From IMG/VR virus record IMGVR_UViG_3300034108_000283, positions 51,897 through 115,896 of that record: 64,000 nt of DNA, one strand, 5' to 3'. Below are positions 1 through 64,000 of the stretch, in pieces (the stretch's first letter is position 1; each line of letters starts with the position of its first letter). A model generated the notes under the pieces. That model made no database searches. It worked only from the letters and a program-made list of their open reading frames with translations, and had not been told where the DNA came from. The position numbers were made by a program, and so were the translations under genes. The stretch is from a virus.

Positions 1-110
1 ATATATTTTCCATAAACATCAGTTAAGTATACATTAAATCCATGGCTGATATTACCAGTTCCATCTGTATACATGTACTGTTCTTCAAAGATTCCGTTAC
101 TTACTGGCAT
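1..110 (-). CDS. Partial hypothetical protein (N-terminal 36 codons)
   Basis: An open frame begins at the ATG at 108-110 (MPVSNGIFEEQYMYTDG...) and runs off the left edge without a stop. The start overlaps the last 14 nt of the upstream gene in another frame, which is typical of translational coupling in phage operons. Too little is visible to assign a function. Confidence 0.6.
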   Translation of the reverse strand, partial: MPVSNGIFEEQYMYTDGTGNISHGFNVYLTDVYGKY

Positions 111-588
111 TTTTAAGTCTTGGTAGTTGATTTGGATCCTTATCTAAACTTAAAAAGTTTTTAGGAAGGATGCCTTCAGCCATAAAGATAGTAATAATTT
201 GTTCTTTATTTATACCTAAATCTTTAAAAGTTAAAGTATTCTTGAACTTGTCATCAGTCTCAGTATCAGCTATTAATAACTCTGTGAGTGGACTTTTAGG
301 AAACAAAGTCTTGAATATAAAATTGCTATATTGTATAGTAACTTGTTGTTTAAACTTATTAAGTACAACCTGAGCTCTCTTATAAACATTAACTATTCTT
401 TGTTTCTTTTTGCTACACATAGTAGCCAATTCTTGTTGTGTCAGAGCATCTAGACCATATAGTGCTCTTTTGTATAAATAATTCTGGTATTGTGAATACC
501 CATCAGTTTCATATTGCATGTACATTCTACCTGCAGATAACTGATAATTTTTTACATCTTGTTTTAGCTTTTCCATTTTGTTATACAT
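97..588 (-). CDS. Hypothetical early-region protein, 163 aa
   Basis: A 163-residue soluble, basic, largely helical protein with no signal peptide or membrane segment. The centre (about residues 58-95) is a Lys/Arg/Gln-rich helix with the segment CSKKKQRIVNVYKRAQ, followed by an FPKSPLTELL stretch. A second ATG four codons in is an alternative start. Its upstream sequence, TATGAATTTAAATG, closely resembles that of the gene starting at 1506, suggesting a common leader type. It overlaps the next gene to the left and probably belongs to the replication/early operon that continues outside the window. I do not recognise the family. Confidence 0.75.
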   Translation of the reverse strand: MYNKMEKLKQDVKNYQLSAGRMYMQYETDGYSQYQNYLYKRALYGLDALTQQELATMCSKKKQRIVNVYKRAQVVLNKFKQQVTIQYSNFIFKTLFPKSPLTELLIADTETDDKFKNTLTFKDLGINKEQIITIFMAEGILPKNFLSLDKDPNQLPRLKNASK

Positions 589-607
589 TTAAATTCATAA
601 AAAAAGA

Positions 608-631
608 AAGGGGACAGTTACCCATCCCCTT
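608..631 (-). terminator. Intrinsic terminator
   Basis: Seven-base-pair stem (608-614 with 625-631, AAGGGGA/TCCCCTT) with a 10-nt loop. On the minus strand it is followed by a T-rich run, so it fits a terminator for the gene ending at 652. Confidence 0.75.
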
Positions 632-651
632 ATTCATATACACTCTATTAA

Positions 652-1116
652 TTAGATACCGAATTCTTCATTTGGTTTAATAGCACTAGACTTAGTAGTC
701 TCATAAGCTGCTTTGATTTCTTCCACATTTGTGTGAGCAATAAAGCTATCTGTAAGATTTTGCTTCTCAGTATACAAAGTGCGTCTGTAAACTGGAGCAC
801 CCTCAACACGGCAAACAATACCTGTGGAACCTGCTACTTTAAGGTCACGCTCAGGATTCTTACCATTAAATGGCTCCATTGCCTCTTGCACAATGATTTT
901 ACCATCAAGCAATTGACCTTCATAGTAACCTGCATCTTGCAAATCACTAATTGGACCAGAGATTATTGCAGACAACTTCTTTCTTCTTAGGAAACCATTG
1001 TCATCATACTGATTAACTGATTGTTCAACCCGGATAAATCCAAATTCTGGGTTACTAGATAAATTGATTACTGATTTAGTAGTAGCATCTGCTAATACAA
1101 CAACTTTTGAACTCAT
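652..1116 (-). CDS. Possible ssDNA-binding/OB-fold-like protein, 154 aa
   Basis: I start this at the ATG at 1116 (MSSKVVVLADATTK...), because the longer frame to 1191 adds a low-quality AT-coded extension. The 154 residues are beta-rich, with a charged C-terminal stretch ending in NEEFGI. The protein at 4497-4901 ends in SEEIGI; two unrelated-looking beta-rich proteins sharing an acidic E-E-[FI]-G-I tip recall the C-terminal tip of single-stranded DNA-binding proteins, which recruits replication partners. That role is inferred; no catalytic motif is visible. It has its own terminator at 608-631. Confidence 0.7.
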   Translation of the reverse strand: MSSKVVVLADATTKSVINLSSNPEFGFIRVEQSVNQYDDNGFLRRKKLSAIISGPISDLQDAGYYEGQLLDGKIIVQEAMEPFNGKNPERDLKVAGSTGIVCRVEGAPVYRRTLYTEKQNLTDSFIAHTNVEEIKAAYETTKSSAIKPNEEFGI

Positions 1117-1210
1117 AACTTTAAGTTTTAAATAGATAAATAAATAATAATTGAATTGATCTTTTGAGTTGATTACTATAATACTAGTCACTCATACTAG
1201 TAATAAGTTG

Positions 1211-1240
1211 ATAATACCTTTATTGCAATTCCGGTATTAT
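1211..1240 (-). terminator. Hairpin at gene end
   Basis: Eight-base-pair inverted repeat (1211-1218 with 1233-1240, ATAATACC/GGTATTAT). The stop codon of the 1237-1506 gene lies within one arm. There is no T-run on the minus strand after the stem, so terminator function is uncertain. Confidence 0.4.
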
Positions 1241-1506
1241 GTATCCAATGGGCCCGTAAGGTCTATTATATCATCAAATGGAATATCATCTGATACAATG
1301 TCATCACAACTTTCATCATCTGGTAGATAATCAAAGTCATAGTATTTTTCTTTTGTGTTCTGAAGAACAGCTGACTCTAGGAAGGGATTTAATGCATACT
1401 CTCCTGCATCTAAGGACATAAGGTATTGCTCATCTTCATCAGTAAGATCTAAGTATTGTTCTATGGTTAGAAATATTACCTTGCCATTAGGCAGTTGATA
1501 GAGCAT
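1237..1506 (-). CDS. Small acidic protein with internal DDIPF motif, 89 aa
   Basis: An 89-residue strongly acidic protein. The N-terminal half (MLYQLPNGKVIFLTIEQYLDL) looks folded; the C-terminal third is a disordered Asp/Glu tail containing SDDIPFDD at residues 72-79. DDIPF is the canonical tip of bacterial SSB proteins, although there it is terminal and here it is internal. A role as an SSB-tail mimic or interaction peptide is speculative. It sits between a possible OB-fold gene and an uncharacterised gene and ends in a hairpin. Confidence 0.75.
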   Translation of the reverse strand: MLYQLPNGKVIFLTIEQYLDLTDEDEQYLMSLDAGEYALNPFLESAVLQNTKEKYYDFDYLPDDESCDDIVSDDIPFDDIIDLTGPLDT

Positions 1507-1602
1507 TTTAAATTCATAAAGTTTAGTAAATGTAAACCATTCTTAAGAATAGTGATTATACCAACCTACAAATTATTGCACTATATAGCTAAACAATGAA
1601 AA

Positions 1603-1620
1603 GGGGGCATTGCTACCCCC
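1603..1620 (-). terminator. Intrinsic terminator
   Basis: GGGGG (1603-1607) pairs with CCCCC (1616-1620), followed on the minus strand by TTTTC. It lies downstream of the gene ending at 1663. Confidence 0.65.
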
Positions 1621-1662
1621 GTATCATTTGGTCAGGAAAAGCATATCCACAGATATACTATC

Positions 1663-2091
1663 TTAAAATTCTTCCATGATCTCTAATGTATCAGCCATTA
1701 GGTAACTACTAAATGTCTGTTGTGTGCTTTGTGAATCAATACCAAGAGACTCAACTTCATAATGTTTCCAATCATGAAAGCCTCTAAATTCCTTGATAGT
1801 GCAAGCAATCATACCATTATTGTCAGATAAATCAGACTCTATTGTTTTAGGTTTGTTTATCTCATAGCTTAAATTGTTGACATGAGTAAGACATATAGTA
1901 CCTACAGGAATTATATCCGGTAACTTTCTACCTAGTATTAGTTTAAACAACCATTTAGTACAATCTGAACTACTACCAATAAATGGAGTCAATAACTTAG
2001 TTATCTCTTCTGCATTTGGATGATTAATCATTGATTTGAGAGTATTATACAAATCTGTTTCATCAAACTCTAGGTGTATTTTTGTGCTCAT
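1663..2091 (-). CDS. Hypothetical protein, 142 aa
   Basis: A 142-residue soluble acidic protein. The N-terminal half is helical (SMINHPNAEEITKLLTPFIG) and the C-terminal half is mixed, with a His/Trp patch (FRGFHDWKHYEVE). It is separated by 2 nt from the upstream gene, so it is the last gene of an operon that includes 2094-2312, 2305-2634 and 2637-2858. No family recognised. Confidence 0.75.
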   Translation of the reverse strand: MSTKIHLEFDETDLYNTLKSMINHPNAEEITKLLTPFIGSSSDCTKWLFKLILGRKLPDIIPVGTICLTHVNNLSYEINKPKTIESDLSDNNGMIACTIKEFRGFHDWKHYEVESLGIDSQSTQQTFSSYLMADTLEIMEEF

Positions 2092-2093
2092 AA

Positions 2094-2312
2094 CTAGTCA
2101 TTTATTCTTCTGAAGTCTCTTATTTTAGCTATAAGAGCTTCATTGTAGTGAGTAAAGAAACTTTTGTCTACAATCCGGTAGTTTATTCTTTCCATCATAG
2201 TTACCGGATAAATAGTTTTCTTAATTCCAATAGGTATTAACTGATCTGATTCATCTTTAATATCAGCCTTAAGATTAAATCCAAGTACTGAAGTAATTAG
2301 TTCTCTATCCAT
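2094..2312 (-). CDS. Hypothetical protein, 72 aa
   Basis: A 72-residue basic protein without a membrane segment. Its start overlaps the end of the 2305-2634 gene by 8 nt and its end abuts the next gene by 2 nt, so it is translated as part of that operon. No motif recognised. Confidence 0.7.
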   Translation of the reverse strand: MDRELITSVLGFNLKADIKDESDQLIPIGIKKTIYPVTMMERINYRIVDKSFFTHYNEALIAKIRDFRRIND

Positions 2313-2634
2313 TGTTAAACATGTTTTTCATTAAGTCATCTAATCTGTTCGTAGCATTAAACCGGTCAATTACCTTATGCATTACCATAGTTGCAAACAC
2401 AATCTCATTAGTATGTACACAACCTTTGACCAAATCATCAAGACACTTGTATAACAACTCATTTTTTTGATATGAATCAATGCATAGTTTTGTTAACTCC
2501 TTTGCTCTATCTTCTGTAATACCTAGATTCTGATGTAACTGTTCACCTTCTTCATCAATAATACAGAGGTAAAACTCATTATCCTGTGGATAAGACTTCT
2601 TCTTTTTCTTAAATAATTTCCTGAACCACTTCAT
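2305..2634 (-). CDS. Hypothetical protein with poly-lysine N-terminus, 109 aa
   Basis: A 109-residue protein starting MKWFRKLFKKKKK, a short amphipathic basic segment that could bind membrane or nucleic acid, followed by an acidic helical body. It lies 2 nt from the membrane-protein gene 2637-2858. The pairing suggests a membrane-associated partner, but no family is recognised. Confidence 0.7.
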   Translation of the reverse strand: MKWFRKLFKKKKKSYPQDNEFYLCIIDEEGEQLHQNLGITEDRAKELTKLCIDSYQKNELLYKCLDDLVKGCVHTNEIVFATMVMHKVIDRFNATNRLDDLMKNMFNNG

Positions 2635-2636
2635 AA

Positions 2637-2858
2637 TTATCTTTTTAGTTTAAACTCTTGTTTTCTTTGCTCATCATACCATATTTGTACACTTATACAA
2701 ACTGTGATTGACACTAACAAACCTTGAAATACATAACCAACTGGTGTGTAATTCTCAAAATTGAAGGCTTCACCAAATGATATCATACCTTCTAGGATAC
2801 ATAATACTACTAATCCTATACTTACATTCAAAATAAAATTTACTAATTTCATAATCAT
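2637..2858 (-). CDS. Small membrane protein, 73 aa
   Basis: Two hydrophobic segments are visible (about residues 5-27 and 40-60), followed by a charged tail (YDEQRKQEFKLKR). Starts at residues 1 and 3 are both possible. It is the first gene of the four-gene operon running left to 1663. Phage early membrane proteins of this kind often modify host envelope physiology, but no specific role can be assigned. Confidence 0.7.
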   Translation of the reverse strand: MIMKLVNFILNVSIGLVVLCILEGMISFGEAFNFENYTPVGYVFQGLLVSITVCISVQIWYDEQRKQEFKLKR

Positions 2859-2879
2859 ACATTTTTTAGTTAATAAATA

Positions 2880-2908
2880 AGACAGACTATTACACCTTTT
2901 GTCTGTCT
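2880..2908 (-). terminator. Intrinsic terminator
   Basis: Eight-base-pair stem (2880-2887 with 2901-2908, AGACAGAC/GTCTGTCT), followed on the minus strand by TATTTATT. It terminates the operon ending with the 2932-3186 gene. Confidence 0.7.
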
Positions 2909-2931
2909 ACTGCGGTTGGAGGTGTACGCAA

Positions 2932-3186
2932 TTATAATAAATACTTAACTGTCATAGCATAGCCAAATAGACCGGTAGCTGCACCACAAAATGCTATTAA
3001 TGTTACTGTCATAGCATTAATTGTATTGTTCTGCATTAACTTGTCTAATTGTTCTTCTATAACTACTATCTGATACTCTGCTTCTGATAGCATTTGATAC
3101 TTTAAATCTGTCGGAACATCACTTAGTTGAACTTCATCTCTAAGGTTGTTCCAAAAATCTAGCTTTTCCTGTAGCTCTTTAATCAT
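2932..3186 (-). CDS. Coiled-coil protein with C-terminal membrane anchor, 84 aa
   Basis: Residues 1-52 form a charged helical segment with heptad-like spacing, and residues 58-83 are hydrophobic (TLIAFCGAATGLFGYAMTVKYLL). This is a tail-anchored topology with a cytoplasmic coiled coil. It begins 5 nt after the stop of a 26-codon membrane peptide, which itself follows a lipoprotein gene, so the three form one envelope-directed operon. Possible roles include superinfection exclusion or host envelope modification; this is inference from topology. Confidence 0.7.
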   Translation of the reverse strand: MIKELQEKLDFWNNLRDEVQLSDVPTDLKYQMLSEAEYQIVVIEEQLDKLMQNNTINAMTVTLIAFCGAATGLFGYAMTVKYLL

Positions 3187-3191
3187 AACTT

Positions 3192-3272
3192 TTAGTTTTT
3201 AGTGTTTAAATAATACTGTGAATAAAATAGTGCTATAAGTAGCACAGTAATCATAATTTCTTTCATAATCAT
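3192..3272 (-). CDS. Micro membrane peptide, 26 aa
   Basis: An ATG-to-TAA frame of 26 codons (MIMKEIMITVLLIALFYSQY...) with one hydrophobic stretch at residues 7-18. It fits exactly into the gap between the lipoprotein stop (6 nt upstream) and the 3186 start (5 nt downstream). That tight spacing is the main evidence that it is real. A second in-frame ATG two codons in is an alternative start. Confidence 0.45.
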   Translation of the reverse strand: MIMKEIMITVLLIALFYSQYYLNTKN

Positions 3273-3278
3273 TCAATA

Positions 3279-3452
3279 TTAGTTTCTATATGCATATGAC
3301 CTTGACTGTGCTTTACGTACAGATCTGTCTACATGGTATTTTCTACCATTACCGTGACAAGACTTATTTACCGCACAGCTGGTTAACCATAGTGCAAACA
3401 TCATACACAGTCCAACTAACATTCCTTTGATTACAATACTTACATTTTTCAT
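3279..3452 (-). CDS. Predicted small lipoprotein, 57 aa
   Basis: A 57-residue protein with a hydrophobic N-terminal segment and the lipobox LTSC, placing the lipidated cysteine at residue 26. The mature part is about 31 residues, basic and rich in Arg, Ser and Tyr, with a second cysteine. Lipid-modified phage early proteins are known elsewhere as superinfection-exclusion or receptor-blocking factors (for example T5 Llp), which is a plausible but unproven role. It leads the operon that continues with a 26-residue peptide and the 2932-3186 gene. Confidence 0.65.
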   Translation of the reverse strand: MKNVSIVIKGMLVGLCMMFALWLTSCAVNKSCHGNGRKYHVDRSVRKAQSRSYAYRN

Positions 3453-3479
3453 ATTAAGGGTTTAAAGTTTACTAAATAA

Positions 3480-3540
3480 AAGTACACAGTGAGAGTTTTA
3501 ACCACACCCACTCACAAGTTGACCGCGTTACTGTGTACTT
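3480..3540 (-). terminator. Long-stem hairpin, probable terminator
   Basis: An 11-bp perfect inverted repeat (3480-3490 with 3530-3540, AAGTACACAGT/ACTGTGTACTT) enclosing 39 nt, followed on the minus strand by TTATTTAG. It sits just after the 3548-3805 gene. Confidence 0.6.
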
Positions 3541-3547
3541 AAGCTAA

Positions 3548-3805
3548 TTATCTATCTTCATAACATTGCTGACACATATGTACTTCATCACAAGTACAGG
3601 TCAGTTCAGGATTAATTGCATAGAGTCTTGCCATATCAGCAAACTCACTAGCAATCTCACCGTGCACCTGAAACTTAGGCTTAGGTGTAGTTAAAGCTCT
3701 CTTAGCTCTAATAAGCATTTTGAGAGTATTCCGGAGATGATTAATGTCCATAATATCAACATCAATCTTTTGACCATTCTTCATAGTCCAGTAAATAGTT
3801 TCCAT
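3548..3805 (-). CDS. Small protein with C-terminal Cys4 zinc-binding motif, 85 aa
   Basis: I start at the ATG at 3805 (METIYWTMKNGQKIDV...); the frame extends 14 codons further into AT-rich leader. The last 16 residues hold C-x-C-x5-C-x2-C (C70, C72, C78, C81), a likely single zinc site. Residues 20-40 are basic. The gene lies directly downstream of the long hairpin-rich noncoding region and has its own long-stem terminator. A nucleic-acid-binding or adaptor role is inferred. Confidence 0.7.
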   Translation of the reverse strand: METIYWTMKNGQKIDVDIMDINHLRNTLKMLIRAKRALTTPKPKFQVHGEIASEFADMARLYAINPELTCTCDEVHMCQQCYEDR

Positions 3806-4396
3806 AAGTATAAGTTTAAGGGTTAATAATTTAATTAGTACTCTCACAAGGTTGCAACCCTTGAAGTATGTGACACATTTGGAATGTACCTCAATCGAAA
3901 AAGGTATTCACATTACCTGCTTGGATGAGAGTATAAAACCACAAGTCAACCCCTGCTTTACAGAATGAGGGGTTATGCCTGAAACCTTGTGGTGTATCTA
4001 TATATGACCGGAAATTATTGCTTTCCCGGAAGCCTTTACTGTCTTACTCTAACAAACCTACTATATAACAGTAGTACTAATATAGTTATGACTGATTCTG
4101 TGTAATACTCACTTTAGATTAGCCATATACTTAGTATTGTATAAGCTGTGGCTATGATTCTGTGACCGTGTCTGTTGGTGTAATAATGCTGAGAGTTTGT
4201 CACTCAACCCCAAACTAACCTACATTCATTCACAGTTTGTTATTAATTACTGCACATATATTACACTATGGGTATCTTCATTCCCGGGGGTAGTATGCAA
4301 TAACTGTGCACTTTAGTCTTGACCATTCAATCAGCGGTTGTTGACCGGTAGTTGACCGCTGAAACAGTCTAACTATTTTTTTTAAAATTAAAGTTG
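3806..4396 (-). ncRNA. Candidate large structured RNA or long leader
   Basis: About 590 nt without a credible ORF on either strand, lying between a promoter-like motif (4385-4396) and the 3548-3805 gene. On the minus strand many helices can be drawn: TCAGCGGT/ACCGCTGA (4331-4338 with 4355-4362); TGCACA/TGTGCA around a GGG/CCC hairpin; TACTGT/ACAGTA; CCGGGAAA/TTTCCGG; a compound hairpin in which CCACAAG/CTTGTGG encloses AACCCCT/AGGGGTT (about 3947-3993); and a long-range TACTCTC/GAGAGTA pair (3839-3845 with 3927-3933). No tRNA is present. An ornate noncoding RNA, a regulatory leader or a replication origin would all fit. Confidence 0.35.
4385..4396 (-). promoter_or_regulatory. Array-type promoter motif (variant)
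   Basis: Minus-strand CAACTTTAATTT, a variant of the CAACTTTTATTG motif found before each mini-gene further right. It is the only copy without an ORF soon after it, and it faces the noncoding region 3806-4396. Confidence 0.4.
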
Positions 4397-4455
4397 CTTA
4401 AAGCTATTGTCTGAAAGACAATTAAACACATAGTATATACTATGGCTTCACTAAA

Positions 4456-4489
4456 AATAATAAGGGTGTATTTCTACACCCCTATTATC
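4456..4489 (-). terminator. Intrinsic terminator
   Basis: A 14-bp stem with one bulged base (4456-4470 with 4475-4489; AGGGTGTA/TACACCC core) and a TTTC loop, followed on the minus strand by TTATTTTT. It terminates the 4497-4901 gene. Confidence 0.8.
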
Positions 4490-4496
4490 CTTGAGA

Positions 4497-4901
4497 TTAT
4501 ATCCCAATTTCCTCAGATACCTCAACCTCCTCAAAGTCATCATCAGAATTCTCAGAAGCAACAACAAGGCTTGATAATGTGTACCAAGGTTTACGCGCAG
4601 TTCCATCAGCATTCTTGCTTCTAGAAACTTTACCTAAGTAGGTTTCCCCTACCTCCATACCTTGCTCATAGCTAGTACTATACACTACTATATCAGCTTT
4701 GGTGTGGCTGTTACCATTATCATCAGTAAACCTGATAGTTGCTAACTTGTAGGTTAGGGTATCCCCGTTACCATTAGTGTAAGTGAACTCTTTATCACTT
4801 AATCTAACCAAGGTAGCCTTAATGTTGGCAACCTTTTGCACATTACCACTAGGTGTTGTTTCTTCCTTAAACACCAACGCAATCTTTTTCTTTTCAATCA
4901 T
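4497..4901 (-). CDS. Probable single-stranded DNA-binding-like protein, 134 aa
   Basis: The first 110 residues are predominantly beta (alternating polar/hydrophobic strands), consistent with an OB-like fold. The last 20 are an acidic disordered tail (NSDDDFEEVEVSEEIGI), the layout expected of an SSB. The tip E-E-I-G-I resembles the E-E-F-G-I tip of the 652-1116 protein. The role in coating replication intermediates is inferred from layout and location in the early module. Its leader is longer than others in the array (36 nt from motif to ATG) and contains TTAACCCAAAAATC. Confidence 0.6.
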   Translation of the reverse strand: MIEKKKIALVFKEETTPSGNVQKVANIKATLVRLSDKEFTYTNGNGDTLTYKLATIRFTDDNGNSHTKADIVVYSTSYEQGMEVGETYLGKVSRSKNADGTARKPWYTLSSLVVASENSDDDFEEVEVSEEIGI

Positions 4902-4937
4902 AACTTTTTGATTTTTGGGTTAATAATAATTTTCTTA

Positions 4938-4949
4938 CAATAAAAGTTG
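4938..4949 (-). promoter_or_regulatory. Array-type promoter motif E1
   Basis: Minus-strand CAACTTTTATTG, 36 nt before the start codon of the 4497-4901 gene. Confidence 0.55.
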
Positions 4950-5013
4950 CAAAAGGCTAAGCCGAAGGCTTCCAACACTATCCTTTACTTACTCTCTCTC
5001 AGCTTAAATAAAA

Positions 5014-5029
5014 AGGGGATTACTCCCCT
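5014..5029 (-). terminator. Intrinsic terminator with stop codon in loop
   Basis: AGGGGA/TCCCCT stem (5014-5019 with 5024-5029). The loop contains the stop codon (5020-5022) of the gene it terminates. A T-run follows on the minus strand. Confidence 0.75.
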
Positions 5030-5202
5030 AATTTATTCTGTACTTGTAGATCATCTCTAAATGCTTTTAGAGTATCTATTGCTATGCTAAGTTCATATTT
5101 ATCATAGGAAATTAAATCACTATCTGTTTTTATGACTCTTTCATAAAGACTAATCTTTGCATCAAGCATTGCAATAATTCTAAATACCGGTTCTGTGTCC
5201 AT
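5020..5202 (-). CDS. Array mini-gene, helical protein, 60 aa
   Basis: A 60-residue, mostly helical, soluble protein with a central basic/acidic amphipathic region. It is an independent transcription unit with a promoter motif 18 nt upstream of the ATG and a terminator whose loop contains its stop codon. No family recognised. Confidence 0.75.
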   Translation of the reverse strand: MDTEPVFRIIAMLDAKISLYERVIKTDSDLISYDKYELSIAIDTLKAFRDDLQVQNKLGE

Positions 5203-5220
5203 ATTATATAGTTTAAGATT

Positions 5221-5232
5221 AAATAAAAGTTG
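5221..5232 (-). promoter_or_regulatory. Array-type promoter motif E2
   Basis: Minus-strand CAACTTTTATTT, 18 nt before the ATG at 5202. Confidence 0.55.
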
Positions 5233-5248
5233 TCTTTAAAAATAGAAA

Positions 5249-5264
5249 GGGGAACAATGTCCCC
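5249..5264 (-). terminator. Intrinsic terminator
   Basis: GGGGA/TCCCC stem (5249-5253 with 5260-5264), then TTTCTATTTTT on the minus strand. It follows the gene ending at 5271. Confidence 0.7.
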
Positions 5265-5270
5265 CTATAT

Positions 5271-5657
5271 CTATGGCTTAACAGGTGCTTCCAACAACTG
5301 AAACAAATCATCTTTGTCTAACAGGTTGTGCAACTCACGCTTGTAGGTACCTAGCTCATGCAGATAACTTTGCCAAGCAGTGTAATCATTCCTTACAAGT
5401 CTAAGCTTCAGAACTGTGGCTTTAGATTCTTCATAATCTTTGGAATCCATACCTAGTTCTTTACTAGCATTAATCTGGCTATTCAACACGCCTATTGCAA
5501 AGACATATTGTTTATCAGAACTATGCATATTAATGGAAATGCTGTTGTTAACATTAATCTCAGGAATAGATGTTAATGACTCCATTAATTGAGAACACAT
5601 TTCTTTAGCAAATTCTAAATCTGCTGTTGCTTGTTTGTAAGCTTCTAACTTTTTCAT
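5271..5657 (-). CDS. Array gene, helical protein, 128 aa
   Basis: The largest product among the array genes between 5 and 8 kb: 128 residues, mainly long amphipathic helices (residues 1-30 and 60-125), probably coiled-coil, with a short Asn/Ser-rich beta hairpin near residues 35-50. No catalytic motif. It has its own promoter motif (24 nt from the ATG, slightly longer than usual) and its own terminator. Confidence 0.75.
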   Translation of the reverse strand: MKKLEAYKQATADLEFAKEMCSQLMESLTSIPEINVNNSISINMHSSDKQYVFAIGVLNSQINASKELGMDSKDYEESKATVLKLRLVRNDYTAWQSYLHELGTYKRELHNLLDKDDLFQLLEAPVKP

Positions 5658-5681
5658 AGTGTATATTTTAATATTTTATTT

Positions 5682-5693
5682 CAATAAAAGTTG
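5682..5693 (-). promoter_or_regulatory. Array-type promoter motif E3
   Basis: Minus-strand CAACTTTTATTG, 24 nt before the ATG at 5657. Confidence 0.55.
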
Positions 5694-5704
5694 TAAAAAA
5701 ATAA

Positions 5705-5725
5705 AGAGAGTATTACACCCTCTCT
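5705..5725 (-). terminator. Intrinsic terminator with stop codon in loop
   Basis: AGAGAG/CTCTCT stem (5705-5710 with 5720-5725). The stop codon 5713-5715 is in the loop and TTTATTTTTT follows on the minus strand. Confidence 0.7.
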
Positions 5726-5859
5726 ATCTTTCTTTTAACATAAAGCTTTATATAAAGCTCATCAAGTTTCTGACTATCAACCATTTGCTTCATAGCTTCT
5801 ATTGCTGACATCATAGTCTTGTACTCTTCCCAAGTTAATTCTAAGTTTACTTTGTCCAT
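5713..5859 (-). CDS. Array mini-gene, 48 aa
   Basis: A 48-codon ATG-to-TAA frame (MDKVNLELTWEEYKTMM...), mostly one long helix with a basic C-terminus (KRKIERV). Its validity rests on context: a promoter motif 17 nt upstream and a terminator hairpin whose loop holds the stop codon, exactly as for its neighbours. Function unknown. Confidence 0.7.
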   Translation of the reverse strand: MDKVNLELTWEEYKTMMSAIEAMKQMVDSQKLDELYIKLYVKRKIERV

Positions 5860-5876
5860 AGTATATAATTTAGATT

Positions 5877-5888
5877 ATATTAAAGTTG
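5877..5888 (-). promoter_or_regulatory. Array-type promoter motif E4 (variant)
   Basis: Minus-strand CAACTTTAATAT, 17 nt before the ATG at 5859. Confidence 0.5.
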
Positions 5889-5892
5889 TTAA

Positions 5893-5914
5893 AAAGGGGA
5901 TGTTACTCCCCTTT
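5893..5914 (-). terminator. Intrinsic terminator with stop codon in loop
   Basis: AAAGGGGA/TCCCCTTT stem (5893-5900 with 5907-5914). The stop codon 5903-5905 is in the six-base loop; TT and A-T-rich sequence follow. Confidence 0.75.
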
Positions 5915-6166
5915 AAGATTCTTATACACATATACAGGTATGAGTGTCTTTACAATTAACCTGTGCTCTGAATTACCACTAAAAATTGCTCCATCCATTC
6001 CCGGTGGATAGAATGTGAATTTTACAGCAACATCATTAATGATACAAATACCATTAACACGTGATGTGTTTGTAAGAGCCTTGGCAATAAAAGGTTCTGC
6101 ATAAAAACAAATGCTATCAGAGCACTGTTCATTAATGCTTTCTGTAATAATAATTTCTATTTTCAT
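5903..6166 (-). CDS. Array gene, beta-rich protein, 87 aa
   Basis: An 87-residue beta-rich soluble protein with three cysteines and a central FTFYPPGMDG turn. Its own promoter motif lies 18 nt before the ATG and its terminator contains the stop codon. No family recognised; neighbours are all small, individually transcribed genes of the kind that often encode host-takeover factors. Confidence 0.75.
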   Translation of the reverse strand: MKIEIIITESINEQCSDSICFYAEPFIAKALTNTSRVNGICIINDVAVKFTFYPPGMDGAIFSGNSEHRLIVKTLIPVYVYKNLKGE

Positions 6167-6184
6167 ATTATATAGTTTTTAATA

Positions 6185-6196
6185 AAATAAAAGTTG
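6185..6196 (-). promoter_or_regulatory. Array-type promoter motif E5
   Basis: Minus-strand CAACTTTTATTT, 18 nt before the ATG at 6166. Confidence 0.55.
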
Positions 6197-6213
6197 TTAT
6201 CTATAAATAAAAA

Positions 6214-6231
6214 GGGGGAATTTCTTCCCCC
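6214..6231 (-). terminator. Intrinsic terminator
   Basis: GGGGGAA/TTCCCCC stem (6214-6220 with 6225-6231), TTTC-type loop, then TTTTTATTTA on the minus strand. The stop codon is 6 nt outside the stem. Confidence 0.8.
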
Positions 6232-6236
6232 ATAAA

Positions 6237-6419
6237 CTATACAACTAACAATGTATGTTCAGGGTGTATTATATGGTATTCTTCTACCAAACTATCCCTG
6301 TAAGCCTTTACCTCTTCTTCCGGTAATTGCTCAAATGCTTTTAACATAGCTTTGTCAGCTTTTTTTCCTAATAAGATTAATATCCCATCAATCTCATCAA
6401 TCATAAATTTTGTTACCAT
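6237..6419 (-). CDS. Array mini-gene, 60 aa
   Basis: A 60-residue acidic helical protein (MVTKFMIDEIDGILILLGKK..., PEEEVKAYRDSL) with a hydrophobic C-terminal LLVV. The promoter motif CAACTTTTATTG lies 19 nt before the ATG. No family recognised. Confidence 0.75.
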   Translation of the reverse strand: MVTKFMIDEIDGILILLGKKADKAMLKAFEQLPEEEVKAYRDSLVEEYHIIHPEHTLLVV

Positions 6420-6438
6420 AGTGTATATATTTTTATTA

Positions 6439-6450
6439 CAATAAAAGTTG
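6439..6450 (-). promoter_or_regulatory. Array-type promoter motif E6
   Basis: Minus-strand CAACTTTTATTG, 19 nt before the ATG at 6419. It begins only a few bases after the T-run of the preceding unit's terminator. Confidence 0.6.
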
Positions 6451-6459
6451 AAATAAAAA

Positions 6460-6480
6460 CTTAGGGATTATCTCCCTAAG
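6460..6480 (-). terminator. Intrinsic terminator with stop codon in loop
   Basis: CTTAGGGA/TCCCTAAG stem (6460-6467 with 6473-6480). The stop codon 6468-6470 is in the five-base loop and a T-rich tract follows. Confidence 0.8.
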
Positions 6481-6656
6481 TCTTCTTCATACTCAAATGT
6501 TCCGGTCTCTATGTATTCATAGATCTCTGCCTTAGTAGCATAGTCTACAACTTTGCCGTCTTCAAAGAACAGTGCATACTGTTTCCGGCCATCCATAGTC
6601 TGTTGATACTTAACTTGTCCTGTAAGTAACAACCAAATAAAAATAACTTTTGTCAT
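6468..6656 (-). CDS. Array mini-gene with hydrophobic N-terminus, 62 aa
   Basis: Residues 3-13 (KVIFIWLLLTG) form a short hydrophobic stretch, too short for a confident signal peptide. The rest is a beta hairpin pattern (YALFFEDGKVVDYATKAEI) and an acidic tail. The promoter motif lies 17 nt upstream and the terminator loop contains the stop codon. Function unknown. Confidence 0.75.
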   Translation of the reverse strand: MTKVIFIWLLLTGQVKYQQTMDGRKQYALFFEDGKVVDYATKAEIYEYIETGTFEYEEDLGR

Positions 6657-6673
6657 AATATATATTTCTAATG

Positions 6674-6685
6674 CAATAAAAGCTG
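6674..6685 (-). promoter_or_regulatory. Array-type promoter motif E7
   Basis: Minus-strand CAGCTTTTATTG, 17 nt before the ATG at 6656. Confidence 0.6.
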
Positions 6686-6690
6686 TTTAA

Positions 6691-6718
6691 AAGAAGAAGG
6701 TTTATAAGCCTTCTTCTT
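6691..6718 (-). terminator. Intrinsic terminator with stop codon in loop
   Basis: Ten-base-pair stem AAGAAGAAGG/CCTTCTTCTT (6691-6700 with 6709-6718). The stop codon 6702-6704 is in the loop and the final coding Glu codons form the 5' arm. Confidence 0.75.
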
Positions 6719-6842
6719 CTTTATACTGTAGATATGATTCATATGCTGTTAAGCAATATGCATCATACTCTGCTTGTAATTCAGCACAAGAATTACAATG
6801 GTTTTCATCACCTAGTAAACAGGCACAAGTTGTATTTTCCAT
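6702..6842 (-). CDS. Array mini-gene, Cys-rich protein, 46 aa
   Basis: A 46-codon ATG-to-TAA frame with C-x-C (6, 8) and C-x2-C (16, 19), a possible zinc knuckle, then an acidic helix ending EEEGL. A promoter motif 18 nt upstream and a terminator containing its stop codon support it. Function unknown. Confidence 0.7.
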   Translation of the reverse strand: MENTTCACLLGDENHCNSCAELQAEYDAYCLTAYESYLQYKEEEGL

Positions 6843-6860
6843 AATATATAATTTCTGCTA

Positions 6861-6872
6861 CAATAGAAGTTG
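6861..6872 (-). promoter_or_regulatory. Array-type promoter motif E8
   Basis: Minus-strand CAACTTCTATTG, 18 nt before the ATG at 6842. Confidence 0.6.
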
Positions 6873-6892
6873 TTGCATCATATACAAAATAA

Positions 6893-6908
6893 AGGAGCTA
6901 TTGCTCCT
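6893..6908 (-). terminator. Intrinsic terminator overlapping stop codon
   Basis: AGGAGC/GCTCCT stem (6893-6898 with 6903-6908) with a four-base loop. The stop codon 6898-6900 overlaps arm and loop; TTTATTTTG follows on the minus strand. Confidence 0.65.
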
Positions 6909-7098
6909 CTATTTGTGTATCCCATTGTATGTCCCAAAAGTTTGCTCCAAAGTCTCCTTCTTGAAGAGAGTAAAGTAAAGAGTGAAGTTCTTTTGAAGTA
7001 AGATCAGGTCTTGTGGTTTTAATTGTTTGTTCAGGTTCTCCGGTGTCCCCTCCGCCAATGGTGATCTTGTAGCTTAAAATATAAAGTGTATTTTCCAT
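6898..7098 (-). CDS. Array mini-gene, 66 aa
   Basis: A 66-residue protein with a Gly-rich turn (ITIGGGDTGEPEQ) between two predicted strands, then a helix and a Trp-containing acidic tail (FWDIQWDTQIEEQ). Independent transcription unit with promoter motif 17 nt upstream. No family recognised. Confidence 0.75.
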   Translation of the reverse strand: MENTLYILSYKITIGGGDTGEPEQTIKTTRPDLTSKELHSLLYSLQEGDFGANFWDIQWDTQIEEQ

Positions 7099-7115
7099 AA
7101 TATAAGTTTAGCACA

Positions 7116-7127
7116 CAATAGAAGTTG
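7116..7127 (-). promoter_or_regulatory. Array-type promoter motif E9
   Basis: Minus-strand CAACTTCTATTG, 17 nt before the ATG at 7098. Confidence 0.6.
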
Positions 7128-7136
7128 TCTAAATAA

Positions 7137-7168
7137 AAAAGAGCAAGGATTATTCTCCCTGCTCTTTT
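7137..7168 (-). terminator. Intrinsic terminator with stop codon in loop
   Basis: AAAAGAGCA/TGCTCTTTT stem (7137-7145 with 7160-7168). The stop codon 7150-7152 is in the loop. Confidence 0.75.
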
Positions 7169-7326
7169 ACTCTACAAACATTAAACACAATGTATTCTCC
7201 CGCAGTATGTATCTCATATTTCTTGAGAATACCTTTGGTCATCCATTGATTCAATCTAGTTTGCATTTTAGTTAGTTCTCCTGCATCTGATGCAAGAAAA
7301 CTATAAAGGTCAACACGTAGTTTCAT
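7150..7326 (-). CDS. Array mini-gene, basic protein, 58 aa
   Basis: A 58-codon ATG-to-TAA frame (MKLRVDLYSFLASDAGELTK...). It reads as a small helical protein with a beta pair at the end (YEIHTAGEYIVFNVCRV), which resembles a compact winged-helix layout but is too short to call. Promoter motif 17 nt upstream; terminator contains the stop codon. Confidence 0.7.
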   Translation of the reverse strand: MKLRVDLYSFLASDAGELTKMQTRLNQWMTKGILKKYEIHTAGEYIVFNVCRVKEQGE

Positions 7327-7343
7327 ATGTATAGTTTCTGTGG

Positions 7344-7355
7344 CAATAAAAGCTG
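7344..7355 (-). promoter_or_regulatory. Array-type promoter motif E10
   Basis: Minus-strand CAGCTTTTATTG, 17 nt before the ATG at 7326. Confidence 0.6.
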
Positions 7356-7364
7356 AAAAATAAA

Positions 7365-7385
7365 AAGAGAGACATTGTCTCTCTC
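7365..7385 (-). terminator. Intrinsic terminator
   Basis: Nine-base-pair stem AAGAGAGAC/GTCTCTCTT (7365-7373 with 7377-7385) with a three-base loop and following T-run on the minus strand. Confidence 0.8.
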
Positions 7386-7391
7386 TTAATG

Positions 7392-7592
7392 CTATGCACC
7401 TTGTAGCTTTTCTTCTATGTGCATTATTAGGTTAAGCATTCCCATAATGGAGCAACCTGCTAATATAATACCCATAGTAATTAAACCTACCATTGGTGCA
7501 GTTGGTTCTACAGATAATACTCCGAAGAAGTATAAACAGAATGTGCCAAGGCCTGAAGCATATAGCACAATAAACTTAAGTAATTGTTTCAT
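7392..7592 (-). CDS. Array mini-gene, membrane protein, 66 aa
   Basis: I start at the ATG at 7592 (MKQLLKFIVLYASGLG...). The frame is open 33 codons further upstream, but that extension runs through the preceding unit's terminator and this gene's own promoter motif, which lies 18 nt before 7592. Two hydrophobic segments (about residues 4-24 and 29-52) with a short charged tail make a two-pass inner-membrane protein. Function unknown. Confidence 0.75.
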   Translation of the reverse strand: MKQLLKFIVLYASGLGTFCLYFFGVLSVEPTAPMVGLITMGIILAGCSIMGMLNLIMHIEEKLQGA

Positions 7593-7610
7593 AGTATATA
7601 ATTTCTCATA

Positions 7611-7622
7611 CAATAAAAGCTG
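7611..7622 (-). promoter_or_regulatory. Array-type promoter motif E11
   Basis: Minus-strand CAGCTTTTATTG, 18 nt before the ATG at 7592. Confidence 0.6.
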
Positions 7623-7631
7623 TCTAACACA

Positions 7632-7692
7632 GAAAAAAAAGGGGATATCATCCCCTGTAGTGTTTAACTTTTCATAGCTTTTAGTTTTCATA
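7632..7692 (-). ncRNA. Empty array unit: candidate small RNA or decayed gene
   Basis: Between promoter motif E12 and the terminator at 7640-7656 there is no gene. At the usual 17-nt spacing from the motif sits an ATG at 7675, followed after two codons by TAA. Every regulatory part is conserved but the coding part is gone. It may be a remnant of gene loss or a roughly 50-nt RNA gene. Confidence 0.4.
7640..7656 (-). terminator. Intrinsic terminator of an almost ORF-less unit
   Basis: AGGGGAT/ATCCCCT stem (7640-7646 with 7650-7656), three-base loop, then eight T residues on the minus strand. It closes a unit of about 50 nt whose only ORF is ATG-AAA-AGT-TAA (7675 to 7664). Confidence 0.8.
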
Positions 7693-7704
7693 CAATAAAA
7701 GCTG
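7693..7704 (-). promoter_or_regulatory. Array-type promoter motif E12
   Basis: Minus-strand CAGCTTTTATTG, 17 nt before the three-codon ORF starting at 7675. Confidence 0.55.
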
Positions 7705-7710
7705 AATTAA

Positions 7711-7743
7711 AAAGTAATACAGGTTATTCCCCTGTATTACTTT
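7711..7743 (-). terminator. Strong intrinsic terminator with stop codon in loop
   Basis: Thirteen-base-pair perfect stem AAAGTAATACAGG/CCTGTATTACTTT (7711-7723 with 7731-7743). The stop codon 7724-7726 lies in the loop; TTTAATTC follows on the minus strand. Confidence 0.85.
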
Positions 7744-7906
7744 CCATTGCTGATACAGCAGCTTCAATACCTTCTTGAACATAAGCTCTATATGCTTTTA
7801 AATCAGATAGCTCATATAGTTCTTTAAATGTCTTACCTTCTGTTTCTAAGGTAGCAATTGCTTTATCTAGCGTTTCAGCTAAATCAAATAGTTGGTTTGC
7901 AGTCAT
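7724..7906 (-). CDS. Array mini-gene, helical protein, 60 aa
   Basis: I start at the ATG at 7906 (MTANQLFDLAETLDK...); the open frame extends 36 codons upstream through the promoter motif into low-complexity sequence, which I reject. The 60 residues form two or three amphipathic helices, acidic overall. It is the first gene of the leftward array. Promoter motif 18 nt upstream; stop codon in the terminator loop. Confidence 0.75.
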   Translation of the reverse strand: MTANQLFDLAETLDKAIATLETEGKTFKELYELSDLKAYRAYVQEGIEAAVSAMESNTGE

Positions 7907-7924
7907 AGTTATTAGTTTCTCATA

Positions 7925-7936
7925 CAATAGAAGTTG
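7925..7936 (-). promoter_or_regulatory. Array-type promoter motif E13
   Basis: Minus-strand CAACTTCTATTG, 18 nt before the ATG at 7906; the outermost copy of the array. Confidence 0.6.
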
Positions 7937-8237
7937 TGCTATATACTGTCTTCTCTGTGTGTGTGGTTGTGCTGTTGGCTCGGTTGTCTCAGCACCCTCC
8001 CCCCTCTGTGTCATAGTCTTCTGCTCAGCTTTTGCATCTGTTGTCTCTGCTCTGTTCTGTCTCTGCTAGCATCCACACACTTTTCCTGTGTCAGAGTTTT
8101 TTAGATTTTTTCCTAGATTCAGGCTTGCTCCCTCAGCTTCATAGGGGGTATGCCACTTTTTCTCAGAGCCCCGGGGGTTTTTGCTATATGCCCCATCTCA
8201 CACTCTTATATAGTACAACTTAATTATCTTAAAAAAA
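7937..8237. other. Gene-free divergent region with A-poor strand
   Basis: About 300 nt between the leftward array and the first rightward promoter. The plus strand here is rich in T, C and G and poor in A (long runs such as CTCTGCTCTGTTCTGTCTCTG and repeated CTGTG/TCTC words), unlike the A/T-balanced flanks. It contains GAGCCCCGGGGGTTTTTG at about 8167-8182, similar to the CCCC...GGGG-T hairpins downstream. Short ORFs on either strand are low complexity and unsupported. A replication origin or divergent control region is possible. Confidence 0.5.
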
Positions 8238-8268
8238 TTTGGTATGTTTAGAATTATGTATATATTTG
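8238..8268 (+). promoter_or_regulatory. Host-type (Bacteroidota) promoter
   Basis: TTTG at 8238-8241 and TATATTTG at 8261-8268, separated by exactly 19 nt: a perfect match to the Bacteroidota housekeeping consensus. It fires into a 39-nt spacer followed by a terminator hairpin. Confidence 0.75.
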
Positions 8269-8335
8269 TTGAGCTAATAACTTTCATTTTAGGATTAATA
8301 CTAAGAGCCCCGGAACTACAGTCTGGGGTTTTTTT
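8269..8335 (+). ncRNA. Candidate small RNA (or attenuated leader), unit 1
   Basis: Thirty-nine bases from the -7 box to a CCCCGGA/TCTGGGG hairpin (8308-8314 with 8322-8328) ending in seven T residues. There is no ORF. A second unit with the same spacing and a near-identical hairpin lies at 9460-9527. Confidence 0.4.
8308..8335 (+). terminator. Intrinsic terminator
   Basis: Seven-pair stem with one G-U pair, seven-base loop, then TTTTTTT. It lies upstream of the 8366 gene, between two promoters. Confidence 0.75.
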
Positions 8336-8353
8336 ATTATATTATATATTATA

Positions 8354-8361
8354 TATATTTG
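8354..8361 (+). promoter_or_regulatory. Second host-type -7 box
   Basis: TATATTTG only 4 nt before the ATG at 8366. The -33 position falls in the T-run of the preceding terminator. If used, the message would be essentially leaderless. Confidence 0.45.
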
Positions 8362-8365
8362 TATT

Positions 8366-8809
8366 ATGAAAAAGTATGACATGGGTAAGTATGTGCTCCT
8401 TGCCGGAGAAGATGCTACCAAGATATTTGACTACTATGATGTAGATGAGATGCACGGGTTGAACCGTAAAGATGCTCAGGCAGAAGAAGTAGATAAGACT
8501 GTAGGCAACGGGGTGTATATGTATGGGTGGACTAACTATGACCCTAATGATAAGAAGCTTACAACAAAAGCTCCACACAAACCATTCTTGTTTATTAACC
8601 TAGGTACATTTAAGAAGTACTCTATTACAGAGAAAGCTACCGCAGTTATGCATGAGACTATGCACATGAGTATCTTACTTAATAACTGGAACATCAAGGA
8701 TAAAGAAGAAGAGGTTATTGGTTTTGCTGAAGAACAAGCTAACAAGATTATTGATATACTAGGGTTTGATAAGAAGGAGCAGCCTAAGAAAGGGTTCTTC
8801 AAAAAATAA
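8366..8809 (+). CDS. HExxH zincin-like protein, 147 aa
   Basis: A 147-residue protein with H-E-T-M-H at residues 96-100 inside a helix (EKATAVMHETMHMSILLNNW), the zinc-metallopeptidase motif. Glutamates 114-116 about 14 residues downstream could provide a third ligand (gluzincin-like). The C-terminus is a basic Lys-rich tail (GFFKK). It is the first rightward gene, so a phage-encoded regulatory or anti-host peptidase is possible, but substrates are unknown. It could alternatively start at Met6. Confidence 0.7.
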   Translation: MKKYDMGKYVLLAGEDATKIFDYYDVDEMHGLNRKDAQAEEVDKTVGNGVYMYGWTNYDPNDKKLTTKAPHKPFLFINLGTFKKYSITEKATAVMHETMHMSILLNNWNIKDKEEEVIGFAEEQANKIIDILGFDKKEQPKKGFFKK

Positions 8810-8812
8810 CAT

Positions 8813-9445
8813 ATGGCATATATAGAACATAACTTCTTTCCTCTCAAGGTATTTGTTAGGAATGAGTACATGTACCAACACCAAAAAGGTTTAGGAGAAT
8901 TTACCCCGGGGGTAATAGTATCAGTTAGATGTATGCCGGGACAAGCTGCATTGTTCCAGGTACTACTTGAGAATGGTGTACTTAGAGATAAGTTACCTAG
9001 TCATGCTTTACTTACTGAACCAAAACTTCCAGATCCAGATCTACCATTTCATTATCTACAGATATGGAATTGCTTCTCATATAGATTTACTTTACTACAT
9101 CTATCATATGTATATGATACTAAAGTAGAAGTGTATATGAAGGACCATAAGTTTCACCCGGGTAGTTACTATGCTACTATTAACTGGGGAGCTAATGATT
9201 TTAATACAGACCTGTCTCTAGCTGAAGATGCACTAGAGCATAAGAGTCACCATATCATATTATTAGATAATGGACAGATAGCATTGCAACCAAACAACAG
9301 AATCAAATGGTCAGAACCTAGCTTTGTTACTAAGCCTTTTCCAGAGAGACCGGATTATTTAGTTAATAAAGATTACTATAATTGTGAGGGATTTGACAAG
9401 TGGCATACAGAAGATTCTGAAAGAATGTTTTATGATAATGAATAA
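8813..9445 (+). CDS. Conserved crAss-like phage protein of unknown function, 210 aa
   Basis: I recognise the pattern from crAss-like phage proteins: MPGQAALFQVLLENG (41-55), DLPFHYLQIWNCFSYRF (76-92), then a charged stretch and LDNGQIALQPNNRIKW (151-166). The fold is probably beta-rich, with a small-domain look in the last third. Its function is not known to me. It starts 3 nt after the preceding stop and ends just before the next host-type promoter; the C-terminal 20 codons overlap that promoter's -33 position. Confidence 0.75.
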   Translation: MAYIEHNFFPLKVFVRNEYMYQHQKGLGEFTPGVIVSVRCMPGQAALFQVLLENGVLRDKLPSHALLTEPKLPDPDLPFHYLQIWNCFSYRFTLLHLSYVYDTKVEVYMKDHKFHPGSYYATINWGANDFNTDLSLAEDALEHKSHHIILLDNGQIALQPNNRIKWSEPSFVTKPFPERPDYLVNKDYYNCEGFDKWHTEDSERMFYDNE

Positions 9446-9451
9446 TGTTGT

Positions 9452-9459
9452 ATATTTGT
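9452..9459 (+). promoter_or_regulatory. Host-type -7 box, unit 2
   Basis: TATATTTG directly after the 9445 stop codon; the -33 region carries TTTT rather than TTTG. It fires into a 39-nt spacer and hairpin. Confidence 0.55.
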
Positions 9460-9527
9460 ACAGTTCATAACATAACTTTTAATTGATTTAGCTGAAAGCC
9501 CTGGAAATTTTTTTCTGGGGTTTTTAG
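9460..9527 (+). ncRNA. Candidate small RNA (or attenuated leader), unit 2
   Basis: Same layout as 8269-8335: exactly 39 nt from -7 box to hairpin, stem CCCTGGA/TCTGGGG (9499-9505 with 9514-9520), then TTTTT. About half of the spacer positions match unit 1, including a shared ATAAC core at spacer positions 9-13. No ORF. Confidence 0.4.
9499..9525 (+). terminator. Intrinsic terminator
   Basis: Seven-pair stem with two G-U pairs around a T-rich loop, followed by TTTTT; the counterpart of the hairpin at 8308-8335. Confidence 0.65.
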
Positions 9528-9546
9528 TTTAAATTAAAATAGTTTA

Positions 9547-9554
9547 TATATTTG
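9547..9554 (+). promoter_or_regulatory. Host-type -7 box upstream of 9604
   Basis: TATATTTG with an imperfect -33 (TTTAG). It is followed by a CACCAACAAACC leader and a 24-codon overlapping ORF (ATG at 9570) before the main gene start. Confidence 0.5.
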
Positions 9555-9603
9555 TGTCACCAACAAACCATGAGAGCAATAACTCCTAATTATTTATTTG
9601 ACT

Positions 9604-9912
9604 ATGACTGCCCAGCAAAAGCTGTTGTGGGAAAAGCTAACTAAAGAAGTTAGAGATGCCGGCATGGACAATCTCCGTGCCCGGGAGCTCTATGATGAAC
9701 TAAGTAAATTATTAAATATGTCAGATAAAACATTGATATCTATTACAGAAAAAGAATCAGGACTAGAAGTTAGGATTCATGAAGAAGCATATGGTAATCT
9801 AGCTCTTATAGGTTTATTAGAAAAGATCAAGTTGAATATTTTAGATTCTCTTCCTGATGATAAAGAACTAGAAGAATCTAAAGCAACAACCAAGCAGAAA
9901 TATGATGCATAA
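9604..9912 (+). CDS. Hypothetical protein, 102 aa
   Basis: I use the ATG at 9604 rather than the in-frame TTG at 9598. The 102-residue product is helical at both ends with a short beta section (ISITEKESGLEVRIHEE). A separate 24-codon frame (MRAITPNYLFDYDCPAK..., 9570-9644) overlaps the start and could be a leader peptide coupling translation. It begins a run of closely spaced genes up to 10851. No family recognised. Confidence 0.65.
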   Translation: MTAQQKLLWEKLTKEVRDAGMDNLRARELYDELSKLLNMSDKTLISITEKESGLEVRIHEEAYGNLALIGLLEKIKLNILDSLPDDKELEESKATTKQKYDA

Positions 9913-9929
9913 TTTTTAAAACCAACAAT

Positions 9930-10214
9930 ATGTCAGAAGAAACAGTTTACCCAACACCTGGTAATATACAGGCTAATGAAACTAAGATAACTCCATTTGG
10001 ATATAAAATCTTAGGTATCAAAGAAGATGCGGAAGATACATCAGATGTTTATAAAGTAAAAGTATTAGCAGCAGAGATTGCTGAGATTATGAAGAAGAAC
10101 TATGAAGCAGAAAGGGTACCCTTAAAGAGTCTCCTGTTTGATCACGCAGTAGGAGAAATTCTTAATGCATCTATGTCAGTAGTAAAAGTATTAACATTTA
10201 AAAATGAGGAATGA
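9930..10214 (+). CDS. Small helical-hairpin protein, 94 aa
   Basis: The N-terminal 30 residues are extended; residues 40-90 form two long helices ending ASMSVVKVLTFKN. Short phage helical-hairpin proteins with a terminal M-x-x-V-K-x-x-T pattern include nucleotide-sponging anti-CBASS factors, but the resemblance here is weak and I do not assign that role. Its leader reads AAAACCAACAAT before ATG. The end overlaps the GroES-like gene by 4 nt. Confidence 0.7.
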   Translation: MSEETVYPTPGNIQANETKITPFGYKILGIKEDAEDTSDVYKVKVLAAEIAEIMKKNYEAERVPLKSLLFDHAVGEILNASMSVVKVLTFKNEE

Positions 10215-10504
10215 GTAATTTTAAAAAACTAAGAGGCCGAGCTATATTGCTTAATGTGCCACAGAGAAAGAAGTCAGTTATTGAACTGTCTGCAAAAGAT
10301 GAAGAAGCTATGATGCAAGAAGCAGCTAAACTTTGGAGCAAACTTGCTGTATATGCTATAGGAGATAAAGTAGAAGAAGTAGCTGTAGGTGATGAAGTGT
10401 ATGTAAGAACAGGATCTCTAAACATGGAGACTGTTGAGAGAATAGAAATTGATGGTGAGATTAAACTTCTCCTTACTGAAGGTGATGTTGTTATAATCTG
10501 GTAG
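10211..10504 (+). CDS. GroES-like co-chaperonin homologue, 97 aa
   Basis: Length and layout fit Cpn10: an N-terminal strand (GRAILLNVP, 9-17), a mobile-loop-like segment, then the beta-barrel signature VYAIGDKVEEVAVGDEVYVR (47-66) and a C-terminal EGDVVIIW. GroES-like proteins cap chaperonin rings; phage versions (T4 gp31, RB49 CocO) replace the host cap to fold large capsid proteins. No GroEL is seen nearby. Assignment rests on pattern recognition; another small barrel fold is possible. Confidence 0.55.
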   Translation: MSNFKKLRGRAILLNVPQRKKSVIELSAKDEEAMMQEAAKLWSKLAVYAIGDKVEEVAVGDEVYVRTGSLNMETVERIEIDGEIKLLLTEGDVVIIW

Positions 10505-10506
10505 TC

Positions 10507-10851
10507 ATGGATAAAAAGAAAACTCCGGTATCTCCTTATCCCGGCATGGCAGATGGAGTTATTGGTAGAAATACTAGCACTGTTACTTCCACTTTTGGAC
10601 CTGGAAAAGATCTTACTGATAGAATAGTAAAACTATCTCCGGGACCAAGACCTGTATACTATGGTGGACAATCTAATCCTTATGAAGTATTTCAAGTACT
10701 TGAAGCTTGGGGTCTGGATAGAGACTTCTATTTAGGCAATGTCATTAAATATGTAGTAAGAGCTGGTAAAAAGAATCCGGGAGCATACAAAGAGGATCTG
10801 GAAAAAGCTATAGTATATCTCCAAAAGAGAATAGAAAGTTTGGATAAATAA
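10507..10851 (+). CDS. DUF3310-like phage protein, 114 aa
   Basis: Residues 50-112 match the DUF3310 pattern common in phages: YYGG then NPYEVFQVLEAWGLD (57-71), FYLGNVIKYVVRAGKK (74-89) and EDLEKAIVYLQKRIE (96-110). Family members are sometimes labelled nucleotide kinase, which is not established; they are small helical proteins of nucleotide metabolism regions. The first 48 residues are an extended Pro/Gly-rich arm. It is 2 nt downstream of the GroES-like gene. Confidence 0.75.
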   Translation: MDKKKTPVSPYPGMADGVIGRNTSTVTSTFGPGKDLTDRIVKLSPGPRPVYYGGQSNPYEVFQVLEAWGLDRDFYLGNVIKYVVRAGKKNPGAYKEDLEKAIVYLQKRIESLDK

Positions 10852-10869
10852 ATATTCTTTCTATATTTG
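10839..10869 (+). promoter_or_regulatory. Host-type promoter
   Basis: TTTG (10839-10842) and TATATTTG (10862-10869) with a 19-nt spacer, the exact consensus. Only 5 nt separate the -7 box from the ATG at 10875, so a leaderless message is predicted. Confidence 0.7.
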
Positions 10870-10874
10870 TCTAC

Positions 10875-11069
10875 ATGAAAGCTATTTTAGTAATATTGCT
10901 GATAGGTGTAATTGGAGTATGTTGGATAGTTGCCAATGCTTTTAATAAACCTGTACTTAATAAAATGAAAAACTATTATGAAGATGATATAGAAGGTAGA
11001 CAGATTGCTAATGCTTTAATAGGTGTTATGATTCTGCTGTCTTTTCTTATCGGATATATTGTTGCTTAA
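10875..11069 (+). CDS. Two-pass membrane protein, 64 aa
   Basis: Hydrophobic segments at residues 3-21 and 47-63 flank a charged loop (NKMKNYYEDDIEGRQ). It has its own host-type promoter and is followed by a strong terminator, so it is a single-gene unit. The stop codon lies inside a 10-bp inverted repeat (11061-11070 with 11108-11117). Function unknown. Confidence 0.7.
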   Translation: MKAILVILLIGVIGVCWIVANAFNKPVLNKMKNYYEDDIEGRQIANALIGVMILLSFLIGYIVA

Positions 11070-11119
11070 CAACCTGTTATCTCCTTTTGCGCTAATCTTG
11101 TTAACCTGTTAAGCAACTT

Positions 11120-11150
11120 AATCCTCAGTTTTTTAACTGGGGATTTTTTT
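11120..11150 (+). terminator. Intrinsic terminator
   Basis: Eleven-pair stem AATCCTCAGTT/AACTGGGGATT (11120-11130 with 11135-11145) with TTTT loop and a TTTTTTT tail. It separates the middle genes from the adhesin genes. Confidence 0.85.
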
Positions 11151-11160
11151 ATATCAAATA

Positions 11161-11184
11161 TTTTTTGTATATTATAGTGTATAT
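11161..11184 (+). promoter_or_regulatory. Late-type promoter motif L1
   Basis: TTTTTTGTATATTATAGTGT followed by ATAT, matching the recurring TTTAGTATATTATAgTATAT motif that precedes the tail, lysis and structural units. Confidence 0.6.
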
Positions 11185-11201
11185 TTATAAAAACAATAAT
11201 C

Positions 11202-12176
11202 ATGGATATTTTAAATTTCATTTCTTGGATAAGAGGACGCAGACAAGTAACATCTGTTGATCCGGCTAAATCTCTATTACCAGTTGGTCTTAAGGACGGT
11301 AGAAGAGATGATGAATACTTAGCAGGTGCTATATCAGTAGAAGACTTTACAGCTCAAGTAGCTTCTGTAATTCCATCAGGTGCCCAAGGACCAATAGGCC
11401 CACAGGGTGTACCAGGACCAGTAGGTCCAGCAGGATTAAACTGGCAAGGTGCATGGTCTGCAGCAGGTACATATGTAGTTGATGATGCTGTAGGATATGG
11501 TGGAGCATCTTGGTTTTGTATTGCTAACGTAGGACCTTCAGCAACTACACCTAACTTAGATCCAACTAAATGGGCACTATTAGCATCACAAGGAGCTACA
11601 GGACCCCAAGGACCTCAAGGTATTCAAGGAATACAAGGACCATCAGGATCAGGATTGCCAGGAACAGTAATAAGTCAAACACAGTGGTGGACAGGTGCTT
11701 CATGGGCACCATCTACAGGATTAAGCCATAATGGATTGGGTAATGTTGGTATTAATAACACACCAGCATTAACTTATAAATTATTCATTAATGCTAATAC
11801 AGGATTTGGTCAAACCATAAGAAATACAACAGTTAATGGAGGTATAACAAATCAATTACAAACAGCTACTGCAACTGTCAACTGGGGTTTAAATAATTCT
11901 ACTCATCCCTTTCCTAATTCATTTTTTTTGGCAAGAGCAGATGCATCAGTAATGAAGTTTATGACAAGTAATGTTGATAGACTTATTATTCAAGGTAACG
12001 GTCAAGTAACAATAGGACAATCATTAGCAACAAACACTGATGCAAATTTTGTAGTTAAAAACAATGACATAGAAGTTGAAGAAATAGGTAAAGGTGTTAT
12101 ATTATCTTCTCCTAATGGCACAAGATATAGAATAACTGTATCAGATCTTGGTGTATTAAGTACAACTGCTGTATAA
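11202..12176 (+). CDS. Tail adhesin with shared anchor and collagen-like repeats, 324 aa
   Basis: The N-terminal ~52 residues (MDILNFISWIRG, LLPVGLKDGRRDDEYLAGA) are nearly the same as in the genes at 12193 and 13557, and act presumably as the virion anchor. Residues 60-80 and 130-150 are Gly-x-Gln/Pro collagen-like repeats (GPIGPQGVPGPVGPAG). Between them is a W-x-G-x-W...TYVVDDAV..GGASWFC module resembling a small carbohydrate-binding domain. The C-terminal 170 residues are beta-rich and probably trimeric. Binding of a cell-surface glycan is inferred. Confidence 0.75.
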   Translation: MDILNFISWIRGRRQVTSVDPAKSLLPVGLKDGRRDDEYLAGAISVEDFTAQVASVIPSGAQGPIGPQGVPGPVGPAGLNWQGAWSAAGTYVVDDAVGYGGASWFCIANVGPSATTPNLDPTKWALLASQGATGPQGPQGIQGIQGPSGSGLPGTVISQTQWWTGASWAPSTGLSHNGLGNVGINNTPALTYKLFINANTGFGQTIRNTTVNGGITNQLQTATATVNWGLNNSTHPFPNSFFLARADASVMKFMTSNVDRLIIQGNGQVTIGQSLATNTDANFVVKNNDIEVEEIGKGVILSSPNGTRYRITVSDLGVLSTTAV

Positions 12177-12192
12177 TTAAAAATAAATTATC

Positions 12193-12822
12193 ATGGATAT
12201 ACTTAATTTTATATCTTGGGTTAGAGGTGGTAGAAAAGTTACTACAGTAGACCCTGCAAAAACATTACTTCCTGTAGGTCTTAAAGATGGCCGCAGAGAT
12301 GATGATTATCTTGCAGGAGCAATAACTGTGGAAGACTTTGCTAACTTAGTAGGAGATCCTTCTGTAACTTTTGTTGAAGGTTCCCTTGAACCAGCTGTTC
12401 AAGCTACTATGACTGCAATAGGAGGAACTATTACAACATCTAATAGTGGTGCATATAAAAAATATAGAATACAAGGAAAAGCAAGAGTTACTGGTTCTGC
12501 AACTTATGCATTATTAATTGGTGTGGTATCTGGTTCTGATGAGCTATTAAGAGTTAGAGAAGACTCTGTTATTCTTGCTGATGATACAAATGTATATGAT
12601 ACTGTTGCTTCTGCCATGGCAAGAACTGTTTTAGTAGCAGATACTAGTGGTAATTTAATTTCAACAACATCTACTTTTATAGCAGATGATAATACAATTA
12701 GTGCCCCAGAAGATCATTGGTTTACATTAGTAATGACAGCAGGTGCAACTTTTGATGCAACAGTAATAATTGATTTTACAATAGCTGTACCTATATCATT
12801 AACAGTAGAATTTTTTAATTAA
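12193..12822 (+). CDS. Tail adhesin sharing the anchor domain, 209 aa
   Basis: Residues 1-52 repeat the anchor (MDILNFISWVRGGRKVTTVD, GLKDGRRDDDYLAGAITVEDF). The rest lacks collagen repeats and is a beta-sandwich-like domain. DNA of the anchor has many synonymous differences from the 11202 copy, so the duplication is old or the copies were acquired separately. It probably occupies the same virion site as its paralogues. Confidence 0.7.
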   Translation: MDILNFISWVRGGRKVTTVDPAKTLLPVGLKDGRRDDDYLAGAITVEDFANLVGDPSVTFVEGSLEPAVQATMTAIGGTITTSNSGAYKKYRIQGKARVTGSATYALLIGVVSGSDELLRVREDSVILADDTNVYDTVASAMARTVLVADTSGNLISTTSTFIADDNTISAPEDHWFTLVMTAGATFDATVIIDFTIAVPISLTVEFFN

Positions 12823-12832
12823 AATATATATT

Positions 12833-12949
12833 ATGAAAAATAATAGTTTAACAGCATATCTAGAAAAAAAATATGGTAGAGATTCTGGAAAAATTATAAG
12901 TAATTATAATAGTCAGAAACAAAAATATGTTCAACAAGGTAAAAAATAA
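12833..12949 (+). CDS. Small basic hypothetical protein, 38 aa
   Basis: A 38-codon ATG-to-TAA frame (MKNNSLTAYLEKKYGRD...KKK) exactly filling the gap between two adhesin genes, 10 nt after one stop and 3 nt before the next start. It is Lys/Asn/Gln-rich and probably helical. Context is the main support. Confidence 0.5.
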   Translation: MKNNSLTAYLEKKYGRDSGKIISNYNSQKQKYVQQGKK

Positions 12950-12952
12950 ATC

Positions 12953-13504
12953 ATGGATATTTTAAATTGGCTGTATACTAAAGCAGCAGGTCTAGTAAAG
13001 ACCAAAGCAAATGATCCTAACACAGATCTAATAGCATTAGGTGCTAATGTAGGATTTAACAGAAGAGATGATCAGTATCAGACTTATGGAATGACTCTTA
13101 AAAACTGTGTGCAATCAGGTTGCACGGGTAACACTAAGCATTATGAGTTAAATATTACAGCTACTAATGTAGTAACAGTAGATACTCCCCGTGGTATTAT
13201 TGATATTACTGGTATGGGTTCATCTGTTCCTTTAACCCCTGCGTTAGCTTATGGTAGTTCAGTAGGTTTCTTAATTAATAACCCAGATCTAGATCTTAGT
13301 ATAGCAAACAGAGATAATATATATTTACAGTATTCTGTATATTACAAAAACACTATAACTGATAATGCTATTCCATATTTAATATCTACAGGAGTTGCAA
13401 ATGGATTAGAGTTTAATCTTTATAATGCTAACCCTACATTAGCTGGTGCTAATAACTGGGATGGTGATTTGTATGTTTACTATGAACTATACACACTTAA
13501 ATAG
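12953..13504 (+). CDS. Tail adhesin with divergent anchor domain, 183 aa
   Basis: The start MDILNWLYTKAAGLVK and the RRDDQYQTYGMTL segment (about residues 41-53) align with the anchor of the neighbouring adhesins (RRDDEYLAGAITV) but are otherwise diverged. The remaining 120 residues are beta-rich. Its TAA overlaps no neighbour and the next gene follows after 52 nt. Confidence 0.7.
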   Translation: MDILNWLYTKAAGLVKTKANDPNTDLIALGANVGFNRRDDQYQTYGMTLKNCVQSGCTGNTKHYELNITATNVVTVDTPRGIIDITGMGSSVPLTPALAYGSSVGFLINNPDLDLSIANRDNIYLQYSVYYKNTITDNAIPYLISTGVANGLEFNLYNANPTLAGANNWDGDLYVYYELYTLK

Positions 13505-13556
13505 TACCTGTATTTTCAGATGGTGCAAATTGGGTATTAGGATAAAATAAATAATC

Positions 13557-14474
13557 ATGGATATTCTAAACTTTATTTCTTGGATTAAAGGCAGGAGACA
13601 AGTTACTACTGTTGATGCCGCTAAGACTCTTATACCCGTAGGTTTAAAAGATGGACGTAGAGATGATGAGTATATTGCTGGTGCCATTACAGTAGAAGAC
13701 TTTGTAGCACAATATGGTACTGGTCCGCAAGGACCTCCAGGGATTCCAGGAGCCAATGGTGCTCCAGGTATACAAGGTCCTATTGGACCTCAAGGCGTTC
13801 CTGGACCGGTGGGACCCGCAGGTCTTACATGGCAAGGTCTATGGTCAGCAGCTACAATATATGCAGATAATGATTCAGTATCTTTTGGAGGAGCTAGTTA
13901 TTTCTGTTATAATCCTGCAGGTGTAGGACCATCAGCTCTAAATCCAACTGTAGATACAGCTAACTGGGCTTTATTAGCAGCAGAAGGCGCAACAGGTCCC
14001 CAAGGCCCACAGGGTATAGCTGGATCAGGATCACCAAGTTTTGCATCATCAGGTTTGTTTACTACTAATAGTCTTACAAATGATCAGTTGACATCAATAC
14101 TAATTCCAGCAAATACTTTTTCTGGAAATGAAGGTTTATCTTTTTCTGCACAATTTATTAAAGATCAACCGACTATAGCTACAACAACATATTATATAAA
14201 CACTAGTAATACATTATCAGGAGCTACATTATTAGCTACATTTACTTCACTAAGTACATCAAGGTATATGGGTATAGTTAGAACAATGTATATTGATGGT
14301 TCATCTACATATGTTTTTAATGTATCTGCCAGTAGCAATTCTGATAATGCTGTAAGCAATGTGGCACCATCAACAGTAACAATAGATTGGACACAAAATC
14401 AATACTTAATTGTTGCAGGAAGAGTAGATAATGCATTATATGCTTTAACATGCAGAGGAGTAAGAATTTATTAA
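13557..14474 (+). CDS. Tail adhesin with anchor and collagen-like repeats, 305 aa
   Basis: Anchor residues 1-52 closely match the 11202 protein. Residues 55-92 form a longer collagen-like tract (GPQGPPGIPG, GAPGIQGPIGPQGVPGPVG), then the same W-x-G-x-W carbohydrate-binding-like module (TWQGLWSAATIYADNDSV) and a second short tract (GATGPQGPQGIAGSG). The C-terminal head (residues 165-305) differs completely from that of the 11202 protein, indicating domain exchange downstream of the collagen stalk. Confidence 0.75.
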   Translation: MDILNFISWIKGRRQVTTVDAAKTLIPVGLKDGRRDDEYIAGAITVEDFVAQYGTGPQGPPGIPGANGAPGIQGPIGPQGVPGPVGPAGLTWQGLWSAATIYADNDSVSFGGASYFCYNPAGVGPSALNPTVDTANWALLAAEGATGPQGPQGIAGSGSPSFASSGLFTTNSLTNDQLTSILIPANTFSGNEGLSFSAQFIKDQPTIATTTYYINTSNTLSGATLLATFTSLSTSRYMGIVRTMYIDGSSTYVFNVSASSNSDNAVSNVAPSTVTIDWTQNQYLIVAGRVDNALYALTCRGVRIY

Positions 14475-14484
14475 AACTAAAATT

Positions 14485-15096
14485 ATGTCAATAGGAAATT
14501 TAAAAGATTACGGTAATAAAGGTAATAACCTACCATATCAGTGGAGAGTATTACAAGGTTTACAAGAGATAGCTAATCAAACAGCACAACCATTAACTTG
14601 TGTAGAAGATTCAATAGCTATTTGCGCAGGTGGTAATTTATTAACAAGTACCACAATTGGTGCTGATATAGGCTTAGATGTAAATATCATAGGAGGTGTA
14701 ACATTAGAAGTAAATTTAGATGCAGCTAATGATCAAGTAGGTATTTATGGTTATGTAAATGGTGCATCTGGTTCTCCAGTTCCTTTAAATGTAAATGCTA
14801 CAGGTCAAGTTGCTATTCAAGATGGAGGTAATTCTATTACGGTTGATGGTGGTACTGGTGTTCAAAGAACTCCTAATTTTCTTAGACCTACTGGAACATC
14901 TGGAACTGTAACTGCTGGTGCATATTCAGTATCTTTTGCAAGTGTTGGAACTGCTAATGCTATTGTTGGTGGTATTACTTTAAAGACAGGAGAAACATTG
15001 AACTTTGATGCCGGAGCCATTAATAATACATTAGCTGCTATTACTTATGATACAACAACTGCCGGAGCTGAGTTAATAATTATAACTCTTACATAA
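14485..15096 (+). CDS. Tail/spike-associated structural protein, 203 aa
   Basis: Begins MSIGNLKDYGNKGNNLPYQW, an opening seen in many environmental phage structural proteins, followed by Ala/Gly/Thr-rich beta-strand repeats. It has no collagen repeats. The stop overlaps the ATG of the next gene (TAATG), so the two are translationally coupled and probably form a complex. Confidence 0.65.
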   Translation: MSIGNLKDYGNKGNNLPYQWRVLQGLQEIANQTAQPLTCVEDSIAICAGGNLLTSTTIGADIGLDVNIIGGVTLEVNLDAANDQVGIYGYVNGASGSPVPLNVNATGQVAIQDGGNSITVDGGTGVQRTPNFLRPTGTSGTVTAGAYSVSFASVGTANAIVGGITLKTGETLNFDAGAINNTLAAITYDTTTAGAELIIITLT

Positions 15097-16346
15097 TGGC
15101 TACTATAGTATCTACTTCCAGCATATCTAATCAATCAATATTGGCTAATGACCCAATGTTGGGGGATGCATTTGGTAGATTAAGAGTATCAAATCCATTA
15201 ACACTATTTGATTCTTCACATAGATACCGAGATAATGGTTTATGGGCTACATCTACAGCAAGTGGAGGAGCAGCTGTGTTTAGTGCAAATGAAGGTTTAG
15301 TAAACCTAAATGTAAATACAACAAGTGGTTCACAAGTTCTTAGGGAAACATTTAAAGTGATGTCATATCAACCAGGTAAGTCTTTACTTGTAATGAACAC
15401 ATTTGTAATGGCTCCTGCTCAAACTAATCTTAGACAAAGAGTAGGTTACTTTGGTACAAATAATGGGCTTTACTTACAGCTTAATAATTCTACTTTAAGT
15501 TTTGTAGAAAGAAGTTTAGTTACAGGTGTAGTTACAGAATCAGTAGTTAATCAAGCTTCTTGGAATGCTGATCCATTAGATGGTAATGGTCCATCAGGAA
15601 TAACTTTAGATATTACTAAGGCTCAGATTTTATTCATGGATATTGAGTGGTTAGGAGAAGGTACTGTAAGATTAGGTTTTGTTATTGATGGTAACTTCAT
15701 TGTATGCCATAGATTTAATCATGCTAACTTAATTACATCTACTTATATTACTACAGCTTCATTACCACTTAGATATGAGATAACTAATACAGGAGTAACA
15801 GCTAGTCCAAGTACATTAAAACAAGTTTGTTCTACTGCAATATCTGAAGGTGGTTATGAACTTAGAGGGGCGCAACAAGCTATTGGTACTCCAATACTCA
15901 CTCCAAGAACTTTTGCAGTAGCAGGGACATTTTATCCTATTGTAGGAATAAGACTTAAAGCTACTACATTAGATGCTGTTGTTATTCTTACTGCTGTATC
16001 TTTGTTAGGATTAGGTAATGGTAAAAACTATGCATGGAGAGTTTTAAATGGGACTGCAATAACGGGAGGGGCTTGGACTCCTGCTTCAGCTGATTCCTCA
16101 GTAGAATATAATCTTACAGGTACATCAACTACAGGTGGTAGAGTATTAGCACAAGGATATATAAATTCATCCAATCAAGGTTCTCCAAGTATGGATATAC
16201 TAAAAGAAGCTTTATTTGCAGCTCAACTAGAAAGAAATACTTTTACAGGAGTAGCATTTGAAATAGTAATTGAAATGGCTATTGATGCTACAGGAGGAAC
16301 TTTAGGAGCTTATGCTTCAGTAGATTGGGAAGAAATAAGTAGATAA
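15096..16346 (+). CDS. Conserved phage structural protein, 416 aa
   Basis: Near the N-terminus is DAFGRLRVSNPLTLFDS (about residues 24-40), a signature of a widespread phage structural family. The remainder is a jelly-roll-like beta protein with the segment MDIEWLGEGTVRLGF in the middle, typical of lectin-like folds. Position among adhesins suggests a tail appendage or spike component. Function is inferred from family and context. Confidence 0.7.
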   Translation: MATIVSTSSISNQSILANDPMLGDAFGRLRVSNPLTLFDSSHRYRDNGLWATSTASGGAAVFSANEGLVNLNVNTTSGSQVLRETFKVMSYQPGKSLLVMNTFVMAPAQTNLRQRVGYFGTNNGLYLQLNNSTLSFVERSLVTGVVTESVVNQASWNADPLDGNGPSGITLDITKAQILFMDIEWLGEGTVRLGFVIDGNFIVCHRFNHANLITSTYITTASLPLRYEITNTGVTASPSTLKQVCSTAISEGGYELRGAQQAIGTPILTPRTFAVAGTFYPIVGIRLKATTLDAVVILTAVSLLGLGNGKNYAWRVLNGTAITGGAWTPASADSSVEYNLTGTSTTGGRVLAQGYINSSNQGSPSMDILKEALFAAQLERNTFTGVAFEIVIEMAIDATGGTLGAYASVDWEEISR

Positions 16347-16362
16347 ATAAAACATATTAATA

Positions 16363-17715
16363 ATGAGTACAGGAATTAATATAGGAAAATCAATTAAAGT
16401 ACTGGATGAAGGTTCTACACTTACATCTGATGTAGCACAAATTGACTTTACAGGAACAGGTGTAACAGCTACAACTTCTGGTAATAATGTTACTGTAAAT
16501 GTAACAGGATCTTCTGGTGTTTGGGGTATATCAAATGCTAGTGGAGTTTATACTTACTATGCTACATTAACATTAGCTATGGCTGCTGCAACAGCAGGTC
16601 AAACAATTGAAATGTTTGCAGATGTAACAGCAACAAGTGTTGTCACTATTAAACCTGATGTTATAATTCAAGGTAACGGTCATACATACACATACTCTGG
16701 AAATACAGGAGATGTATTTGCAACCTCAGCTGGGGCAGGAACTTTTACATATTACTTTAACAATTTAACAATAAAAAGAGCAAATACAGCAACTTCAACA
16801 GGAGTAATATTTTCAGGAGATGGAACTGCATTTACTACATCTATAAATTTCAAATTTAATTCAGTATATATAATTTATACTACAACAACAGGCACTGCTT
16901 CAATAACAACAACAACAGGGTTTGGAGTTTACGGGTGGTCATTTGATGGAGTAGATGTAATTGGTAATTCATCAGGACCTTTATTTGGCACTGCTTTTGC
17001 AGTTAGCAACATAAAAAATAGTAGAATAGAAAACACAGGAACGGGTGGATGTATAGCAACACCTAATATTACAGGCGGTTGTTCTTATGAAAATTGTTAT
17101 ATAAAAACTAATTCTGGAATAGGAATATTTTGCAATTATCCTTCAGATGTTATAAGAAATTGTACAGGTATATCATCAACAGGAACAGCATTTGCAGGAC
17201 AATCAGGTGCATCTGCTTATGATTGTTTTGCTTTTTCAAATACATCCATAGCATTTAATGGATTAGTTTGTTATAATTGCACAGGACAAACAACAACTGG
17301 AAATGCCTTTTATCAAGCAACTGGTTATAATTGTACTGGTAGGTCAACAACTGGATATACAGTAAGAGCATTTTCAAGTATGTCTAAATTTTACAATAGT
17401 TCATTTTATTCTTCAGGCTCAATAACTGTTTATGATAATAATTACGGAGCATCATTTTATAACTGTTCAATAATTACAGATTATAATAATGCTGCTGGTC
17501 ATGCTATTTCAATTGGTCCATCTTCAGGTAATCCTACTTTTGTAAATAACTATATTCAAGTATTTAATACATCTGCTAACTGTATAATAGGTTCAGCAGC
17601 TTTTACTGGTGTAATTACAAACACAGTATTTAAAGGAGCAACAACTCCAATAAATGCTAATGTTACTTTATCAGCAGTTACTATTAATACAACTTATAAT
17701 AATATCACAATATAA
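16363..17715 (+). CDS. Probable right-handed beta-helix tail spike, 450 aa
   Basis: After a short N-terminal adaptor (residues 1-50) the protein shows a parallel beta-helix pattern: many repeats of the type N-C-T/S-x-G with regularly spaced Asn, Cys and Tyr (YNCTGRSTTGYTVRAFSS, IRNCTGISSTG). Such pectate-lyase-like spikes bind or cleave surface polysaccharides. I see no clear Asp/Glu catalytic cluster, so binding rather than cleavage is possible. The stop overlaps the next start. Confidence 0.7.
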   Translation: MSTGINIGKSIKVLDEGSTLTSDVAQIDFTGTGVTATTSGNNVTVNVTGSSGVWGISNASGVYTYYATLTLAMAAATAGQTIEMFADVTATSVVTIKPDVIIQGNGHTYTYSGNTGDVFATSAGAGTFTYYFNNLTIKRANTATSTGVIFSGDGTAFTTSINFKFNSVYIIYTTTTGTASITTTTGFGVYGWSFDGVDVIGNSSGPLFGTAFAVSNIKNSRIENTGTGGCIATPNITGGCSYENCYIKTNSGIGIFCNYPSDVIRNCTGISSTGTAFAGQSGASAYDCFAFSNTSIAFNGLVCYNCTGQTTTGNAFYQATGYNCTGRSTTGYTVRAFSSMSKFYNSSFYSSGSITVYDNNYGASFYNCSIITDYNNAAGHAISIGPSSGNPTFVNNYIQVFNTSANCIIGSAAFTGVITNTVFKGATTPINANVTLSAVTINTTYNNITI

Positions 17716-18038
17716 TGGACACTTATAAAATAGACATATTAAAGCTTTCTGATACTTTGGTATCTCAAAATTTAAAAACTCAAGAGCAAAAATATTTTAC
17801 AATTTCTGAATTAACAGGTGAGTATTTAGTGGTATATAATGATTTCATGTCTTTAGTAAATAGTAAAATAACTATTGAATATAATCAAGTATTTGTTGGT
17901 GAGGAAGTTGTAAAAAGATTTGTAGGTATAAATGTTGATGGAATTAATGTAGGAGACTTTCAAGAAGTACTCTATGATAATTTAACTGTAGAAGAAAAAT
18001 CTACATTTGATGTATTCTATACTGTATTTACTAAGTAA
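17715..18038 (+). CDS. Small protein following the spike gene, 107 aa
   Basis: A 107-residue acidic alpha/beta protein (MDTYKIDILKLSDTLVSQ...). The TAATG overlap with the spike gene suggests coupled synthesis. Small genes directly after tail fibre genes are often assembly chaperones, which is the most likely but unproven role. Confidence 0.65.
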   Translation: MDTYKIDILKLSDTLVSQNLKTQEQKYFTISELTGEYLVVYNDFMSLVNSKITIEYNQVFVGEEVVKRFVGINVDGINVGDFQEVLYDNLTVEEKSTFDVFYTVFTK

Positions 18039-18070
18039 AAATACCTAGTAACCTATTGTAGTTTCAATTA

Positions 18071-18093
18071 TTTTTAGTATATTATAAGTATAT
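18071..18093 (+). promoter_or_regulatory. Late-type promoter motif L2
   Basis: TTTTTAGTATATTATAAGTA followed by TAT, one of the best matches to the late motif, upstream of the lysis region. Confidence 0.65.
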
Positions 18094-18111
18094 ATTTATA
18101 ACATAATAACA

Positions 18112-18378
18112 ATGGCCACAGAATCACTACCAATAGCAATTTTTATAGCAAGTACCATTTTTGCTATATTTGGATACTTTTTAAAAATGATCCATGGAGA
18201 TGTCAGAAAAAATACAGAAGAACTTGGAAAGTTAAAAGGTAAAATAGAACTAGTACAACAAGAAACACAGATAAAATATCAAGCATTGCAAGAGCTTACT
18301 CAGCTTGAGATAAAAAACTTAGCAAAGAATGTAGGTGAATTATCAGATGCTGTTAAGTTGTTTATATCTAACAAATAA
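18112..18378 (+). CDS. Membrane-anchored coiled-coil protein, possible holin partner, 88 aa
   Basis: One N-terminal hydrophobic helix (residues 7-25) followed by a 60-residue charged coiled coil (NTEELGKLKGKIELVQQ...). This topology is common in holin-associated proteins. It opens the lysis region and is 2 nt from the next membrane-protein gene. Confidence 0.65.
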   Translation: MATESLPIAIFIASTIFAIFGYFLKMIHGDVRKNTEELGKLKGKIELVQQETQIKYQALQELTQLEIKNLAKNVGELSDAVKLFISNK

Positions 18379-18380
18379 AT

Positions 18381-18632
18381 ATGAAAGAATTGAAAGGAAG
18401 ATGGAAAGCCAAAACACCTAAGTTTTGGAAAAGAGTACAACAGATTGCAATAGTAGCCGGAACAATAGCAGGTGTTATTATTGCAGCTCCAGTGGCTTTA
18501 CCAGCAGCCATTATAACAGTAGCTGGATATGTAGCAACAGCAGGAACAGTAGCTGCTACATTATCACAATTAACAGTAGAAGATGCTAAAGAACTAGAAG
18601 ATGTTGACAATTCAACAGACAGTTTGAAATAG
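18381..18632 (+). CDS. Small two-helix membrane protein, holin candidate, 83 aa
   Basis: A basic N-terminus (MKELKGRWKAKTPKFWKR) precedes two Ala/Gly/Val-rich hydrophobic helices (about residues 20-38 and 42-62) and an acidic tail. The size, hairpin topology and location next to lysozyme genes fit a holin, although there are other candidates in the same cluster. Confidence 0.6.
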   Translation: MKELKGRWKAKTPKFWKRVQQIAIVAGTIAGVIIAAPVALPAAIITVAGYVATAGTVAATLSQLTVEDAKELEDVDNSTDSLK

Positions 18633-18666
18633 ATTACTAAATTTTAATAACTAAAAACAAATAAAA

Positions 18667-18969
18667 ATGGCAAAGAAAAAAGAAGTTAATGTTGAGTTAG
18701 AAGTAACAACAAAAACTAAAAGAGCTTATGTTAAGAAAGATAACAAAAACTTAGATGTAGTTATTGATACACCTAAAGTTGATGTAGAAGTACACGCTAC
18801 AGAAACAGAACAACATGTTAAAATTGATACTAAGAAATTAGATATTGAAATTACTAAAACTGCAGAAGGTTCTAAAGTTACAATAGATGCTGATAACAAA
18901 ATACTAGAAAAAGTAGGAACTACATTTAGCTCTTGGATACTTAAACGTCTAGCTAAAAAAAATAGTTAG
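18667..18969 (+). CDS. Charged repeat protein, 100 aa
   Basis: A Lys/Glu/Asp/Val-rich protein with two related beta segments (KNLDVVIDTPKVDVEV near residue 28 and KKLDIEITKTAEGSKVTID near residue 58) and an amphipathic basic C-terminal helix (SSWILKRLAKKN) that could contact membrane. No family recognised. It lies between the holin candidate and the tandem-PAS gene. Confidence 0.65.
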   Translation: MAKKKEVNVELEVTTKTKRAYVKKDNKNLDVVIDTPKVDVEVHATETEQHVKIDTKKLDIEITKTAEGSKVTIDADNKILEKVGTTFSSWILKRLAKKNS

Positions 18970-18994
18970 TAATAAGGTTTAGTAATAACCTGCA

Positions 18995-20110
18995 ATGAAA
19001 AATTTACCAAAAGAAGAGTTATTAAGCAGGCTTGAAGCAATTAATAGAAGTAACGCTATTATTTACTTTGACCTTGGTGGCACCATCACAGGTGTTAATG
19101 ACATTTTTTTGGAAGCAATGGGTTACGGTAAAGGTAATCATGAAGACATTATAGGTAAGCACCATAGCATTTTTGTATGTGATGATTACTCAAGATCACT
19201 TGAGTATGAAAAGTTTTGGGATATCTTAAGAAGTGGTAAGCATTACACTGGAGAGTTTGAAAGAAGAAAAAAAGATGGAAGTCTTATAAATCTTCAAGCA
19301 ACTTATAATCCTATTTTAAATGAAGATGGTAAGATTACCAAGATAATGAAAATTGCTACTGACGTTAGTGTAATTGTCAATAGTAAGAAACAGATAGATG
19401 CAATCAATAGAAGCACTGCTCTGATTAATTTTAACATAGATGGTTTTATAACAGATGTAAATTCTATATTCTTAGAAACCATGGGTTATAAGGGCAATGA
19501 AAAAGCCAAAGTCATTGGAAAACATCACAGTGTTTTTGTAAGCTATGAGTATTCTAAGTCTGATGAATATGCTAAGTTCTGGGAAAGCTTGAGAAAAGGT
19601 AAGTACTTTGATGGAATCTTTGAAAGAAAAAAAGTAGATGGTTCTACTGTTTATTTGCAAGCATCTTACAACCCTGTATTTGACAGCAAAGGAAATATTA
19701 CAGATGTAGTTAAAATTGCAACTGATGTTACTGAAGCTGTAACTAACAAGGCAAAAATAGATGATCTTACAAAAAACTTACAAATAGAACTTGAGAATTC
19801 TCAAAAACTGAAAAACTCAATAGAGATAGAAAAGGATGCAGCTTTAAATGACTTAGATGTAATGATGAAAAAAAGTCAAAGTGAGCTGATAAAAATTATT
19901 GTCAAAGTTGCATTGTCTGTTATAGTTGGGGTTGGAGTTGTGACAACAGTATTATACTGGATGGCTATTATAACAAATCAAGACACACAGATTATTGGTT
20001 CAACATGGAGTAACATGTTTAGTGTATTATTAACAAATGCCTTCTCTATAGTTGGTACAATCATGGGTATCAAGTATGCTACTCAGGAAGGCGGTAAAGA
20101 AAAAAAATAA
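18995..20110 (+). CDS. Tandem-PAS membrane protein with holin-like tail, 371 aa
   Basis: Two PAS sensor domains (about residues 15-125 and 134-246) of the chemoreceptor type: each has GKHHS[IV]FV, [SD]EY..FW..L..G, G.FER.K.DGS, LQA[TS]YNP and KIATDV in order. A coiled coil (250-300) leads to two hydrophobic helices (301-325 and 339-360) and a short basic tail. There is no kinase, cyclase or methyl-accepting domain, so the output is the membrane part. It lies between membrane-protein genes and lysozyme, so a sensor-gated holin or antiholin is a reasonable inference; a signalling decoy is an alternative. Confidence 0.75.
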   Translation: MKNLPKEELLSRLEAINRSNAIIYFDLGGTITGVNDIFLEAMGYGKGNHEDIIGKHHSIFVCDDYSRSLEYEKFWDILRSGKHYTGEFERRKKDGSLINLQATYNPILNEDGKITKIMKIATDVSVIVNSKKQIDAINRSTALINFNIDGFITDVNSIFLETMGYKGNEKAKVIGKHHSVFVSYEYSKSDEYAKFWESLRKGKYFDGIFERKKVDGSTVYLQASYNPVFDSKGNITDVVKIATDVTEAVTNKAKIDDLTKNLQIELENSQKLKNSIEIEKDAALNDLDVMMKKSQSELIKIIVKVALSVIVGVGVVTTVLYWMAIITNQDTQIIGSTWSNMFSVLLTNAFSIVGTIMGIKYATQEGGKEKK

Positions 20111-20114
20111 AATT

Positions 20115-20390
20115 ATGAAAAAGATTTTTAAAGAATTAGTATCAGATGCTAATGAGATAAATGAGCAAAGCTTTGTTGGAGTAGTAGCATTTTTTGCTAT
20201 GGTATTTATTTTAATAGTTGATGTAGTTACAGGTATTTGGGGTAAAGAACTGGTCATAAAAGAATTTATCTTTGATGGCTTTATGATCATTACTCTTGGA
20301 GCCTTTGGAATTACTACAGCAGGTAAAATTATGTCAAACAAAAAAAACAATCAAAATGAAAATAACCAAGACGGGGAAAGCGGGAATTGA
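20115..20390 (+). CDS. Probable holin, 91 aa
   Basis: I start at the ATG at 20115 (MKKIFKELVSDANE...); an upstream TTG overlaps the previous gene. Two hydrophobic helices (about residues 22-42 and 50-71) joined by a short charged loop and followed by a polar Asn/Gln-rich tail match the class II holin layout. The gene overlaps the start of the lysozyme gene by 35 nt, the strongest contextual evidence that this is the main holin. Confidence 0.65.
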   Translation: MKKIFKELVSDANEINEQSFVGVVAFFAMVFILIVDVVTGIWGKELVIKEFIFDGFMIITLGAFGITTAGKIMSNKKNNQNENNQDGESGN

Positions 20391-20814
20391 GATGATTAAA
20401 GCTTTTGAAGGGTTTAGAGGAACTCCTTACAAATGTTCTGCAGGTGTCCCTACAATAGGATACGGAGCTACTTTTTATCCAGGTGGTAAAAAGGTAACAA
20501 TGACAGATGCAGCTATAACAGAAGAACAAGCTGTTGAACTGTTAGCAAACATGCTTGTAAGTTTTGAAAAATATGTAGATAGCTATTGTGTAGATACTAT
20601 CACACAAAATCAGTTTGATGCATTAGTTTCATTTGCTTACAACTTAGGACCAGCAAATTTAAAATCTTCTACATTACTTAAAAAAGTAAATGCAAATCCT
20701 AATGATGAGTCAATCAAATTAGAATTCCTAAAGTGGGTTAAAGCTGGAGGTAAAACATTAAAAGGTCTTGTAAGAAGAAGAGAGGCTGAAGCAGAATTAT
20801 ACTTTAAAAAATAG
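20356..20814 (+). CDS. Endolysin, GH24 (T4-type) lysozyme, 152 aa
   Basis: I start at MKITKTGKAGIEM; an upstream ATG lies within the holin gene. The catalytic arrangement is E18-x8-C27-x5-T33 (FEGFRGTPYKCSAGVPTIGYG), the E-[D/C]-T triad of phage lysozymes with Cys in place of Asp. The helical C-terminal lobe contains QFDALVSFAYNLG and GLVRRREAEAELY, also typical. It cleaves the beta-1,4 bond of peptidoglycan after holin action. No signal or SAR segment is visible. Confidence 0.9.
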   Translation: MKITKTGKAGIEMIKAFEGFRGTPYKCSAGVPTIGYGATFYPGGKKVTMTDAAITEEQAVELLANMLVSFEKYVDSYCVDTITQNQFDALVSFAYNLGPANLKSSTLLKKVNANPNDESIKLEFLKWVKAGGKTLKGLVRRREAEAELYFKK

Positions 20815-20818
20815 AACC

Positions 20819-21280
20819 ATGCAATTAAGTAAAAATTTATCATTAGCAGAAGTAACAAGAAGTGAAACTGCAAAGAGAAAAGGAATTAGCAATATGCCAA
20901 CTCCTGAGCACATTGAGAACTTTAAAAAGTTAGCTGAGAATGTCTTTCAGCCAATCCGTGAGCACTTTGGTGTTCCTATTCATATTTCATCTGGGTACAG
21001 AAGCAAAGCTTTGAATACTGCTGTTGGAGGAAGTTTGTCCTCACAACATTGTCAAGGTGAAGCAATTGATATTGATATGGATGGTACATCAATAACCAAT
21101 GCTCAAATCTTTAACTTTATCAAAGACAATTTGAATTTTGATCAAATGATTTGGGAATTTGGTACAGACACTAATCCTGACTGGGTTCATGTATCTTATG
21201 AATCTACAGGTAAACAACGTAAACAAATTTTAAAAGCTATTAAACAGGGTGGGAAAACAATTTATACACCTTATAAATAA
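20819..21280 (+). CDS. Peptidase M15-type peptidoglycan endopeptidase, 153 aa
   Basis: Zinc ligands fit the M15 pattern: SSGYRSKALN (57-66), SQHCQGEAIDID with H77 and D84, and WVHVSY with H124. Members cleave D-Ala or L-Ala/D-Glu bonds in cell-wall peptides. It starts 4 nt after the lysozyme stop, so the phage produces a glycosidase and a peptidase together. No export signal is seen. Confidence 0.85.
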   Translation: MQLSKNLSLAEVTRSETAKRKGISNMPTPEHIENFKKLAENVFQPIREHFGVPIHISSGYRSKALNTAVGGSLSSQHCQGEAIDIDMDGTSITNAQIFNFIKDNLNFDQMIWEFGTDTNPDWVHVSYESTGKQRKQILKAIKQGGKTIYTPYK

Positions 21281-21286
21281 AAAGTA

Positions 21287-21445
21287 ATGAAGTTTAGAAA
21301 CAACTGGAAAGGCTCAAGAAGACAGTGGGATAAAATAATGCTAAGACTGAGAATCTCAGCATTAGATATCTTTACATTAGAACTAGATTATTCCAGAGAC
21401 TTCTATCTTCTAACAGTTTTAAACTTTACTATTAAAAACAGATAA
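21287..21445 (+). CDS. Small basic protein, 52 aa
   Basis: A 52-codon ATG-to-TAA frame (MKFRNNWKGSRRQWDKIM...), basic at the N-terminus then amphipathic (ISALDIFTLELDYSRDFYLL). It fits tightly between the peptidase stop (6 nt) and the next ATG (2 nt). Function unknown. Confidence 0.6.
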   Translation: MKFRNNWKGSRRQWDKIMLRLRISALDIFTLELDYSRDFYLLTVLNFTIKNR

Positions 21446-21447
21446 CT

Positions 21448-21741
21448 ATGAAAAATGGATTAAAAGGAGTTACAGATGCTACAGTATTCTGTAAGTCAAT
21501 GCAAAAAAATAGCCCTAAACCAATGATTAGATCAATGAAAAGCTATGAAGTAGGGGGTGCTACTGAACAATGCGGACCTGGTGATAGAGGAAAAGGTTGC
21601 AGAAAAAAAACAAAGTATAAAAGCAGTGGTAGATCAAGCAGTGGTGGTGATGCTACTTTAGTGGGAAAAATAGCTGGAGGATTAGCTGGTGTAGGTGCTG
21701 CACTTGGTCTTGGTAAATATGTAAAGAATAACAAAGATTAA
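21448..21741 (+). CDS. Small GG-motif protein with glycine-rich hydrophobic helix, 97 aa
   Basis: Contains SYEVGGATEQC near residue 34, a version of the x-GG motif that recurs in the structural genes downstream, a basic Ser/Lys linker and a C-terminal glycine-zipper-like helix (VGKIAGGLAGVGAALGLG). It is probably a minor virion protein that inserts in membrane during ejection; this is inference. A terminator follows. Confidence 0.65.
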   Translation: MKNGLKGVTDATVFCKSMQKNSPKPMIRSMKSYEVGGATEQCGPGDRGKGCRKKTKYKSSGRSSSGGDATLVGKIAGGLAGVGAALGLGKYVKNNKD

Positions 21742-21763
21742 GTTAACTACTTAAAGTATACAG

Positions 21764-21795
21764 ATCCAGGTATGTACTATGCCTGGATTTTTGTT
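21764..21795 (+). terminator. Intrinsic terminator
   Basis: ATCCAGG/CCTGGAT stem (21764-21770 with 21782-21788) followed by TTTTTGTTTTT; it ends the lysis region. Confidence 0.75.
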
Positions 21796-21814
21796 TTTAA
21801 ATATATCTAGTTTA

Positions 21815-21833
21815 AACTTTTATTGTATATTTG
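21815..21833 (+). promoter_or_regulatory. Composite promoter motif
   Basis: AACTTTTATTGTA (21815-21827), the motif of the leftward array, directly joined to TATATTTG (21826-21833), the host-type -7 box. It lies 24 nt before the 21857 start and is the only plus-strand copy of the array motif I found. Confidence 0.55.
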
Positions 21834-21856
21834 TCTAAACTTAAAATTAAAAACCA

Positions 21857-22162
21857 ATGGAAAACCAACAAGAACAAATGGAGAATCTATCTCCAGAACA
21901 GCTAGCAGCAAGAAAAGAAGAGATGAAACAATTCTTTGAAGAGGCCTTACCTTACTTAAAAGCACAAGCTGAATATGAAAAGTTATTAGCTGATATCTCT
22001 GAACTTAAGTTAAGAAGACTTCAATCAGATCATCAGTATGCAATGGCTATGTATCAGATAAACAATCCAGAACCATTAGAAGAAGATCTTGATGAAGAAG
22101 GTGTGGAATTAGAAGGTAGAGTTAATTCTGAAACAGCTAAAAGAAAGCTTAAAAAGAATTAA
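21857..22162 (+). CDS. Hypothetical acidic helical protein, 101 aa
   Basis: A 101-residue Gln/Glu-rich helical protein, coiled coil over residues 20-70, acidic turn (PLEEDLDEEGVELEGR) and basic C-terminus. The leader is AAAAACCAATG. First gene of the regulatory/packaging operon running to the terminase. Confidence 0.7.
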   Translation: MENQQEQMENLSPEQLAARKEEMKQFFEEALPYLKAQAEYEKLLADISELKLRRLQSDHQYAMAMYQINNPEPLEEDLDEEGVELEGRVNSETAKRKLKKN

Positions 22163-22164
22163 TA

Positions 22165-22545
22165 ATGGCACTTGTTAATCAGGTACAGAAGCGTGTCAAG
22201 ATGCCTAAATGGGATGTTGTAAAATTTCAGATACTCACACATTGTTATATTAACCGTATAACCATGAGTGAATCTGATTTGAACTGTCTTACCTTGTTAA
22301 GTTTTAATGAACCTATAGAACTTACAAACTTTTGTTTGGATGCTTCTGCAGAAGAAGATTGGATATTTAAGTCACCACAGACTGTTAGAAACTGTATTAA
22401 TAAAGCAGAGAAAAACAATCTTGTGATAAAAGATACAGATAATAAGAAATTGATTATGCTGAATCCAAACTTAATGATTCAGACTAAAGGTTCAATTTTA
22501 CTTGACTATAAATTCTTAGGCAATGATACCGAAGAAGGCCAATAA
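22165..22545 (+). CDS. Possible winged-helix protein, 126 aa
   Basis: The order of helices and a beta-wing (SPQTVRNCINKAEKNNLVIKDTDNKKLIML, residues about 70-99) resembles a winged helix-turn-helix: recognition helix then two strands. It overlaps the HU-like gene by 23 nt. A regulatory DNA-binding or packaging recognition role is inferred. Confidence 0.65.
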   Translation: MALVNQVQKRVKMPKWDVVKFQILTHCYINRITMSESDLNCLTLLSFNEPIELTNFCLDASAEEDWIFKSPQTVRNCINKAEKNNLVIKDTDNKKLIMLNPNLMIQTKGSILLDYKFLGNDTEEGQ

Positions 22546-22912
22546 GTTATATAAACAGTTGTCAGAAGATTTAAATGTTGAAGAGGATTTGATAGATAAA
22601 TTTATTGAACACTACTACAAAGATATAAGGTCAGCATTGGTAAACTTAAAATATCCAAGAATCAATGTTGATGGTTTAGGTCACTTTGTAGTAAAACCCA
22701 CTTTAGTAAGATCTCATATACCAAAATTTACTAAAGATTTATCTGAACATGATACTTCAACATTTACAGCTTACCATACTAAAAAAGGCTTAGAGTTAAA
22801 GTTAGATCAGCTTATAGAACTAGAACATAAAATAAGTTTAGAGGAAATAAGAAAAGAAGAATTTAAAAAAAACAAAAATGAAAGCAGTACTAAAAACAAT
22901 CTGGGAGAATAG
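22523..22912 (+). CDS. HU/IHF-like DNA-binding protein, 129 aa
   Basis: An N-terminal helical dimerisation region (residues 6-45) leads into YPRINVDGLGHFVVKP (about 44-59), the strand-turn-strand typical of HU/IHF proteins (I.l.gfGtF.v). The tail is longer and Lys/Glu-rich. Genes of this family occur next to structural genes in crAss-like phages. It probably bends DNA for packaging or transcription. It overlaps the next gene by 35 nt. Confidence 0.65.
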   Translation: MIPKKANKLYKQLSEDLNVEEDLIDKFIEHYYKDIRSALVNLKYPRINVDGLGHFVVKPTLVRSHIPKFTKDLSEHDTSTFTAYHTKKGLELKLDQLIELEHKISLEEIRKEEFKKNKNESSTKNNLGE

Positions 22913-23186
22913 AAAAGGTATCCTAGAAGGTATTAAGAACTCAATCATTAGAGATGAGTTTGTAGAAGACATAGCACGGATGAGACATGACATCTGTGAT
23001 GGCTGTGAGCACTTAGATACTAAAGGTAAAGAATGTGCTGTAAAGAAAACACAACCCTGTTGTGCTGAGTGTGGATGTTCATTAGCATTTAAGACCCGGT
23101 CATTATCATCAGAGTGCCCATTAGGTAAATGGGATGCTATAGCTACAGAAGAACAAGAAGAAGAATTAGATAACCTTAAAGATTAA
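22878..23186 (+). CDS. Conserved zinc-binding protein, 102 aa
   Basis: Eight cysteines are arranged as C40-x2-C43, C53, C61-C62, C65-x-C67 and C80 within RHDICDGC...CCAECGCSLAFKTRSLSSECPLGKW, probably one or two zinc sites. I recognise the TRSLSSECPLGKW pattern from Bacteroidota phages. Function unknown; location between HU-like and terminase genes suggests a role in late regulation or packaging. Confidence 0.7.
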   Translation: MKAVLKTIWENRKGILEGIKNSIIRDEFVEDIARMRHDICDGCEHLDTKGKECAVKKTQPCCAECGCSLAFKTRSLSSECPLGKWDAIATEEQEEELDNLKD

Positions 23187-23190
23187 TATT

Positions 23191-23532
23191 ATGTATATGG
23201 ATCCAAATAAATATCCTATTGGAATGTTAGTTAATGACCCTACTCAAATAGTTAATACTAATCCTATTCCTGGACAAACTATAACTACTACCACAGCAGA
23301 TGGAATATTTAGTAGAATGAACACAGTTCTGGAAGACCCATGGGTACATCCTTTGAAAGCTATAGAAGATAAAATTACTAAGCTAGAAACAGAGAACAAG
23401 TTTCTAAGACTAAAGATACTTTCTATAGAGGGTAAGTTTACACAGGAAGAGGTAACTAATATCAGAAAGATGTTGATATCTGAAGATGAAGCATCTAGAA
23501 CATTAGCTAATACTATTATAGAAAATGCTTAA
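23191..23532 (+). CDS. Hypothetical protein with coiled coil, 113 aa
   Basis: A polar N-terminus (MYMDPNKYPIGMLVNDPTQI) and a helical C-terminal half with heptad-like spacing (IEDKITKLETENKFLRLKILSIE). It lies 3 nt upstream of the nuclease gene. No family recognised. Confidence 0.7.
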   Translation: MYMDPNKYPIGMLVNDPTQIVNTNPIPGQTITTTTADGIFSRMNTVLEDPWVHPLKAIEDKITKLETENKFLRLKILSIEGKFTQEEVTNIRKMLISEDEASRTLANTIIENA

Positions 23533-23535
23533 AAG

Positions 23536-24366
23536 ATGATAAAGTTTAATGCAGATAATCATAGTTACACCAGTATAGATGGAGAAGCTATTGACTGGAT
23601 AAGTGTAACAACACTTGTTTCCCATTTTAAGAAACCTTTTGATGCTAAAGCAGTAGCAGAGAAAGTAAGTAAAAGCAAAAGATCTAAATGGGCTGGAGTA
23701 GATCCTAAGATTATCCAAGAGATCTGGTATAATGAATCTACTAGATCCACTACTCTTGGTACATGGTATCATAACCAAAGAGAAGATGACTTGTGTGCAT
23801 TAGCATCATTAAGTGTAGAAGGAACTACTATACCTGTATTTAGACCTGCAGAGGTTAAAGAAGGTGTCAAGATAGCTCCATCACAAAAATTAGAACCAGG
23901 CGTGTATCCAGAACATATGGTCTATTTAAGATCAGCAGGTATCTGTGGACAATCAGATTTAGTGGAAGTAGTCAATGGTAAAGTAAACATCATTGACTAC
24001 AAAACTAATAAAGAGATAAAGAAAGAGTCATATGTAAATTGGGAAGGAATATCTGATAAGATGTCTCATCCTGTAAATAACTTAGATGACTGTAACTTTT
24101 ATCATTATGCTTTACAGCTCAGCATTTATATGTATATTATATTGAAGCATAATCCTAAACTAAGACCCGGAAATATATTTATACACCACATAACATTTGA
24201 AGTAGAGAAAGAAGATCAGTGGGGATATCCTATTGCCAAACTAGATGACAATGGAGAACCTATAGTAAAAGAAGTAATACCAATGGAAGTACCTTATTTA
24301 GTAGATGAAGTGCATGCTATTATTCACTATCTTCATGACAACAAAGCCAAAATTAAAAAGAAATAA
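23536..24366 (+). CDS. PD-(D/E)XK-type nuclease, 276 aa
   Basis: The core has GQSDLVEVVNGKVNIIDYKTNK: D141, then D154-Y-K156, followed by a helix HYALQLSIYMY (Q-x-x-x-Y) as in Cas4/RecB-family nucleases. An upstream ITTLVSHFKKPFD segment and TTLGTWYHNQRED helix (about residues 72-85) also fit. crAss-like phages carry such a gene near the terminase. Likely roles are DNA processing in recombination or packaging. Confidence 0.8.
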   Translation: MIKFNADNHSYTSIDGEAIDWISVTTLVSHFKKPFDAKAVAEKVSKSKRSKWAGVDPKIIQEIWYNESTRSTTLGTWYHNQREDDLCALASLSVEGTTIPVFRPAEVKEGVKIAPSQKLEPGVYPEHMVYLRSAGICGQSDLVEVVNGKVNIIDYKTNKEIKKESYVNWEGISDKMSHPVNNLDDCNFYHYALQLSIYMYIILKHNPKLRPGNIFIHHITFEVEKEDQWGYPIAKLDDNGEPIVKEVIPMEVPYLVDEVHAIIHYLHDNKAKIKKK

Positions 24367-24368
24367 CA

Positions 24369-24884
24369 ATGCTGATTAAACTATTTGATGTACAGAATAA
24401 AACAGTTGTTCCTACTGAACACTGTTATACACTGAAGTCTCTTAAAGATATAATGGATGATTATCCAGATGACTATCTTAAAATATATCAGTATTTATTT
24501 TATATGACATGCCCGGATCCAGATATGAATCCTTTCTTCCATACACCCCATATAGAGAAAGAATCATTAATCATGCGGGAGATAGAAGCAGAATTCTCTA
24601 CAGAAGACACTGAGATATATAATGCATTAAGATTCTGTGAGAAACTATATGAAACTCCAACCTCACGCGCGTACGGAGGTATGCAGAAAGCACTAGATAG
24701 AATATCTAATTACCTAGCTACTGCACAGATTACTGATGGTAAAGATGGTAATATAGCTCAGATAAGAGCATTAGCAAAAGACTTTGATGGTATTAGACAA
24801 TCCTTTAAAGGAGTCTACAAAGATCTACAGGATGAACAACAAAGCAAAGTCCGTGGTGGTCAGGGTCTTGCATATGATAGTTAG
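24369..24884 (+). CDS. Candidate small terminase or packaging accessory, 171 aa
   Basis: A 171-residue helical acidic protein lying between the nuclease and the large terminase gene, 2 nt upstream of the latter. That position and its helical C-terminal half (MQKALDRISNYLATAQ, RALAKDFDGIRQSFKGVYKDLQDE) suggest a small terminase, but no helix-turn-helix is obvious. It ends with the polar sequence GGQGLAYDS. Confidence 0.5.
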   Translation: MLIKLFDVQNKTVVPTEHCYTLKSLKDIMDDYPDDYLKIYQYLFYMTCPDPDMNPFFHTPHIEKESLIMREIEAEFSTEDTEIYNALRFCEKLYETPTSRAYGGMQKALDRISNYLATAQITDGKDGNIAQIRALAKDFDGIRQSFKGVYKDLQDEQQSKVRGGQGLAYDS

Positions 24885-24886
24885 TC

Positions 24887-27091
24887 ATGAGTCAAATCTT
24901 TGAAGACATACCAACTTGGGATAATGGTAATTGGACTACCACATCTTTTGATAGCAGAGAAGAGTTTGCTACATATCTGCGCTCAATATTTAAGGAACCC
25001 GGTCAGTATGAGTTTGATGATGTTAGTACAGAGTTATTTGTATCAGAATCAAATAAGTTTAGAAAGCTTGGTATATATACTACAGCTCCTTTTAAGTCTA
25101 AAGACTTTATTAACTACTGGGATGACCAGAAAGCTAAATGCAGAAAAGGTGTGCTGATTAAACACGGGACTAAAGCTTGGTTCTTAGCAAGAGAGTACTA
25201 CATGTGGCTTAACTTCCTACCTATCTTTAACAAAGAGATACAACAATTTGGATTTGCTGATATCCGGGATGCTCAGTATCATATGGCTTTATATGAACTA
25301 TTAGCAGAACTAAACTATAAACATGTAGCTATCTTAAAGAAACGTCAGATAGCATCTTCCTACTACCATATGGGTAAGCTTATAAACCAGCAATGGTTTG
25401 AAGCCGGTGTTACTCTTAAAGTTGGAGCAAGTCTCAAGGATTATATAAATGAGAAAGGATCCTGGAAATTCCTACAGGAATATGCAGCATTCTTAAATGA
25501 GCATACTGCATGGTACCGTCCTATGTCACCAGACAAAGTAATGATGTGGCAACAAAAGATTGAGGTCAGAAAAGGTAATAGAAAAGCTGAGGTAGGTCTT
25601 AAAGGTACTATACAAGGTATGTCATTTGAGAAAGATCCTACAAATGGTGTAGGGGGTCCAGTTAAGTACTTCTTTCATGAGGAAGCAGGGATTGCTCCTA
25701 AGATGGATCAGACATATGAGTACATGCGTCCTGCCATGAGATCTGGTTTAATTACAACAGGGATGTTTATAGCTGCAGGATCTGTGGGTGACTTGTCTCA
25801 ATGTGAGCCATTAAGAAAAATGATTGTAAAACCTTTAGATAATGATGTGTATTCAGTAGAATCAAATCTTGTTGACTCTAAAGGTACTATTGGTTTATCC
25901 GGACTGTTCATACCTGAACAATGGTCAATGCCTCCATATATTGATAAATATGGTAACTCACTTGTTACTGAAGCCTTAGAAGCTTTAGACAAACAGTTTG
26001 AAGTTTGGAAAAAAGAATTAGACCCAGAGACATACCAGTTGAGGATTTCTCAGCATCCAAGAAATGTAGAAGAAGCATTTGCACATAGAACAGTATCTGT
26101 ATTCCCAACACATCTTGTTACAGCACAGGAAAGAAGAATAGAAGATAAAGAATATGCATATGAGTTCTTAGATATCTCAACAGATGAGAATGGGAAGCCT
26201 AGTGTTAAAGCATCTAATAAAAGACCTATAATGGAATTCCCTGTAACTAAGAATACAGAGGATAAAACAGGTGTACTTGTTGTATGGGAAAGACCAATAA
26301 AAGATCCTGCATTTGGACAGTATTATGCATCTATTGACCCCGTGTCTGAAGGTAAGACAACTACCTCAGAATCATTATGTTCTATATATGTAATGAAAGC
26401 ACCGGTAGAAGTAACTAAAGTAACAGGTACAGAGACAGAGACTTATATAGAACCAGATAAGATTGTAGCCGCATGGTGCGGAAGGTTTGATGATATTAAT
26501 AAAACACACCAGAGACTAGAGCTAATTATAGAGTGGTATAATGCATGGACAGTAATAGAGAATAACATCTCATTATTCATCCAGTATATGATATCTAGAA
26601 AAAAACAAAGATACTTAGTACCTAAGAGTCAGATTATGTTCTTAAAAGATTTAGGAGCTAATGCTAATGTATTCCAGGAATATGGCTGGAAAAACACCGG
26701 TACTTTATTCAAAGCTCACCTTCTTAGTTATGCTATAGAATATACTAAAGAAGAATTAGATATAGAAACAAAGACAGACGGTACTATAGTTAGAACTAAA
26801 TATGGTATAGAAAGGATTCCTGACCCTATGTTACTTAAAGAAATGAGAGCATATGCAGATGGAGTCAACGTGGATAGGCTAGTTTCATTCTGTGCACTTG
26901 TTGCATTTATGAAAATACAGCAGTCTAATAGAGGTTATACAAGAAGAACAATCATGGATGATGCAGCTAAAAACTTGCAAAAGTCAGAAAATTTGTTTAA
27001 ATTAAAGAGTAGTCCGTTCCGGCATATGGGTAAATCTTTTTATTCTGGAGGACAGGGATTTAAAAGATCCCCATTTAAGAATCTTAAATAA
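24887..27091 (+). CDS. terL: Terminase large subunit, 734 aa
   Basis: An ATPase-nuclease packaging motor. The N-terminal part has LKKRQIASSYYHMGK (150-164) in the adenine/Walker A region, TIQGMSFEKDP as a conserved loop, and Walker B-like YFFHEEAGI (261-269), where a His replaces the usual Asp before the catalytic Glu. The C-terminal RNase H-like nuclease has YYASIDPVSEGK with D484, VIENN with E558 and VDRLVSFCALVAF near 673. The length exceeds a typical TerL because of linkers, and the C-terminus is a basic Ser/Gly tail (YSGGQGFKRSPF). Confidence 0.85.
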   Translation: MSQIFEDIPTWDNGNWTTTSFDSREEFATYLRSIFKEPGQYEFDDVSTELFVSESNKFRKLGIYTTAPFKSKDFINYWDDQKAKCRKGVLIKHGTKAWFLAREYYMWLNFLPIFNKEIQQFGFADIRDAQYHMALYELLAELNYKHVAILKKRQIASSYYHMGKLINQQWFEAGVTLKVGASLKDYINEKGSWKFLQEYAAFLNEHTAWYRPMSPDKVMMWQQKIEVRKGNRKAEVGLKGTIQGMSFEKDPTNGVGGPVKYFFHEEAGIAPKMDQTYEYMRPAMRSGLITTGMFIAAGSVGDLSQCEPLRKMIVKPLDNDVYSVESNLVDSKGTIGLSGLFIPEQWSMPPYIDKYGNSLVTEALEALDKQFEVWKKELDPETYQLRISQHPRNVEEAFAHRTVSVFPTHLVTAQERRIEDKEYAYEFLDISTDENGKPSVKASNKRPIMEFPVTKNTEDKTGVLVVWERPIKDPAFGQYYASIDPVSEGKTTTSESLCSIYVMKAPVEVTKVTGTETETYIEPDKIVAAWCGRFDDINKTHQRLELIIEWYNAWTVIENNISLFIQYMISRKKQRYLVPKSQIMFLKDLGANANVFQEYGWKNTGTLFKAHLLSYAIEYTKEELDIETKTDGTIVRTKYGIERIPDPMLLKEMRAYADGVNVDRLVSFCALVAFMKIQQSNRGYTRRTIMDDAAKNLQKSENLFKLKSSPFRHMGKSFYSGGQGFKRSPFKNLK

Positions 27092-27096
27092 GTGAT

Positions 27097-29847
27097 ATGC
27101 AAATAATAAACGCATTACAAGCTAAGAAAGGTGTCAAAGCTTCCCATAACAGAATGGGTAGTATTACTCAGCCTTTACAGTTTTTATTAAAAAAAGATAA
27201 AGATGATGAGTGGGCAGCATGGAACCTTGACTGGTTGGAGTGGAATGGTTTGAAACAAATCCGCAGAAATGCCCGCAGATTAATGAAGAACTACAAACTT
27301 GCAAAAGGTGTAATAGATAGATCAGATTATATAGTTGAAGAAGATAATGATTATAGAGATATAGTAGAAGTACTAACAAAAGAAGATGTATCTGCATTAG
27401 AGTTAAAGTTCTATCCTATCATCCCAAATGTTATTAATGTTCTAGTAGCTGAATTTGCAAAGAGATCAACTAAGCTTGTTTATAGAGCAGTAGATGAATA
27501 CTCTTATAATGAAATGCTAGAGCAAAAAAGAGTAGCTGTTGAAGAAGTTCTTTTAGCTGATGCTCAACTTAAAATTACTGCAGCTTTATTAGAACAAGGA
27601 TTAGATCCTGATTCTGAAGAAGCACAAGCAGAATTGAGTCCGGACAAACTTAAATCTCTTCCTGAAATAGAATCATTCTTTAAGAAAGACTACAGATCTA
27701 TGGCAGAACAATGGGCATCTCATCAACATAAAGTAGATGTTGAAAGATTTAAGATGGATGAGCTTGAAGAAAGAGGTTTCCGTGACATGCTTATTACAGA
27801 TAGAGAGTTCTGGCATTTCCGCATGATGGAAGATGATTATGAAGTAGAGTTGTGGAACCCGCCTATTACATTTTATCACAAGTCACCGGATGCTAGATAT
27901 ATATCACAAGGTAACTGGGTAGGTAAGATAGATATGATGACTGTAGCTGATGTAATTGACAGATATGGTTATGCTATGACTAAAGATCAATTAGAGGCTT
28001 TAGAAGCAATCTATCCTATTAGATCTGGTGGTTATATAGTTGGTGGTTATCAAAATGATGGTACATACTATGATGGAACCAAAAGTCATGAGTGGAATGT
28101 TAACATGCCTTCATTAGCATACAGACAGTATACCACAATGCGTGCAGGATCAGTGCTAGATGGAGGAGATATTATAGCTCAAATAATGTCTGAGGGAGAA
28201 GATTACTTTGATCAAGGTACTGCATATTTATTAAGAGTAACTACAGGTTACTGGAAGTCTCAGCGGAAGATTGGACATCTTACTAAAATAGCTGAGAATG
28301 GTGAAGTTATAAATGAGATAATAACTGAAGACTATAAAGTAGAAGACAAACCTGTCTATGATACTAGATTGTTTAAAAACAAAACAAAAGATAATCTAGT
28401 ATATGGAGAACATATTGATTGGATCTGGATTAATGAAACTTGGGGTGGTATAAAGATTGGCCCAAACATACCTTCATTCTGGGGTATGAATAATCCAGGA
28501 GGATTTTCACCTGTCTATATTGGTGTAGACAAGAATCATATTGGACCATTAAAGTTTCAGTTTAAAGGAGACAGTACTTTATATGGTTGTAAGTTACCGG
28601 TGGAAGGTGCTGTGTTCTCAGATAGGAATACTAAGTCAACTGCATTACTTGACTTAATGAAGCCATATCAGATTGGTTACAATATAGTTAACAATCAGAT
28701 TGCAGACATCTTAGTTGATGAGCTTGGTACTATCATTATGTTAGATCAGAACACTCTTCCACGACATTCACTAGGAGAAGATTGGGGTAAAGGAAACTTG
28801 GCAAAAGCATATGTAGCTATGAAAAATTTCCAGATGCTTCCTCTAGATACATCTATTACAAATACAGAGAATGCATTAAACTTCCAGCATTTCCAAAAAC
28901 TTGATCTATCTCAGACAGAAAGATTAATGTCTAGGATTCAGTTGGCTAATCACTTTAAGCAACAGGCTTATGAAGTTATAGGGGTAAACCCTCAAAGGAT
29001 GGGACAGCAGTTATCTCAAATGACAGCTACCGGAGTAGAACAAGCTGCTGCAGCATCATATGCTCAAACAGAAGTATTCTTTATTCAACACTGTGATTAC
29101 TTAATGCCTAGGGTGCATCAAATGCGTACTGACCTTGCTCAATATTATCATTCTACAAAACCATCTACTAGATTAAGTTATATCACAGGAGCTGATGATA
29201 AAGTTAATTTTCAAGTAAATGGAACTGATTTACTTTTGAGAGACCTAAATATATTCTGCACAACTACGGCAAACCATAGAGCTGTGTTAGAACAATTAAA
29301 AAGCATGGCAATGCAGAATAATACTACAGGAGCCTCTATATATGATCTTGGTAAAGTTATTCAGTCTGATTCTATTTCTGAACTTAATAATGCACTTAAG
29401 TCATCTGAAGAAAAACAATCACAACAAAAACAACAAGAGCAACAGTCTGCACAACAAATGCAGCAAGAACAACTTGCTTCAGCTGAAAAACAAAAACAGA
29501 TGGAAATCCAAGCTGCTGCTGAAAGAGATGATAAGATGATTCAGAAAGATATTACAGTAGCTGAAATTAGAGCTTCTGGATATGGTGCTATGGCAGATGT
29601 AAATCAAAATCAAGTATCTGACTTCCAAGATGCTATGAAGGATATAAGACAAACTGAACAGTATGAATCACAAATGAACCTTCAGAGAGAAAAGCAAACT
29701 AATGAGAATTACAGAGAAACTCAAAAGATAGATATTGAAAGACAAAAACTTAATGTGCAAAGAGAAATAGCAGATAAGCAGTTACAAATAGCTAGAGAGA
29801 ACAAAAATAAGTTTGACAAGCCAAATAAAAATGATAAGAAAAAATAG
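27097..29847 (+). CDS. Portal protein, 916 aa
   Basis: Position directly after the terminase and size fit a crAss-like portal. Features include a basic N-terminus, a helical stem and wing region, GWKS/LTKI-type beta segments in the middle, and a long C-terminal Gln/Glu/Lys-rich coiled coil (residues about 770-910: EEKQSQQKQQEQQ, EKQKQMEIQAA) that probably forms the barrel inside the capsid. It forms the dodecameric DNA gate at one vertex. Confidence 0.75.
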   Translation: MQIINALQAKKGVKASHNRMGSITQPLQFLLKKDKDDEWAAWNLDWLEWNGLKQIRRNARRLMKNYKLAKGVIDRSDYIVEEDNDYRDIVEVLTKEDVSALELKFYPIIPNVINVLVAEFAKRSTKLVYRAVDEYSYNEMLEQKRVAVEEVLLADAQLKITAALLEQGLDPDSEEAQAELSPDKLKSLPEIESFFKKDYRSMAEQWASHQHKVDVERFKMDELEERGFRDMLITDREFWHFRMMEDDYEVELWNPPITFYHKSPDARYISQGNWVGKIDMMTVADVIDRYGYAMTKDQLEALEAIYPIRSGGYIVGGYQNDGTYYDGTKSHEWNVNMPSLAYRQYTTMRAGSVLDGGDIIAQIMSEGEDYFDQGTAYLLRVTTGYWKSQRKIGHLTKIAENGEVINEIITEDYKVEDKPVYDTRLFKNKTKDNLVYGEHIDWIWINETWGGIKIGPNIPSFWGMNNPGGFSPVYIGVDKNHIGPLKFQFKGDSTLYGCKLPVEGAVFSDRNTKSTALLDLMKPYQIGYNIVNNQIADILVDELGTIIMLDQNTLPRHSLGEDWGKGNLAKAYVAMKNFQMLPLDTSITNTENALNFQHFQKLDLSQTERLMSRIQLANHFKQQAYEVIGVNPQRMGQQLSQMTATGVEQAAAASYAQTEVFFIQHCDYLMPRVHQMRTDLAQYYHSTKPSTRLSYITGADDKVNFQVNGTDLLLRDLNIFCTTTANHRAVLEQLKSMAMQNNTTGASIYDLGKVIQSDSISELNNALKSSEEKQSQQKQQEQQSAQQMQQEQLASAEKQKQMEIQAAAERDDKMIQKDITVAEIRASGYGAMADVNQNQVSDFQDAMKDIRQTEQYESQMNLQREKQTNENYRETQKIDIERQKLNVQREIADKQLQIARENKNKFDKPNKNDKKK

Positions 29848-29900
29848 ACTTAGCTATATAGTGCAAAAAAATATCTGAAGTCTTTTAAATTTATCAAGTT

Positions 29901-29920
29901 TATTTTGTATATTAAAGTAT
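29901..29920 (+). promoter_or_regulatory. Late-type promoter motif L3
   Basis: TATTTTGTATATTAAAGTAT upstream of the scaffold-like gene, followed by the leader AATTAAAAACCAACAAC directly before ATG. Confidence 0.55.
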
Positions 29921-29937
29921 AATTAAAAACCAACAAC

Positions 29938-31203
29938 ATGGAAACAACCAACAATCCAACTGGGGAAACCCAGGTTCTTGATACTACAAAGGTAGATCAA
30001 GTAGATGTAAACATTGATGAGATCTTTGGTATGCCGGGTGCAGAAAGTGTAATGCTTCCTGAAGATGGTAAAGCTGAAGAGAAACCTAAAAATCTATTTT
30101 CTAAAGAAGAAGTAGATACTACGTTCCTTGACAACCCCAAGGCTACTCCTGAAGAAAGACAGGAAGCTAAGGAAAAGAAAGCAGAAGTTGAAGAAACAAT
30201 AGCTGAACTTGATGGCTTAATTTCTCAAGAAGAAGATGCTGGTAACAAAGGTAGACCTAAAGTAGATAAGTCAGGTCTTGCTGAGCTAGCAATTAAAATG
30301 ATTGAGGAAGGTACATTAATTCCTTTTGATGATGATAAACCATTAGAGGATTATACTACTAAAGATTTCAGAGAGTTATTTGAAGCAAACTTCCAAGAAA
30401 GAGAAAATAAAGTTAGAGAAGACACACCAAAAGAATTCTTTAACTCTCTTCCAGAAGAACTTCAAATTGCAGCCAAGTATGTTGCTGACGGAGGTACAGA
30501 TCTTAAAGGTCTGTTTAGAACATTAGCTTATGTAGAAGAAATAGTACAACTAGATCCTACAAGTGAGAATGATCAAGCAGAAATTGCAAGACAGTATTTA
30601 TACGCAACACAATTTGGTACTCCAGAAGAAATTGAATCTGAGATAGATGATTGGGCTGATATGGGTAAACTTGAGCAAAAAGCTAAACAGTTTAAACCTA
30701 AGTTAGATCGTATGCAAGATGAGATTGTAGCAAATCAACTTGCAGAACAAGAAGCTAGAAAAGAACAACAGGCTAAACAAGCTAAACAATATACAGATAA
30801 TGTATATAATACTTTAGCAACTGGTGAGATAAACGGTGTTAAGCTTGACAAAAAAATTCAGAGTATGTTATACTCAGGATTAGTTCAGCCTAACTACCCT
30901 TCAATTTCTGGTAAACAAACAAACATGCTTGGACATTTACTTGAGAAATATCAGTTTATTGAACCAAGACATGATCTTATTGCTGAGGCACTTTGGTTAC
31001 TTGCAGATCCAGATGGATATAAAAGTAAACTAAAAGACCAAGGTGGTAAAGCAGCTGTAGAAAAAACAGTAAGACAATTAAAGACAGAGGAGTCTAGGAA
31101 AATCTCTTCATCTTCTAGTACTGATGAGTATGAAGAACAAAAGAGAGGAACCGCAAAACCTCAAAGAACCATCTCAAGATCTAATATGTTCAAGAGATTT
31201 TAA
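29938..31203 (+). CDS. Acidic scaffold-like protein, 421 aa
   Basis: Highly acidic and helical: long Glu/Lys/Gln coiled coils (residues 55-90, 235-300), few hydrophobic core patterns, and a basic C-terminus (TISRSNMFKRF) that could dock to the coat. Its position between portal and major capsid, with its own promoter and leader, is typical of scaffold proteins. I see no protease motif. It might instead be an internal head protein. Confidence 0.65.
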   Translation: METTNNPTGETQVLDTTKVDQVDVNIDEIFGMPGAESVMLPEDGKAEEKPKNLFSKEEVDTTFLDNPKATPEERQEAKEKKAEVEETIAELDGLISQEEDAGNKGRPKVDKSGLAELAIKMIEEGTLIPFDDDKPLEDYTTKDFRELFEANFQERENKVREDTPKEFFNSLPEELQIAAKYVADGGTDLKGLFRTLAYVEEIVQLDPTSENDQAEIARQYLYATQFGTPEEIESEIDDWADMGKLEQKAKQFKPKLDRMQDEIVANQLAEQEARKEQQAKQAKQYTDNVYNTLATGEINGVKLDKKIQSMLYSGLVQPNYPSISGKQTNMLGHLLEKYQFIEPRHDLIAEALWLLADPDGYKSKLKDQGGKAAVEKTVRQLKTEESRKISSSSSTDEYEEQKRGTAKPQRTISRSNMFKRF

Positions 31204-31231
31204 TTAGTAACAATTTAAATAACAAATAAAA

Positions 31232-32851
31232 ATGGCAACTCCAGTTTTAAACAATGGTATATTTCTACGGGATACCAACTACAATGCTAGTTCACACGTA
31301 GACTCTTACCACTTGGTTAACATGTTGAAGGATGCAGAACCAATGGATCTAGGTCCAGTGGACCTTTGGGCTATGGCTCAAAAGGTAGAAATGCCTCTTT
31401 ACCAAATGTCTAGCTTTGGTGGTAAAAATGTAATTATGGTTGATAACGCTCGTGGTGAGTATAAGTGGCAGACTCCAGTGTCTGTAGACTTAGCTTACAT
31501 CATTGAGGATATTGAACCAGATAACACTTTCAAAGGTGTGGATGGAACAACTTTCCGCCTTAAGTTAAGCCGCAGAGAATTTGGACATGGTGACATCATC
31601 ACATATGACAAATACAATGGAGCTGAGATGTATGTTGTACCTACAGAAGATATCCTTCCTATTGGAGATGGATACATCTATACAGTACAATTAGTAGACA
31701 ATGACAACTACAAATACTTAGACAACAAGTATTTGGCTAATGGTACTAAAGTTTTCCGTAAAGGTTCTGCCCGCGGAGAGTATGGTGAAAGATTTTCTGA
31801 CATCCAAACAAGAGCAGGATTCCGTGAATTCTACAACTTTGTTGGTGGTGCTGAAGCTCACGTTCACTATTCAATCTCTAGCCGTGCTGACTTGATGATC
31901 AAAGGTGGAATGAATGCAGATGGTACAGTTCCTGTAACTGAGATCTGGAGAACATTTGACAAAAACATTGATCCTTCAATTACATCATTAGATGATATGG
32001 TTAAGGTAATGGGTAAAGATAAAGTTAAAAAAGCATTTGACAATGGTGATTTGTCACGTACATTCTTAACTACAATGGAATCTGCTCACTTAGCTAAAGT
32101 TGCTACTGACATTGAAACTTACTTAATGTGGGGACAAGGAGGTAGAGTACGTCAAGATGGTCCAGATGATATCAGATTGTCTGTAGGTCTTTGGAAACAG
32201 TTGGATAACTCTTTCAAAAGAGTATACAACAAAAATAACTTTACACTTGATTTGTTCCGTGGAGAGATCTACAACTTCTTCAATGGTAAGGTTGAGTTCC
32301 AAGGTCCAGATCCAAAACGCTCACTAGTTGTACAAACTGGTATGGGTGGTATGCGTATGGTAAATGAAGCTATCAAAAGAGAAGCAGTATCTTCAGGTCT
32401 ATTGATTCAGGCTGCTGATATCGGTGCAATCACTGGTAAAGGTATGGACTTGAACTTTGGATTTGCATACACTTCTTATGTGATTCCTTTCTTGGCAAAT
32501 GTTAAGTTTGTATTGAACCCAGCATTTGACAATGTTCATACAAATGATATTGAGAACCCGATCATTGATGGTTTCCCATTATCTTCTTACTCATTCATTA
32601 TCTTTGATATCACTGACAATACTAATGACAACATTTTCTTGTTGAAATTGTCTTGGGATAATCAATTGAAATGGTGGTATCAAAATGGTACTATGGACTA
32701 CATGGGACGTACACAAGGATTCCAGTCTTCTGGACAATTCAATGGGTACCGTGTTATGATGTCTCAAACAATGCCAGCTATCTGGGTTAAGGATCCAACT
32801 AAAGTCCTTAAGATTGTTATGAGAAACCCAATCACTGGTGGATCATTCTAA
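31232..32851 (+). CDS. Major capsid protein, 539 aa
   Basis: Large, uncharged-balance beta/alpha protein between scaffold-like and head genes, with its own terminator at 32871-32898, as expected for the most abundant product. Segments such as IIEDIEPDNTFKGVDG and KVATDIETYLMWGQGGRV, and the long central helix followed by beta strands, are compatible with an HK97 fold of crAss-like size. The N-terminus has no obvious cleaved delta domain. Codon use contains more C-ending codons (TTC, AAC, CGT) than its neighbours, consistent with high expression. Confidence 0.75.
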   Translation: MATPVLNNGIFLRDTNYNASSHVDSYHLVNMLKDAEPMDLGPVDLWAMAQKVEMPLYQMSSFGGKNVIMVDNARGEYKWQTPVSVDLAYIIEDIEPDNTFKGVDGTTFRLKLSRREFGHGDIITYDKYNGAEMYVVPTEDILPIGDGYIYTVQLVDNDNYKYLDNKYLANGTKVFRKGSARGEYGERFSDIQTRAGFREFYNFVGGAEAHVHYSISSRADLMIKGGMNADGTVPVTEIWRTFDKNIDPSITSLDDMVKVMGKDKVKKAFDNGDLSRTFLTTMESAHLAKVATDIETYLMWGQGGRVRQDGPDDIRLSVGLWKQLDNSFKRVYNKNNFTLDLFRGEIYNFFNGKVEFQGPDPKRSLVVQTGMGGMRMVNEAIKREAVSSGLLIQAADIGAITGKGMDLNFGFAYTSYVIPFLANVKFVLNPAFDNVHTNDIENPIIDGFPLSSYSFIIFDITDNTNDNIFLLKLSWDNQLKWWYQNGTMDYMGRTQGFQSSGQFNGYRVMMSQTMPAIWVKDPTKVLKIVMRNPITGGSF

Positions 32852-32870
32852 CCAGGACACTATAAAAACA

Positions 32871-32898
32871 GGGAGGGGGAAACTCCTCCCTTTTTTTT
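32871..32898 (+). terminator. Intrinsic terminator after capsid gene
   Basis: GGGAGG/CCTCCC stem (32871-32876 with 32885-32890) and eight T residues. Confidence 0.85.
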
Positions 32899-32946
32899 AA
32901 TTAAAAAAAGTATTAAATTTAACCAACAAAATAAAAACCAACAACA

Positions 32947-33963
32947 ATGGAAAATTTCACAATGGTTGAGACCGGTAAGGGCTCAGTAAGAAAAACGGCT
33001 ATTGCAGTCCGTCCGTTCTTTGACAGTAGATCTTCTAACATGGGATTAGAAGAATATGGTATGACTCTATTTGATGGAGTTACCCATACAGAGCAACTTG
33101 CTTGCTTAGAAAACAATGGTGTGACTAGGTATATCACTGGTCTTAATGAATATGCACCAGAGATAAAACTATTAGATTCTGATACAAGAGAATCTAAAGT
33201 AAAAGCAATCAGAGAAGCTGTAGCTGAACTTGAAAAAGAATTAGCTGCAAATATGCTTAATCCTGAAGACATAGATTTTTGGAATAAAGTAAAATTACTT
33301 TCTCCAAGTAACTCTGACTTCTGGAATAAAATTACATTAGCTTGTGGTAATGAACCAGTATACTTGGATCCAAAAGATCCATTTGATAGAATCAAGCTTT
33401 ATGCTATTGAAGCCGGTGGCTTTTCAATTGTAGCAAAAAGTTTTGATGATGCTAGATCAAAACCAGTACCACCAAAGTTTTATCTTGATAAAGAAGAAGA
33501 AACTGTAATGGTAAGAACTGAATACAAGAAGTTGCGTAACAAAGCACTTTCTGAACTTCAGAAATTATTTGACAAAAACAGTACTAAGTTATTCTACATT
33601 GCTAAAGTTGTAGATATCAGTAGTACACAATATAGAAAGTCTACACCAAATGATGTTATATATGAGAACATGGACTTATACATCAATGGTGAAGGTGGAG
33701 AAACCAACAAAGAAAGAGCTGCTAAATCATTTATGGAAGCAGCAAATATGGACATGGAAGCACTAAAAATTAAATCAATTGTACGTGATTCCAGTTTTTT
33801 TAAGTATATTATAAGTAAGCCAGATGGTTATTTATATCATAGTAAGTCTAGTAGCTTACTTGGTAGAAATGTATCAGATGTTATTGAGTACTTGAAGAAC
33901 CCTCTAAATGAGGATATTTTAAAAGATCTCAATGCTGCTTGTGAGAAGTATTGGAACTCTTAA
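32947..33963 (+). CDS. Head-associated protein, 338 aa
   Basis: A 338-residue alpha/beta protein directly after the capsid gene with leader AAAACCAACAACA before ATG. It contains GMTLFDGVTHTEQLACLE, several Phe/Trp-rich segments (DFWNKV, DFWNKI repeated at about residues 102 and 117) and a helical C-terminus. A minor head or vertex protein is likely from position. A late-motif match lies inside the gene at 33795-33816. Confidence 0.65.
   Translation: MENFTMVETGKGSVRKTAIAVRPFFDSRSSNMGLEEYGMTLFDGVTHTEQLACLENNGVTRYITGLNEYAPEIKLLDSDTRESKVKAIREAVAELEKELAANMLNPEDIDFWNKVKLLSPSNSDFWNKITLACGNEPVYLDPKDPFDRIKLYAIEAGGFSIVAKSFDDARSKPVPPKFYLDKEEETVMVRTEYKKLRNKALSELQKLFDKNSTKLFYIAKVVDISSTQYRKSTPNDVIYENMDLYINGEGGETNKERAAKSFMEAANMDMEALKIKSIVRDSSFFKYIISKPDGYLYHSKSSSLLGRNVSDVIEYLKNPLNEDILKDLNAACEKYWNS
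33795..33816 (+). promoter_or_regulatory. Internal late-type promoter motif
   Basis: TTTTTTTAAGTATATTATAA followed by GT inside the coding region of the 32947 gene, about 160 nt before the basic protein cluster. It may be coincidental in AT-rich DNA. Confidence 0.3.
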
Positions 33964-33975
33964 ATTTAAAATAAA

Positions 33976-35388
33976 ATGGCAAATAAAAAAACTACTACTA
34001 AGTCTAATACAAAGTCTGGTAGTAACTCTAATTCTACTATCAAACCAGCTAGTGGTAAGATAGTTCCTGTTAGTGGTAAGATACAACCTGTTAGTTATAA
34101 ACCGGCAGGATCATCTGTAAAGAAATCTACTAGCAGTAAACCTTCTAGCAGTAAGCCTTCTACATCTAATACAGCAAAATCTAAAGTAACAGATAAAAAA
34201 GTTGTTAAAAAAGATGGGCAAACAACTGTAACTTATAAAACTCCTTATAAAGGAGTTATTGGTACATATCCTTCTAAAGTTAGGAAGATATATGATAGTA
34301 AAGGTAATCTTATAAAAGGTAATCAGCGGGTTGAAGGTAGTTATGGATCTTATAAAGATATTGGTATCAAAGGTAGCAAAAAAGCTGCACCTATTAAGAA
34401 GACAACTCCTAAGCCAAGTGCTCCTGCTAAAACAGCTCCTAAAAAAACTAGTACTCCTAAATATGTAGAGCCAGGTACTAAAGAGTATTGGGCAATGACT
34501 CCAGACCAAAGGAATGCTAATACAATGATTAATGTAAAAGAAAGCATTAGTGGAGGTCCTAAGAAAACAACAACAACTAAGAAGTCTACTACTCCAAGCA
34601 AACCTACACCTAGAATAGCTAAAGCTCCAGAAAAGAAACCTATAGTTAGTGGTAAAAATGTTACTTCAAAACAAGGAGCAGCAAAAATCAAAGGTATTGT
34701 AGAAGGTTTGGAAAGACCAACTGCAAAGAAGACAACTACTAAAGCAAAACCAGTAGCACCTAAAATGGCTACAACTATTGGTTCTGCAAAAGTTTCTGTA
34801 CCTTCTAAAGGTAAAGTTAAAATAGAACCAAACTTAGGTAAACCAAAATCATTTACACCACCTAAGACTGAGACTAAACCTAAAGTACAAACTGCGCCAA
34901 AACCAGAACCAAAACCTGAACCAATCAGAATGGAAATGATTCCATTGGCAACAGTAGCTAAACAACTTTCAGATTCTCAGCGTGAAAAACTTCCTTCAAC
35001 TATTGAAATTCCTAAGTCTGTAGCAACAACTGCTAAAACTCCTGCACCAGCAGAAGAGAAAAAAGGTTTGTTTGCAAGAATGAAAGAGAGAAGAGAAGAA
35101 AGAAGAGCTGAGAGAAAAGCTGAGAAAGAAGCTGAAAAAACTGCAACAGCAAAAATGAAAAAAGGAGGAATTATGAAAAAGTATAAAACAGGTGGGATGG
35201 TAAATCCTAATGCTAATTTACAAGCTGCTAAAAAAGCTGGTAGCAAAGGTGTTATGCATAGTTTAAGTGCTAAAGCAATAGTACAAAAAATAGCTAAAGG
35301 TAGATCAGGTGGAACTAGTGCAGCTCCTAAAACTGCAACACCTAAAGCTAAGTATGGTATGTCAATGACAAAAATGAAAAAGAAGTAA
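33976..35388 (+). CDS. Histone H1-like low-complexity basic protein, 470 aa
   Basis: Composed largely of Lys, Thr, Pro, Ala and Ser in runs such as KKTTTKSNTKSG, KKTTPKPSAPAKTAPKK and TTKAKPVAPKMATT, resembling histone H1 tails or eukaryote-like Lys/Ala/Pro proteins. A short ordered part lies around residues 75-125. Near residue 395 KMKKGGIMKKYKTGGMVNP carries two x-GG motifs. It may condense DNA in the head or neutralise charge; the stop overlaps the next start. Confidence 0.7.
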   Translation: MANKKTTTKSNTKSGSNSNSTIKPASGKIVPVSGKIQPVSYKPAGSSVKKSTSSKPSSSKPSTSNTAKSKVTDKKVVKKDGQTTVTYKTPYKGVIGTYPSKVRKIYDSKGNLIKGNQRVEGSYGSYKDIGIKGSKKAAPIKKTTPKPSAPAKTAPKKTSTPKYVEPGTKEYWAMTPDQRNANTMINVKESISGGPKKTTTTKKSTTPSKPTPRIAKAPEKKPIVSGKNVTSKQGAAKIKGIVEGLERPTAKKTTTKAKPVAPKMATTIGSAKVSVPSKGKVKIEPNLGKPKSFTPPKTETKPKVQTAPKPEPKPEPIRMEMIPLATVAKQLSDSQREKLPSTIEIPKSVATTAKTPAPAEEKKGLFARMKERREERRAERKAEKEAEKTATAKMKKGGIMKKYKTGGMVNPNANLQAAKKAGSKGVMHSLSAKAIVQKIAKGRSGGTSAAPKTATPKAKYGMSMTKMKKK

Positions 35389-35726
35389 TGCCAAAAGATT
35401 CTTGCTATCATAGTGTAAAAGCACGGTATGCCGTGTTCCCTTCAGCTAGGGCTTCTCAAGCTATTGCCAAATGCCGTAAAGGTAAAGGTCAAGTAAGAAA
35501 GACTACTAAGGGCACTGAACTAAAAAGATGGCAAGCAGAAAAATGGCAAGATACAAAATCTGGAAAACCTTGTGGTGCCGGTGGTAAAAATGAATACTGC
35601 CGGCCTACAAGAAAAGTATCTAAGGATACACCAAAGACTAAGTATGAACTGACTCCTTCTAAACTAGCTGCTAAGAAAGCTGAGAAGTCTAGAGTAGGTA
35701 TGGGAAGAAGAGTTAAAAAAGTATAA
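35388..35726 (+). CDS. DUF5872-like basic protein, 112 aa
   Basis: Opens MPKDSCYHSVKARYAVFPSA, then KRWQAEKWQDTKSGKPCG and EYCRPTRKVSKDTPKT. The K-R-W-x-x-E-K-W-x-x-x-x-S-G-K-P-C pattern resembles the DUF5872 group of small basic virus proteins. Four to five Cys suggest a metal site. Basic (pI high by inspection). Probably a DNA- or RNA-associated virion protein. Confidence 0.65.
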   Translation: MPKDSCYHSVKARYAVFPSARASQAIAKCRKGKGQVRKTTKGTELKRWQAEKWQDTKSGKPCGAGGKNEYCRPTRKVSKDTPKTKYELTPSKLAAKKAEKSRVGMGRRVKKV

Positions 35727-35744
35727 CTTTTAAAATTAAATATT

Positions 35745-36413
35745 ATGAAATCTTGTGTACCAAAAAACTGTATAGTTGGGGAAACATGGAATCGACAAAC
35801 CTGTAAATGTGAAGAAAAACCATTACAAAGATCTGGGGTTGCAGTAAAAGCATCTCCAAAATCTGTTACAAAAAAACCTAAATTATTTAATAAAGGTGGA
35901 ATGGTAAAGTATGATGCAGGTGGTTCAACATCTGCTGTTAAACCTGAAGGTAAACGTTATACATCTGTTAAACCTGAAGGTAAACGTTATACATCTTTGT
36001 CTAAAGGTAATCCTAATTTAAAGCCTATGCCTAAACCTATGCCTAAACCAGGAGAAAAACCAATACCTGCAAAAGCAGGTGCTAAAGGAACTGGTACATA
36101 TTATGGACCAGGACCAAAACCTTTAGCAGGTGGTAATAAAAAGATTGTGACTAAAGTTGAGAGTTCAAATAAAACCCGTCCAACTACTGTTACTAAAAAA
36201 ACAACTAGTGCTGTTAAAAAACCAGCAAAACCTAAATTGCAATCTGATGAAAAAATAATGGATACAGCTAGATATATTTCACAAGGAATTAAAGATGTAT
36301 ATAATTCACAAGTTGAAGGTATAAAAAAGTCTCCAGGATATAAAGCATATAAATATGTTAAAAATGCAATGGGTTATAAAAAAGGTGGTATGACTAAAAC
36401 TAAGAAAAAATAA
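35745..36413 (+). CDS. Basic GG-motif protein with tandem repeat, 222 aa
   Basis: An N-terminal Cys cluster (CVPKNCIVGETWNRQTCKC) is followed by LFNKGGMVKYDAGGSTS, two exact copies of the 12-residue repeat SAVKPEGKRYTS-like (36-nt tandem DNA repeat at about 35931-35998), a Pro/Lys linker (PMPKPMPKPGEKP) and a C-terminal YKKGGMTKTKKK. The low-complexity, basic character and x-GG motifs place it with its neighbours as a likely internal virion protein. Confidence 0.65.
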   Translation: MKSCVPKNCIVGETWNRQTCKCEEKPLQRSGVAVKASPKSVTKKPKLFNKGGMVKYDAGGSTSAVKPEGKRYTSVKPEGKRYTSLSKGNPNLKPMPKPMPKPGEKPIPAKAGAKGTGTYYGPGPKPLAGGNKKIVTKVESSNKTRPTTVTKKTTSAVKKPAKPKLQSDEKIMDTARYISQGIKDVYNSQVEGIKKSPGYKAYKYVKNAMGYKKGGMTKTKKK

Positions 36414-36415
36414 TC

Positions 36416-36682
36416 ATGGCACAGGCAAAAACTAAGAAAGTAAAAGTTACTGCCGGTGGTGAAAAGCATGTAGTATACAAAAAGACTACTAAGAAAGGAG
36501 AAGGAAAGGTTGGCAATATAATGGTCAACCATCCTACCAAAGATAAAGGTCAGTGGGATACAATAGATCTTACTGCAAAAGGTAGAGCTAAGACTGTTAA
36601 ACAAGGAGTAGCAGCTACAAAGAAATGGCATAAGGATAACCCGGATTATAAATATAAAGGTAAAGGTAATGGCAAAAAGTAG
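36416..36682 (+). CDS. Small basic protein, 88 aa
   Basis: A Lys-rich protein with a compact folded-looking core (GKVGNIMVNHPTKDKGQWDTIDLTAKG, residues about 30-58). It starts 2 nt after the preceding stop and overlaps the following start by 14 nt. No family recognised with confidence. Confidence 0.65.
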   Translation: MAQAKTKKVKVTAGGEKHVVYKKTTKKGEGKVGNIMVNHPTKDKGQWDTIDLTAKGRAKTVKQGVAATKKWHKDNPDYKYKGKGNGKK

Positions 36683-37016
36683 AGCACAACAAGCAGCAAT
36701 AGCTATCTCAATGAAGAAAGCTGGTAAAAAACCTAAGAGTTTACCAAAAGCTCAGAATGGTAAAATTGTAAAACCGACTGCAGATAGCACTGGTTATTAC
36801 AAGAAAGAAATAAAAGGTTATGACCAACTTATTAAAAGTGAACCAAATACACCAATAGGAAAATCTAATAAGTTAGGCTATATGGATGCTAAAAGTAAAG
36901 CTTATAGTAATCTAAATAGACAATCATTAAAAGGTAAACCAGGTTATGATAAAAATGGTTTTCCTATTAAAAAATCAACTACTAAAAAGAAAACAACTAC
37001 TAAAAAGAAAGGATAA
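36669..37016 (+). CDS. Small basic protein, 115 aa
   Basis: Starts MAKSRAQQAAIAISMKKAGKKPKSL, a helical basic segment, with a Lys/Thr-rich C-terminus (KKKTTTKKKG). The TAATG overlap with the next gene continues the tightly packed cluster. A nucleic-acid-binding internal protein is likely. Confidence 0.65.
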   Translation: MAKSRAQQAAIAISMKKAGKKPKSLPKAQNGKIVKPTADSTGYYKKEIKGYDQLIKSEPNTPIGKSNKLGYMDAKSKAYSNLNRQSLKGKPGYDKNGFPIKKSTTKKKTTTKKKG

Positions 37017-37288
37017 TGGCAAAGTCACCTGCTTGGACAAGATCTGAAGGTAAAAATAAGACAGGAGGTCTTAATGCTAAAGGAGTAGCTAGTTATAGAA
37101 AAGCTAATCCTGGTAGTAAACTTAAGACAGCTGTAACTACTAAACCTTCTAAGCTTAAAGCTGGAAGTAAAGATGCTAAGAGACGTAAGAGTTTCTGTGC
37201 TAGAATGTCTGGGATGCCTGGACCTATGAAAGATGAAAAAGGAAGACCTACAAGAAAAGCTCTTTCTTTAAGAAAATGGAACTGTTAA
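37016..37288 (+). CDS. DUF6321-like basic protein, 90 aa
   Basis: Pattern SPAWTRSEGKNKTGGLNAKGVASYRKANPG then RRKSFCARMSGMPGPM...RKALSLRKWNC matches the small basic phage/algal-virus family I know as DUF6321. Conserved Trp, Cys and Arg residues suggest a folded DNA-binding core with a metal site. Part of the basic cluster. Confidence 0.7.
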   Translation: MAKSPAWTRSEGKNKTGGLNAKGVASYRKANPGSKLKTAVTTKPSKLKAGSKDAKRRKSFCARMSGMPGPMKDEKGRPTRKALSLRKWNC

Positions 37289-37300
37289 AATATATATAAA

Positions 37301-37978
37301 ATGAAAACTTGTAAAACTGGATGTGGTGGCAAAATGAAAGCCGGAGGATCTGTAAAGAAAGTAAAGAAAATGGCTACTGGTGGTCAAGCTCTAAATAAAG
37401 CTAAAGGATTTGCTCCTGCACAAAAAGGTGGTGACAATGTATCTAAACAAATTTATGGTATACCAAATGCTGGTACTACTGGACCAAACAGAACTGCTGG
37501 ATATGACTACAAAAAAGGTGGTTCTATTAAAAAAATGAAAGCTGGCGGTCGTTCAAACCCATGTCCAAAAGGATACCATTTGGAGGGAGGAATATGTAGA
37601 GAAAATATTCTTCATAGTTTAGGTTCTAAACTTGGTGTAGGTACTGTAGTTACCGGTGCACTTGGTATTGCTGGTAAATACATCGGTGATAAAATAAAAG
37701 AAAAAAAGGCTGCAAAGAAAGAAGCTGAAGAAAAAAAGAAAAAAGCTGCAGAAACTCCAAAAGCTAAATTTGGTGCATCTGTTGGTGTAAAAGCTTCTTG
37801 TAAGCAAGGCATGGTTAGAGGTGCCGATGGTAACTGTGTAATGTCTAGACCTAAGTTTAAATCAGGTGGTTCATTAAAACCGGTTAATAAATCTGCTAAC
37901 CCCGGACTTGCTAAACTTCCTACAGCTGTAAGAAACAACATGGGCTACATGAAAAAAGGTGGTGTTAAGAAAAAATAG
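37301..37978 (+). CDS. Basic GG-motif protein, 225 aa
   Basis: Five or more x-GG motifs (KMKAGGSVKK, KMATGGQAL, YKKGGSIKK, FKSGGSLKP, YMKKGGVKKK), Cys pairs near both termini, and one hydrophobic helix (GTVVTGALGIAGKYIGDKI, about residues 114-132) followed by a Lys/Ala coiled coil. The membrane-active helix in a basic virion-like protein suggests an ejected protein. Function inferred. Confidence 0.65.
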   Translation: MKTCKTGCGGKMKAGGSVKKVKKMATGGQALNKAKGFAPAQKGGDNVSKQIYGIPNAGTTGPNRTAGYDYKKGGSIKKMKAGGRSNPCPKGYHLEGGICRENILHSLGSKLGVGTVVTGALGIAGKYIGDKIKEKKAAKKEAEEKKKKAAETPKAKFGASVGVKASCKQGMVRGADGNCVMSRPKFKSGGSLKPVNKSANPGLAKLPTAVRNNMGYMKKGGVKKK

Positions 37979-37980
37979 TC

Positions 37981-38145
37981 ATGGCAACTAAAAAGAAGTC
38001 AGATAAAAATTGGATACAGAAAGCTACAGCTTCTATAAAAAGAAGAGGTACTGCCGGTAAGTGTACTCCAATAACTAAACCTGGTTGTACAGGGAAAGCT
38101 AAAGCTTTAGCTAAGACTTTTAAAAAAATAAGTAAGAATAAATAA
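37981..38145 (+). CDS. Small basic protein, 54 aa
   Basis: A 54-codon ATG-to-TAA frame (MATKKKSDKNWIQKATASIKRRG...), with GKCTPITKPGCTGKAKALAKTF in the middle. This K-W-I-Q-K-A...R-G-T-x-G-x-C-T pattern is common to tiny basic phage proteins. Its stop overlaps the ATG of the endonuclease gene. Confidence 0.65.
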   Translation: MATKKKSDKNWIQKATASIKRRGTAGKCTPITKPGCTGKAKALAKTFKKISKNK

Positions 38146-38657
38146 TGAAAACTAACGGTGTCAGATACGGTATTAAATCATCTAAGCCTTATGAAATAAA
38201 CAGAAGAGCTAAAAGAAAAAATATTACTGTAGAAGAATTAATAGTTTTAGAAAAAGAAGAACAAGAAAAAATTGATAATGGTTATACATTTTGTAATAGA
38301 TGTAAAGAATGGAAAATATTTGGAAAAGCTAAAACATACTGTAAAGAGTGTTGCTCAAATAATACAAGAAATAGTTATAACTATGAAAAACAAAGAGCAT
38401 ATATTCTTAAAAAGAAGTATGGTATTACTTGTGAAAAATATGATGAAATGTTACATGAACAAAATTACAAATGTTACATTTGTCAAAAACATGAAGATAA
38501 GTTAGACAGATCTTTAGCTGTAGATCATTGTCACACAACTGGTAAAGTAAGAGGTTTATTATGTGGAAACTGTAATAGATTTCTTGGACAAATAAATGAT
38601 GATATAATTGTAGCAAATAGGTTGGTTAATTATCTTATTAAATATAAAAACATTTAA
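38145..38657 (+). CDS. Recombination endonuclease VII-like HNH nuclease, 170 aa
   Basis: The C-terminal half has C110-x2-C113, DHCH (127-130), TTGKVRGLLCGNCN (131-144) and GQINDD, the zinc-containing His-Me finger pattern of T4 endonuclease VII. The N-terminal half has an extra Cys cluster (C50-x2-C53, C66, C69, C70), likely a second zinc site. Endonuclease VII resolves branched DNA before packaging; freestanding homing endonucleases share the fold. A following mini-ORF ATG-GCT-AAA-AAT-AGA-TAA (38662-38679) may be debris from insertion. Confidence 0.85.
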   Translation: MKTNGVRYGIKSSKPYEINRRAKRKNITVEELIVLEKEEQEKIDNGYTFCNRCKEWKIFGKAKTYCKECCSNNTRNSYNYEKQRAYILKKKYGITCEKYDEMLHEQNYKCYICQKHEDKLDRSLAVDHCHTTGKVRGLLCGNCNRFLGQINDDIIVANRLVNYLIKYKNI

Positions 38658-38681
38658 GAAAATGGCTAAAAATAGATAATC

Positions 38682-38960
38682 ATGAAAAAGACTAATAAAG
38701 AAAACCCAGTTACATTCTTTAGAAAAGCTAATGAAGCTAGACAAGCTGTAGTTAAAAAATCTATTAAGAAAGCTCAAGATGGAATGCAAGTGGGTCCAAT
38801 GACACAAGAGGATGCAGCTGATGCAGCATTTAGATCTGCACAAAATGATCCTGCTAATAATCCTAACAATGAAATGTTTAGACCTACTCCATATGCTCCT
38901 GCTAAAAATACAGGACCAATGAGTTATAAAAAAGGGGGTTCTACAAAAAGAAAGAAATAA
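38682..38960 (+). CDS. Basic GG-motif protein, 92 aa
   Basis: Helical basic N-terminus (FRKANEARQAVVKKSIKKAQDG), an acidic helix (EDAADAAFRSAQNDP) and terminal YKKGGSTKRKK. Last member of the basic cluster before the connector gene. Confidence 0.65.
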   Translation: MKKTNKENPVTFFRKANEARQAVVKKSIKKAQDGMQVGPMTQEDAADAAFRSAQNDPANNPNNEMFRPTPYAPAKNTGPMSYKKGGSTKRKK

Positions 38961-38963
38961 GAC

Positions 38964-39662
38964 ATGCTTAATAGTACTATTACCATAAAAGTTAAAGAAA
39001 GGATCAACAAGCTTGACAGTAATGACTATGATAACATAGAATGCTGGCAGATTGTTGAGGCTTTCAATAAGGCTCAGGTTGAATGGGCTAGAAGACAGCT
39101 GCATGGTATTAACCAAGTAAGAGAAGGTGATGAGCAATCTACCCGTAGAAAAGATGACTTACAAATCTTGTTAGTTACAGAGACTTTACCTACAGTAGAT
39201 AAGCAGTATTACTTTAAGGGTGCTATTCCAGAGGATTACTTACAATGGAAAAGAGTAGATGTATTTGCTCAGAAAGACTGTTGTAATAAAAGAAGAATGA
39301 CTGTATACTTAGCAGAGGAAGGAAACCTTAATCAACTTCTCAGAGATAAAGCTAAACAACCTAACTTTGAATGGGCAGAAACATTTGCTACTCTTAAGGG
39401 CGGTGATGTAAATGTATATACAGATGGAGTGTTTAATATACAAACCATGGATCTTATATATTACAGACAACCTATTAAGATACAAGTGCAGGGATGTGTT
39501 GATCCTTATACAGGTGTTGCATCTGCAGCAAATGTAGAATGTGAGTTTAAAGATGATATAATAGAATTAATAATTGATGAGGCTGTAAGTATTATAGCTG
39601 GAGATATTGAGTCTGGAAACCAATTCTCTAGAGGCACTGATACAGCTGAACGTAACAACTAA
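38964..39662 (+). CDS. Probable head-tail connector/ring protein, 232 aa
   Basis: Begins with a helical bundle (KERINKLDSNDYDNIECWQIVEAFNKAQVEWARRQL) followed by beta segments, the layout of adaptor proteins that dock below the portal. It resembles crAss-like ring proteins in length and order. The assignment relies on context. Basic-cluster genes end and connector genes begin here. Confidence 0.6.
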   Translation: MLNSTITIKVKERINKLDSNDYDNIECWQIVEAFNKAQVEWARRQLHGINQVREGDEQSTRRKDDLQILLVTETLPTVDKQYYFKGAIPEDYLQWKRVDVFAQKDCCNKRRMTVYLAEEGNLNQLLRDKAKQPNFEWAETFATLKGGDVNVYTDGVFNIQTMDLIYYRQPIKIQVQGCVDPYTGVASAANVECEFKDDIIELIIDEAVSIIAGDIESGNQFSRGTDTAERNN

Positions 39663-39667
39663 TAACA

Positions 39668-40168
39668 ATGGCAACAAGAATGTTAAAAAGACCAGATACT
39701 TCAAGCAGACCACAAGTAACAGTAACTCAACCTAAGAGTGAATCTCCTAAAGCAGAACCAACTCCGGATACAGGAGTAGGTGGTAGCTCATTAGATACAA
39801 TGGTAGCAGCTTGTGCTTCGGAACTTATGAGTGCTAGAAATGTCTTTCATAAGCTACATCTAAAAGTTACAGGACCGGGATCTTATGCAGCACATGTTGC
39901 TATTGGAGATTTCTATGATGGTTTACCTGGACATGCTGATACATTAGTAGAGGGATATCAAGGAGCTGCAGAAAAAATATTAACTCTAAAAGATGTTGCA
40001 CCAAGAACATTAGATGATGTAGCTGATGGTGTTGCATACCTTAGAGAAATCTCTGGAATGATTACAAAACTTCAAGGAATGTTACCTTATTCTGAGATAG
40101 TAAACAACTTAGATTTAGTTAAAGATTCTATTAATTCTACTAAGTATAAATTACTTTTCTTAAAATAA
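39668..40168 (+). CDS. Ferritin-like (DUF5856/Dps-like) protein, 166 aa
   Basis: After a disordered Pro/Lys arm (residues 1-40), the helical core has ARNVFHKLHLKVTGPGSYAAHVAIGDFYDGLPGHADTLVEGYQG (56-99), with His61, His64, His76, His89, Asp91 and Glu95 spaced as in four-helix ferritin-like proteins. I recognise this as the DUF5856 type found in phages and large viruses. It might bind metal or simply be a structural adaptor. Confidence 0.65.
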   Translation: MATRMLKRPDTSSRPQVTVTQPKSESPKAEPTPDTGVGGSSLDTMVAACASELMSARNVFHKLHLKVTGPGSYAAHVAIGDFYDGLPGHADTLVEGYQGAAEKILTLKDVAPRTLDDVADGVAYLREISGMITKLQGMLPYSEIVNNLDLVKDSINSTKYKLLFLK

Positions 40169-40186
40169 TTTGGTTATTTAAAAAAA

Positions 40187-40209
40187 GTTTAGTATATTAT
40201 AGTATATTT
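40187..40209 (+). promoter_or_regulatory. Late-type promoter motif L4
   Basis: GTTTAGTATATTATAGTATA followed by TTT, a near-consensus copy upstream of the 40234 gene. Confidence 0.65.
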
Positions 40210-40233
40210 ATTTATTAATTAAAACAAAAAACA

Positions 40234-41784
40234 ATGGCTTATTTTAATCATGCTTTTCAAAAAGTGTTTGTAGGAACTACCCTCAATGGAGGTGGTGGTT
40301 TTGTAAACACACTTAGCGGCAAATTAGGAACTCCAGGTAATATTCTTACAGGTGGTCAGTTTGCATTTGTAGATGCAAAAACTTGGACTCTACAAACAGC
40401 TGCTCCTTCAGGATGTTGTCCTTTAGTACTTGCTGCAGGTTCAATCTATCAAAGAGATAAGATTGGTCCTTTCCATGGTGGATACTTAGAGACTAACAAA
40501 TCTAAAGTAATCAATCCTAAATATGTTAGCAAATTCTACCGTGTAGATCCATGTTTACCACAAAATGAAGTAGTTCATTTAGGTAACACTGCTTATACAG
40601 ATGATGTTGCTTTAACATTGGCTATTGATACTGCTGGAGCAAATCTTGTTGATGGTGTTTACACTGATGTTGAATTATGTCCTGCAGGAGCTGGGTCAGG
40701 TGGTCAAAATGCTTATGCTAATATTACTGTAGTAGATGGTGAAGTTACATTTGTTGAATTAACAAATGGTGGTTCAGGATTTACAACAGGTGATCTTATT
40801 GCTCCATGTGTTGATTTACCAAATACAGGTGAAGATACACAACCTGAGTTTGAAGTAACTGCTGGTGTTGGTGCTAACTGTTGTAAAAAATTCTATTGTG
40901 GTGAAACATATACATTACGTGTTGATGTTAAAGGTTCTCCTGCATTAAGATTACTTAATCACAACTCTTATATCATTGCTTCTGCATATGGTGGATGTTG
41001 TCCAGAAGGATCTATTGCTCCAGTAGAAATTGATTCAACTTTAATCTTTATCCAATGGGCTGATGCAATCCGTAGATACCCTGTTATCTCTCCATTCTTA
41101 TTACCAATAGTTATTGACCAAGCTGGTACTCCATGGTATGCACCAGGAACTGATGCTCAATTCTTAGCTGATGAGGGTGTTGATACTTGGGATCATTATG
41201 TATCTCCAGGATATGGTGAAGGTGACTGTGCTGGTTTAGTATTAGTAGGTGCTTATGTAGATACTAAGTTTGAAAACTGTACATTCCAATTGACTGACTT
41301 CTATGAAGTTGAGCCAGTTAGAATCTATGCTTCTGAAGTAGATCTTAATGGTGATCCATGTTTGTTTGACGGAGTATGTGTTATCAAAGAATGTGAAGGA
41401 AGACAAGCAATGGGTCTTGGTGAATCAGTTGCACGTGATGTAATCTTATCTGAGCAATACAGACAAAACTTCTTCCACAGTGATTTCAGGATTCGTGAGA
41501 TTACACAAGGATACAGTGTGTTTGATTACATTAACCGTAACAACTTGTATACAAGATACTATTTGTTACATAATGTTCCACGCTTCAATAACCCAACTAG
41601 TACATTTGATAATGATCAATACTTATTAGAGATCATTACTGATGGTGTAGAAGCTGCTTTTCAAACATTTGTTAACACTTGGTTGACTAACTGTGGATCA
41701 ACTTGTGAAACTTTGGAAATTGAAGACTGTGTGCAAGCTGCATGTATTCCAATCTATCCTTACCCAGGACAGATTATAGACTAA
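40234..41784 (+). CDS. Probable abundant structural protein, 516 aa
   Basis: This single gene has its own late promoter and its own strong terminator, like the capsid gene, and C-ending codons are frequent. Beta-rich with 20 or more Cys. An inserted module (YANITVVDGEVTFVELTNGGSGFTTGDLI, about residues 160-190) resembles the G-S-G-[YF]-T-x-G-D repeat found in many phage tail/baseplate proteins. A tail-tube, sheath-like or decoration role is possible; I cannot choose. Confidence 0.65.
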   Translation: MAYFNHAFQKVFVGTTLNGGGGFVNTLSGKLGTPGNILTGGQFAFVDAKTWTLQTAAPSGCCPLVLAAGSIYQRDKIGPFHGGYLETNKSKVINPKYVSKFYRVDPCLPQNEVVHLGNTAYTDDVALTLAIDTAGANLVDGVYTDVELCPAGAGSGGQNAYANITVVDGEVTFVELTNGGSGFTTGDLIAPCVDLPNTGEDTQPEFEVTAGVGANCCKKFYCGETYTLRVDVKGSPALRLLNHNSYIIASAYGGCCPEGSIAPVEIDSTLIFIQWADAIRRYPVISPFLLPIVIDQAGTPWYAPGTDAQFLADEGVDTWDHYVSPGYGEGDCAGLVLVGAYVDTKFENCTFQLTDFYEVEPVRIYASEVDLNGDPCLFDGVCVIKECEGRQAMGLGESVARDVILSEQYRQNFFHSDFRIREITQGYSVFDYINRNNLYTRYYLLHNVPRFNNPTSTFDNDQYLLEIITDGVEAAFQTFVNTWLTNCGSTCETLEIEDCVQAACIPIYPYPGQIID

Positions 41785-41805
41785 TCTTATAGACTAAAAA
41801 CAACT

Positions 41806-41841
41806 AAGGGGAGCTGAGTTTCATACTCCTCCCCTTTTTTA
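41806..41841 (+). terminator. Intrinsic terminator
   Basis: AAGGGGAG/CTCCCCTT stem (41806-41813 with 41829-41836) followed by TTTT. Confidence 0.85.
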
Positions 41842-41851
41842 TTATTTCACT

Positions 41852-42394
41852 ATGGCTAATCATATACTAAGTTTAGAGGTACCAACTGTAATGAATCCTT
41901 GTATCTTAAAGATATTTGATACAAGTGTTTATACACCATTGCTTCCGGTAACTTGCCCCACATTAAATATTACAGTACCAGGATTTGGATATTCTGTACA
42001 ACTAGATACTACACAAGATTTTGTAGAAACAATTACTGCATGTGATCTAGGACTGCAAACAACAGATTGTGGAACAGTTACTGTAGATATACCTGATGGT
42101 ATATACATTATTAAATACAGTGTATCTCCTAATGAAACTGTATATGTAGAGTATAACCATATGAGAATCACTCAAGCATTAAACAAATACTATAATGTAT
42201 TATGTGATGTAGATGCTAATGCATGTGATCCTCCATTCAAAATAAAACAAAGACTTGAGGAACTTAGATTAATTTTTATGTATCTTCAAGCTGCTAAAGG
42301 TAAAGTAGAATTTTGTCATGAGCCACAGAAAGGAATGAGCTTATACAATTATGCTTTAAAACTTTTAAATAAATTAACTTGTACTAATTGTTAA
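41852..42394 (+). CDS. Tail/neck structural protein, 180 aa
   Basis: N-terminal two-thirds form a beta sandwich (TLNITVPGFGYSVQLD, TVDIPDGIYIIKYSV) and the C-terminal third is helical (IKQRLEELRLIFMYLQAAKGKVEF) with five or more Cys. The gene lies right after the terminator of the 40234 gene. Role inferred from neighbours. Confidence 0.6.
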   Translation: MANHILSLEVPTVMNPCILKIFDTSVYTPLLPVTCPTLNITVPGFGYSVQLDTTQDFVETITACDLGLQTTDCGTVTVDIPDGIYIIKYSVSPNETVYVEYNHMRITQALNKYYNVLCDVDANACDPPFKIKQRLEELRLIFMYLQAAKGKVEFCHEPQKGMSLYNYALKLLNKLTCTNC

Positions 42395-42415
42395 CTAATT
42401 AAAAACCAACAACTT

Positions 42416-42613
42416 ATGGCAACTTGTGCAAATTGTGGAGCTACCCTATCATGCGGATGTCAGAAAAGAACATTAGCAAATGGTAAAAGTGGATGTGCTA
42501 ACTGTGCTAGTAAAGTAACTAAACAAGAAGTAAAACCAACTACAGTAAAACCAACTAAAACAGTTTGGGGACCTGATAGATATAAACACTTACAAAAGTT
42601 TACTAAGAAATAA
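42416..42613 (+). CDS. Cys-rich small protein, 65 aa
   Basis: Six cysteines as C4-x2-C7, C13-x-C15 and C27-x2-C30, then a Lys/Thr/Pro tail (VKPTTVKPTKTVW). Likely a small zinc-binding domain. Its stop overlaps the start of the 793-residue Cys-rich protein, so the pair may function together. Confidence 0.65.
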   Translation: MATCANCGATLSCGCQKRTLANGKSGCANCASKVTKQEVKPTTVKPTKTVWGPDRYKHLQKFTKK

Positions 42614-44994
42614 TGGCTGGAATTCCTAAGTATAATATAATACCTTGCTGTCCTGATTCAGGTAGACAGATTGAGCAATTTCATATTCCTGATGGACCAG
42701 GTGGACTTGTTCCAGATGGTGTATATGTTTATACTGAACCAAATACTGTTATTAATGGAATATCATTTATAACAGATCAATGTTATACAATACAAGGAGC
42801 TGGTAGTAATTTTGCAACATTGCCAGATGCCCCAAGTTATAATGACTTTTCATTAGTAGAAGGTTGTCTGGATGAATTATGTATTGCTTGTGAACCAGCT
42901 TTACCAAATACATTTGAAGTATATGCATGTTGTGATTCAGCAAATGTAATAACATTAAATATAGATGATGCTACTAATACAACAAACGGTGTCTATTCAT
43001 ATAATGGTGTTTTACCACTTACTGTAGGAGGATTTACATTTGAACCAGAGCAGTGTTATAAAATAGAATATGTTGGAAATGCTATTGCAACAGGAGGTCC
43101 TTTCTTATCTACTTTTTTATTTCAAGGTAGTACTTGTGAGCTTACAGAAAATTGCCCGGCATGTCCTACTACACCTCAGTATTTAAGATATGCATCTTGC
43201 TGTGGTAATTCAGTATTATATTTTAGACCTTATTCAACTGGTATATACACTGAAGGAGTATATGAGTATTTAGGAACACCTGTAAATGGTTTAGAAAATA
43301 TTTGCTATAGTCTTACTATTGAAGATGTAGGTGTAGCACCAATAGATGATATTATAGAATATGGTGCATTACCTGAAGCTCCGGACTTTATTGAAAATGT
43401 TACATTTGATACTTTTTCAAATATCACTACTAACTGTGCTGCTTTTACATTAGAATGCCCATCTTGTAAAAAGACATGTTATACTTTATACAACTGTGAT
43501 GGACTATTTTTTAATACTACATCTGATGTGTCAGCTTATGTTGGAGAGTTTATTACAATATCAAATAATGATGGACCAGTTGCAGGTACATGGTTTGTAT
43601 TATTAAATACAGGTAAATGTGATGCTACAGAAGATATTACAGTAACAGGTCTAGCTCCAGAACCATGTGACTGCAGATGTTTTGAAGTTACAGGAAATCC
43701 TACTAAAATTATATATATTGACTGTAATGGAAATTTAATTAATACAGCAGGTGCTGATAAATTTTGTTCTTTAGTATATCCATTTGTAACTGGTACTCCA
43801 GGACAATATCAAATATCAGAAGGAGATAACTGTGTTGATGGGGAATGTCCAGTTTTATGTTACAAACTAACAAACTGTGATACAGGTGAAGTTATCTATT
43901 CTACACTACAAAACTTATCTCAGTATGTAATTACATCTTCTATAGTTACATTATCAGGCTATGAAGGTTGTTGGCAAGTAAATAATTTAGAAGAAGGTGA
44001 TATATGTGACTGCCCAGTAAATGTTGTAGTTCTACAAGTATTTAGTTCATGTCAAGCGTGTCTACCTATAGTAGCCTACAAACTTACAAATTGTGAAAAT
44101 CCGGCTGACATCAAATATACATATGATGATTTATCAGAGTATATTGATCAAGTAGTAAAGTCAGACTGTGGTTGTTATTTAGTTGAATTAATTGACTTTC
44201 AGCCCCCAAGTCTAAGTACTATAATTATAACAACTTCATTTACAACATGTGTAGAATGTTTAAGACAATACTATGAGCTTACAAGTTGCAATGATAGTGA
44301 TGATGTTATATATACATATACAGATGTATCAGCTTATATTGGTCAGGTAATAAAAATACAAGGTTGTGATTCTTGTTTTACAATTGAAGAAACTGAGATT
44401 CCTATAAATCCTGTAATTGTAACAGTATCAGAAACATTTGACACATGTCCAGAGTGTGCACCTCCACCTCCTTGTTTATGTAGCAGAAGAACTAACTATA
44501 GCACTACAGCTAAAGAATATCAATATATAGATTGTAATGGAAACGAGTCTGTTGTTATAACATTACAACCAAATGAAAGCACAGGTAAATTATGTGTTAG
44601 AGAATGGAGAGTTTTTTATCCAGAAACAGATAATCTAGAAGTATTTGGAAATTGTCTTTTACCTAGCAAATTTAATTGGGTATGTCCTATTACAACCCCT
44701 GTAAAAAAAGTTAAACCTGGATACTCAACTCCATCTTGTGATATAGAAAAATATGAGAAGATAACATGTAAAGCATCAGAGATATATTATAAACAAGTAA
44801 TGAGACTTAGATATGGTATATCAAACTGTTGTCCAGAAGATGAAGAAAAATGGTTAGTCAAGAAAGAACTTATTGATCTTGATGCATTGAGAGACCCGGA
44901 TTATATTTGTACACCTGTAACTACATGTTGTAGCCAACCTATTAGTTCATGCGGGTGCGGATGTAATCAAACACTCAAAACTTGCAATTCTTAA
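42613..44994 (+). CDS. Cys-rich repeat tail protein, 793 aa
   Basis: Repeated modules of about 75-80 residues with the scheme Y-[KE]-L-T-[NS]-C-x(6-9)-Y-T-x-x-[DN]-[LV]-S-x-Y-[IV]-x(10-14)-C-[WFY]-x-[VI]. Four good copies lie between residues about 290 and 620 and related ones occur in the first 280. The C-terminus is a separate Cys-rich domain (EKWLVKKELIDLD, CGCGCNQTLKTC). Even numbers of Cys per repeat suggest disulfides or metal. Probably an extended fibre. Confidence 0.7.
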   Translation: MAGIPKYNIIPCCPDSGRQIEQFHIPDGPGGLVPDGVYVYTEPNTVINGISFITDQCYTIQGAGSNFATLPDAPSYNDFSLVEGCLDELCIACEPALPNTFEVYACCDSANVITLNIDDATNTTNGVYSYNGVLPLTVGGFTFEPEQCYKIEYVGNAIATGGPFLSTFLFQGSTCELTENCPACPTTPQYLRYASCCGNSVLYFRPYSTGIYTEGVYEYLGTPVNGLENICYSLTIEDVGVAPIDDIIEYGALPEAPDFIENVTFDTFSNITTNCAAFTLECPSCKKTCYTLYNCDGLFFNTTSDVSAYVGEFITISNNDGPVAGTWFVLLNTGKCDATEDITVTGLAPEPCDCRCFEVTGNPTKIIYIDCNGNLINTAGADKFCSLVYPFVTGTPGQYQISEGDNCVDGECPVLCYKLTNCDTGEVIYSTLQNLSQYVITSSIVTLSGYEGCWQVNNLEEGDICDCPVNVVVLQVFSSCQACLPIVAYKLTNCENPADIKYTYDDLSEYIDQVVKSDCGCYLVELIDFQPPSLSTIIITTSFTTCVECLRQYYELTSCNDSDDVIYTYTDVSAYIGQVIKIQGCDSCFTIEETEIPINPVIVTVSETFDTCPECAPPPPCLCSRRTNYSTTAKEYQYIDCNGNESVVITLQPNESTGKLCVREWRVFYPETDNLEVFGNCLLPSKFNWVCPITTPVKKVKPGYSTPSCDIEKYEKITCKASEIYYKQVMRLRYGISNCCPEDEEKWLVKKELIDLDALRDPDYICTPVTTCCSQPISSCGCGCNQTLKTCNS

Positions 44995-45000
44995 TAATAA

Positions 45001-45015
45001 TTAGTATATTATAAT
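45001..45015 (+). promoter_or_regulatory. Late-type promoter motif L5 (short)
   Basis: TTAGTATATTATAAT ending right at the ATG at 45016. It matches the core of the late motif but leaves no leader. Confidence 0.4.
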
Positions 45016-46554
45016 ATGAAGCCTTTAAACTTAGATAATAGACCGTGTAGCCCAATATCAAGTAACTGTGTAATATGGCAAGGTCCAGACATTCCATGTA
45101 TCAAGTTGTGTACAGGAGATACAGTATCTGATGTTATATTTAAACTTGGTACTGAGCTATGTACTATTATGGATCAGCTTAATGTAAGTAACTATGACTT
45201 ATCATGTCTTAACTTAACAGCTTGTCCTCCAGAAGATTTTCAAGCTTTAATTCAATTATTGATTACTAGGATTTGTGAACTTAATGATATTCCAGCAAGT
45301 GAAACAAAATCTTCAGGATGTCCTGATTGTGTTGTATCTGTTGCACCATGTTTAATTCAAAATGGACAAACTACTATGCAGTTAGTAGATTATGTTCAAA
45401 TGATAGCTAATAGACTTTGTGGTATTATATCTGAGATAGATAGTATTAATGATCAGATATCAACTATTAATTCTACACTAGTAGACTTACAATTTCAAAT
45501 AGATAATCTTCCTACATATACATTACCTTCATTTGAAGTAGATTGTATATTAGCAGGAAGTAACCCATTAGATGTAATTGTTCAAACATTAATGAATGAT
45601 AATACATTAGGCTACTGTGCTTTATTAGGAGCAACTGGAACACCTGCTGATATTAATGCAGCTGTATTGTCTCAATGTATTACAGATATAGATCAACCCT
45701 TAGCTGCTTTACCGGCAGTAAATACTTTTAGTGCATATTATTCAGGTTCATGGGTTAATGCTGTTTCATTAGGAGCGGCACCATCTGTTTCAAATGCTAT
45801 CAACAATATTTGGATAGCTGTTTGTGACATGTATAATTACTTGTCTAATCTTACATCTTCAACAACAGTTGTTGCGGCAGGAGAAGGTATTACAGTTACT
45901 TCAGCTACAGTCGGTACAACAACTACATATACAGTTACTAATGATTACTTAGAAACATTTGTTGCTAATTTATCTATTGATAATGATTTTGCTCCTGGTT
46001 CGGGTGTTATACCTAAAGTACTTCCTTCATCAGTTAATGGTGTTCAGGAAGGACAAGTTATTTTAAGATATACCTCTGTAGCATCAAACGGTCAGTTAGT
46101 AATTGCCGGTACAGGAACTTTTGTTCCAAATGGAAGCTTGCCTCCAATATCATTTGGAAATTTTAATAATACAACTGGATTATTTACAATTACTGATCCT
46201 GGTATGTATTTAATAAAAGCAACAATACATTTAAAACCGGATAATGGAAGTACAGTTTATTGGTCAGGAACAGGTTCAACAGTTGGCGATATAGGATCAT
46301 TTTTAATTGGAATCCATCCTAATAATAATACAGATACATTTGTTGCTAGTGGTCAAGCTTTAATTCCTAGTGTTGATAGAAATGTTGAACTATCTACATC
46401 AAAAGTAATTACAGCAACTGATCCTACAACTTTAAGAGTTAAAGTTCTTAATACAACAAATAGAGATTATGATGGTACTGTGTATACAGGTGCTGATAGT
46501 CTTTCTTTTTCTATTATAAAATTAAGAAGTGGTTTAACTATAACTAATTTATAA
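45016..46554 (+). CDS. Tail fibre protein with C1q-like head, 512 aa
   Basis: N-terminal region has the motif SSNCVIWQGPDIPC...CTGDTVSDVIFKLG, shared in outline with the following gene. The middle is helical coiled coil (SEIDSINDQISTINSTLVDLQFQIDNL). The last 170 residues show a C1q/TNF-like jelly-roll pattern (NTTGLFTITDPGMYLIKATIHL and SLSFSIIKL near the end). Such heads trimerise and bind surface ligands. Confidence 0.7.
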   Translation: MKPLNLDNRPCSPISSNCVIWQGPDIPCIKLCTGDTVSDVIFKLGTELCTIMDQLNVSNYDLSCLNLTACPPEDFQALIQLLITRICELNDIPASETKSSGCPDCVVSVAPCLIQNGQTTMQLVDYVQMIANRLCGIISEIDSINDQISTINSTLVDLQFQIDNLPTYTLPSFEVDCILAGSNPLDVIVQTLMNDNTLGYCALLGATGTPADINAAVLSQCITDIDQPLAALPAVNTFSAYYSGSWVNAVSLGAAPSVSNAINNIWIAVCDMYNYLSNLTSSTTVVAAGEGITVTSATVGTTTTYTVTNDYLETFVANLSIDNDFAPGSGVIPKVLPSSVNGVQEGQVILRYTSVASNGQLVIAGTGTFVPNGSLPPISFGNFNNTTGLFTITDPGMYLIKATIHLKPDNGSTVYWSGTGSTVGDIGSFLIGIHPNNNTDTFVASGQALIPSVDRNVELSTSKVITATDPTTLRVKVLNTTNRDYDGTVYTGADSLSFSIIKLRSGLTITNL

Positions 46555-46556
46555 AA

Positions 46557-47264
46557 ATGGCAACAACTAATAATACATGTAAAAAATGCGGATGTCAGGA
46601 TAGCTTTATGCCAAGTCCTGCACCGTGCCCAACTCCAATAGGATGTCCTAATCCAGAACCATGTTCTGAAGTATTGGATTCTCAGTGTGTAATTTATTCA
46701 GGAAGTAATATTTTATGTAACAATAATGTATTAGTTACAACCAATGACTCTGTAGCTGAAGCTTTAGAAAGTATAATAGATTACTTTTGTGCTAATGCCC
46801 CATCTCCTGTAATATTAACATCAGCTGGTGGAGATGTATCATTAGTAAATGATGGTACTGGACCAGCATTAGCAGTAAAAGGATTAACAGCCGGATATGG
46901 TATAAATGTTTCAACAACAACAACAGCAGTTACAATATCTGCAAAATGTCCAATTCAAGTAGAAATTACAGCAGGAAGTGCAGGACGTATTCAAGCTACT
47001 GTTACAGGTGGTGTCGGTCCCTTTACTTATGACTGGAGTATGGCAGATTTAATAAATGGAGTTGCAAATTCAATGTTTACATTGACTCCTTTAGGAAATC
47101 CTGCAACAGTACTGCCAGCATTGAATCCAGCTGTAGTAAATAAATTTGATGCTTGTGGATCAGCTAATTTTGGATCTGTAGGTCTTGCTAAAGTTATTGT
47201 AACAGATTCAGAAGGATGTACAGCTAAAGATACTTATCTATTAATTAATATTGCATGCGCTTAA
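46557..47264 (+). CDS. Tail protein with SprB/PKD-like domain, 235 aa
   Basis: N-terminus is a Cys-rich patch (CKKCGCQDSFMPSPAPC) and DSQCVIYSGSNILC...NDSVAEALESI, paralleling the 45016 protein. The C-terminal ~85 residues carry GGVGPFTYDWS...KVIVTDSEGCTAKDTYLL, the pattern of SprB-type repeats in Bacteroidota gliding adhesins. This hints at acquisition from the host cell surface. A terminator follows. Confidence 0.7.
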   Translation: MATTNNTCKKCGCQDSFMPSPAPCPTPIGCPNPEPCSEVLDSQCVIYSGSNILCNNNVLVTTNDSVAEALESIIDYFCANAPSPVILTSAGGDVSLVNDGTGPALAVKGLTAGYGINVSTTTTAVTISAKCPIQVEITAGSAGRIQATVTGGVGPFTYDWSMADLINGVANSMFTLTPLGNPATVLPALNPAVVNKFDACGSANFGSVGLAKVIVTDSEGCTAKDTYLLINIACA

Positions 47265-47306
47265 GAAGTTGCAGGTTTGTTGGTTTCTGTAACAACAAAG
47301 GCAAAG

Positions 47307-47336
47307 CCCTCACACTTGTGGGGGTTTTGTTTTTTA
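47307..47336 (+). terminator. Intrinsic terminator
   Basis: CCCTCAC/GTGGGGG stem (47307-47313 with 47318-47324), ACTT loop, then TTTTGTTTTTT. Confidence 0.8.
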
Positions 47337-47359
47337 CTTACATTTGTTAAAGTCATTTA

Positions 47360-47380
47360 TTTTTAGTATATTAATATATA
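47360..47380 (+). promoter_or_regulatory. Late-type promoter motif L6
   Basis: TTTTTAGTATATTAATATAT followed by A, 3 nt before the ATG at 47383. Confidence 0.55.
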
Positions 47381-47382
47381 GT

Positions 47383-47964
47383 ATGAAGGAAATTAAAAAG
47401 CCTGATATTAAAGGACCAAGGTATAGACCTGAAGTCCACAACATAATGAACAAAGAGTTCTTTGATAGTTTTAGACAAAAGCATCCTAAGTATAAAAATC
47501 TTACTGATGCTGACTTAAAGAAAATAGGTAAAGCTTTTAATAGGCTTGTATTTCAGACAGTGATAGATACAAGAGATGGAGTTCAGTTACCGGAGTCAAT
47601 AGGTTGGTTGTTTATAGGAACCTGTGAACAAAGTAAAAAGTATAACATTGATTTTGCTAAGTCACATCAGTATGGTGTAACAGTTTCAAATAAAAACTGG
47701 GCAACAGATGGAAAGCTTGCAAAAATATTTTATACTAACTATGCTCCAAAAATTAAAATAAAGAATAAAGAATACTGGAAGTTTGTAGCATGCCGAGAAT
47801 TTAAAAGAAGTGTTGCTAAAGTATATCCGGAAAACTGGAACATGTATGTAGCAGTTGACCCAACTGAAAAAATAAGAAAGACATACCAAAAGTTTAAAAC
47901 TAGACAAATTGCTCTAAAGCTTCAAAGCAAAGCATTAGAAACATATAATGAATTTGATTTATGA
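47383..47964 (+). CDS. Conserved structural/assembly protein, 193 aa
   Basis: I start at the ATG at 47383 (MKEIKKPDIKGPRYRPEV...); the upstream TTG start would include the promoter. The protein is basic, alpha/beta, with RDGVQLPESIGWLFIGTCE (about residues 66-84) and CREFKRSVAKVYPENWNMY (about 136-154). I associate this pattern with crAss-like genes adjacent to ring-protein genes; function unknown. ATGA overlap with the next gene. Confidence 0.65.
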   Translation: MKEIKKPDIKGPRYRPEVHNIMNKEFFDSFRQKHPKYKNLTDADLKKIGKAFNRLVFQTVIDTRDGVQLPESIGWLFIGTCEQSKKYNIDFAKSHQYGVTVSNKNWATDGKLAKIFYTNYAPKIKIKNKEYWKFVACREFKRSVAKVYPENWNMYVAVDPTEKIRKTYQKFKTRQIALKLQSKALETYNEFDL

Positions 47965-48623
47965 CAACAATAGGTGAAGCAATATCAAGAGTAAGAAATA
48001 CACTAAAGGCTGTTAAGGAAGATCCTTTCTTAACTGACAGAACTATTTATTTCTCACTTCAAAAATATGCACAGACTCTAATCAAAAGAGAAGATAACCA
48101 ATTCCGGTTAATGAAGATGAGTCAGATATTTAAAGTGCTTCCTTATGTAGAACTTATTGATGTTGACAAAATAGAAGCAGGATGTATAGGTGTTTATTCA
48201 GAATGTTATTTTAAGAGATCAAAAGATAAACTCCCAAATATACTTAACGGTATGTTTGGTCCTATTATCCGTACAGTATCTTCTATAGATGGATCTATAG
48301 AAATGTTTAGAACAGATCCTGGTACTTGGATATCAATTACTAAGTCTACTACATTTAAATATAACAAGAGACCATACTTCTGGTATCTTAATGGATATCT
48401 TTATGCACCTAATATAGATTGGGACGCTGTAAGAATAGAAGCAATTTTTGATGGAGTGTTAGAAACATGTGATACTGACCCATGTCTAATTAGACAAGAT
48501 GATCCTTTTGTTTTACCAGAGTATTTATTTTCTGAAGTAGAACAGTTTGTAGTAAAAGAATTAACCATGGCTATGTCAGTTCCAACTGATGGACCGGATG
48601 ATAGCCAAAATGCTCTTAGATAA
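47961..48623 (+). CDS. Probable ring/connector protein, 220 aa
   Basis: Begins with a helical dimer-like region (EAISRVRNTLKAVKEDPFLTDRTIYFSLQKYAQTL) and continues beta (YVELIDVDKIEAGCIGVYSE). Length and order next to the 345- and 1849-residue proteins fit a crAss-like tail ring protein below the portal. Its stop overlaps the next start (TAATGG). Confidence 0.65.
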   Translation: MTTIGEAISRVRNTLKAVKEDPFLTDRTIYFSLQKYAQTLIKREDNQFRLMKMSQIFKVLPYVELIDVDKIEAGCIGVYSECYFKRSKDKLPNILNGMFGPIIRTVSSIDGSIEMFRTDPGTWISITKSTTFKYNKRPYFWYLNGYLYAPNIDWDAVRIEAIFDGVLETCDTDPCLIRQDDPFVLPEYLFSEVEQFVVKELTMAMSVPTDGPDDSQNALR

Positions 48624-49660
48624 TGGATTTTAATTACACCCTCCGCTATAGAACATTTGATCAGTTGTTAGAAGATGTAACAATTGACTTAAATACATTT
48701 GCTCTAGAAAATATGATTGAGCCTCAGCAGTTAATTAAGCTTGCTAAAAAAATCAACTATGACTTAGGTCTAAGAATAAATCAAACTAGAGAAGTTATAC
48801 TAGATGTTTGTCATGGTAAAGTAAAGCTACCTGATAATTTTTACACACTTAACTATGCAATGATTTGCGGTGACTATGTCAAAGCTGTAGGTTATCCAAC
48901 TGGAGGTACTAACATTCAAGAAGTACCTTATACAGAAGTTCCAAGTACAGTAAATACATGTGCTCCAATTACTGTAAACTGCCGAACATGTAATTCAAAT
49001 CCTTGCAACCAAACTGCAGCATGTGATCTTAATCATCCTATAGTAGATCCTATACCTACAGCATATGATCCAAACAATCCTTATGGTGATACATGTATTC
49101 CACCAAGAGTATTTATGAATTGCAAAGGAGAAAAATGGGAACTAGTTCAGTATATAGGTACTACAAACTATAACATTTATAAATCAGTAAGACCATTAAG
49201 ATTATCTCAAAGTAGAGAAATAGATTGTGAGTGTCCTAATCTTTACTATAATAGTCCGGATTCTGGATATATTAAAAACAATTACTTGTTTACTTCATTT
49301 GAAGATGGTAAAGTATATCTTAATTATCAAGGTACAATGGAAGATGAGCAAGGTCAGTTATTGGTTCCTGATCATGATTTTCTTAATGAGTATTATGAAT
49401 ATGCTTTTAAACAAAGAATACTTGAAAACTTATTTCTTAATGGGGAAGATGTTGCTCAAAGAATGCAATTAATTGAACAAAGATTAAAGGCAGCAAGAAA
49501 CAATGCACTTACTGTAGTTAATACTCCAAACTTTAAAGAGATGGAAAAACTTTGGTGGACTAATAGAAGAGCTCAGTACTTTAAGTATTATGATATGTTT
49601 AAATCATATCAAGGTTATAATGGTTATTACGGTAATTTTGGACGCAATAGAGTAGTTTAA
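48623..49660 (+). CDS. Probable tail ring/adaptor protein, 345 aa
   Basis: N-terminal helices (YRTFDQLLEDVTIDLNTFALENMIEPQQLIKLAKK) resemble phage connector proteins. A Cys-rich insertion (CAPITVNCRTCNSNPCNQTAAC, about residues 113-134) is unusual and may bind metal. C-terminal coiled coil and Tyr/Gly-rich tail (QGYNGYYGNFG). Works with neighbours in the head-to-tail interface. Confidence 0.65.
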   Translation: MDFNYTLRYRTFDQLLEDVTIDLNTFALENMIEPQQLIKLAKKINYDLGLRINQTREVILDVCHGKVKLPDNFYTLNYAMICGDYVKAVGYPTGGTNIQEVPYTEVPSTVNTCAPITVNCRTCNSNPCNQTAACDLNHPIVDPIPTAYDPNNPYGDTCIPPRVFMNCKGEKWELVQYIGTTNYNIYKSVRPLRLSQSREIDCECPNLYYNSPDSGYIKNNYLFTSFEDGKVYLNYQGTMEDEQGQLLVPDHDFLNEYYEYAFKQRILENLFLNGEDVAQRMQLIEQRLKAARNNALTVVNTPNFKEMEKLWWTNRRAQYFKYYDMFKSYQGYNGYYGNFGRNRVV

Positions 49661-49662
49661 TA

Positions 49663-52600
49663 ATGGCAAAAGAAATGCAAAATAGTGCTCAGATAATAAA
49701 CCGTAGTTTTACAAAAGGTCTTAACAAAGATGCAGATCCATCCTTTGTTCAAGAAGGTATGTGGACTCATGCCCGCAATGTTGTAAATAATACAGAAGAA
49801 GGTAACTTAGGTACATTATCAAATGAAGATGCAAATACATTATGTATTACAGCAGGAGCAACTATGCCGGCTAATGCATTAAAGAAATATATTATAGGAG
49901 CTATACAATTGTTTTCAGACAAATGGATAATCTACACAGCTGGTCATAATTCTAAAGGAATTTCTGTTAGTTCTGAGATAGGTTTATTTGAAGCTGATAC
50001 TTGTACATATAGACCTATAGTTCAAGATGCTTGTTTAAATTTTGATAAGAGATATCTTATATCTGGATCAGCTAGAGAAAAAGAAGATTGTACTTGGCAA
50101 GTATATTGGGCTGATGGAAATAATCCAGATAGATTTTTAAATGTAGGTGATCCACAAACATGGCCAAAACCACCACTTGTATGGGCAGGTCAAGCTAATA
50201 TAAATTATTATGTAGATGGCACAAGTCAAGTTCTTTGGCCTGGAGTTGCATGGAAAGAAAAAGAAAGAGTTGTTAATGAGTGTGTGTTTGTAAGTTATTT
50301 ACCTAATCTAAATTGTGATAAAATTAGATTAGCAAGGTTAATGGAAACACCTTGTCTTAAAGTTACTCTTGGTAATCAAGGAGGTACATTAAGAAATGGA
50401 ACATACTTTGCAACTATAGCATATAGTATAAAAGGACAAAGGGTAACAGATTACTTTTCACAAAGTAATAATCAACCTATTTGGTTCCCAAATGATTTGC
50501 AAGGATCACTTATTATAGATGTAGAAGCAGACAGTGTAAACTTTGATGAATTTATATTAGTAGTAGTACAGAATATAAACCAAGGAACTGTTGCTAAACA
50601 GATTGGTACTTATTCTACTAGAACTACTAGAATTGCATTAGATCAAATTAAAGAAGATCTTATATCAGTTCCCTTACAGTTTTTACCTTTACAGACTCCT
50701 GTATTTGAAAAATCAGATCAGATTGCAGATGTAAATAATTACTTGCTTAGAGTAGGACCTACATCTAAGTTTGATTTTAACTATCAACCATTAGCTAATC
50801 TTATTCAAGCTAAGTGGGCTTCAGTAGAATACCCAGCTGAGTATTATGTTAAAGGTGGTAATAAGGGTAGTTACTTAAGAGATGAGGTATACTGTTTCTT
50901 TATCCGGTGGGTATATGATACAGGAGATAAATCTGCATCATATCATATTCCTGGCAGAGCTCCAAGAAAGTATCCAAACCCTAACAGTCCTACATATGAA
51001 TACTCAGATGATAATGGGATAAATTCATTAACAGCTGATGATAAAATATTTGAAGTATATAATACATCTACCGTTGATCCTATAATTGGTAATCCTGTTG
51101 TAGGTACAATAACAGATGATGGCGGACAAGTTATTGCTGTAGGGGATATGGCTTATTGGCAATCAACTGAAACATATCCAGATGATAGACCTGATATATA
51201 TAATGCAAGTTATCATTGTTGGACAGGTGTATTTAATAATCCAAATCTATCTTGGGATTTATGCGGTACTGCAATAAGACATCATAAGTTTCCGGATAAC
51301 ATGACGGATACTTCACCTAATGCTGTAACTAATCACTTCAAACCAAATCCTCCATATACCCCTAATCCTTTAAAAATAAGATTAATGGGTCTATACTTTG
51401 AAAACATAACTTATCCAAAAGATAATGAAGGTAATGATATACCGGGAATAGTAGGTTATGAAATCTTAAGAGGGTCAAGAGAAGGCAACAGATCTATTAT
51501 TGCAAAAGGTATGTTAAATAACTTTAGAACATATCAAATAAGAGGACAAGTTGTAAATAATGCAGCACCTACAGTTGGACTGTATGCAAACTATCCTTTT
51601 AACACAATCAATGGGTTTTATAATACAGGAACTGGTAATGATCACAATAGACCTTTTATGGATCCATTTATTAGAATCAATGATCCTAATATTACTAATC
51701 CAAAGTATAATGATAATGTAGAAGATCAAAGAGTACCTAGAGATATTGTATCTTTTCATTCACCAGATACAATGTTTAATACTCCTTTCTTATCTACAAC
51801 TGAGTTAAAGCTTTATGGATACTTAAGAGGTACAAGTAATCAGAAGTTTATTGAACCAAATAAACATCCACAGTTTAAACTTATAAGTGACTTGTGTTTG
51901 TACCCAATGTTTCTTACAGGTTTAATAGAAGCTATAATATCATTTAGAGGTAAGATAGACATTACTTCTGCTGAGTTTACTACTCCAGGTTTAGGAGGAG
52001 ATGCTTCTTTTGCTGCTCAGGTAGGTTTTGCGGCAGCAGCTCAAAGTGCATATACAGTATTACCATATACAGTACTTACTCCATTTCCTGTACCTGCATT
52101 AGGTTATAATAATGCTTTAACAACATATTTTACAACAGGTGGTGCTTTATTTGATGCTTTGAGTATGGCATTTACAGGAACTACTCCTAGTTTAAATGCT
52201 CTTGATACAGCATTAGAAACATACATGCTACCATCAATAGTTGGAGGAGGAGTTGCTACTTCAGGAAGTAGGTATAGTTATACACTTCCAGATTGGGCAT
52301 ATCTAGATCCTATCAGTAGAGCATTAGGGGCTACTAATCAATTATTGTTTTATTTTAGTGAAGGAGCAAGAGCAACACAAGCTCTCTTATTAGCTATTAT
52401 CCCTTATGAACAATTTGCTTTACAAATGATTGCTCATGGTCTTTATGATGACATGAGACCTAATAACTCAGCAAATGGTTTGTATAGATTTAAAATTGAT
52501 GATAGAACTTATATAAGAGGTAACATACAACAACTACCGTCTTATTATCAATATGGAGCTGGTGGTGCAGGAACAGGTGCTCCACAAAGTTATAGTATAA

Positions 52601-55212
52601 ATAATTTAAACAGATCTGATACAGTTGTAATAAGAACAATAGCTGGACCTAATTTTACACCACCTCCACTTACAAGAGCAGTTGGTCCAAATTATATCAC
52701 AGAACCAACCGGAGTACAATATGTAGATCAATCTTTAACAACACTTGGACATATAGTACAAAACGGATTAGTTAATTCTAGTAACTTAAGTAATTACACA
52801 CCTATTGGTAATGTAGCTCCCAATTTTGATAATGTCGATAATGAATTTGGTGCTCCAATTGCTAGTCATTATGCAGGTATAAAAGTTAGAATAAGAAATC
52901 AATATGGGCAATTACAGTCTATAAAACAAATTGTAATCACTCCTTGTGAACAAAAATTTAAATATGATAATTTAAGTGACGCAGTAGGAAGAACAACAAA
53001 TTGCAACAAATGTAATGTTGATACTAAACTTAAAGTAATCAATACAACTCCTGTATTTTTTGGAGGAGATACTTTTGTAAACAGATACACTGAAAAGAAT
53101 ACAATGTTCTATTTCTATGATTGGTTGTATGGTCAACCTGATGGATTTGAATATAATTATCTGTTACATCAAATGATTCCTCAACCAAGATTTTGGGCTA
53201 ACTCTAAACAATATGATGTATCAGAATTAGCACCTACAAACTGGTTTAGTTTACCTGCTCCGGGAACAGGTCCATTACCAAGTAGATTTTATAGATTAGA
53301 TTATGACAAGTATGATTATGTAAATGAACCTAATCAAGTAAACTATCCGGGATTATTTAGACCAAAAGATTCTAGATTTTATTTAGCATGTTCTTCTGTA
53401 AGAGATTTCTTTGTAGAGTCAGATGTACTAGTAGATTTTAGAATAGCTGGTGACTATGAATGGGAAAAAAATTATAACCCATACAACTATACAGATCTAT
53501 TCAGAATGTTTGATATGGATCCTCAAAATATAACTAGAGGTAACTGGTATAGATATGACTATTCACTTAGTATAAGCAAACTATATAATCAATACTTTTC
53601 ATCAGGTGCCCTACAAAACACATACTATGATCCTAAAGTAGCTAAGCTATGTTTTACATATCTTCCGGATAGAATCTATTACTCATTACAACAACAGGAT
53701 GAATCATATAAGGACAGCTGGTTTATATTCCTACCTAATAACTATAGAGAGTTTAAGTCTCAGATATCAGGAGTGAAGTCTATAAACAAGTCAGGTATCT
53801 TTATTACATTTAAGAATGATAGTCCTCAGATGTTCCAAGGTGTTGATACACTTAACACAGATCTAGGTACTAAGATTACTATAGGTGACGGAGGATTATT
53901 TAGTCAACCAGGTCAAGCTGTAACTAATGCAGATAAACCATATGAGTATGGTTCTTCTCAAAACAGATTAGCTGTAATATCAACTCCTGCAGGATTATTT
54001 TTTGTATCTCAAAACCAAGGTAAGATATTTAATTATGGTGAAGGTTTAAAAGAAATATCACAGATTGGATTAAAATGGTGGTTTGCATTATTTTTAAAAT
54101 ACAAACTAACACAGCATTTTCCTGAATATACATGGCAAGATAATCCGGTAGCTGGTATTGGTATTCAAGCAGTATATGATAATGAAAACTCACTACTTTA
54201 CTTCTGTAAAAAAGATTATGACTTAAGACCAGAATTAGAAGGTAGAGTTGATTATATACCGTTAGTAAAAGAATGTTATATTGATTCAAATGGCTTAGCT
54301 GTTGAAAAAGGATCAGGTGATTACTTTACTTTAGATGGTAAAGGTATATACATGATTGGTGATCCAAGGTTATTTATACCTGCATCATGGACTGTAAGTT
54401 ATGATCCTAAGAATGAGTTCTGGATATCATATCATGACTGGCATCCGGACTTAGTTATTCCTGCAAAAACTGTATTCTTTACTACTAAAGAAAATACAGT
54501 ATGGAGACATAACTTTAACTGTCAAGAGTATTGTAATTACTATGGAGTCAACTATCCATTTGAAATAGAGTTTCCAATTATTACAGGACAGACAACAACA
54601 ATTATAAAATCATTTGAATATATTCTTGAGAGTTATACTAAAGCAGATAATTGTGTAGATCAGTTCCATGTACTAGATCATAACTTTGATAATGCTGTGG
54701 TTTATAACTCAGAACAAGTTTCAGGATATCTTAACTTAAATATATTCCCTAAGAACAATGTAACATTAAGTTTAGACTATCCTAAGTTCAATCAGAACAT
54801 TCCAATGATATTTACAAATCCTGTAAATAACATAGCTCAGCTTACAAATACTCCAGGATTTGATATATTGTTTTCAAAAGAAGAAAACAAATATAGATTT
54901 AATCAGTTCTGGGATATAACTAAAGATAGAGGAGAGTTTCCTATTGGTGCCGGTTATCCTCCATCAGGACCGCTTGTACCAGGAACAACAGAATTGTTTG
55001 GTACATACACTCAACAGTTTATATGGGATACAAATCCAGATGGTTATACAAGAAATCTAAACTTTAATAATTTAGACTTTACAAAACCTCTATTGCAAAG
55101 AAAGAAGTTTAGGCACTATACAAACTTTTTAGCTTTAAGAAAAGAAGTATCAGGAAATGTAAATATGATTCTTAAACTTGTAGATAGTAAAAATCAATAT
55201 TCACCAAGGTAA
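49663..55212 (+). CDS. Giant tail protein (muzzle-like/tail tip), 1849 aa
   Basis: Starts IINRSFTKGLNKDADPSFVQ then HARNVVNNTEEGN, an opening I associate with phage tubular/tail-hub beta-propeller proteins. Repeated beta-strand modules follow, with a mid-protein hydrophobic helical insert (about residues 770-940: AAAQSAYTVLPYT..., ARATQALLLAIIPY) that could insert in membrane. By size and place it corresponds to the muzzle gene of crAss-like phages. It probably forms the tail nozzle through which DNA passes. Confidence 0.65.
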   Translation: MAKEMQNSAQIINRSFTKGLNKDADPSFVQEGMWTHARNVVNNTEEGNLGTLSNEDANTLCITAGATMPANALKKYIIGAIQLFSDKWIIYTAGHNSKGISVSSEIGLFEADTCTYRPIVQDACLNFDKRYLISGSAREKEDCTWQVYWADGNNPDRFLNVGDPQTWPKPPLVWAGQANINYYVDGTSQVLWPGVAWKEKERVVNECVFVSYLPNLNCDKIRLARLMETPCLKVTLGNQGGTLRNGTYFATIAYSIKGQRVTDYFSQSNNQPIWFPNDLQGSLIIDVEADSVNFDEFILVVVQNINQGTVAKQIGTYSTRTTRIALDQIKEDLISVPLQFLPLQTPVFEKSDQIADVNNYLLRVGPTSKFDFNYQPLANLIQAKWASVEYPAEYYVKGGNKGSYLRDEVYCFFIRWVYDTGDKSASYHIPGRAPRKYPNPNSPTYEYSDDNGINSLTADDKIFEVYNTSTVDPIIGNPVVGTITDDGGQVIAVGDMAYWQSTETYPDDRPDIYNASYHCWTGVFNNPNLSWDLCGTAIRHHKFPDNMTDTSPNAVTNHFKPNPPYTPNPLKIRLMGLYFENITYPKDNEGNDIPGIVGYEILRGSREGNRSIIAKGMLNNFRTYQIRGQVVNNAAPTVGLYANYPFNTINGFYNTGTGNDHNRPFMDPFIRINDPNITNPKYNDNVEDQRVPRDIVSFHSPDTMFNTPFLSTTELKLYGYLRGTSNQKFIEPNKHPQFKLISDLCLYPMFLTGLIEAIISFRGKIDITSAEFTTPGLGGDASFAAQVGFAAAAQSAYTVLPYTVLTPFPVPALGYNNALTTYFTTGGALFDALSMAFTGTTPSLNALDTALETYMLPSIVGGGVATSGSRYSYTLPDWAYLDPISRALGATNQLLFYFSEGARATQALLLAIIPYEQFALQMIAHGLYDDMRPNNSANGLYRFKIDDRTYIRGNIQQLPSYYQYGAGGAGTGAPQSYSINNLNRSDTVVIRTIAGPNFTPPPLTRAVGPNYITEPTGVQYVDQSLTTLGHIVQNGLVNSSNLSNYTPIGNVAPNFDNVDNEFGAPIASHYAGIKVRIRNQYGQLQSIKQIVITPCEQKFKYDNLSDAVGRTTNCNKCNVDTKLKVINTTPVFFGGDTFVNRYTEKNTMFYFYDWLYGQPDGFEYNYLLHQMIPQPRFWANSKQYDVSELAPTNWFSLPAPGTGPLPSRFYRLDYDKYDYVNEPNQVNYPGLFRPKDSRFYLACSSVRDFFVESDVLVDFRIAGDYEWEKNYNPYNYTDLFRMFDMDPQNITRGNWYRYDYSLSISKLYNQYFSSGALQNTYYDPKVAKLCFTYLPDRIYYSLQQQDESYKDSWFIFLPNNYREFKSQISGVKSINKSGIFITFKNDSPQMFQGVDTLNTDLGTKITIGDGGLFSQPGQAVTNADKPYEYGSSQNRLAVISTPAGLFFVSQNQGKIFNYGEGLKEISQIGLKWWFALFLKYKLTQHFPEYTWQDNPVAGIGIQAVYDNENSLLYFCKKDYDLRPELEGRVDYIPLVKECYIDSNGLAVEKGSGDYFTLDGKGIYMIGDPRLFIPASWTVSYDPKNEFWISYHDWHPDLVIPAKTVFFTTKENTVWRHNFNCQEYCNYYGVNYPFEIEFPIITGQTTTIIKSFEYILESYTKADNCVDQFHVLDHNFDNAVVYNSEQVSGYLNLNIFPKNNVTLSLDYPKFNQNIPMIFTNPVNNIAQLTNTPGFDILFSKEENKYRFNQFWDITKDRGEFPIGAGYPPSGPLVPGTTELFGTYTQQFIWDTNPDGYTRNLNFNNLDFTKPLLQRKKFRHYTNFLALRKEVSGNVNMILKLVDSKNQYSPR

Positions 55213-58200
55213 TGGGCAATAGCAGAGTACTACAAAAAGCAACTAAGGAGTTAACTAAAGCCAAAGCTCCTGCAAAATCACGAGATATAATTTATGATCC
55301 TGCAGGACAGTGGAAGTTTCCTGGACAAGAGACAAGAATACCTGGTAGTGACATTACTATGCAAGGAGTACCATATCCTGTATATGCACAACCTAATGTA
55401 GGTCAACCACAGATGATGTATCCTGGACAAGATTATGTATTTCCAGGAGCAGATTATGTAGATGAATATCCACAGATGAAGAAGGGCGGTAGACCTAAAG
55501 GATTAATTCCTATGCCTAAACCTAGTAAGAAAGGTTTAGCATCTAAATCATACTCTAGAAGTTTAGATGCTACTAACAAACTATTTACTGAGAACTATTT
55601 GTTTAAGAAACCTAAAGACAGAAAAAGAAAAGTATTTGATCCTAATGCTAAGTATTATGCAGATGGTGGAGAATATGGCATGCCGTTAGGTGCAGGAGTA
55701 GCTCAGAACTTTATTGGTAACAGAGATGAATTCAAAGTAGGTGGTATACCTGAATTACCATTAAGAGATAATCAAGTCAACTATGATGCATATGTAAACA
55801 GGTTTGAGCCTAAGACAAGAATGCAAGATGGTGGAGAACAAGATGCAATGAATGCTATGATGAAAGCAAGACTTGCTTATGCTAATGAATTTGGTAATCC
55901 TGCAGCTCAAAGAATGATTAATCTTCCTGATAATCCATATCAATTTGATGATGGAAATACAGGTACTCATTACATGGCAAGTATGGATAACTATGCTGTA
56001 CCACAAATACAAGATATAAATGGTCAGTTGATGTTAGGAGACTATGGTCCAGAATCAAATGAAGCAATACAATTTGATAGACCAGAGGATGCTGAATACT
56101 TTGCAGAACATTATAAAGATGTTTCTCCAGGTTTTATAGAAGCAGAGCTTACAGATGATGAAATAGAAGAGTATAGAAAAGGTGGATACATAGTAGAAGA
56201 TGTTTCTATACCTTCATTAAACCAATATGATAAAGGTGGTAGATTTAAAAGAAGAAAAAAGAAACAAGAGGAACAAGAACAGCTAGAGTACAGACCACCT
56301 GTAGAAGTTAATGATGAAATGTATGAGTCAGTAACTCCTTTTCCGGAAGCACCAGAAGAATTTAAACAAGGTGTAGGTAACATTAAAGAGGTTGAAAAAA
56401 AAGCACAAGCTCCGGACTGGTTAAAGTTTTCTAATGAGTATGAAAAGAAAAACTCTAAGCAAGCATTCATTGATGAAAAGAAAAAAGAATATCTTAAAGG
56501 AACTAATCAAGGATTGCTTAAAGCTCAGGGTTATAATATGGAAAACTTTCCAGAGGATGTAGAAAGAAACTTTGAGAAAGCATATGACTATAAAAAGAAT
56601 AGTTTTATAGTTAAGAAACTTGGCAAGAAAGAAAAGTTTTCTCCAAACAGAAGAGGTGAATGGGTTGATGAGTTAAGTAAAAAAGAAAAAGAAATTGTAG
56701 CTAACTCTAAGTATGAAAACAAACTACAACCAAGTTATTGGTCTAGAACTTTAGCAGGACTGCAAGAACTTTACGGAGATGTTTATGCACCCGGTGTATC
56801 TAGCAGAATACCTATATCAGGCTTAACTAAAAAAGAACAAAAAGACATTCAAAATTCTAAGCTAGGAGCATTTGAAACATTAGCAGGATGGGATGCTCTA
56901 GGTGCTGTTGCGGCAAATGCATTAGAACAATCTGGTAATTCTGGTTATGGTGCAAGTTATAGAGAATCTCCAGGAATATTATCAGGAGAAAAAATGGCAG
57001 GTGTTACAGATGTACATGCTATGGCATTAAATCCTTTGAATTATACTTTACCATATGATATAGCTGCAGCAGCACCATCAATAATTAAAGGAGTAGGTAA
57101 TGTAGCTAAAACAACTGGTAAAGTATTAACAGAAACTACACCTTTAAAAAATGCTTATAAACTTAATAAAAGAGCAATAAAAGAAAGTGCTGTAGGACCA
57201 TTGGTAAGAACTGATAAACCTCATTGGGTAAAAGGATATAAGGAGCCCATTAACTCAGGAGTTATTGATATAAATGATGTAATTAAAAAAGCAACTCCGG
57301 AAGATCTGACTAAGCTTCAGTTAAAAGATCTTGAGTATAAAAATAAACTTAGAAGAAACAAGACAATGTCTCCTGAAGATATAAATGCTCTTAATAAAGA
57401 TATAGAACAGTTTGTCAGTATTGAAAAATTTGCAAAAGAAAGCAAACCTGAATGGAATCCAACTATGAGTTTTGATTCTCCAATTCAAGAAAGAAGAGCT
57501 TTTGTTGAACAAATGCAAAAAGAAGGTTTAGTAAGTAATAAACTTAGTAAACCAGCAGTAAGCAATATTGCAATAAATGAAAAGAAGTTTAATGAGTTAA
57601 CTAAAAAAGCTTTAGAAAAATTTAATGAAGGTTATAGAAATGTTGATACAAATGCAGAAACTCTTCAAAAATTAAAAGATCCTGAGATATTTAATATGTT
57701 TGATAAAGGAGTTGACATTGCAGATCCAGTTAATGTTGGAGAGTATATGGCAACCACAGTCCCGCAAGAAGCATACTACTATAGACAAGGTTTTGCAAAC
57801 AGTGGTCTTGGTAAAGAATATGATGCGTTATATTCTCACTCACTACCAAGTAATGAATTTGGTGAAAGGATGTATAAAGTAAAACTTGGAGACACAGATT
57901 TTTCTACTGGTGATTTTAAAGATTGGTATCAAAAAAACTATAAAGAAAAGATAAGAGGATATGATCCTAGTATAAGAGGTTATCATAATGAAAACATGTT
58001 TGAACCAGGAGTATTTGCACCAATAAAAGGTGATCAAGGTGCCTATAGAGTATTTACTGGTAAAAGGGGTGAGAAAGTTTTAACTGCAGATCCTACATAT
58101 AAATACCACGGTGTTAACTGGAAAGAGTTATCACCAGAGCAACAAAAGGAAATGTATGATTTCTTTAAAGCTGAAAAAAGAAATTATGAAAAAGGTTGGT

Positions 58201-58679
58201 ATGAACCTAATAGACCTGTTAAAACTGAAGTACAACCTAAAGTAACTAAAGAGCCAGAAGTTATTCCTGATGAAGAAGAATTAATAGATCTTAAAGAATT
58301 ACCTGGTTCAAGTAATAAATCTTTTATGGGTAAAGTAAAAGATTATTTTGATAGACCACCTGGACCATTAATGCTTGGTATGCCTAAAGGAGCTGTGTTT
58401 ACTAAAGAAATAAAAAACCCAGATTACTTCCTAGACTTAATGAAGATAAACAAGTATAGTGCAAAAAATAAAAAATATTTTGAAGATCTTATAGCTACTG
58501 TTAAGAGACAAGGCAATGTAGCAAGTGAAAGACAATATGATGAGTTGCAAAGACTTAAGACCGGAGACATGAACTATGGTAAAAAAGGTTATGCTAAAGG
58601 AGGTATTGTATCTGAGTTATCTAAGAAAGAAATAAAAGATCTTGTAGCACAAGGTTACATAGTAGAAGAAGTAGACTAA
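55212..58679 (+). CDS. Large GG-motif protein, probable virion cargo, 1155 aa
   Basis: A basic/acidic mosaic with seven or more x-GG motifs (MKKGGRPKG near 92, YADGGEYG, FKVGGIPEL, MQDGGEQDA, YRKGGYIVED, YDKGGRFKRR, YAKGGIVSEL). Residues 560-660 are Ala-rich with a membrane-active look. The C-terminal half is a folded Lys/Glu/Tyr-rich domain of unknown type (GYRNVDTNAET..., YHGVNWKELSPEQQKEM). It ends EIKDLVAQGYIVEEVD. Its position after the tail gene and the shared motif suggest it is packaged and ejected. Confidence 0.6.
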   Translation: MGNSRVLQKATKELTKAKAPAKSRDIIYDPAGQWKFPGQETRIPGSDITMQGVPYPVYAQPNVGQPQMMYPGQDYVFPGADYVDEYPQMKKGGRPKGLIPMPKPSKKGLASKSYSRSLDATNKLFTENYLFKKPKDRKRKVFDPNAKYYADGGEYGMPLGAGVAQNFIGNRDEFKVGGIPELPLRDNQVNYDAYVNRFEPKTRMQDGGEQDAMNAMMKARLAYANEFGNPAAQRMINLPDNPYQFDDGNTGTHYMASMDNYAVPQIQDINGQLMLGDYGPESNEAIQFDRPEDAEYFAEHYKDVSPGFIEAELTDDEIEEYRKGGYIVEDVSIPSLNQYDKGGRFKRRKKKQEEQEQLEYRPPVEVNDEMYESVTPFPEAPEEFKQGVGNIKEVEKKAQAPDWLKFSNEYEKKNSKQAFIDEKKKEYLKGTNQGLLKAQGYNMENFPEDVERNFEKAYDYKKNSFIVKKLGKKEKFSPNRRGEWVDELSKKEKEIVANSKYENKLQPSYWSRTLAGLQELYGDVYAPGVSSRIPISGLTKKEQKDIQNSKLGAFETLAGWDALGAVAANALEQSGNSGYGASYRESPGILSGEKMAGVTDVHAMALNPLNYTLPYDIAAAAPSIIKGVGNVAKTTGKVLTETTPLKNAYKLNKRAIKESAVGPLVRTDKPHWVKGYKEPINSGVIDINDVIKKATPEDLTKLQLKDLEYKNKLRRNKTMSPEDINALNKDIEQFVSIEKFAKESKPEWNPTMSFDSPIQERRAFVEQMQKEGLVSNKLSKPAVSNIAINEKKFNELTKKALEKFNEGYRNVDTNAETLQKLKDPEIFNMFDKGVDIADPVNVGEYMATTVPQEAYYYRQGFANSGLGKEYDALYSHSLPSNEFGERMYKVKLGDTDFSTGDFKDWYQKNYKEKIRGYDPSIRGYHNENMFEPGVFAPIKGDQGAYRVFTGKRGEKVLTADPTYKYHGVNWKELSPEQQKEMYDFFKAEKRNYEKGWYEPNRPVKTEVQPKVTKEPEVIPDEEELIDLKELPGSSNKSFMGKVKDYFDRPPGPLMLGMPKGAVFTKEIKNPDYFLDLMKINKYSAKNKKYFEDLIATVKRQGNVASERQYDELQRLKTGDMNYGKKGYAKGGIVSELSKKEIKDLVAQGYIVEEVD

Positions 58680-58707
58680 ACTTTATAAGTTTAGCCATTA
58701 ATTTAAA

Positions 58708-58729
58708 ATTTAGTATATTTAATATATAT
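58708..58729 (+). promoter_or_regulatory. Late-type promoter motif L7
   Basis: ATTTAGTATATTTAATATAT followed by A T, 9 nt before the ATG at 58738. It separates the two large cargo-like genes. Confidence 0.55.
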
Positions 58730-58737
58730 CTTAGCAC

Positions 58738-61700
58738 ATGAAGAAAAAAGTAAGAATATATAAGTCTCCAGATGGAAACGGAAAGTATATCAATAAGACT
58801 GCACAGTTCTTAGAAAGAATGGACTATGGCGGTCAACCAAGTGTTGATGAATTAGGTTATCCAGGAGCTGTCCAAGAAACACAAACAGATCCTGCAGATG
58901 AGTTAACTCAAGTAGTTCTTAAAGACATAAATGATAACTTACCATATGAAGCATCAGTAGCAAAACTTGTTAATGCTTATGACTTAGATCCGGCTGTGGC
59001 AAATCAGTTTGTTCAACAAATATATGCTACTGTAGAATCTCAAGTTGATAAAGAAAAATCTGATGAAACAGAAGCGGAAGAAGAAGCAGAACCAAAAGAA
59101 GTAGAAGAAATAGGTAATGAAATAGTAAGAGAGAAAAAATCTATGAGTAAAATCAGAGGTAATGCTGATCTTGCTATGGAGGATAGTGGTGAAGATGATG
59201 AAGGTTTAGGTGATGAAGACATGCTGAAGTATGGAGGTATGCCAAGAAAAGATGACGGAGGAGAAGCTGATTATGTTGAAGCAATGAATAATGACCAAAC
59301 TAGTTGGCCAGCATCTGAAACTCCTATAGTCATGCCAGATGTATCTGAGTATATACCATTTGATATGAGTGATTACTTAAGTAATGATGCCGCACCAATA
59401 GCTTGGGCAGAACCTACAGATGAAGATATGTCAGTTTCAGAAGATGAATCTGATTATACTGAACCTGTTGTTAATCCTGAGGAATTTAGAATGGGTGGTT
59501 TTAAAACTAAGAAAGGATATGTTAACTCTATTCTTAAATTAGTTAAGAAATCAAATGGTGGTGACACTGAAGAACAAGATATAAAAGCATCTGATGCAGA
59601 CCCAAGAGGTGATGACTTAAGAAAGAATAGACTTGATGCTTTTGTAGGTGCTGTAAAAAGAGAAGGTAATGCATCAATTGCAAAACAAAAAGCTGAAGAA
59701 CAGTTTGAAGAAATGCAAGCTATGCATAACCAAATGATGCAAAATCCAAATCTTCAAAACTTTATACCTGAAGATTATGACAATCAAGAGTATATGCAGT
59801 TTGGTGGTCAGAGAAGAGCTATGCGTCAACTTAATAGAGCTATGAGAAGAATGCCGGTATTTCCTGGTATGTATGGACCTGTTACTAAATTTGATGTAAG
59901 AAGATCTGGTATATTTGGTAGACCAAAAGAATACTCTATTGAGTTTGGTCAAAGTCCGTTAATGCAATTAGCTGGTAATCCATTCTTATCTCAAGCATAT
60001 GGTTACGGATACAGTAAGAAAAAAACTAAAACTCCTGGTAGATTAATTACAGAAACTGTAAGAAACACAGTTAATAATAAATCTACTAAAGATGTAGCAA
60101 AGGCAACAAATTCTGAAGCTGCTAGTAAGTCAGTTAACTGGAACATGGATAACAATACTATTCCTGATAACATTCAGAGAGATCCTATTCAACCAAAAAA
60201 AACTATATTTGATAGTTGGGTAACTGATCCAAATGCAACAGCTCCGCAACAATTAGCACCAGGTAGCGGTGTATTATTAAATAATTCCATTACACCAAAT
60301 ACTACAGCTTTTACAAAGGTAAAAGGACAAACTATGCCTCCTGTATATGATGCATCCCGTATAGCATTCATGAACAAAAATAAAAAGCAACAAGGAGGAT
60401 TAGTAAACAATCCTATGCCTGATCAGTTTGGTAATCTTCAACAGTTTGTATATGGTGGTCTAGATCAATCTGACATAGATGATGTATATTCAAAAGATGT
60501 AACAGATCCTTATTTCCAATATGGTGGTTTAACCAAATATGCAGGAGATGAAGAAGGAAGTGAAACAGATGAAAATACAGATCAATATGAAGACTATAGA
60601 AAAAGAGTAGGTGATAAACTAGGTATGTCTTTAAGAGATGATCTATCTGCTAAAGAACTATTTGAAATGGGTAATAAAGCAGGTGTAGGTTTTGGTAAGA
60701 CTCCCGCTACTACACAAAAGAAAACTACAACTACACAGACTCAACAATATAATCCATATGCTTATGGTTCTGGATCTAATTCTCAAAGTTTATTTCAAAC
60801 ATACTTTCCAGCTAACTTTCCTCAGAGACATCAGTATTTAAAAAAGACTAAAGGAGCCTATAATAAAAATACTGGAGAGATGTTTAAAGGTATACCAGGA
60901 TTTAACCCATATGCTCAAGTTCAAAACATTACAGGAAAAGGAAGAAAATTTAGTGTAACATACAATACTAATCCTACTGGAAAACCTGAAGATAGAAAAT
61001 TAGCATTTGCAACACCAGGGTCTCAACAGGAACAACAAAAGCAACAAGGTATTGCTAATAAATCTACACAACCTAAAGCTGGATTTTCAAATACAGATGG
61101 ACTTTCATTTGGAGCCAAAAGACAGATCCGTCAAGGTGAAAGAGAAATGATGAGAAATGAAAGAAAAGTTGCTAGAAATCCTGAAGGTAAAGTTCCATTT
61201 ATGTTAAATGCTCCTGGAAAAGTAAATCAAGCAGGACCAACACAAAAACAATATGGTGGTGATATGGAACCATATTTACCTATAGCATTATACGGAACAG
61301 AGTCTCCAGTATCTATGGTTGATAGTCCTGTTAATAATGATCTTAGAATGCCCACTAAAAGTTCTAAAGAAGTTGGTCAACAGATGATGATGGACAGTAG
61401 AAAGAAACTAGAAGGAGAAGCTAACTATATGCCTGATGAATACACTGAAGATTACAAAGTTAAAAGTAAATGGCTTGGTGATAGACAAGGTGCTATATTA
61501 AGTGCAAATGCTGCAGTAGAAGGATTAGCAGGTGGTATAAATAGATTTAGAAATAGAAAGGCTGAAGCTAGAATGTATGATAATCTTACAGCTGATAATC
61601 TTTATGCTAAAGATCCTAGTAAAGATTCTGGTGACTATGATATTAATACAGGTCTTTATAGACCAGATGATCAAGGTCAAACATGGGGTAGTAGATCCGC

Positions 61701-61812
61701 ACAATATGGAGGAACAAGCAATTATTCTGAAGGTGATGAAGTTGAAATGACTGAAGAAGAATTAGAACAATTCCTAGCAAATGGTGGAGAAGTAGAATAC
61801 TTAAATTATTAA
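58738..61812 (+). CDS. Large GG-motif protein, probable virion cargo, 1024 aa
   Basis: Opens MKKKVRIYKSPDGNGKYINK. Ten or more x-GG motifs in the form [YFM]-GG (MDYGGQPS near 30, LKYGGMPRK, FRMGGFKTK, MQFGGQRR, FVYGGLDQS, FQYGGLTKY, KQYGGDMEP, AQYGGTSNY) are spread through disordered acidic sequence. The last 25 residues (MTEEELEQFLANGGEVEYL) parallel the C-terminus of the 55212 protein. No enzymatic motif seen. Interpreted as an internal/ejected protein; the [YFM]-GG sites might be processing sites. Confidence 0.6.
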   Translation: MKKKVRIYKSPDGNGKYINKTAQFLERMDYGGQPSVDELGYPGAVQETQTDPADELTQVVLKDINDNLPYEASVAKLVNAYDLDPAVANQFVQQIYATVESQVDKEKSDETEAEEEAEPKEVEEIGNEIVREKKSMSKIRGNADLAMEDSGEDDEGLGDEDMLKYGGMPRKDDGGEADYVEAMNNDQTSWPASETPIVMPDVSEYIPFDMSDYLSNDAAPIAWAEPTDEDMSVSEDESDYTEPVVNPEEFRMGGFKTKKGYVNSILKLVKKSNGGDTEEQDIKASDADPRGDDLRKNRLDAFVGAVKREGNASIAKQKAEEQFEEMQAMHNQMMQNPNLQNFIPEDYDNQEYMQFGGQRRAMRQLNRAMRRMPVFPGMYGPVTKFDVRRSGIFGRPKEYSIEFGQSPLMQLAGNPFLSQAYGYGYSKKKTKTPGRLITETVRNTVNNKSTKDVAKATNSEAASKSVNWNMDNNTIPDNIQRDPIQPKKTIFDSWVTDPNATAPQQLAPGSGVLLNNSITPNTTAFTKVKGQTMPPVYDASRIAFMNKNKKQQGGLVNNPMPDQFGNLQQFVYGGLDQSDIDDVYSKDVTDPYFQYGGLTKYAGDEEGSETDENTDQYEDYRKRVGDKLGMSLRDDLSAKELFEMGNKAGVGFGKTPATTQKKTTTTQTQQYNPYAYGSGSNSQSLFQTYFPANFPQRHQYLKKTKGAYNKNTGEMFKGIPGFNPYAQVQNITGKGRKFSVTYNTNPTGKPEDRKLAFATPGSQQEQQKQQGIANKSTQPKAGFSNTDGLSFGAKRQIRQGEREMMRNERKVARNPEGKVPFMLNAPGKVNQAGPTQKQYGGDMEPYLPIALYGTESPVSMVDSPVNNDLRMPTKSSKEVGQQMMMDSRKKLEGEANYMPDEYTEDYKVKSKWLGDRQGAILSANAAVEGLAGGINRFRNRKAEARMYDNLTADNLYAKDPSKDSGDYDINTGLYRPDDQGQTWGSRSAQYGGTSNYSEGDEVEMTEEELEQFLANGGEVEYLNY

Positions 61813-61815
61813 CCA

Positions 61816-64000
61816 ATGAGAGTTAAAATAAAAAGATTACCGCAAGCAAGAACTGGATACCAAGTTCAAGGAGCTTTAGTAAATGATGTACCTGCAATGG
61901 GTGGTGTTGACTATAATGCATATATAGGACAAGAAAGACCTAAAGTTGGAAACACTATCAGTAAAGTACCAAGAAGCAAAGCTAATCTAGAAGCTGAAGG
62001 TGGGGAAACTGTAATAGGAAATATTGATGGTAGTGGTATGCCGTCATTCTATACTATTACAGGACCAAGACATTCTGAGGGTGGTGTACCACTTAATCTT
62101 CCGGATGACAGTTTCATCTATAGTGACACACAGTCAATGAAGATAACTGACCCTACTATTCTTAAGATGTTTAATAAACCAGCTAAGAAAGGCGGATACA
62201 CTCCGGCAGAGTTATCAAAACCATATGACTTAAATAAATTTAGAAAGATACTTCAAGATCCTGAGTCAGATGAGATAGCAAGAAACACAGCTGAGTTAAT
62301 GATTAAGAACTATACTATTAAGTTAGGAGCATTAGCATTAGCACAGGAAGCTAAGAAAGGATTCCCTCAAGGAATTCCTGAAGTTGCAAAACCTTATATG
62401 GATGCTAATAATATTAGCCCAGAACAAATTATGCCTGAACTTGCTGCACAAAAACAACAAACACAAGAACAAGCTCCAGAAGATGCAGGTCAAGAACCTA
62501 ACATAGAACCACAGGCTGAAGAAGATATGGCTGTGATGAATCCTGGAATGTCCGCTGATCAAATGGGTATGCCGCAGCAAGATATGATGATGCAGATGGG
62601 TGGTATGCCGGAACAAGACTATATGTTTCCATACTATCCTACTGAAATGGCTTATGGAGGTTATCTTCCTAAAGCTCAAGACGGAGTTACTGTAGAAGGT
62701 ATTGGAGCTTCTAAAGTTACTAAGGCTCCAACAGATGCAGGATGGCAATCAGGTAAAGTATCAGGTGCCGGATCAAAAGCACAAGGTTATTATAGAACTA
62801 CTAGAGGACAAGGTGAAAAAGTATCATGGCATACCGGTAAAGGAGGAGCATCAGAAGCATCTGTAGCATCTGGAGTCTGTAAAAAAATTGCTAAGTCAGG
62901 TAATGTAGAAAATGCAATATTAAATGCCTTTCCTGCATATCTTAAAGGAAAAAGAGAAGGTGATCCTGGATATGAAGAAGCAATGCAAGCAGCTGTTGCA
63001 AAATTATCTGCCAATCCTTTATATAAAGACTGTATTAAAAACGCTGAAGCTAAATTTGAAAAGAAAGAAGCTGTATATCTAGAACCAGAAGACACAGGTA
63101 TTGATGAGTGTGAATGTACTGATGAGGCTACAATGGAAAAATACACTGTAGGAAAAGATGAAAACGGTAACTGTCTTCCATGTACTTCTACAAAGAAAAG
63201 ATGTGAATGTCCTGATGGATCTGATCCTGGTATGGATGAGGACGGTAATTGTAATGATTGTGAATCTGAAGAAGAGGAAGAAGGTATGGGTATGCAACAA
63301 GAAAGACCAGAGCCACAATGGTGGTTACAAGATACTGTAAATACTATGGGGGCATTTGGTGATCTTATGAGTACTAAGAAATATATGCCATGGGAGGCAA
63401 GAGTTGATCTTGAAGAACCAAGACCTACATTCTTAGATCCTAGTAGAGAGCTAGCTAAACAATCTGAGGACGCTAACATTGCTGCACAAGCTAGTGCCCA
63501 ATTTGCCGGACCACAAGCTTTAGGAGCTAGACTTTCTGCAATACAAGGTCAAGGAGCTGCTGCTGCCGCAAACACATTATCTAACATTAATAATCAGAAT
63601 GTTAACATTGCTAATCAGTTTGAAGCTAATCAAGTTGGTGTAAGAAACCAAGAAAATATGCTTAATCAACAAATGGCCAATAGAGTATATGATAAAAACA
63701 CTATTGCTAATCAACAGTTTGATAATGCTATCAGACAAGGTAGAGCTAACTTAAGACAAGCTTACAATACAGCTGTTACTAATAAGTGGAAGACAGATGC
63801 ATTGAATCAGTTATATCCTAACTATCAAACACTTGCTGGTCCTGGAGGTAAAGTAATTTATACTCCAACTGAAAAACAACTTACTCCTGAAAAACCAGGA
63901 GCAACTGAAGCAGAATACTACAAAGATTTGTTAGCAGCTGGATTGAAAGAAGATGTAGCAGGTAAATTAGTAATAGATAAGTTTAAGTCTAAAAAAGGCG
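61816..64000 (+). CDS. Partial large GG-motif protein, at least 728 aa
   Basis: An ATG at 61816 opens a frame without stop to the right edge. The N-terminus (RVKIKRLPQARTGYQVQG, then GPRHSEGGVPLNLPDDSFIYSD around residues 86-107) is a recurrent opening of large proteins in environmental Bacteroidota phages. A middle Gln/Met-rich linker with MQMGGMPEQD and YGGYLP is followed by a Cys-rich segment (ECTDEATMEKY, CLPCTST, CECPDG, residues about 432-480). The C-terminal visible part is helical Asn/Gln-rich. Probably part of the same cargo set. Confidence 0.65.
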   Translation, partial: MRVKIKRLPQARTGYQVQGALVNDVPAMGGVDYNAYIGQERPKVGNTISKVPRSKANLEAEGGETVIGNIDGSGMPSFYTITGPRHSEGGVPLNLPDDSFIYSDTQSMKITDPTILKMFNKPAKKGGYTPAELSKPYDLNKFRKILQDPESDEIARNTAELMIKNYTIKLGALALAQEAKKGFPQGIPEVAKPYMDANNISPEQIMPELAAQKQQTQEQAPEDAGQEPNIEPQAEEDMAVMNPGMSADQMGMPQQDMMMQMGGMPEQDYMFPYYPTEMAYGGYLPKAQDGVTVEGIGASKVTKAPTDAGWQSGKVSGAGSKAQGYYRTTRGQGEKVSWHTGKGGASEASVASGVCKKIAKSGNVENAILNAFPAYLKGKREGDPGYEEAMQAAVAKLSANPLYKDCIKNAEAKFEKKEAVYLEPEDTGIDECECTDEATMEKYTVGKDENGNCLPCTSTKKRCECPDGSDPGMDEDGNCNDCESEEEEEGMGMQQERPEPQWWLQDTVNTMGAFGDLMSTKKYMPWEARVDLEEPRPTFLDPSRELAKQSEDANIAAQASAQFAGPQALGARLSAIQGQGAAAAANTLSNINNQNVNIANQFEANQVGVRNQENMLNQQMANRVYDKNTIANQQFDNAIRQGRANLRQAYNTAVTNKWKTDALNQLYPNYQTLAGPGGKVIYTPTEKQLTPEKPGATEAEYYKDLLAAGLKEDVAGKLVIDKFKSKKG

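Follow-up and report, generated by a model that had tools for sequence, protein, structure and literature searches.

The 371-aa protein described here is encoded in a 64,000-nucleotide stretch of viral DNA (the window), which is part of a 115,896-base IMG/VR virus contig and whose terminase is closest, at 23–25% identity, to those of crAss-like phages and Flavobacterium psychrophilum phages. Its open reading frame, which starts with ATG and agrees in its coordinates with the original prediction, lies in a lysis cassette (Table 1). The gene had been placed directly upstream of lysis genes, and this placement stands: hol91, the gene of a 91-aa protein, starts 4 bases past its stop codon, and is followed by those of a T4-type lysozyme and an M15 peptidase.

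Table 1. The PAS gene, its parts, and the neighbouring genes of the lysis cassette (positions in the window).
Feature	Position	Strand	Evidence or remarks
88-aa protein, N-terminal TM + coiled coil	18112..18378	+	resembles a spanin or XhlA by look only; found repeatedly in related cassettes
83-aa hydrophobic protein, also a holin candidate	18381..18632	+	phrog_2879 holin only at E=0.65
100-aa charged protein	18667..18969	+	recurrent upstream neighbour
PAS-PAS-coiled coil-2TM protein, 371 aa	18995..20110	+	ORF calling, Pfam/NCBIfam profiles, AF2
PAS domain 1, residues 15–125	19037..19369	+	W75 (F-alpha Trp), H57, R90 at the NifL/Aer/MmoS FAD-Asn position
PAS domain 2, residues 136–246	19400..19732	+	W196, H178, R211; 55% identity to PAS 1
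Coiled-coil signalling helix, residues 247–300	19733..19894	+	continuous with TM1 in the AF2 model
TM1, residues 301–326	19895..19972	+	hydropathy; variable, pN/pS 0.21
Invariant segment TQIIGSTWSNMFSVLLTNAFSIVGTIMGIKYAT, residues 331–363, short outer loop + TM2	19985..20083	+	exact in 121/121 distinct proteins; pN/pS 0.008
hol91, 91 aa with two TM helices, putative holin or antiholin	20115..20390	+	no family match; ATG at 20115
T4-type lysozyme, endolysin	20359..20814	+	PF00959 4.3e-43; without N-terminal hydrophobic segment
M15 peptidase, second endolysin	20819..21280	+	PF08291 2.5e-21

The protein belongs to the PAS superfamily both by profiles above the curated cut-off and by fold. PF08447 matches two stretches of it (8.6e-25, 87.3 bits against a cut-off of 25.6 in Pfam), and further PAS profiles also match (PF13426, 1.6e-19; PF00989, 1.3e-13; TIGR00229, 8.7e-27). 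The AF2 model, which was obtained from a 33-sequence alignment and has an overall pLDDT of 75.8 (about 60–70 in the membrane part and below 50 at the C-terminal end), contains two PAS folds, an unbroken helix from residue 246 to 326 in which the coiled coil continues as TM1, and another helix at residues 332–367. The hydropathy maxima lie at residues 298–326 and 337–360. Pfam and NCBIfam scans detect no signalling or kinase domain C-terminal to the PAS domains, which sets the protein apart from MCPs and histidine kinases. The architecture originally proposed—tandem PAS domains at residues of about 15–125 and 134–246, a coiled coil, and two hydrophobic helices, with no enzymatic output—is confirmed by the profiles, the model, and hydropathy, both segments matching PAS models. 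The N-terminus should be cytoplasmic, given the soluble PAS domains and the lack of a signal peptide, and we infer an N-in/C-in hairpin for the two membrane helices, which agrees with the lysines found before TM1 and after TM2.

Among solved structures, the sequence relatives of the PAS domains are MmoS (3ewk), NifL (2gj3), and Aer (8dik), all of them FAD redox sensors (PMC10468136), and MmoS 3ewk is the top Foldseek match of the AF2 model. The main FAD determinant of PAS domains is a Trp on the F-alpha helix, joined by a His in clusters 9 and 14—that is, an FAD-contacting His in two of the three FAD clusters—and by an Asn in clusters 4 and 14 (PMC10468136). Both PAS domains of the phage protein have the F-alpha Trp (W75/W196) and a His at the FAD-contacting position (H57/H178), and these residues are invariant in 79 of 79 homologues; W75 aligns to the Trp of MmoS and NifL, and H57 to the His of MmoS. 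Arg (R90/R211) occupies the position of the FAD-contacting Asn of NifL and Aer, a residue that is listed for clusters 4 and 14 only, and the combination of Trp and His fits the cluster tied to chemoreceptors. BdlA and McpS, whose tandem PAS domains have the same layout, are also predicted FAD binders (PMC8694187). No proximal His of the FixL or DosP type is present on the F-alpha helices (residues 69–79 and 190–200), where the invariant, FAD-type Trp is found, and haem sensing is ruled out on these residues. The most likely function predicted for the domains is sensing of the redox or respiratory state via FAD; of the inputs first envisaged (redox, oxygen, haem, or a small molecule), redox is favoured, while haem has to be dropped.

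Constraint on the protein peaks within its C-terminal tail, in the segment that contains TM2. Residues 331–363 are identical in all 58 homologues found with a query restricted to the PAS part, from which the tail had been left out, excluding search bias as the origin of this invariance. In this segment pS is about 0.59, among the highest values in the gene, and pN/pS falls to 0.008, compared to 0.11–0.21 for the PAS domains, the coiled coil, and TM1. This combination of high synonymous divergence and nearly absent amino acid change indicates that the constraint acts on the protein rather than on the DNA, and most strongly on TM2; an RNA element or a recombination arm is excluded by the same synonymous divergence. 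TM2 bears small residues at every fourth position (S343, T347, S351, and T355), together with a GxxxG motif (G354xxxG358). Such a helix points to a specific membrane target: judging from its conservation, TM2 would either pack with its own copies or bind something identical in all hosts. An absolutely invariant transmembrane helix is unlike known holins, whose sequences differ greatly, and would be unusual for a plain holin.

At least 121 distinct homologous proteins, holding two PAS domains (about 370 aa) or one (about 250 aa), occur in IMG/VR virus contigs of many backgrounds, and the relatives in IMG/VR amount to at least 177 with the whole protein as query and at least 460 with the tail. 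The succession of PAS, coiled coil, and tail is kept in every full-length homologue sampled, always with the same tail; with hundreds of homologues in existence and this layout throughout the sample, the architecture is far more than chance. The PAS domains have cellular relatives at 38–43% identity in histidine kinases of Bacteroidota and in chemoreceptors, the closest being multi-PAS histidine kinases (41–43%). For the tail, no relatives were found in 50,697 phage records, and only chance-level matches in 400 cellular genomes from the family of a Winogradskyella MAG. One cellular tail match (L162) was discarded as antisense to a longer ORF, and the PAS matches in three "phage" records (L083–L085) correspond to bacterial-type chemoreceptors in unverified scaffolds. 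Because the PAS domains have cellular relatives and the tail is absent above chance from the cells searched, the sensor looks borrowed from cellular signalling, while the tail appears to be of viral origin.

The genetic neighbourhood of the family was analysed by predicting genes around 128 distinct homologous genes, of which the 75 with at least 2.5 kb of flank on both sides were used for neighbour counts. A lysis gene lies within three genes in 71 of these 75 homologues, and an endolysin in 66; as a rough control, the same classifier was applied to a different sensor family of phages, where it gives 12 of 80. Four unrelated classes are represented among the cassette endolysins: PF00959 lysozyme, PF08291 M15 peptidase, GH19, and a PG-binding protein that matches phrog_3000. 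Between cassettes, neither the endolysins nor the small membrane partners are homologous. The PAS gene is found either before or after the endolysin across many unrelated backgrounds, which contain glycosyltransferase, ribonucleotide reductase, or DnaB-like genes, or a crAss-like tail and IHF region (gene names assigned mostly by reading the sequences). Four of the 75 homologues have no recognised lysis gene nearby: L237 and L242 sit among recombination and replication genes of T4-like type, L118 near a DNA ligase and a thymidylate synthase, and L039 near genes of no assigned function. Relatives that combine a location away from lysis genes with a fused signalling output, the pattern opposite to the original prediction, did not appear, since none of the homologues sampled has an enzymatic or fused signalling output. 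The association with lysis is strong but correlative, and the interpretation first suggested is supported in part, without the haem input.

Neither hol91 nor the tail of the PAS protein matches a holin family in Pfam, PHROGs, or NCBIfam—the best match of the tail being phrog_1544, a family of unknown function, at E=0.057—so that the former designation of the 91-aa protein as the likely holin was a guess, and the proposed search of the tail against holin families gave no match. In the cultured Flavobacterium phage immuto, the hol91 family adjoins a GH19 endolysin and a protein annotated as a holin, and it lies within two genes of the PAS gene in at least 38 of the 75 cassettes by a conservative classifier. 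Holin families vary among the cassettes, with the PF05105 type in some and none in the window's own contig. The PAS protein itself has two TM helices and lies in a lysis cassette, but it is 371 aa long and carries a sensor. The gene of the 88-aa TM and coiled-coil protein recurs as a separate DNA block, with 75–78% identity at 18166–18356 between the window and loci L011, L019, L025, and L047. In two loci (L023:1045–1521 and L025:4506–5021), proteins of 158–171 aa are encoded upstream of the 88-aa TM protein and the PAS protein. They have an apparent lipobox close to their N-terminus and a TM at the C-terminal end, and look like unimolecular spanins, with no significant Pfam or PHROG match.

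Comparison of the window with loci from unrelated phages by blastn reveals about 80–87% DNA identity that starts at 18991–18996 and ends at 20088–20122, the ORF ends being 18995 and 20110. Several loci (L042, L043, L054, and L060) have no similarity to the window beyond the PAS ORF, and others only weaker similarity, in endolysins or other neighbours (blastn). As the DNA similarity starts and stops at the ends of the ORF, the PAS gene is, by this comparison, transferred by itself, with boundaries that match those of the ORF. The identity of hol91 can fall to 14% between cassettes with PAS proteins at least 90% identical, and the identities of both proteins correlate weakly (Mantel r=0.31); therefore, the PAS protein seems not to need a co-adapted small partner.

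Other families were observed in the same or comparable places. A second sensor-like phage family combines an N-terminal TM helix with a GAF fold (AF2 pLDDT 66.9; Foldseek top matches are GAF domains), with members at L049:3520–4140, L052:8138–8740, and in L257–L336, and 520 viral relatives; its gene directly adjoins the PAS gene in L042, L049, and L052, and in L269 it is followed by genes that look like peptidases, the second being M23 at E=2.5e-5, below the cut-off. A 67-aa two-TM family, im81 ("YneF" in Flavobacterium phage immuto; L166:7304–7507; L170–L187), sits where other phages carry the PAS gene, in cassettes of the order hol91-GH19-holin-im81 or hol91-im81-?-c5. Homology of the tail to hol91 was rejected (hhalign probability 0.5%), and homology to im81 is suggestive by eye, but it is not claimed (HMM E 0.3–10; BLASTP 0.002 for a single pair). 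In Cellulophaga phages, the lengths of phi18:3 gp090 (L168:39102–39620), which has an N-terminal TM and lies two genes before the annotated endolysin of this cultured phage, and phi19:1 gp108 (L169:6203–6925) fit two PAS-like-fold matches in BFVD (172 aa, E 2e-3; 240 aa, E 8e-5) that were equated with these genes by length only. Both were set aside as PAS relatives, with no Pfam PAS match.

The reading to which we give an even chance of being correct is that of a phage-encoded flavin-type redox/energy sensor, wired directly to the inner membrane, with which phages would regulate the timing of lysis in an exchangeable manner. Its one or two PAS domains, located in the cytoplasm, would bind FAD and thereby report on redox or respiration, and the PAS state would travel down the coiled coil, which forms one helix with TM1; in the AF2 model, this continuous helix would offer a direct path for the signal into the membrane. 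The signal is expected to alter how the two helices of the N-in/C-in hairpin pack, and TM2, the one with the fixed sequence, would then either permeabilise the membrane with its own copies or act on a partner common to all hosts. As an outcome, lysis might be advanced or held back, whichever holin and endolysin the phage encodes. Holin-based lysis is linked to the proton motive force, with energy poisons triggering holins and breaking lysis inhibition (PMC7182436), and input from a redox sensor of the same cassette would be logical. A pinholin role of the tail is weakened by the adjacent lysozyme, which shows no N-terminal SAR segment in its sequence: without a hydrophobic N-terminus, this enzyme would not be released by a pure pinholin. 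The tail may instead act with, or on, a large-hole holin, for which hol91 and the 83-aa protein at 18381–18632 are candidates.

Three other explanations have been considered. A cargo gene that lies in the lysis region without a lysis role, functioning for instance in superinfection exclusion or as a modulator of host respiration through a conserved host membrane protein, would account for a gene that moves alone like a moron, for an invariant TM2 suggestive of a conserved target, and for the four homologues outside lysis regions; however, it should not favour lysis cassettes in 95% of cases over many unrelated backgrounds, on either side of the endolysin, and it is considered unlikely. The protein could also be a dedicated antiholin or co-holin of hol91 or of the holin of the phage, which it would bind through its TM helices and set free upon a signal, as RI/RIII do with the T holin. 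Antiholins are often encoded beside holins (PMC7182436), and both the four-base spacing and the frequency of hol91 nearby agree with this arrangement. Nevertheless, the divergence of hol91 beside nearly unchanged PAS proteins argues against a co-adapted antiholin for it, the cassettes differ in their holin families, and an invariant helix is ill-suited to a fast-varying partner, which makes this explanation improbable. Very improbable is a signalling decoy, whose PAS domains would pair with the related PAS histidine kinases of the host and damp its signalling, the tail being merely an anchor: while the closest cellular relatives are indeed such kinases, a mere anchor would not be expected to show the strongest constraint in the protein, and the location in lysis cassettes would be left unexplained.

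A stronger form of the redox-regulator reading, in which the family is a mobile sensor–effector lysis module of a categorically new kind, is put forward as a doubtful possibility. There, a flavin redox PAS would directly gate the hairpin, the invariant TM2 would attack a host-conserved partner or self-assemble, and unrelated phage lineages would couple lysis to host respiration via one interchangeable gene.

Several known systems resemble parts of this protein. With the soluble tandem-PAS chemoreceptors AerC, BdlA, and McpS, and the FAD PAS proteins Aer, NifL, and MmoS, it shares the PAS subfamily motifs GKHH..F, EY..FW, and LQA.YNP, the tandem layout, the Trp and His signature of FAD, and a coiled-coil output; contrary to them, it has no MCP or kinase output, ends in a two-helix membrane tail, and is carried by phages in lysis cassettes. 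Class II holins (two TM helices, N-in/C-in), exemplified by the S21 pinholin, have in common with it the predicted two-helix hairpin and the small-xxx-small pattern of TM2, but not the large N-terminal sensor, the invariance of TM2, or a partner lysozyme without SAR, and no family match connects them. The lysis inhibition proteins T, RI, and RIII of T4, and TeaA and ArrA of ICP1, share with it the proposed role of a lysis-cassette protein through which a condition influences the timing of lysis; however, T4 RI/RIII and ICP1 ArrA sense superinfection (PMC11413866, PMC7182436), and these systems do so via small antiholins, whereas here a cytoplasmic PAS sensor is fused to the membrane part. VqmA of vibriophage VP882 is another phage-encoded PAS sensor tied to a lysis decision, which works by transcription (PMC8284805); unlike this DNA-binding transcription factor sensing an autoinducer, the 371-aa protein holds no DNA-binding domain. 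No PAS-holin or phage PAS sensor in a lysis cassette was found described in the open-licence literature, in agreement with the earlier statement that no described phage sensor-holin of this design was known.

Environmental input to lysis timing has so far been mainly superinfection, as in T4 and ICP1, or quorum signals acting via transcription, as in VP882. The present analysis suggests that phages of Flavobacterium-type bacteria check the energy state of the host when deciding to burst the cell. If this is true, many Bacteroidota phages would read that state before lysis by means of a widespread single-gene redox sensor, and host physiology, oxygen, and phage turnover would become directly linkable and testable.
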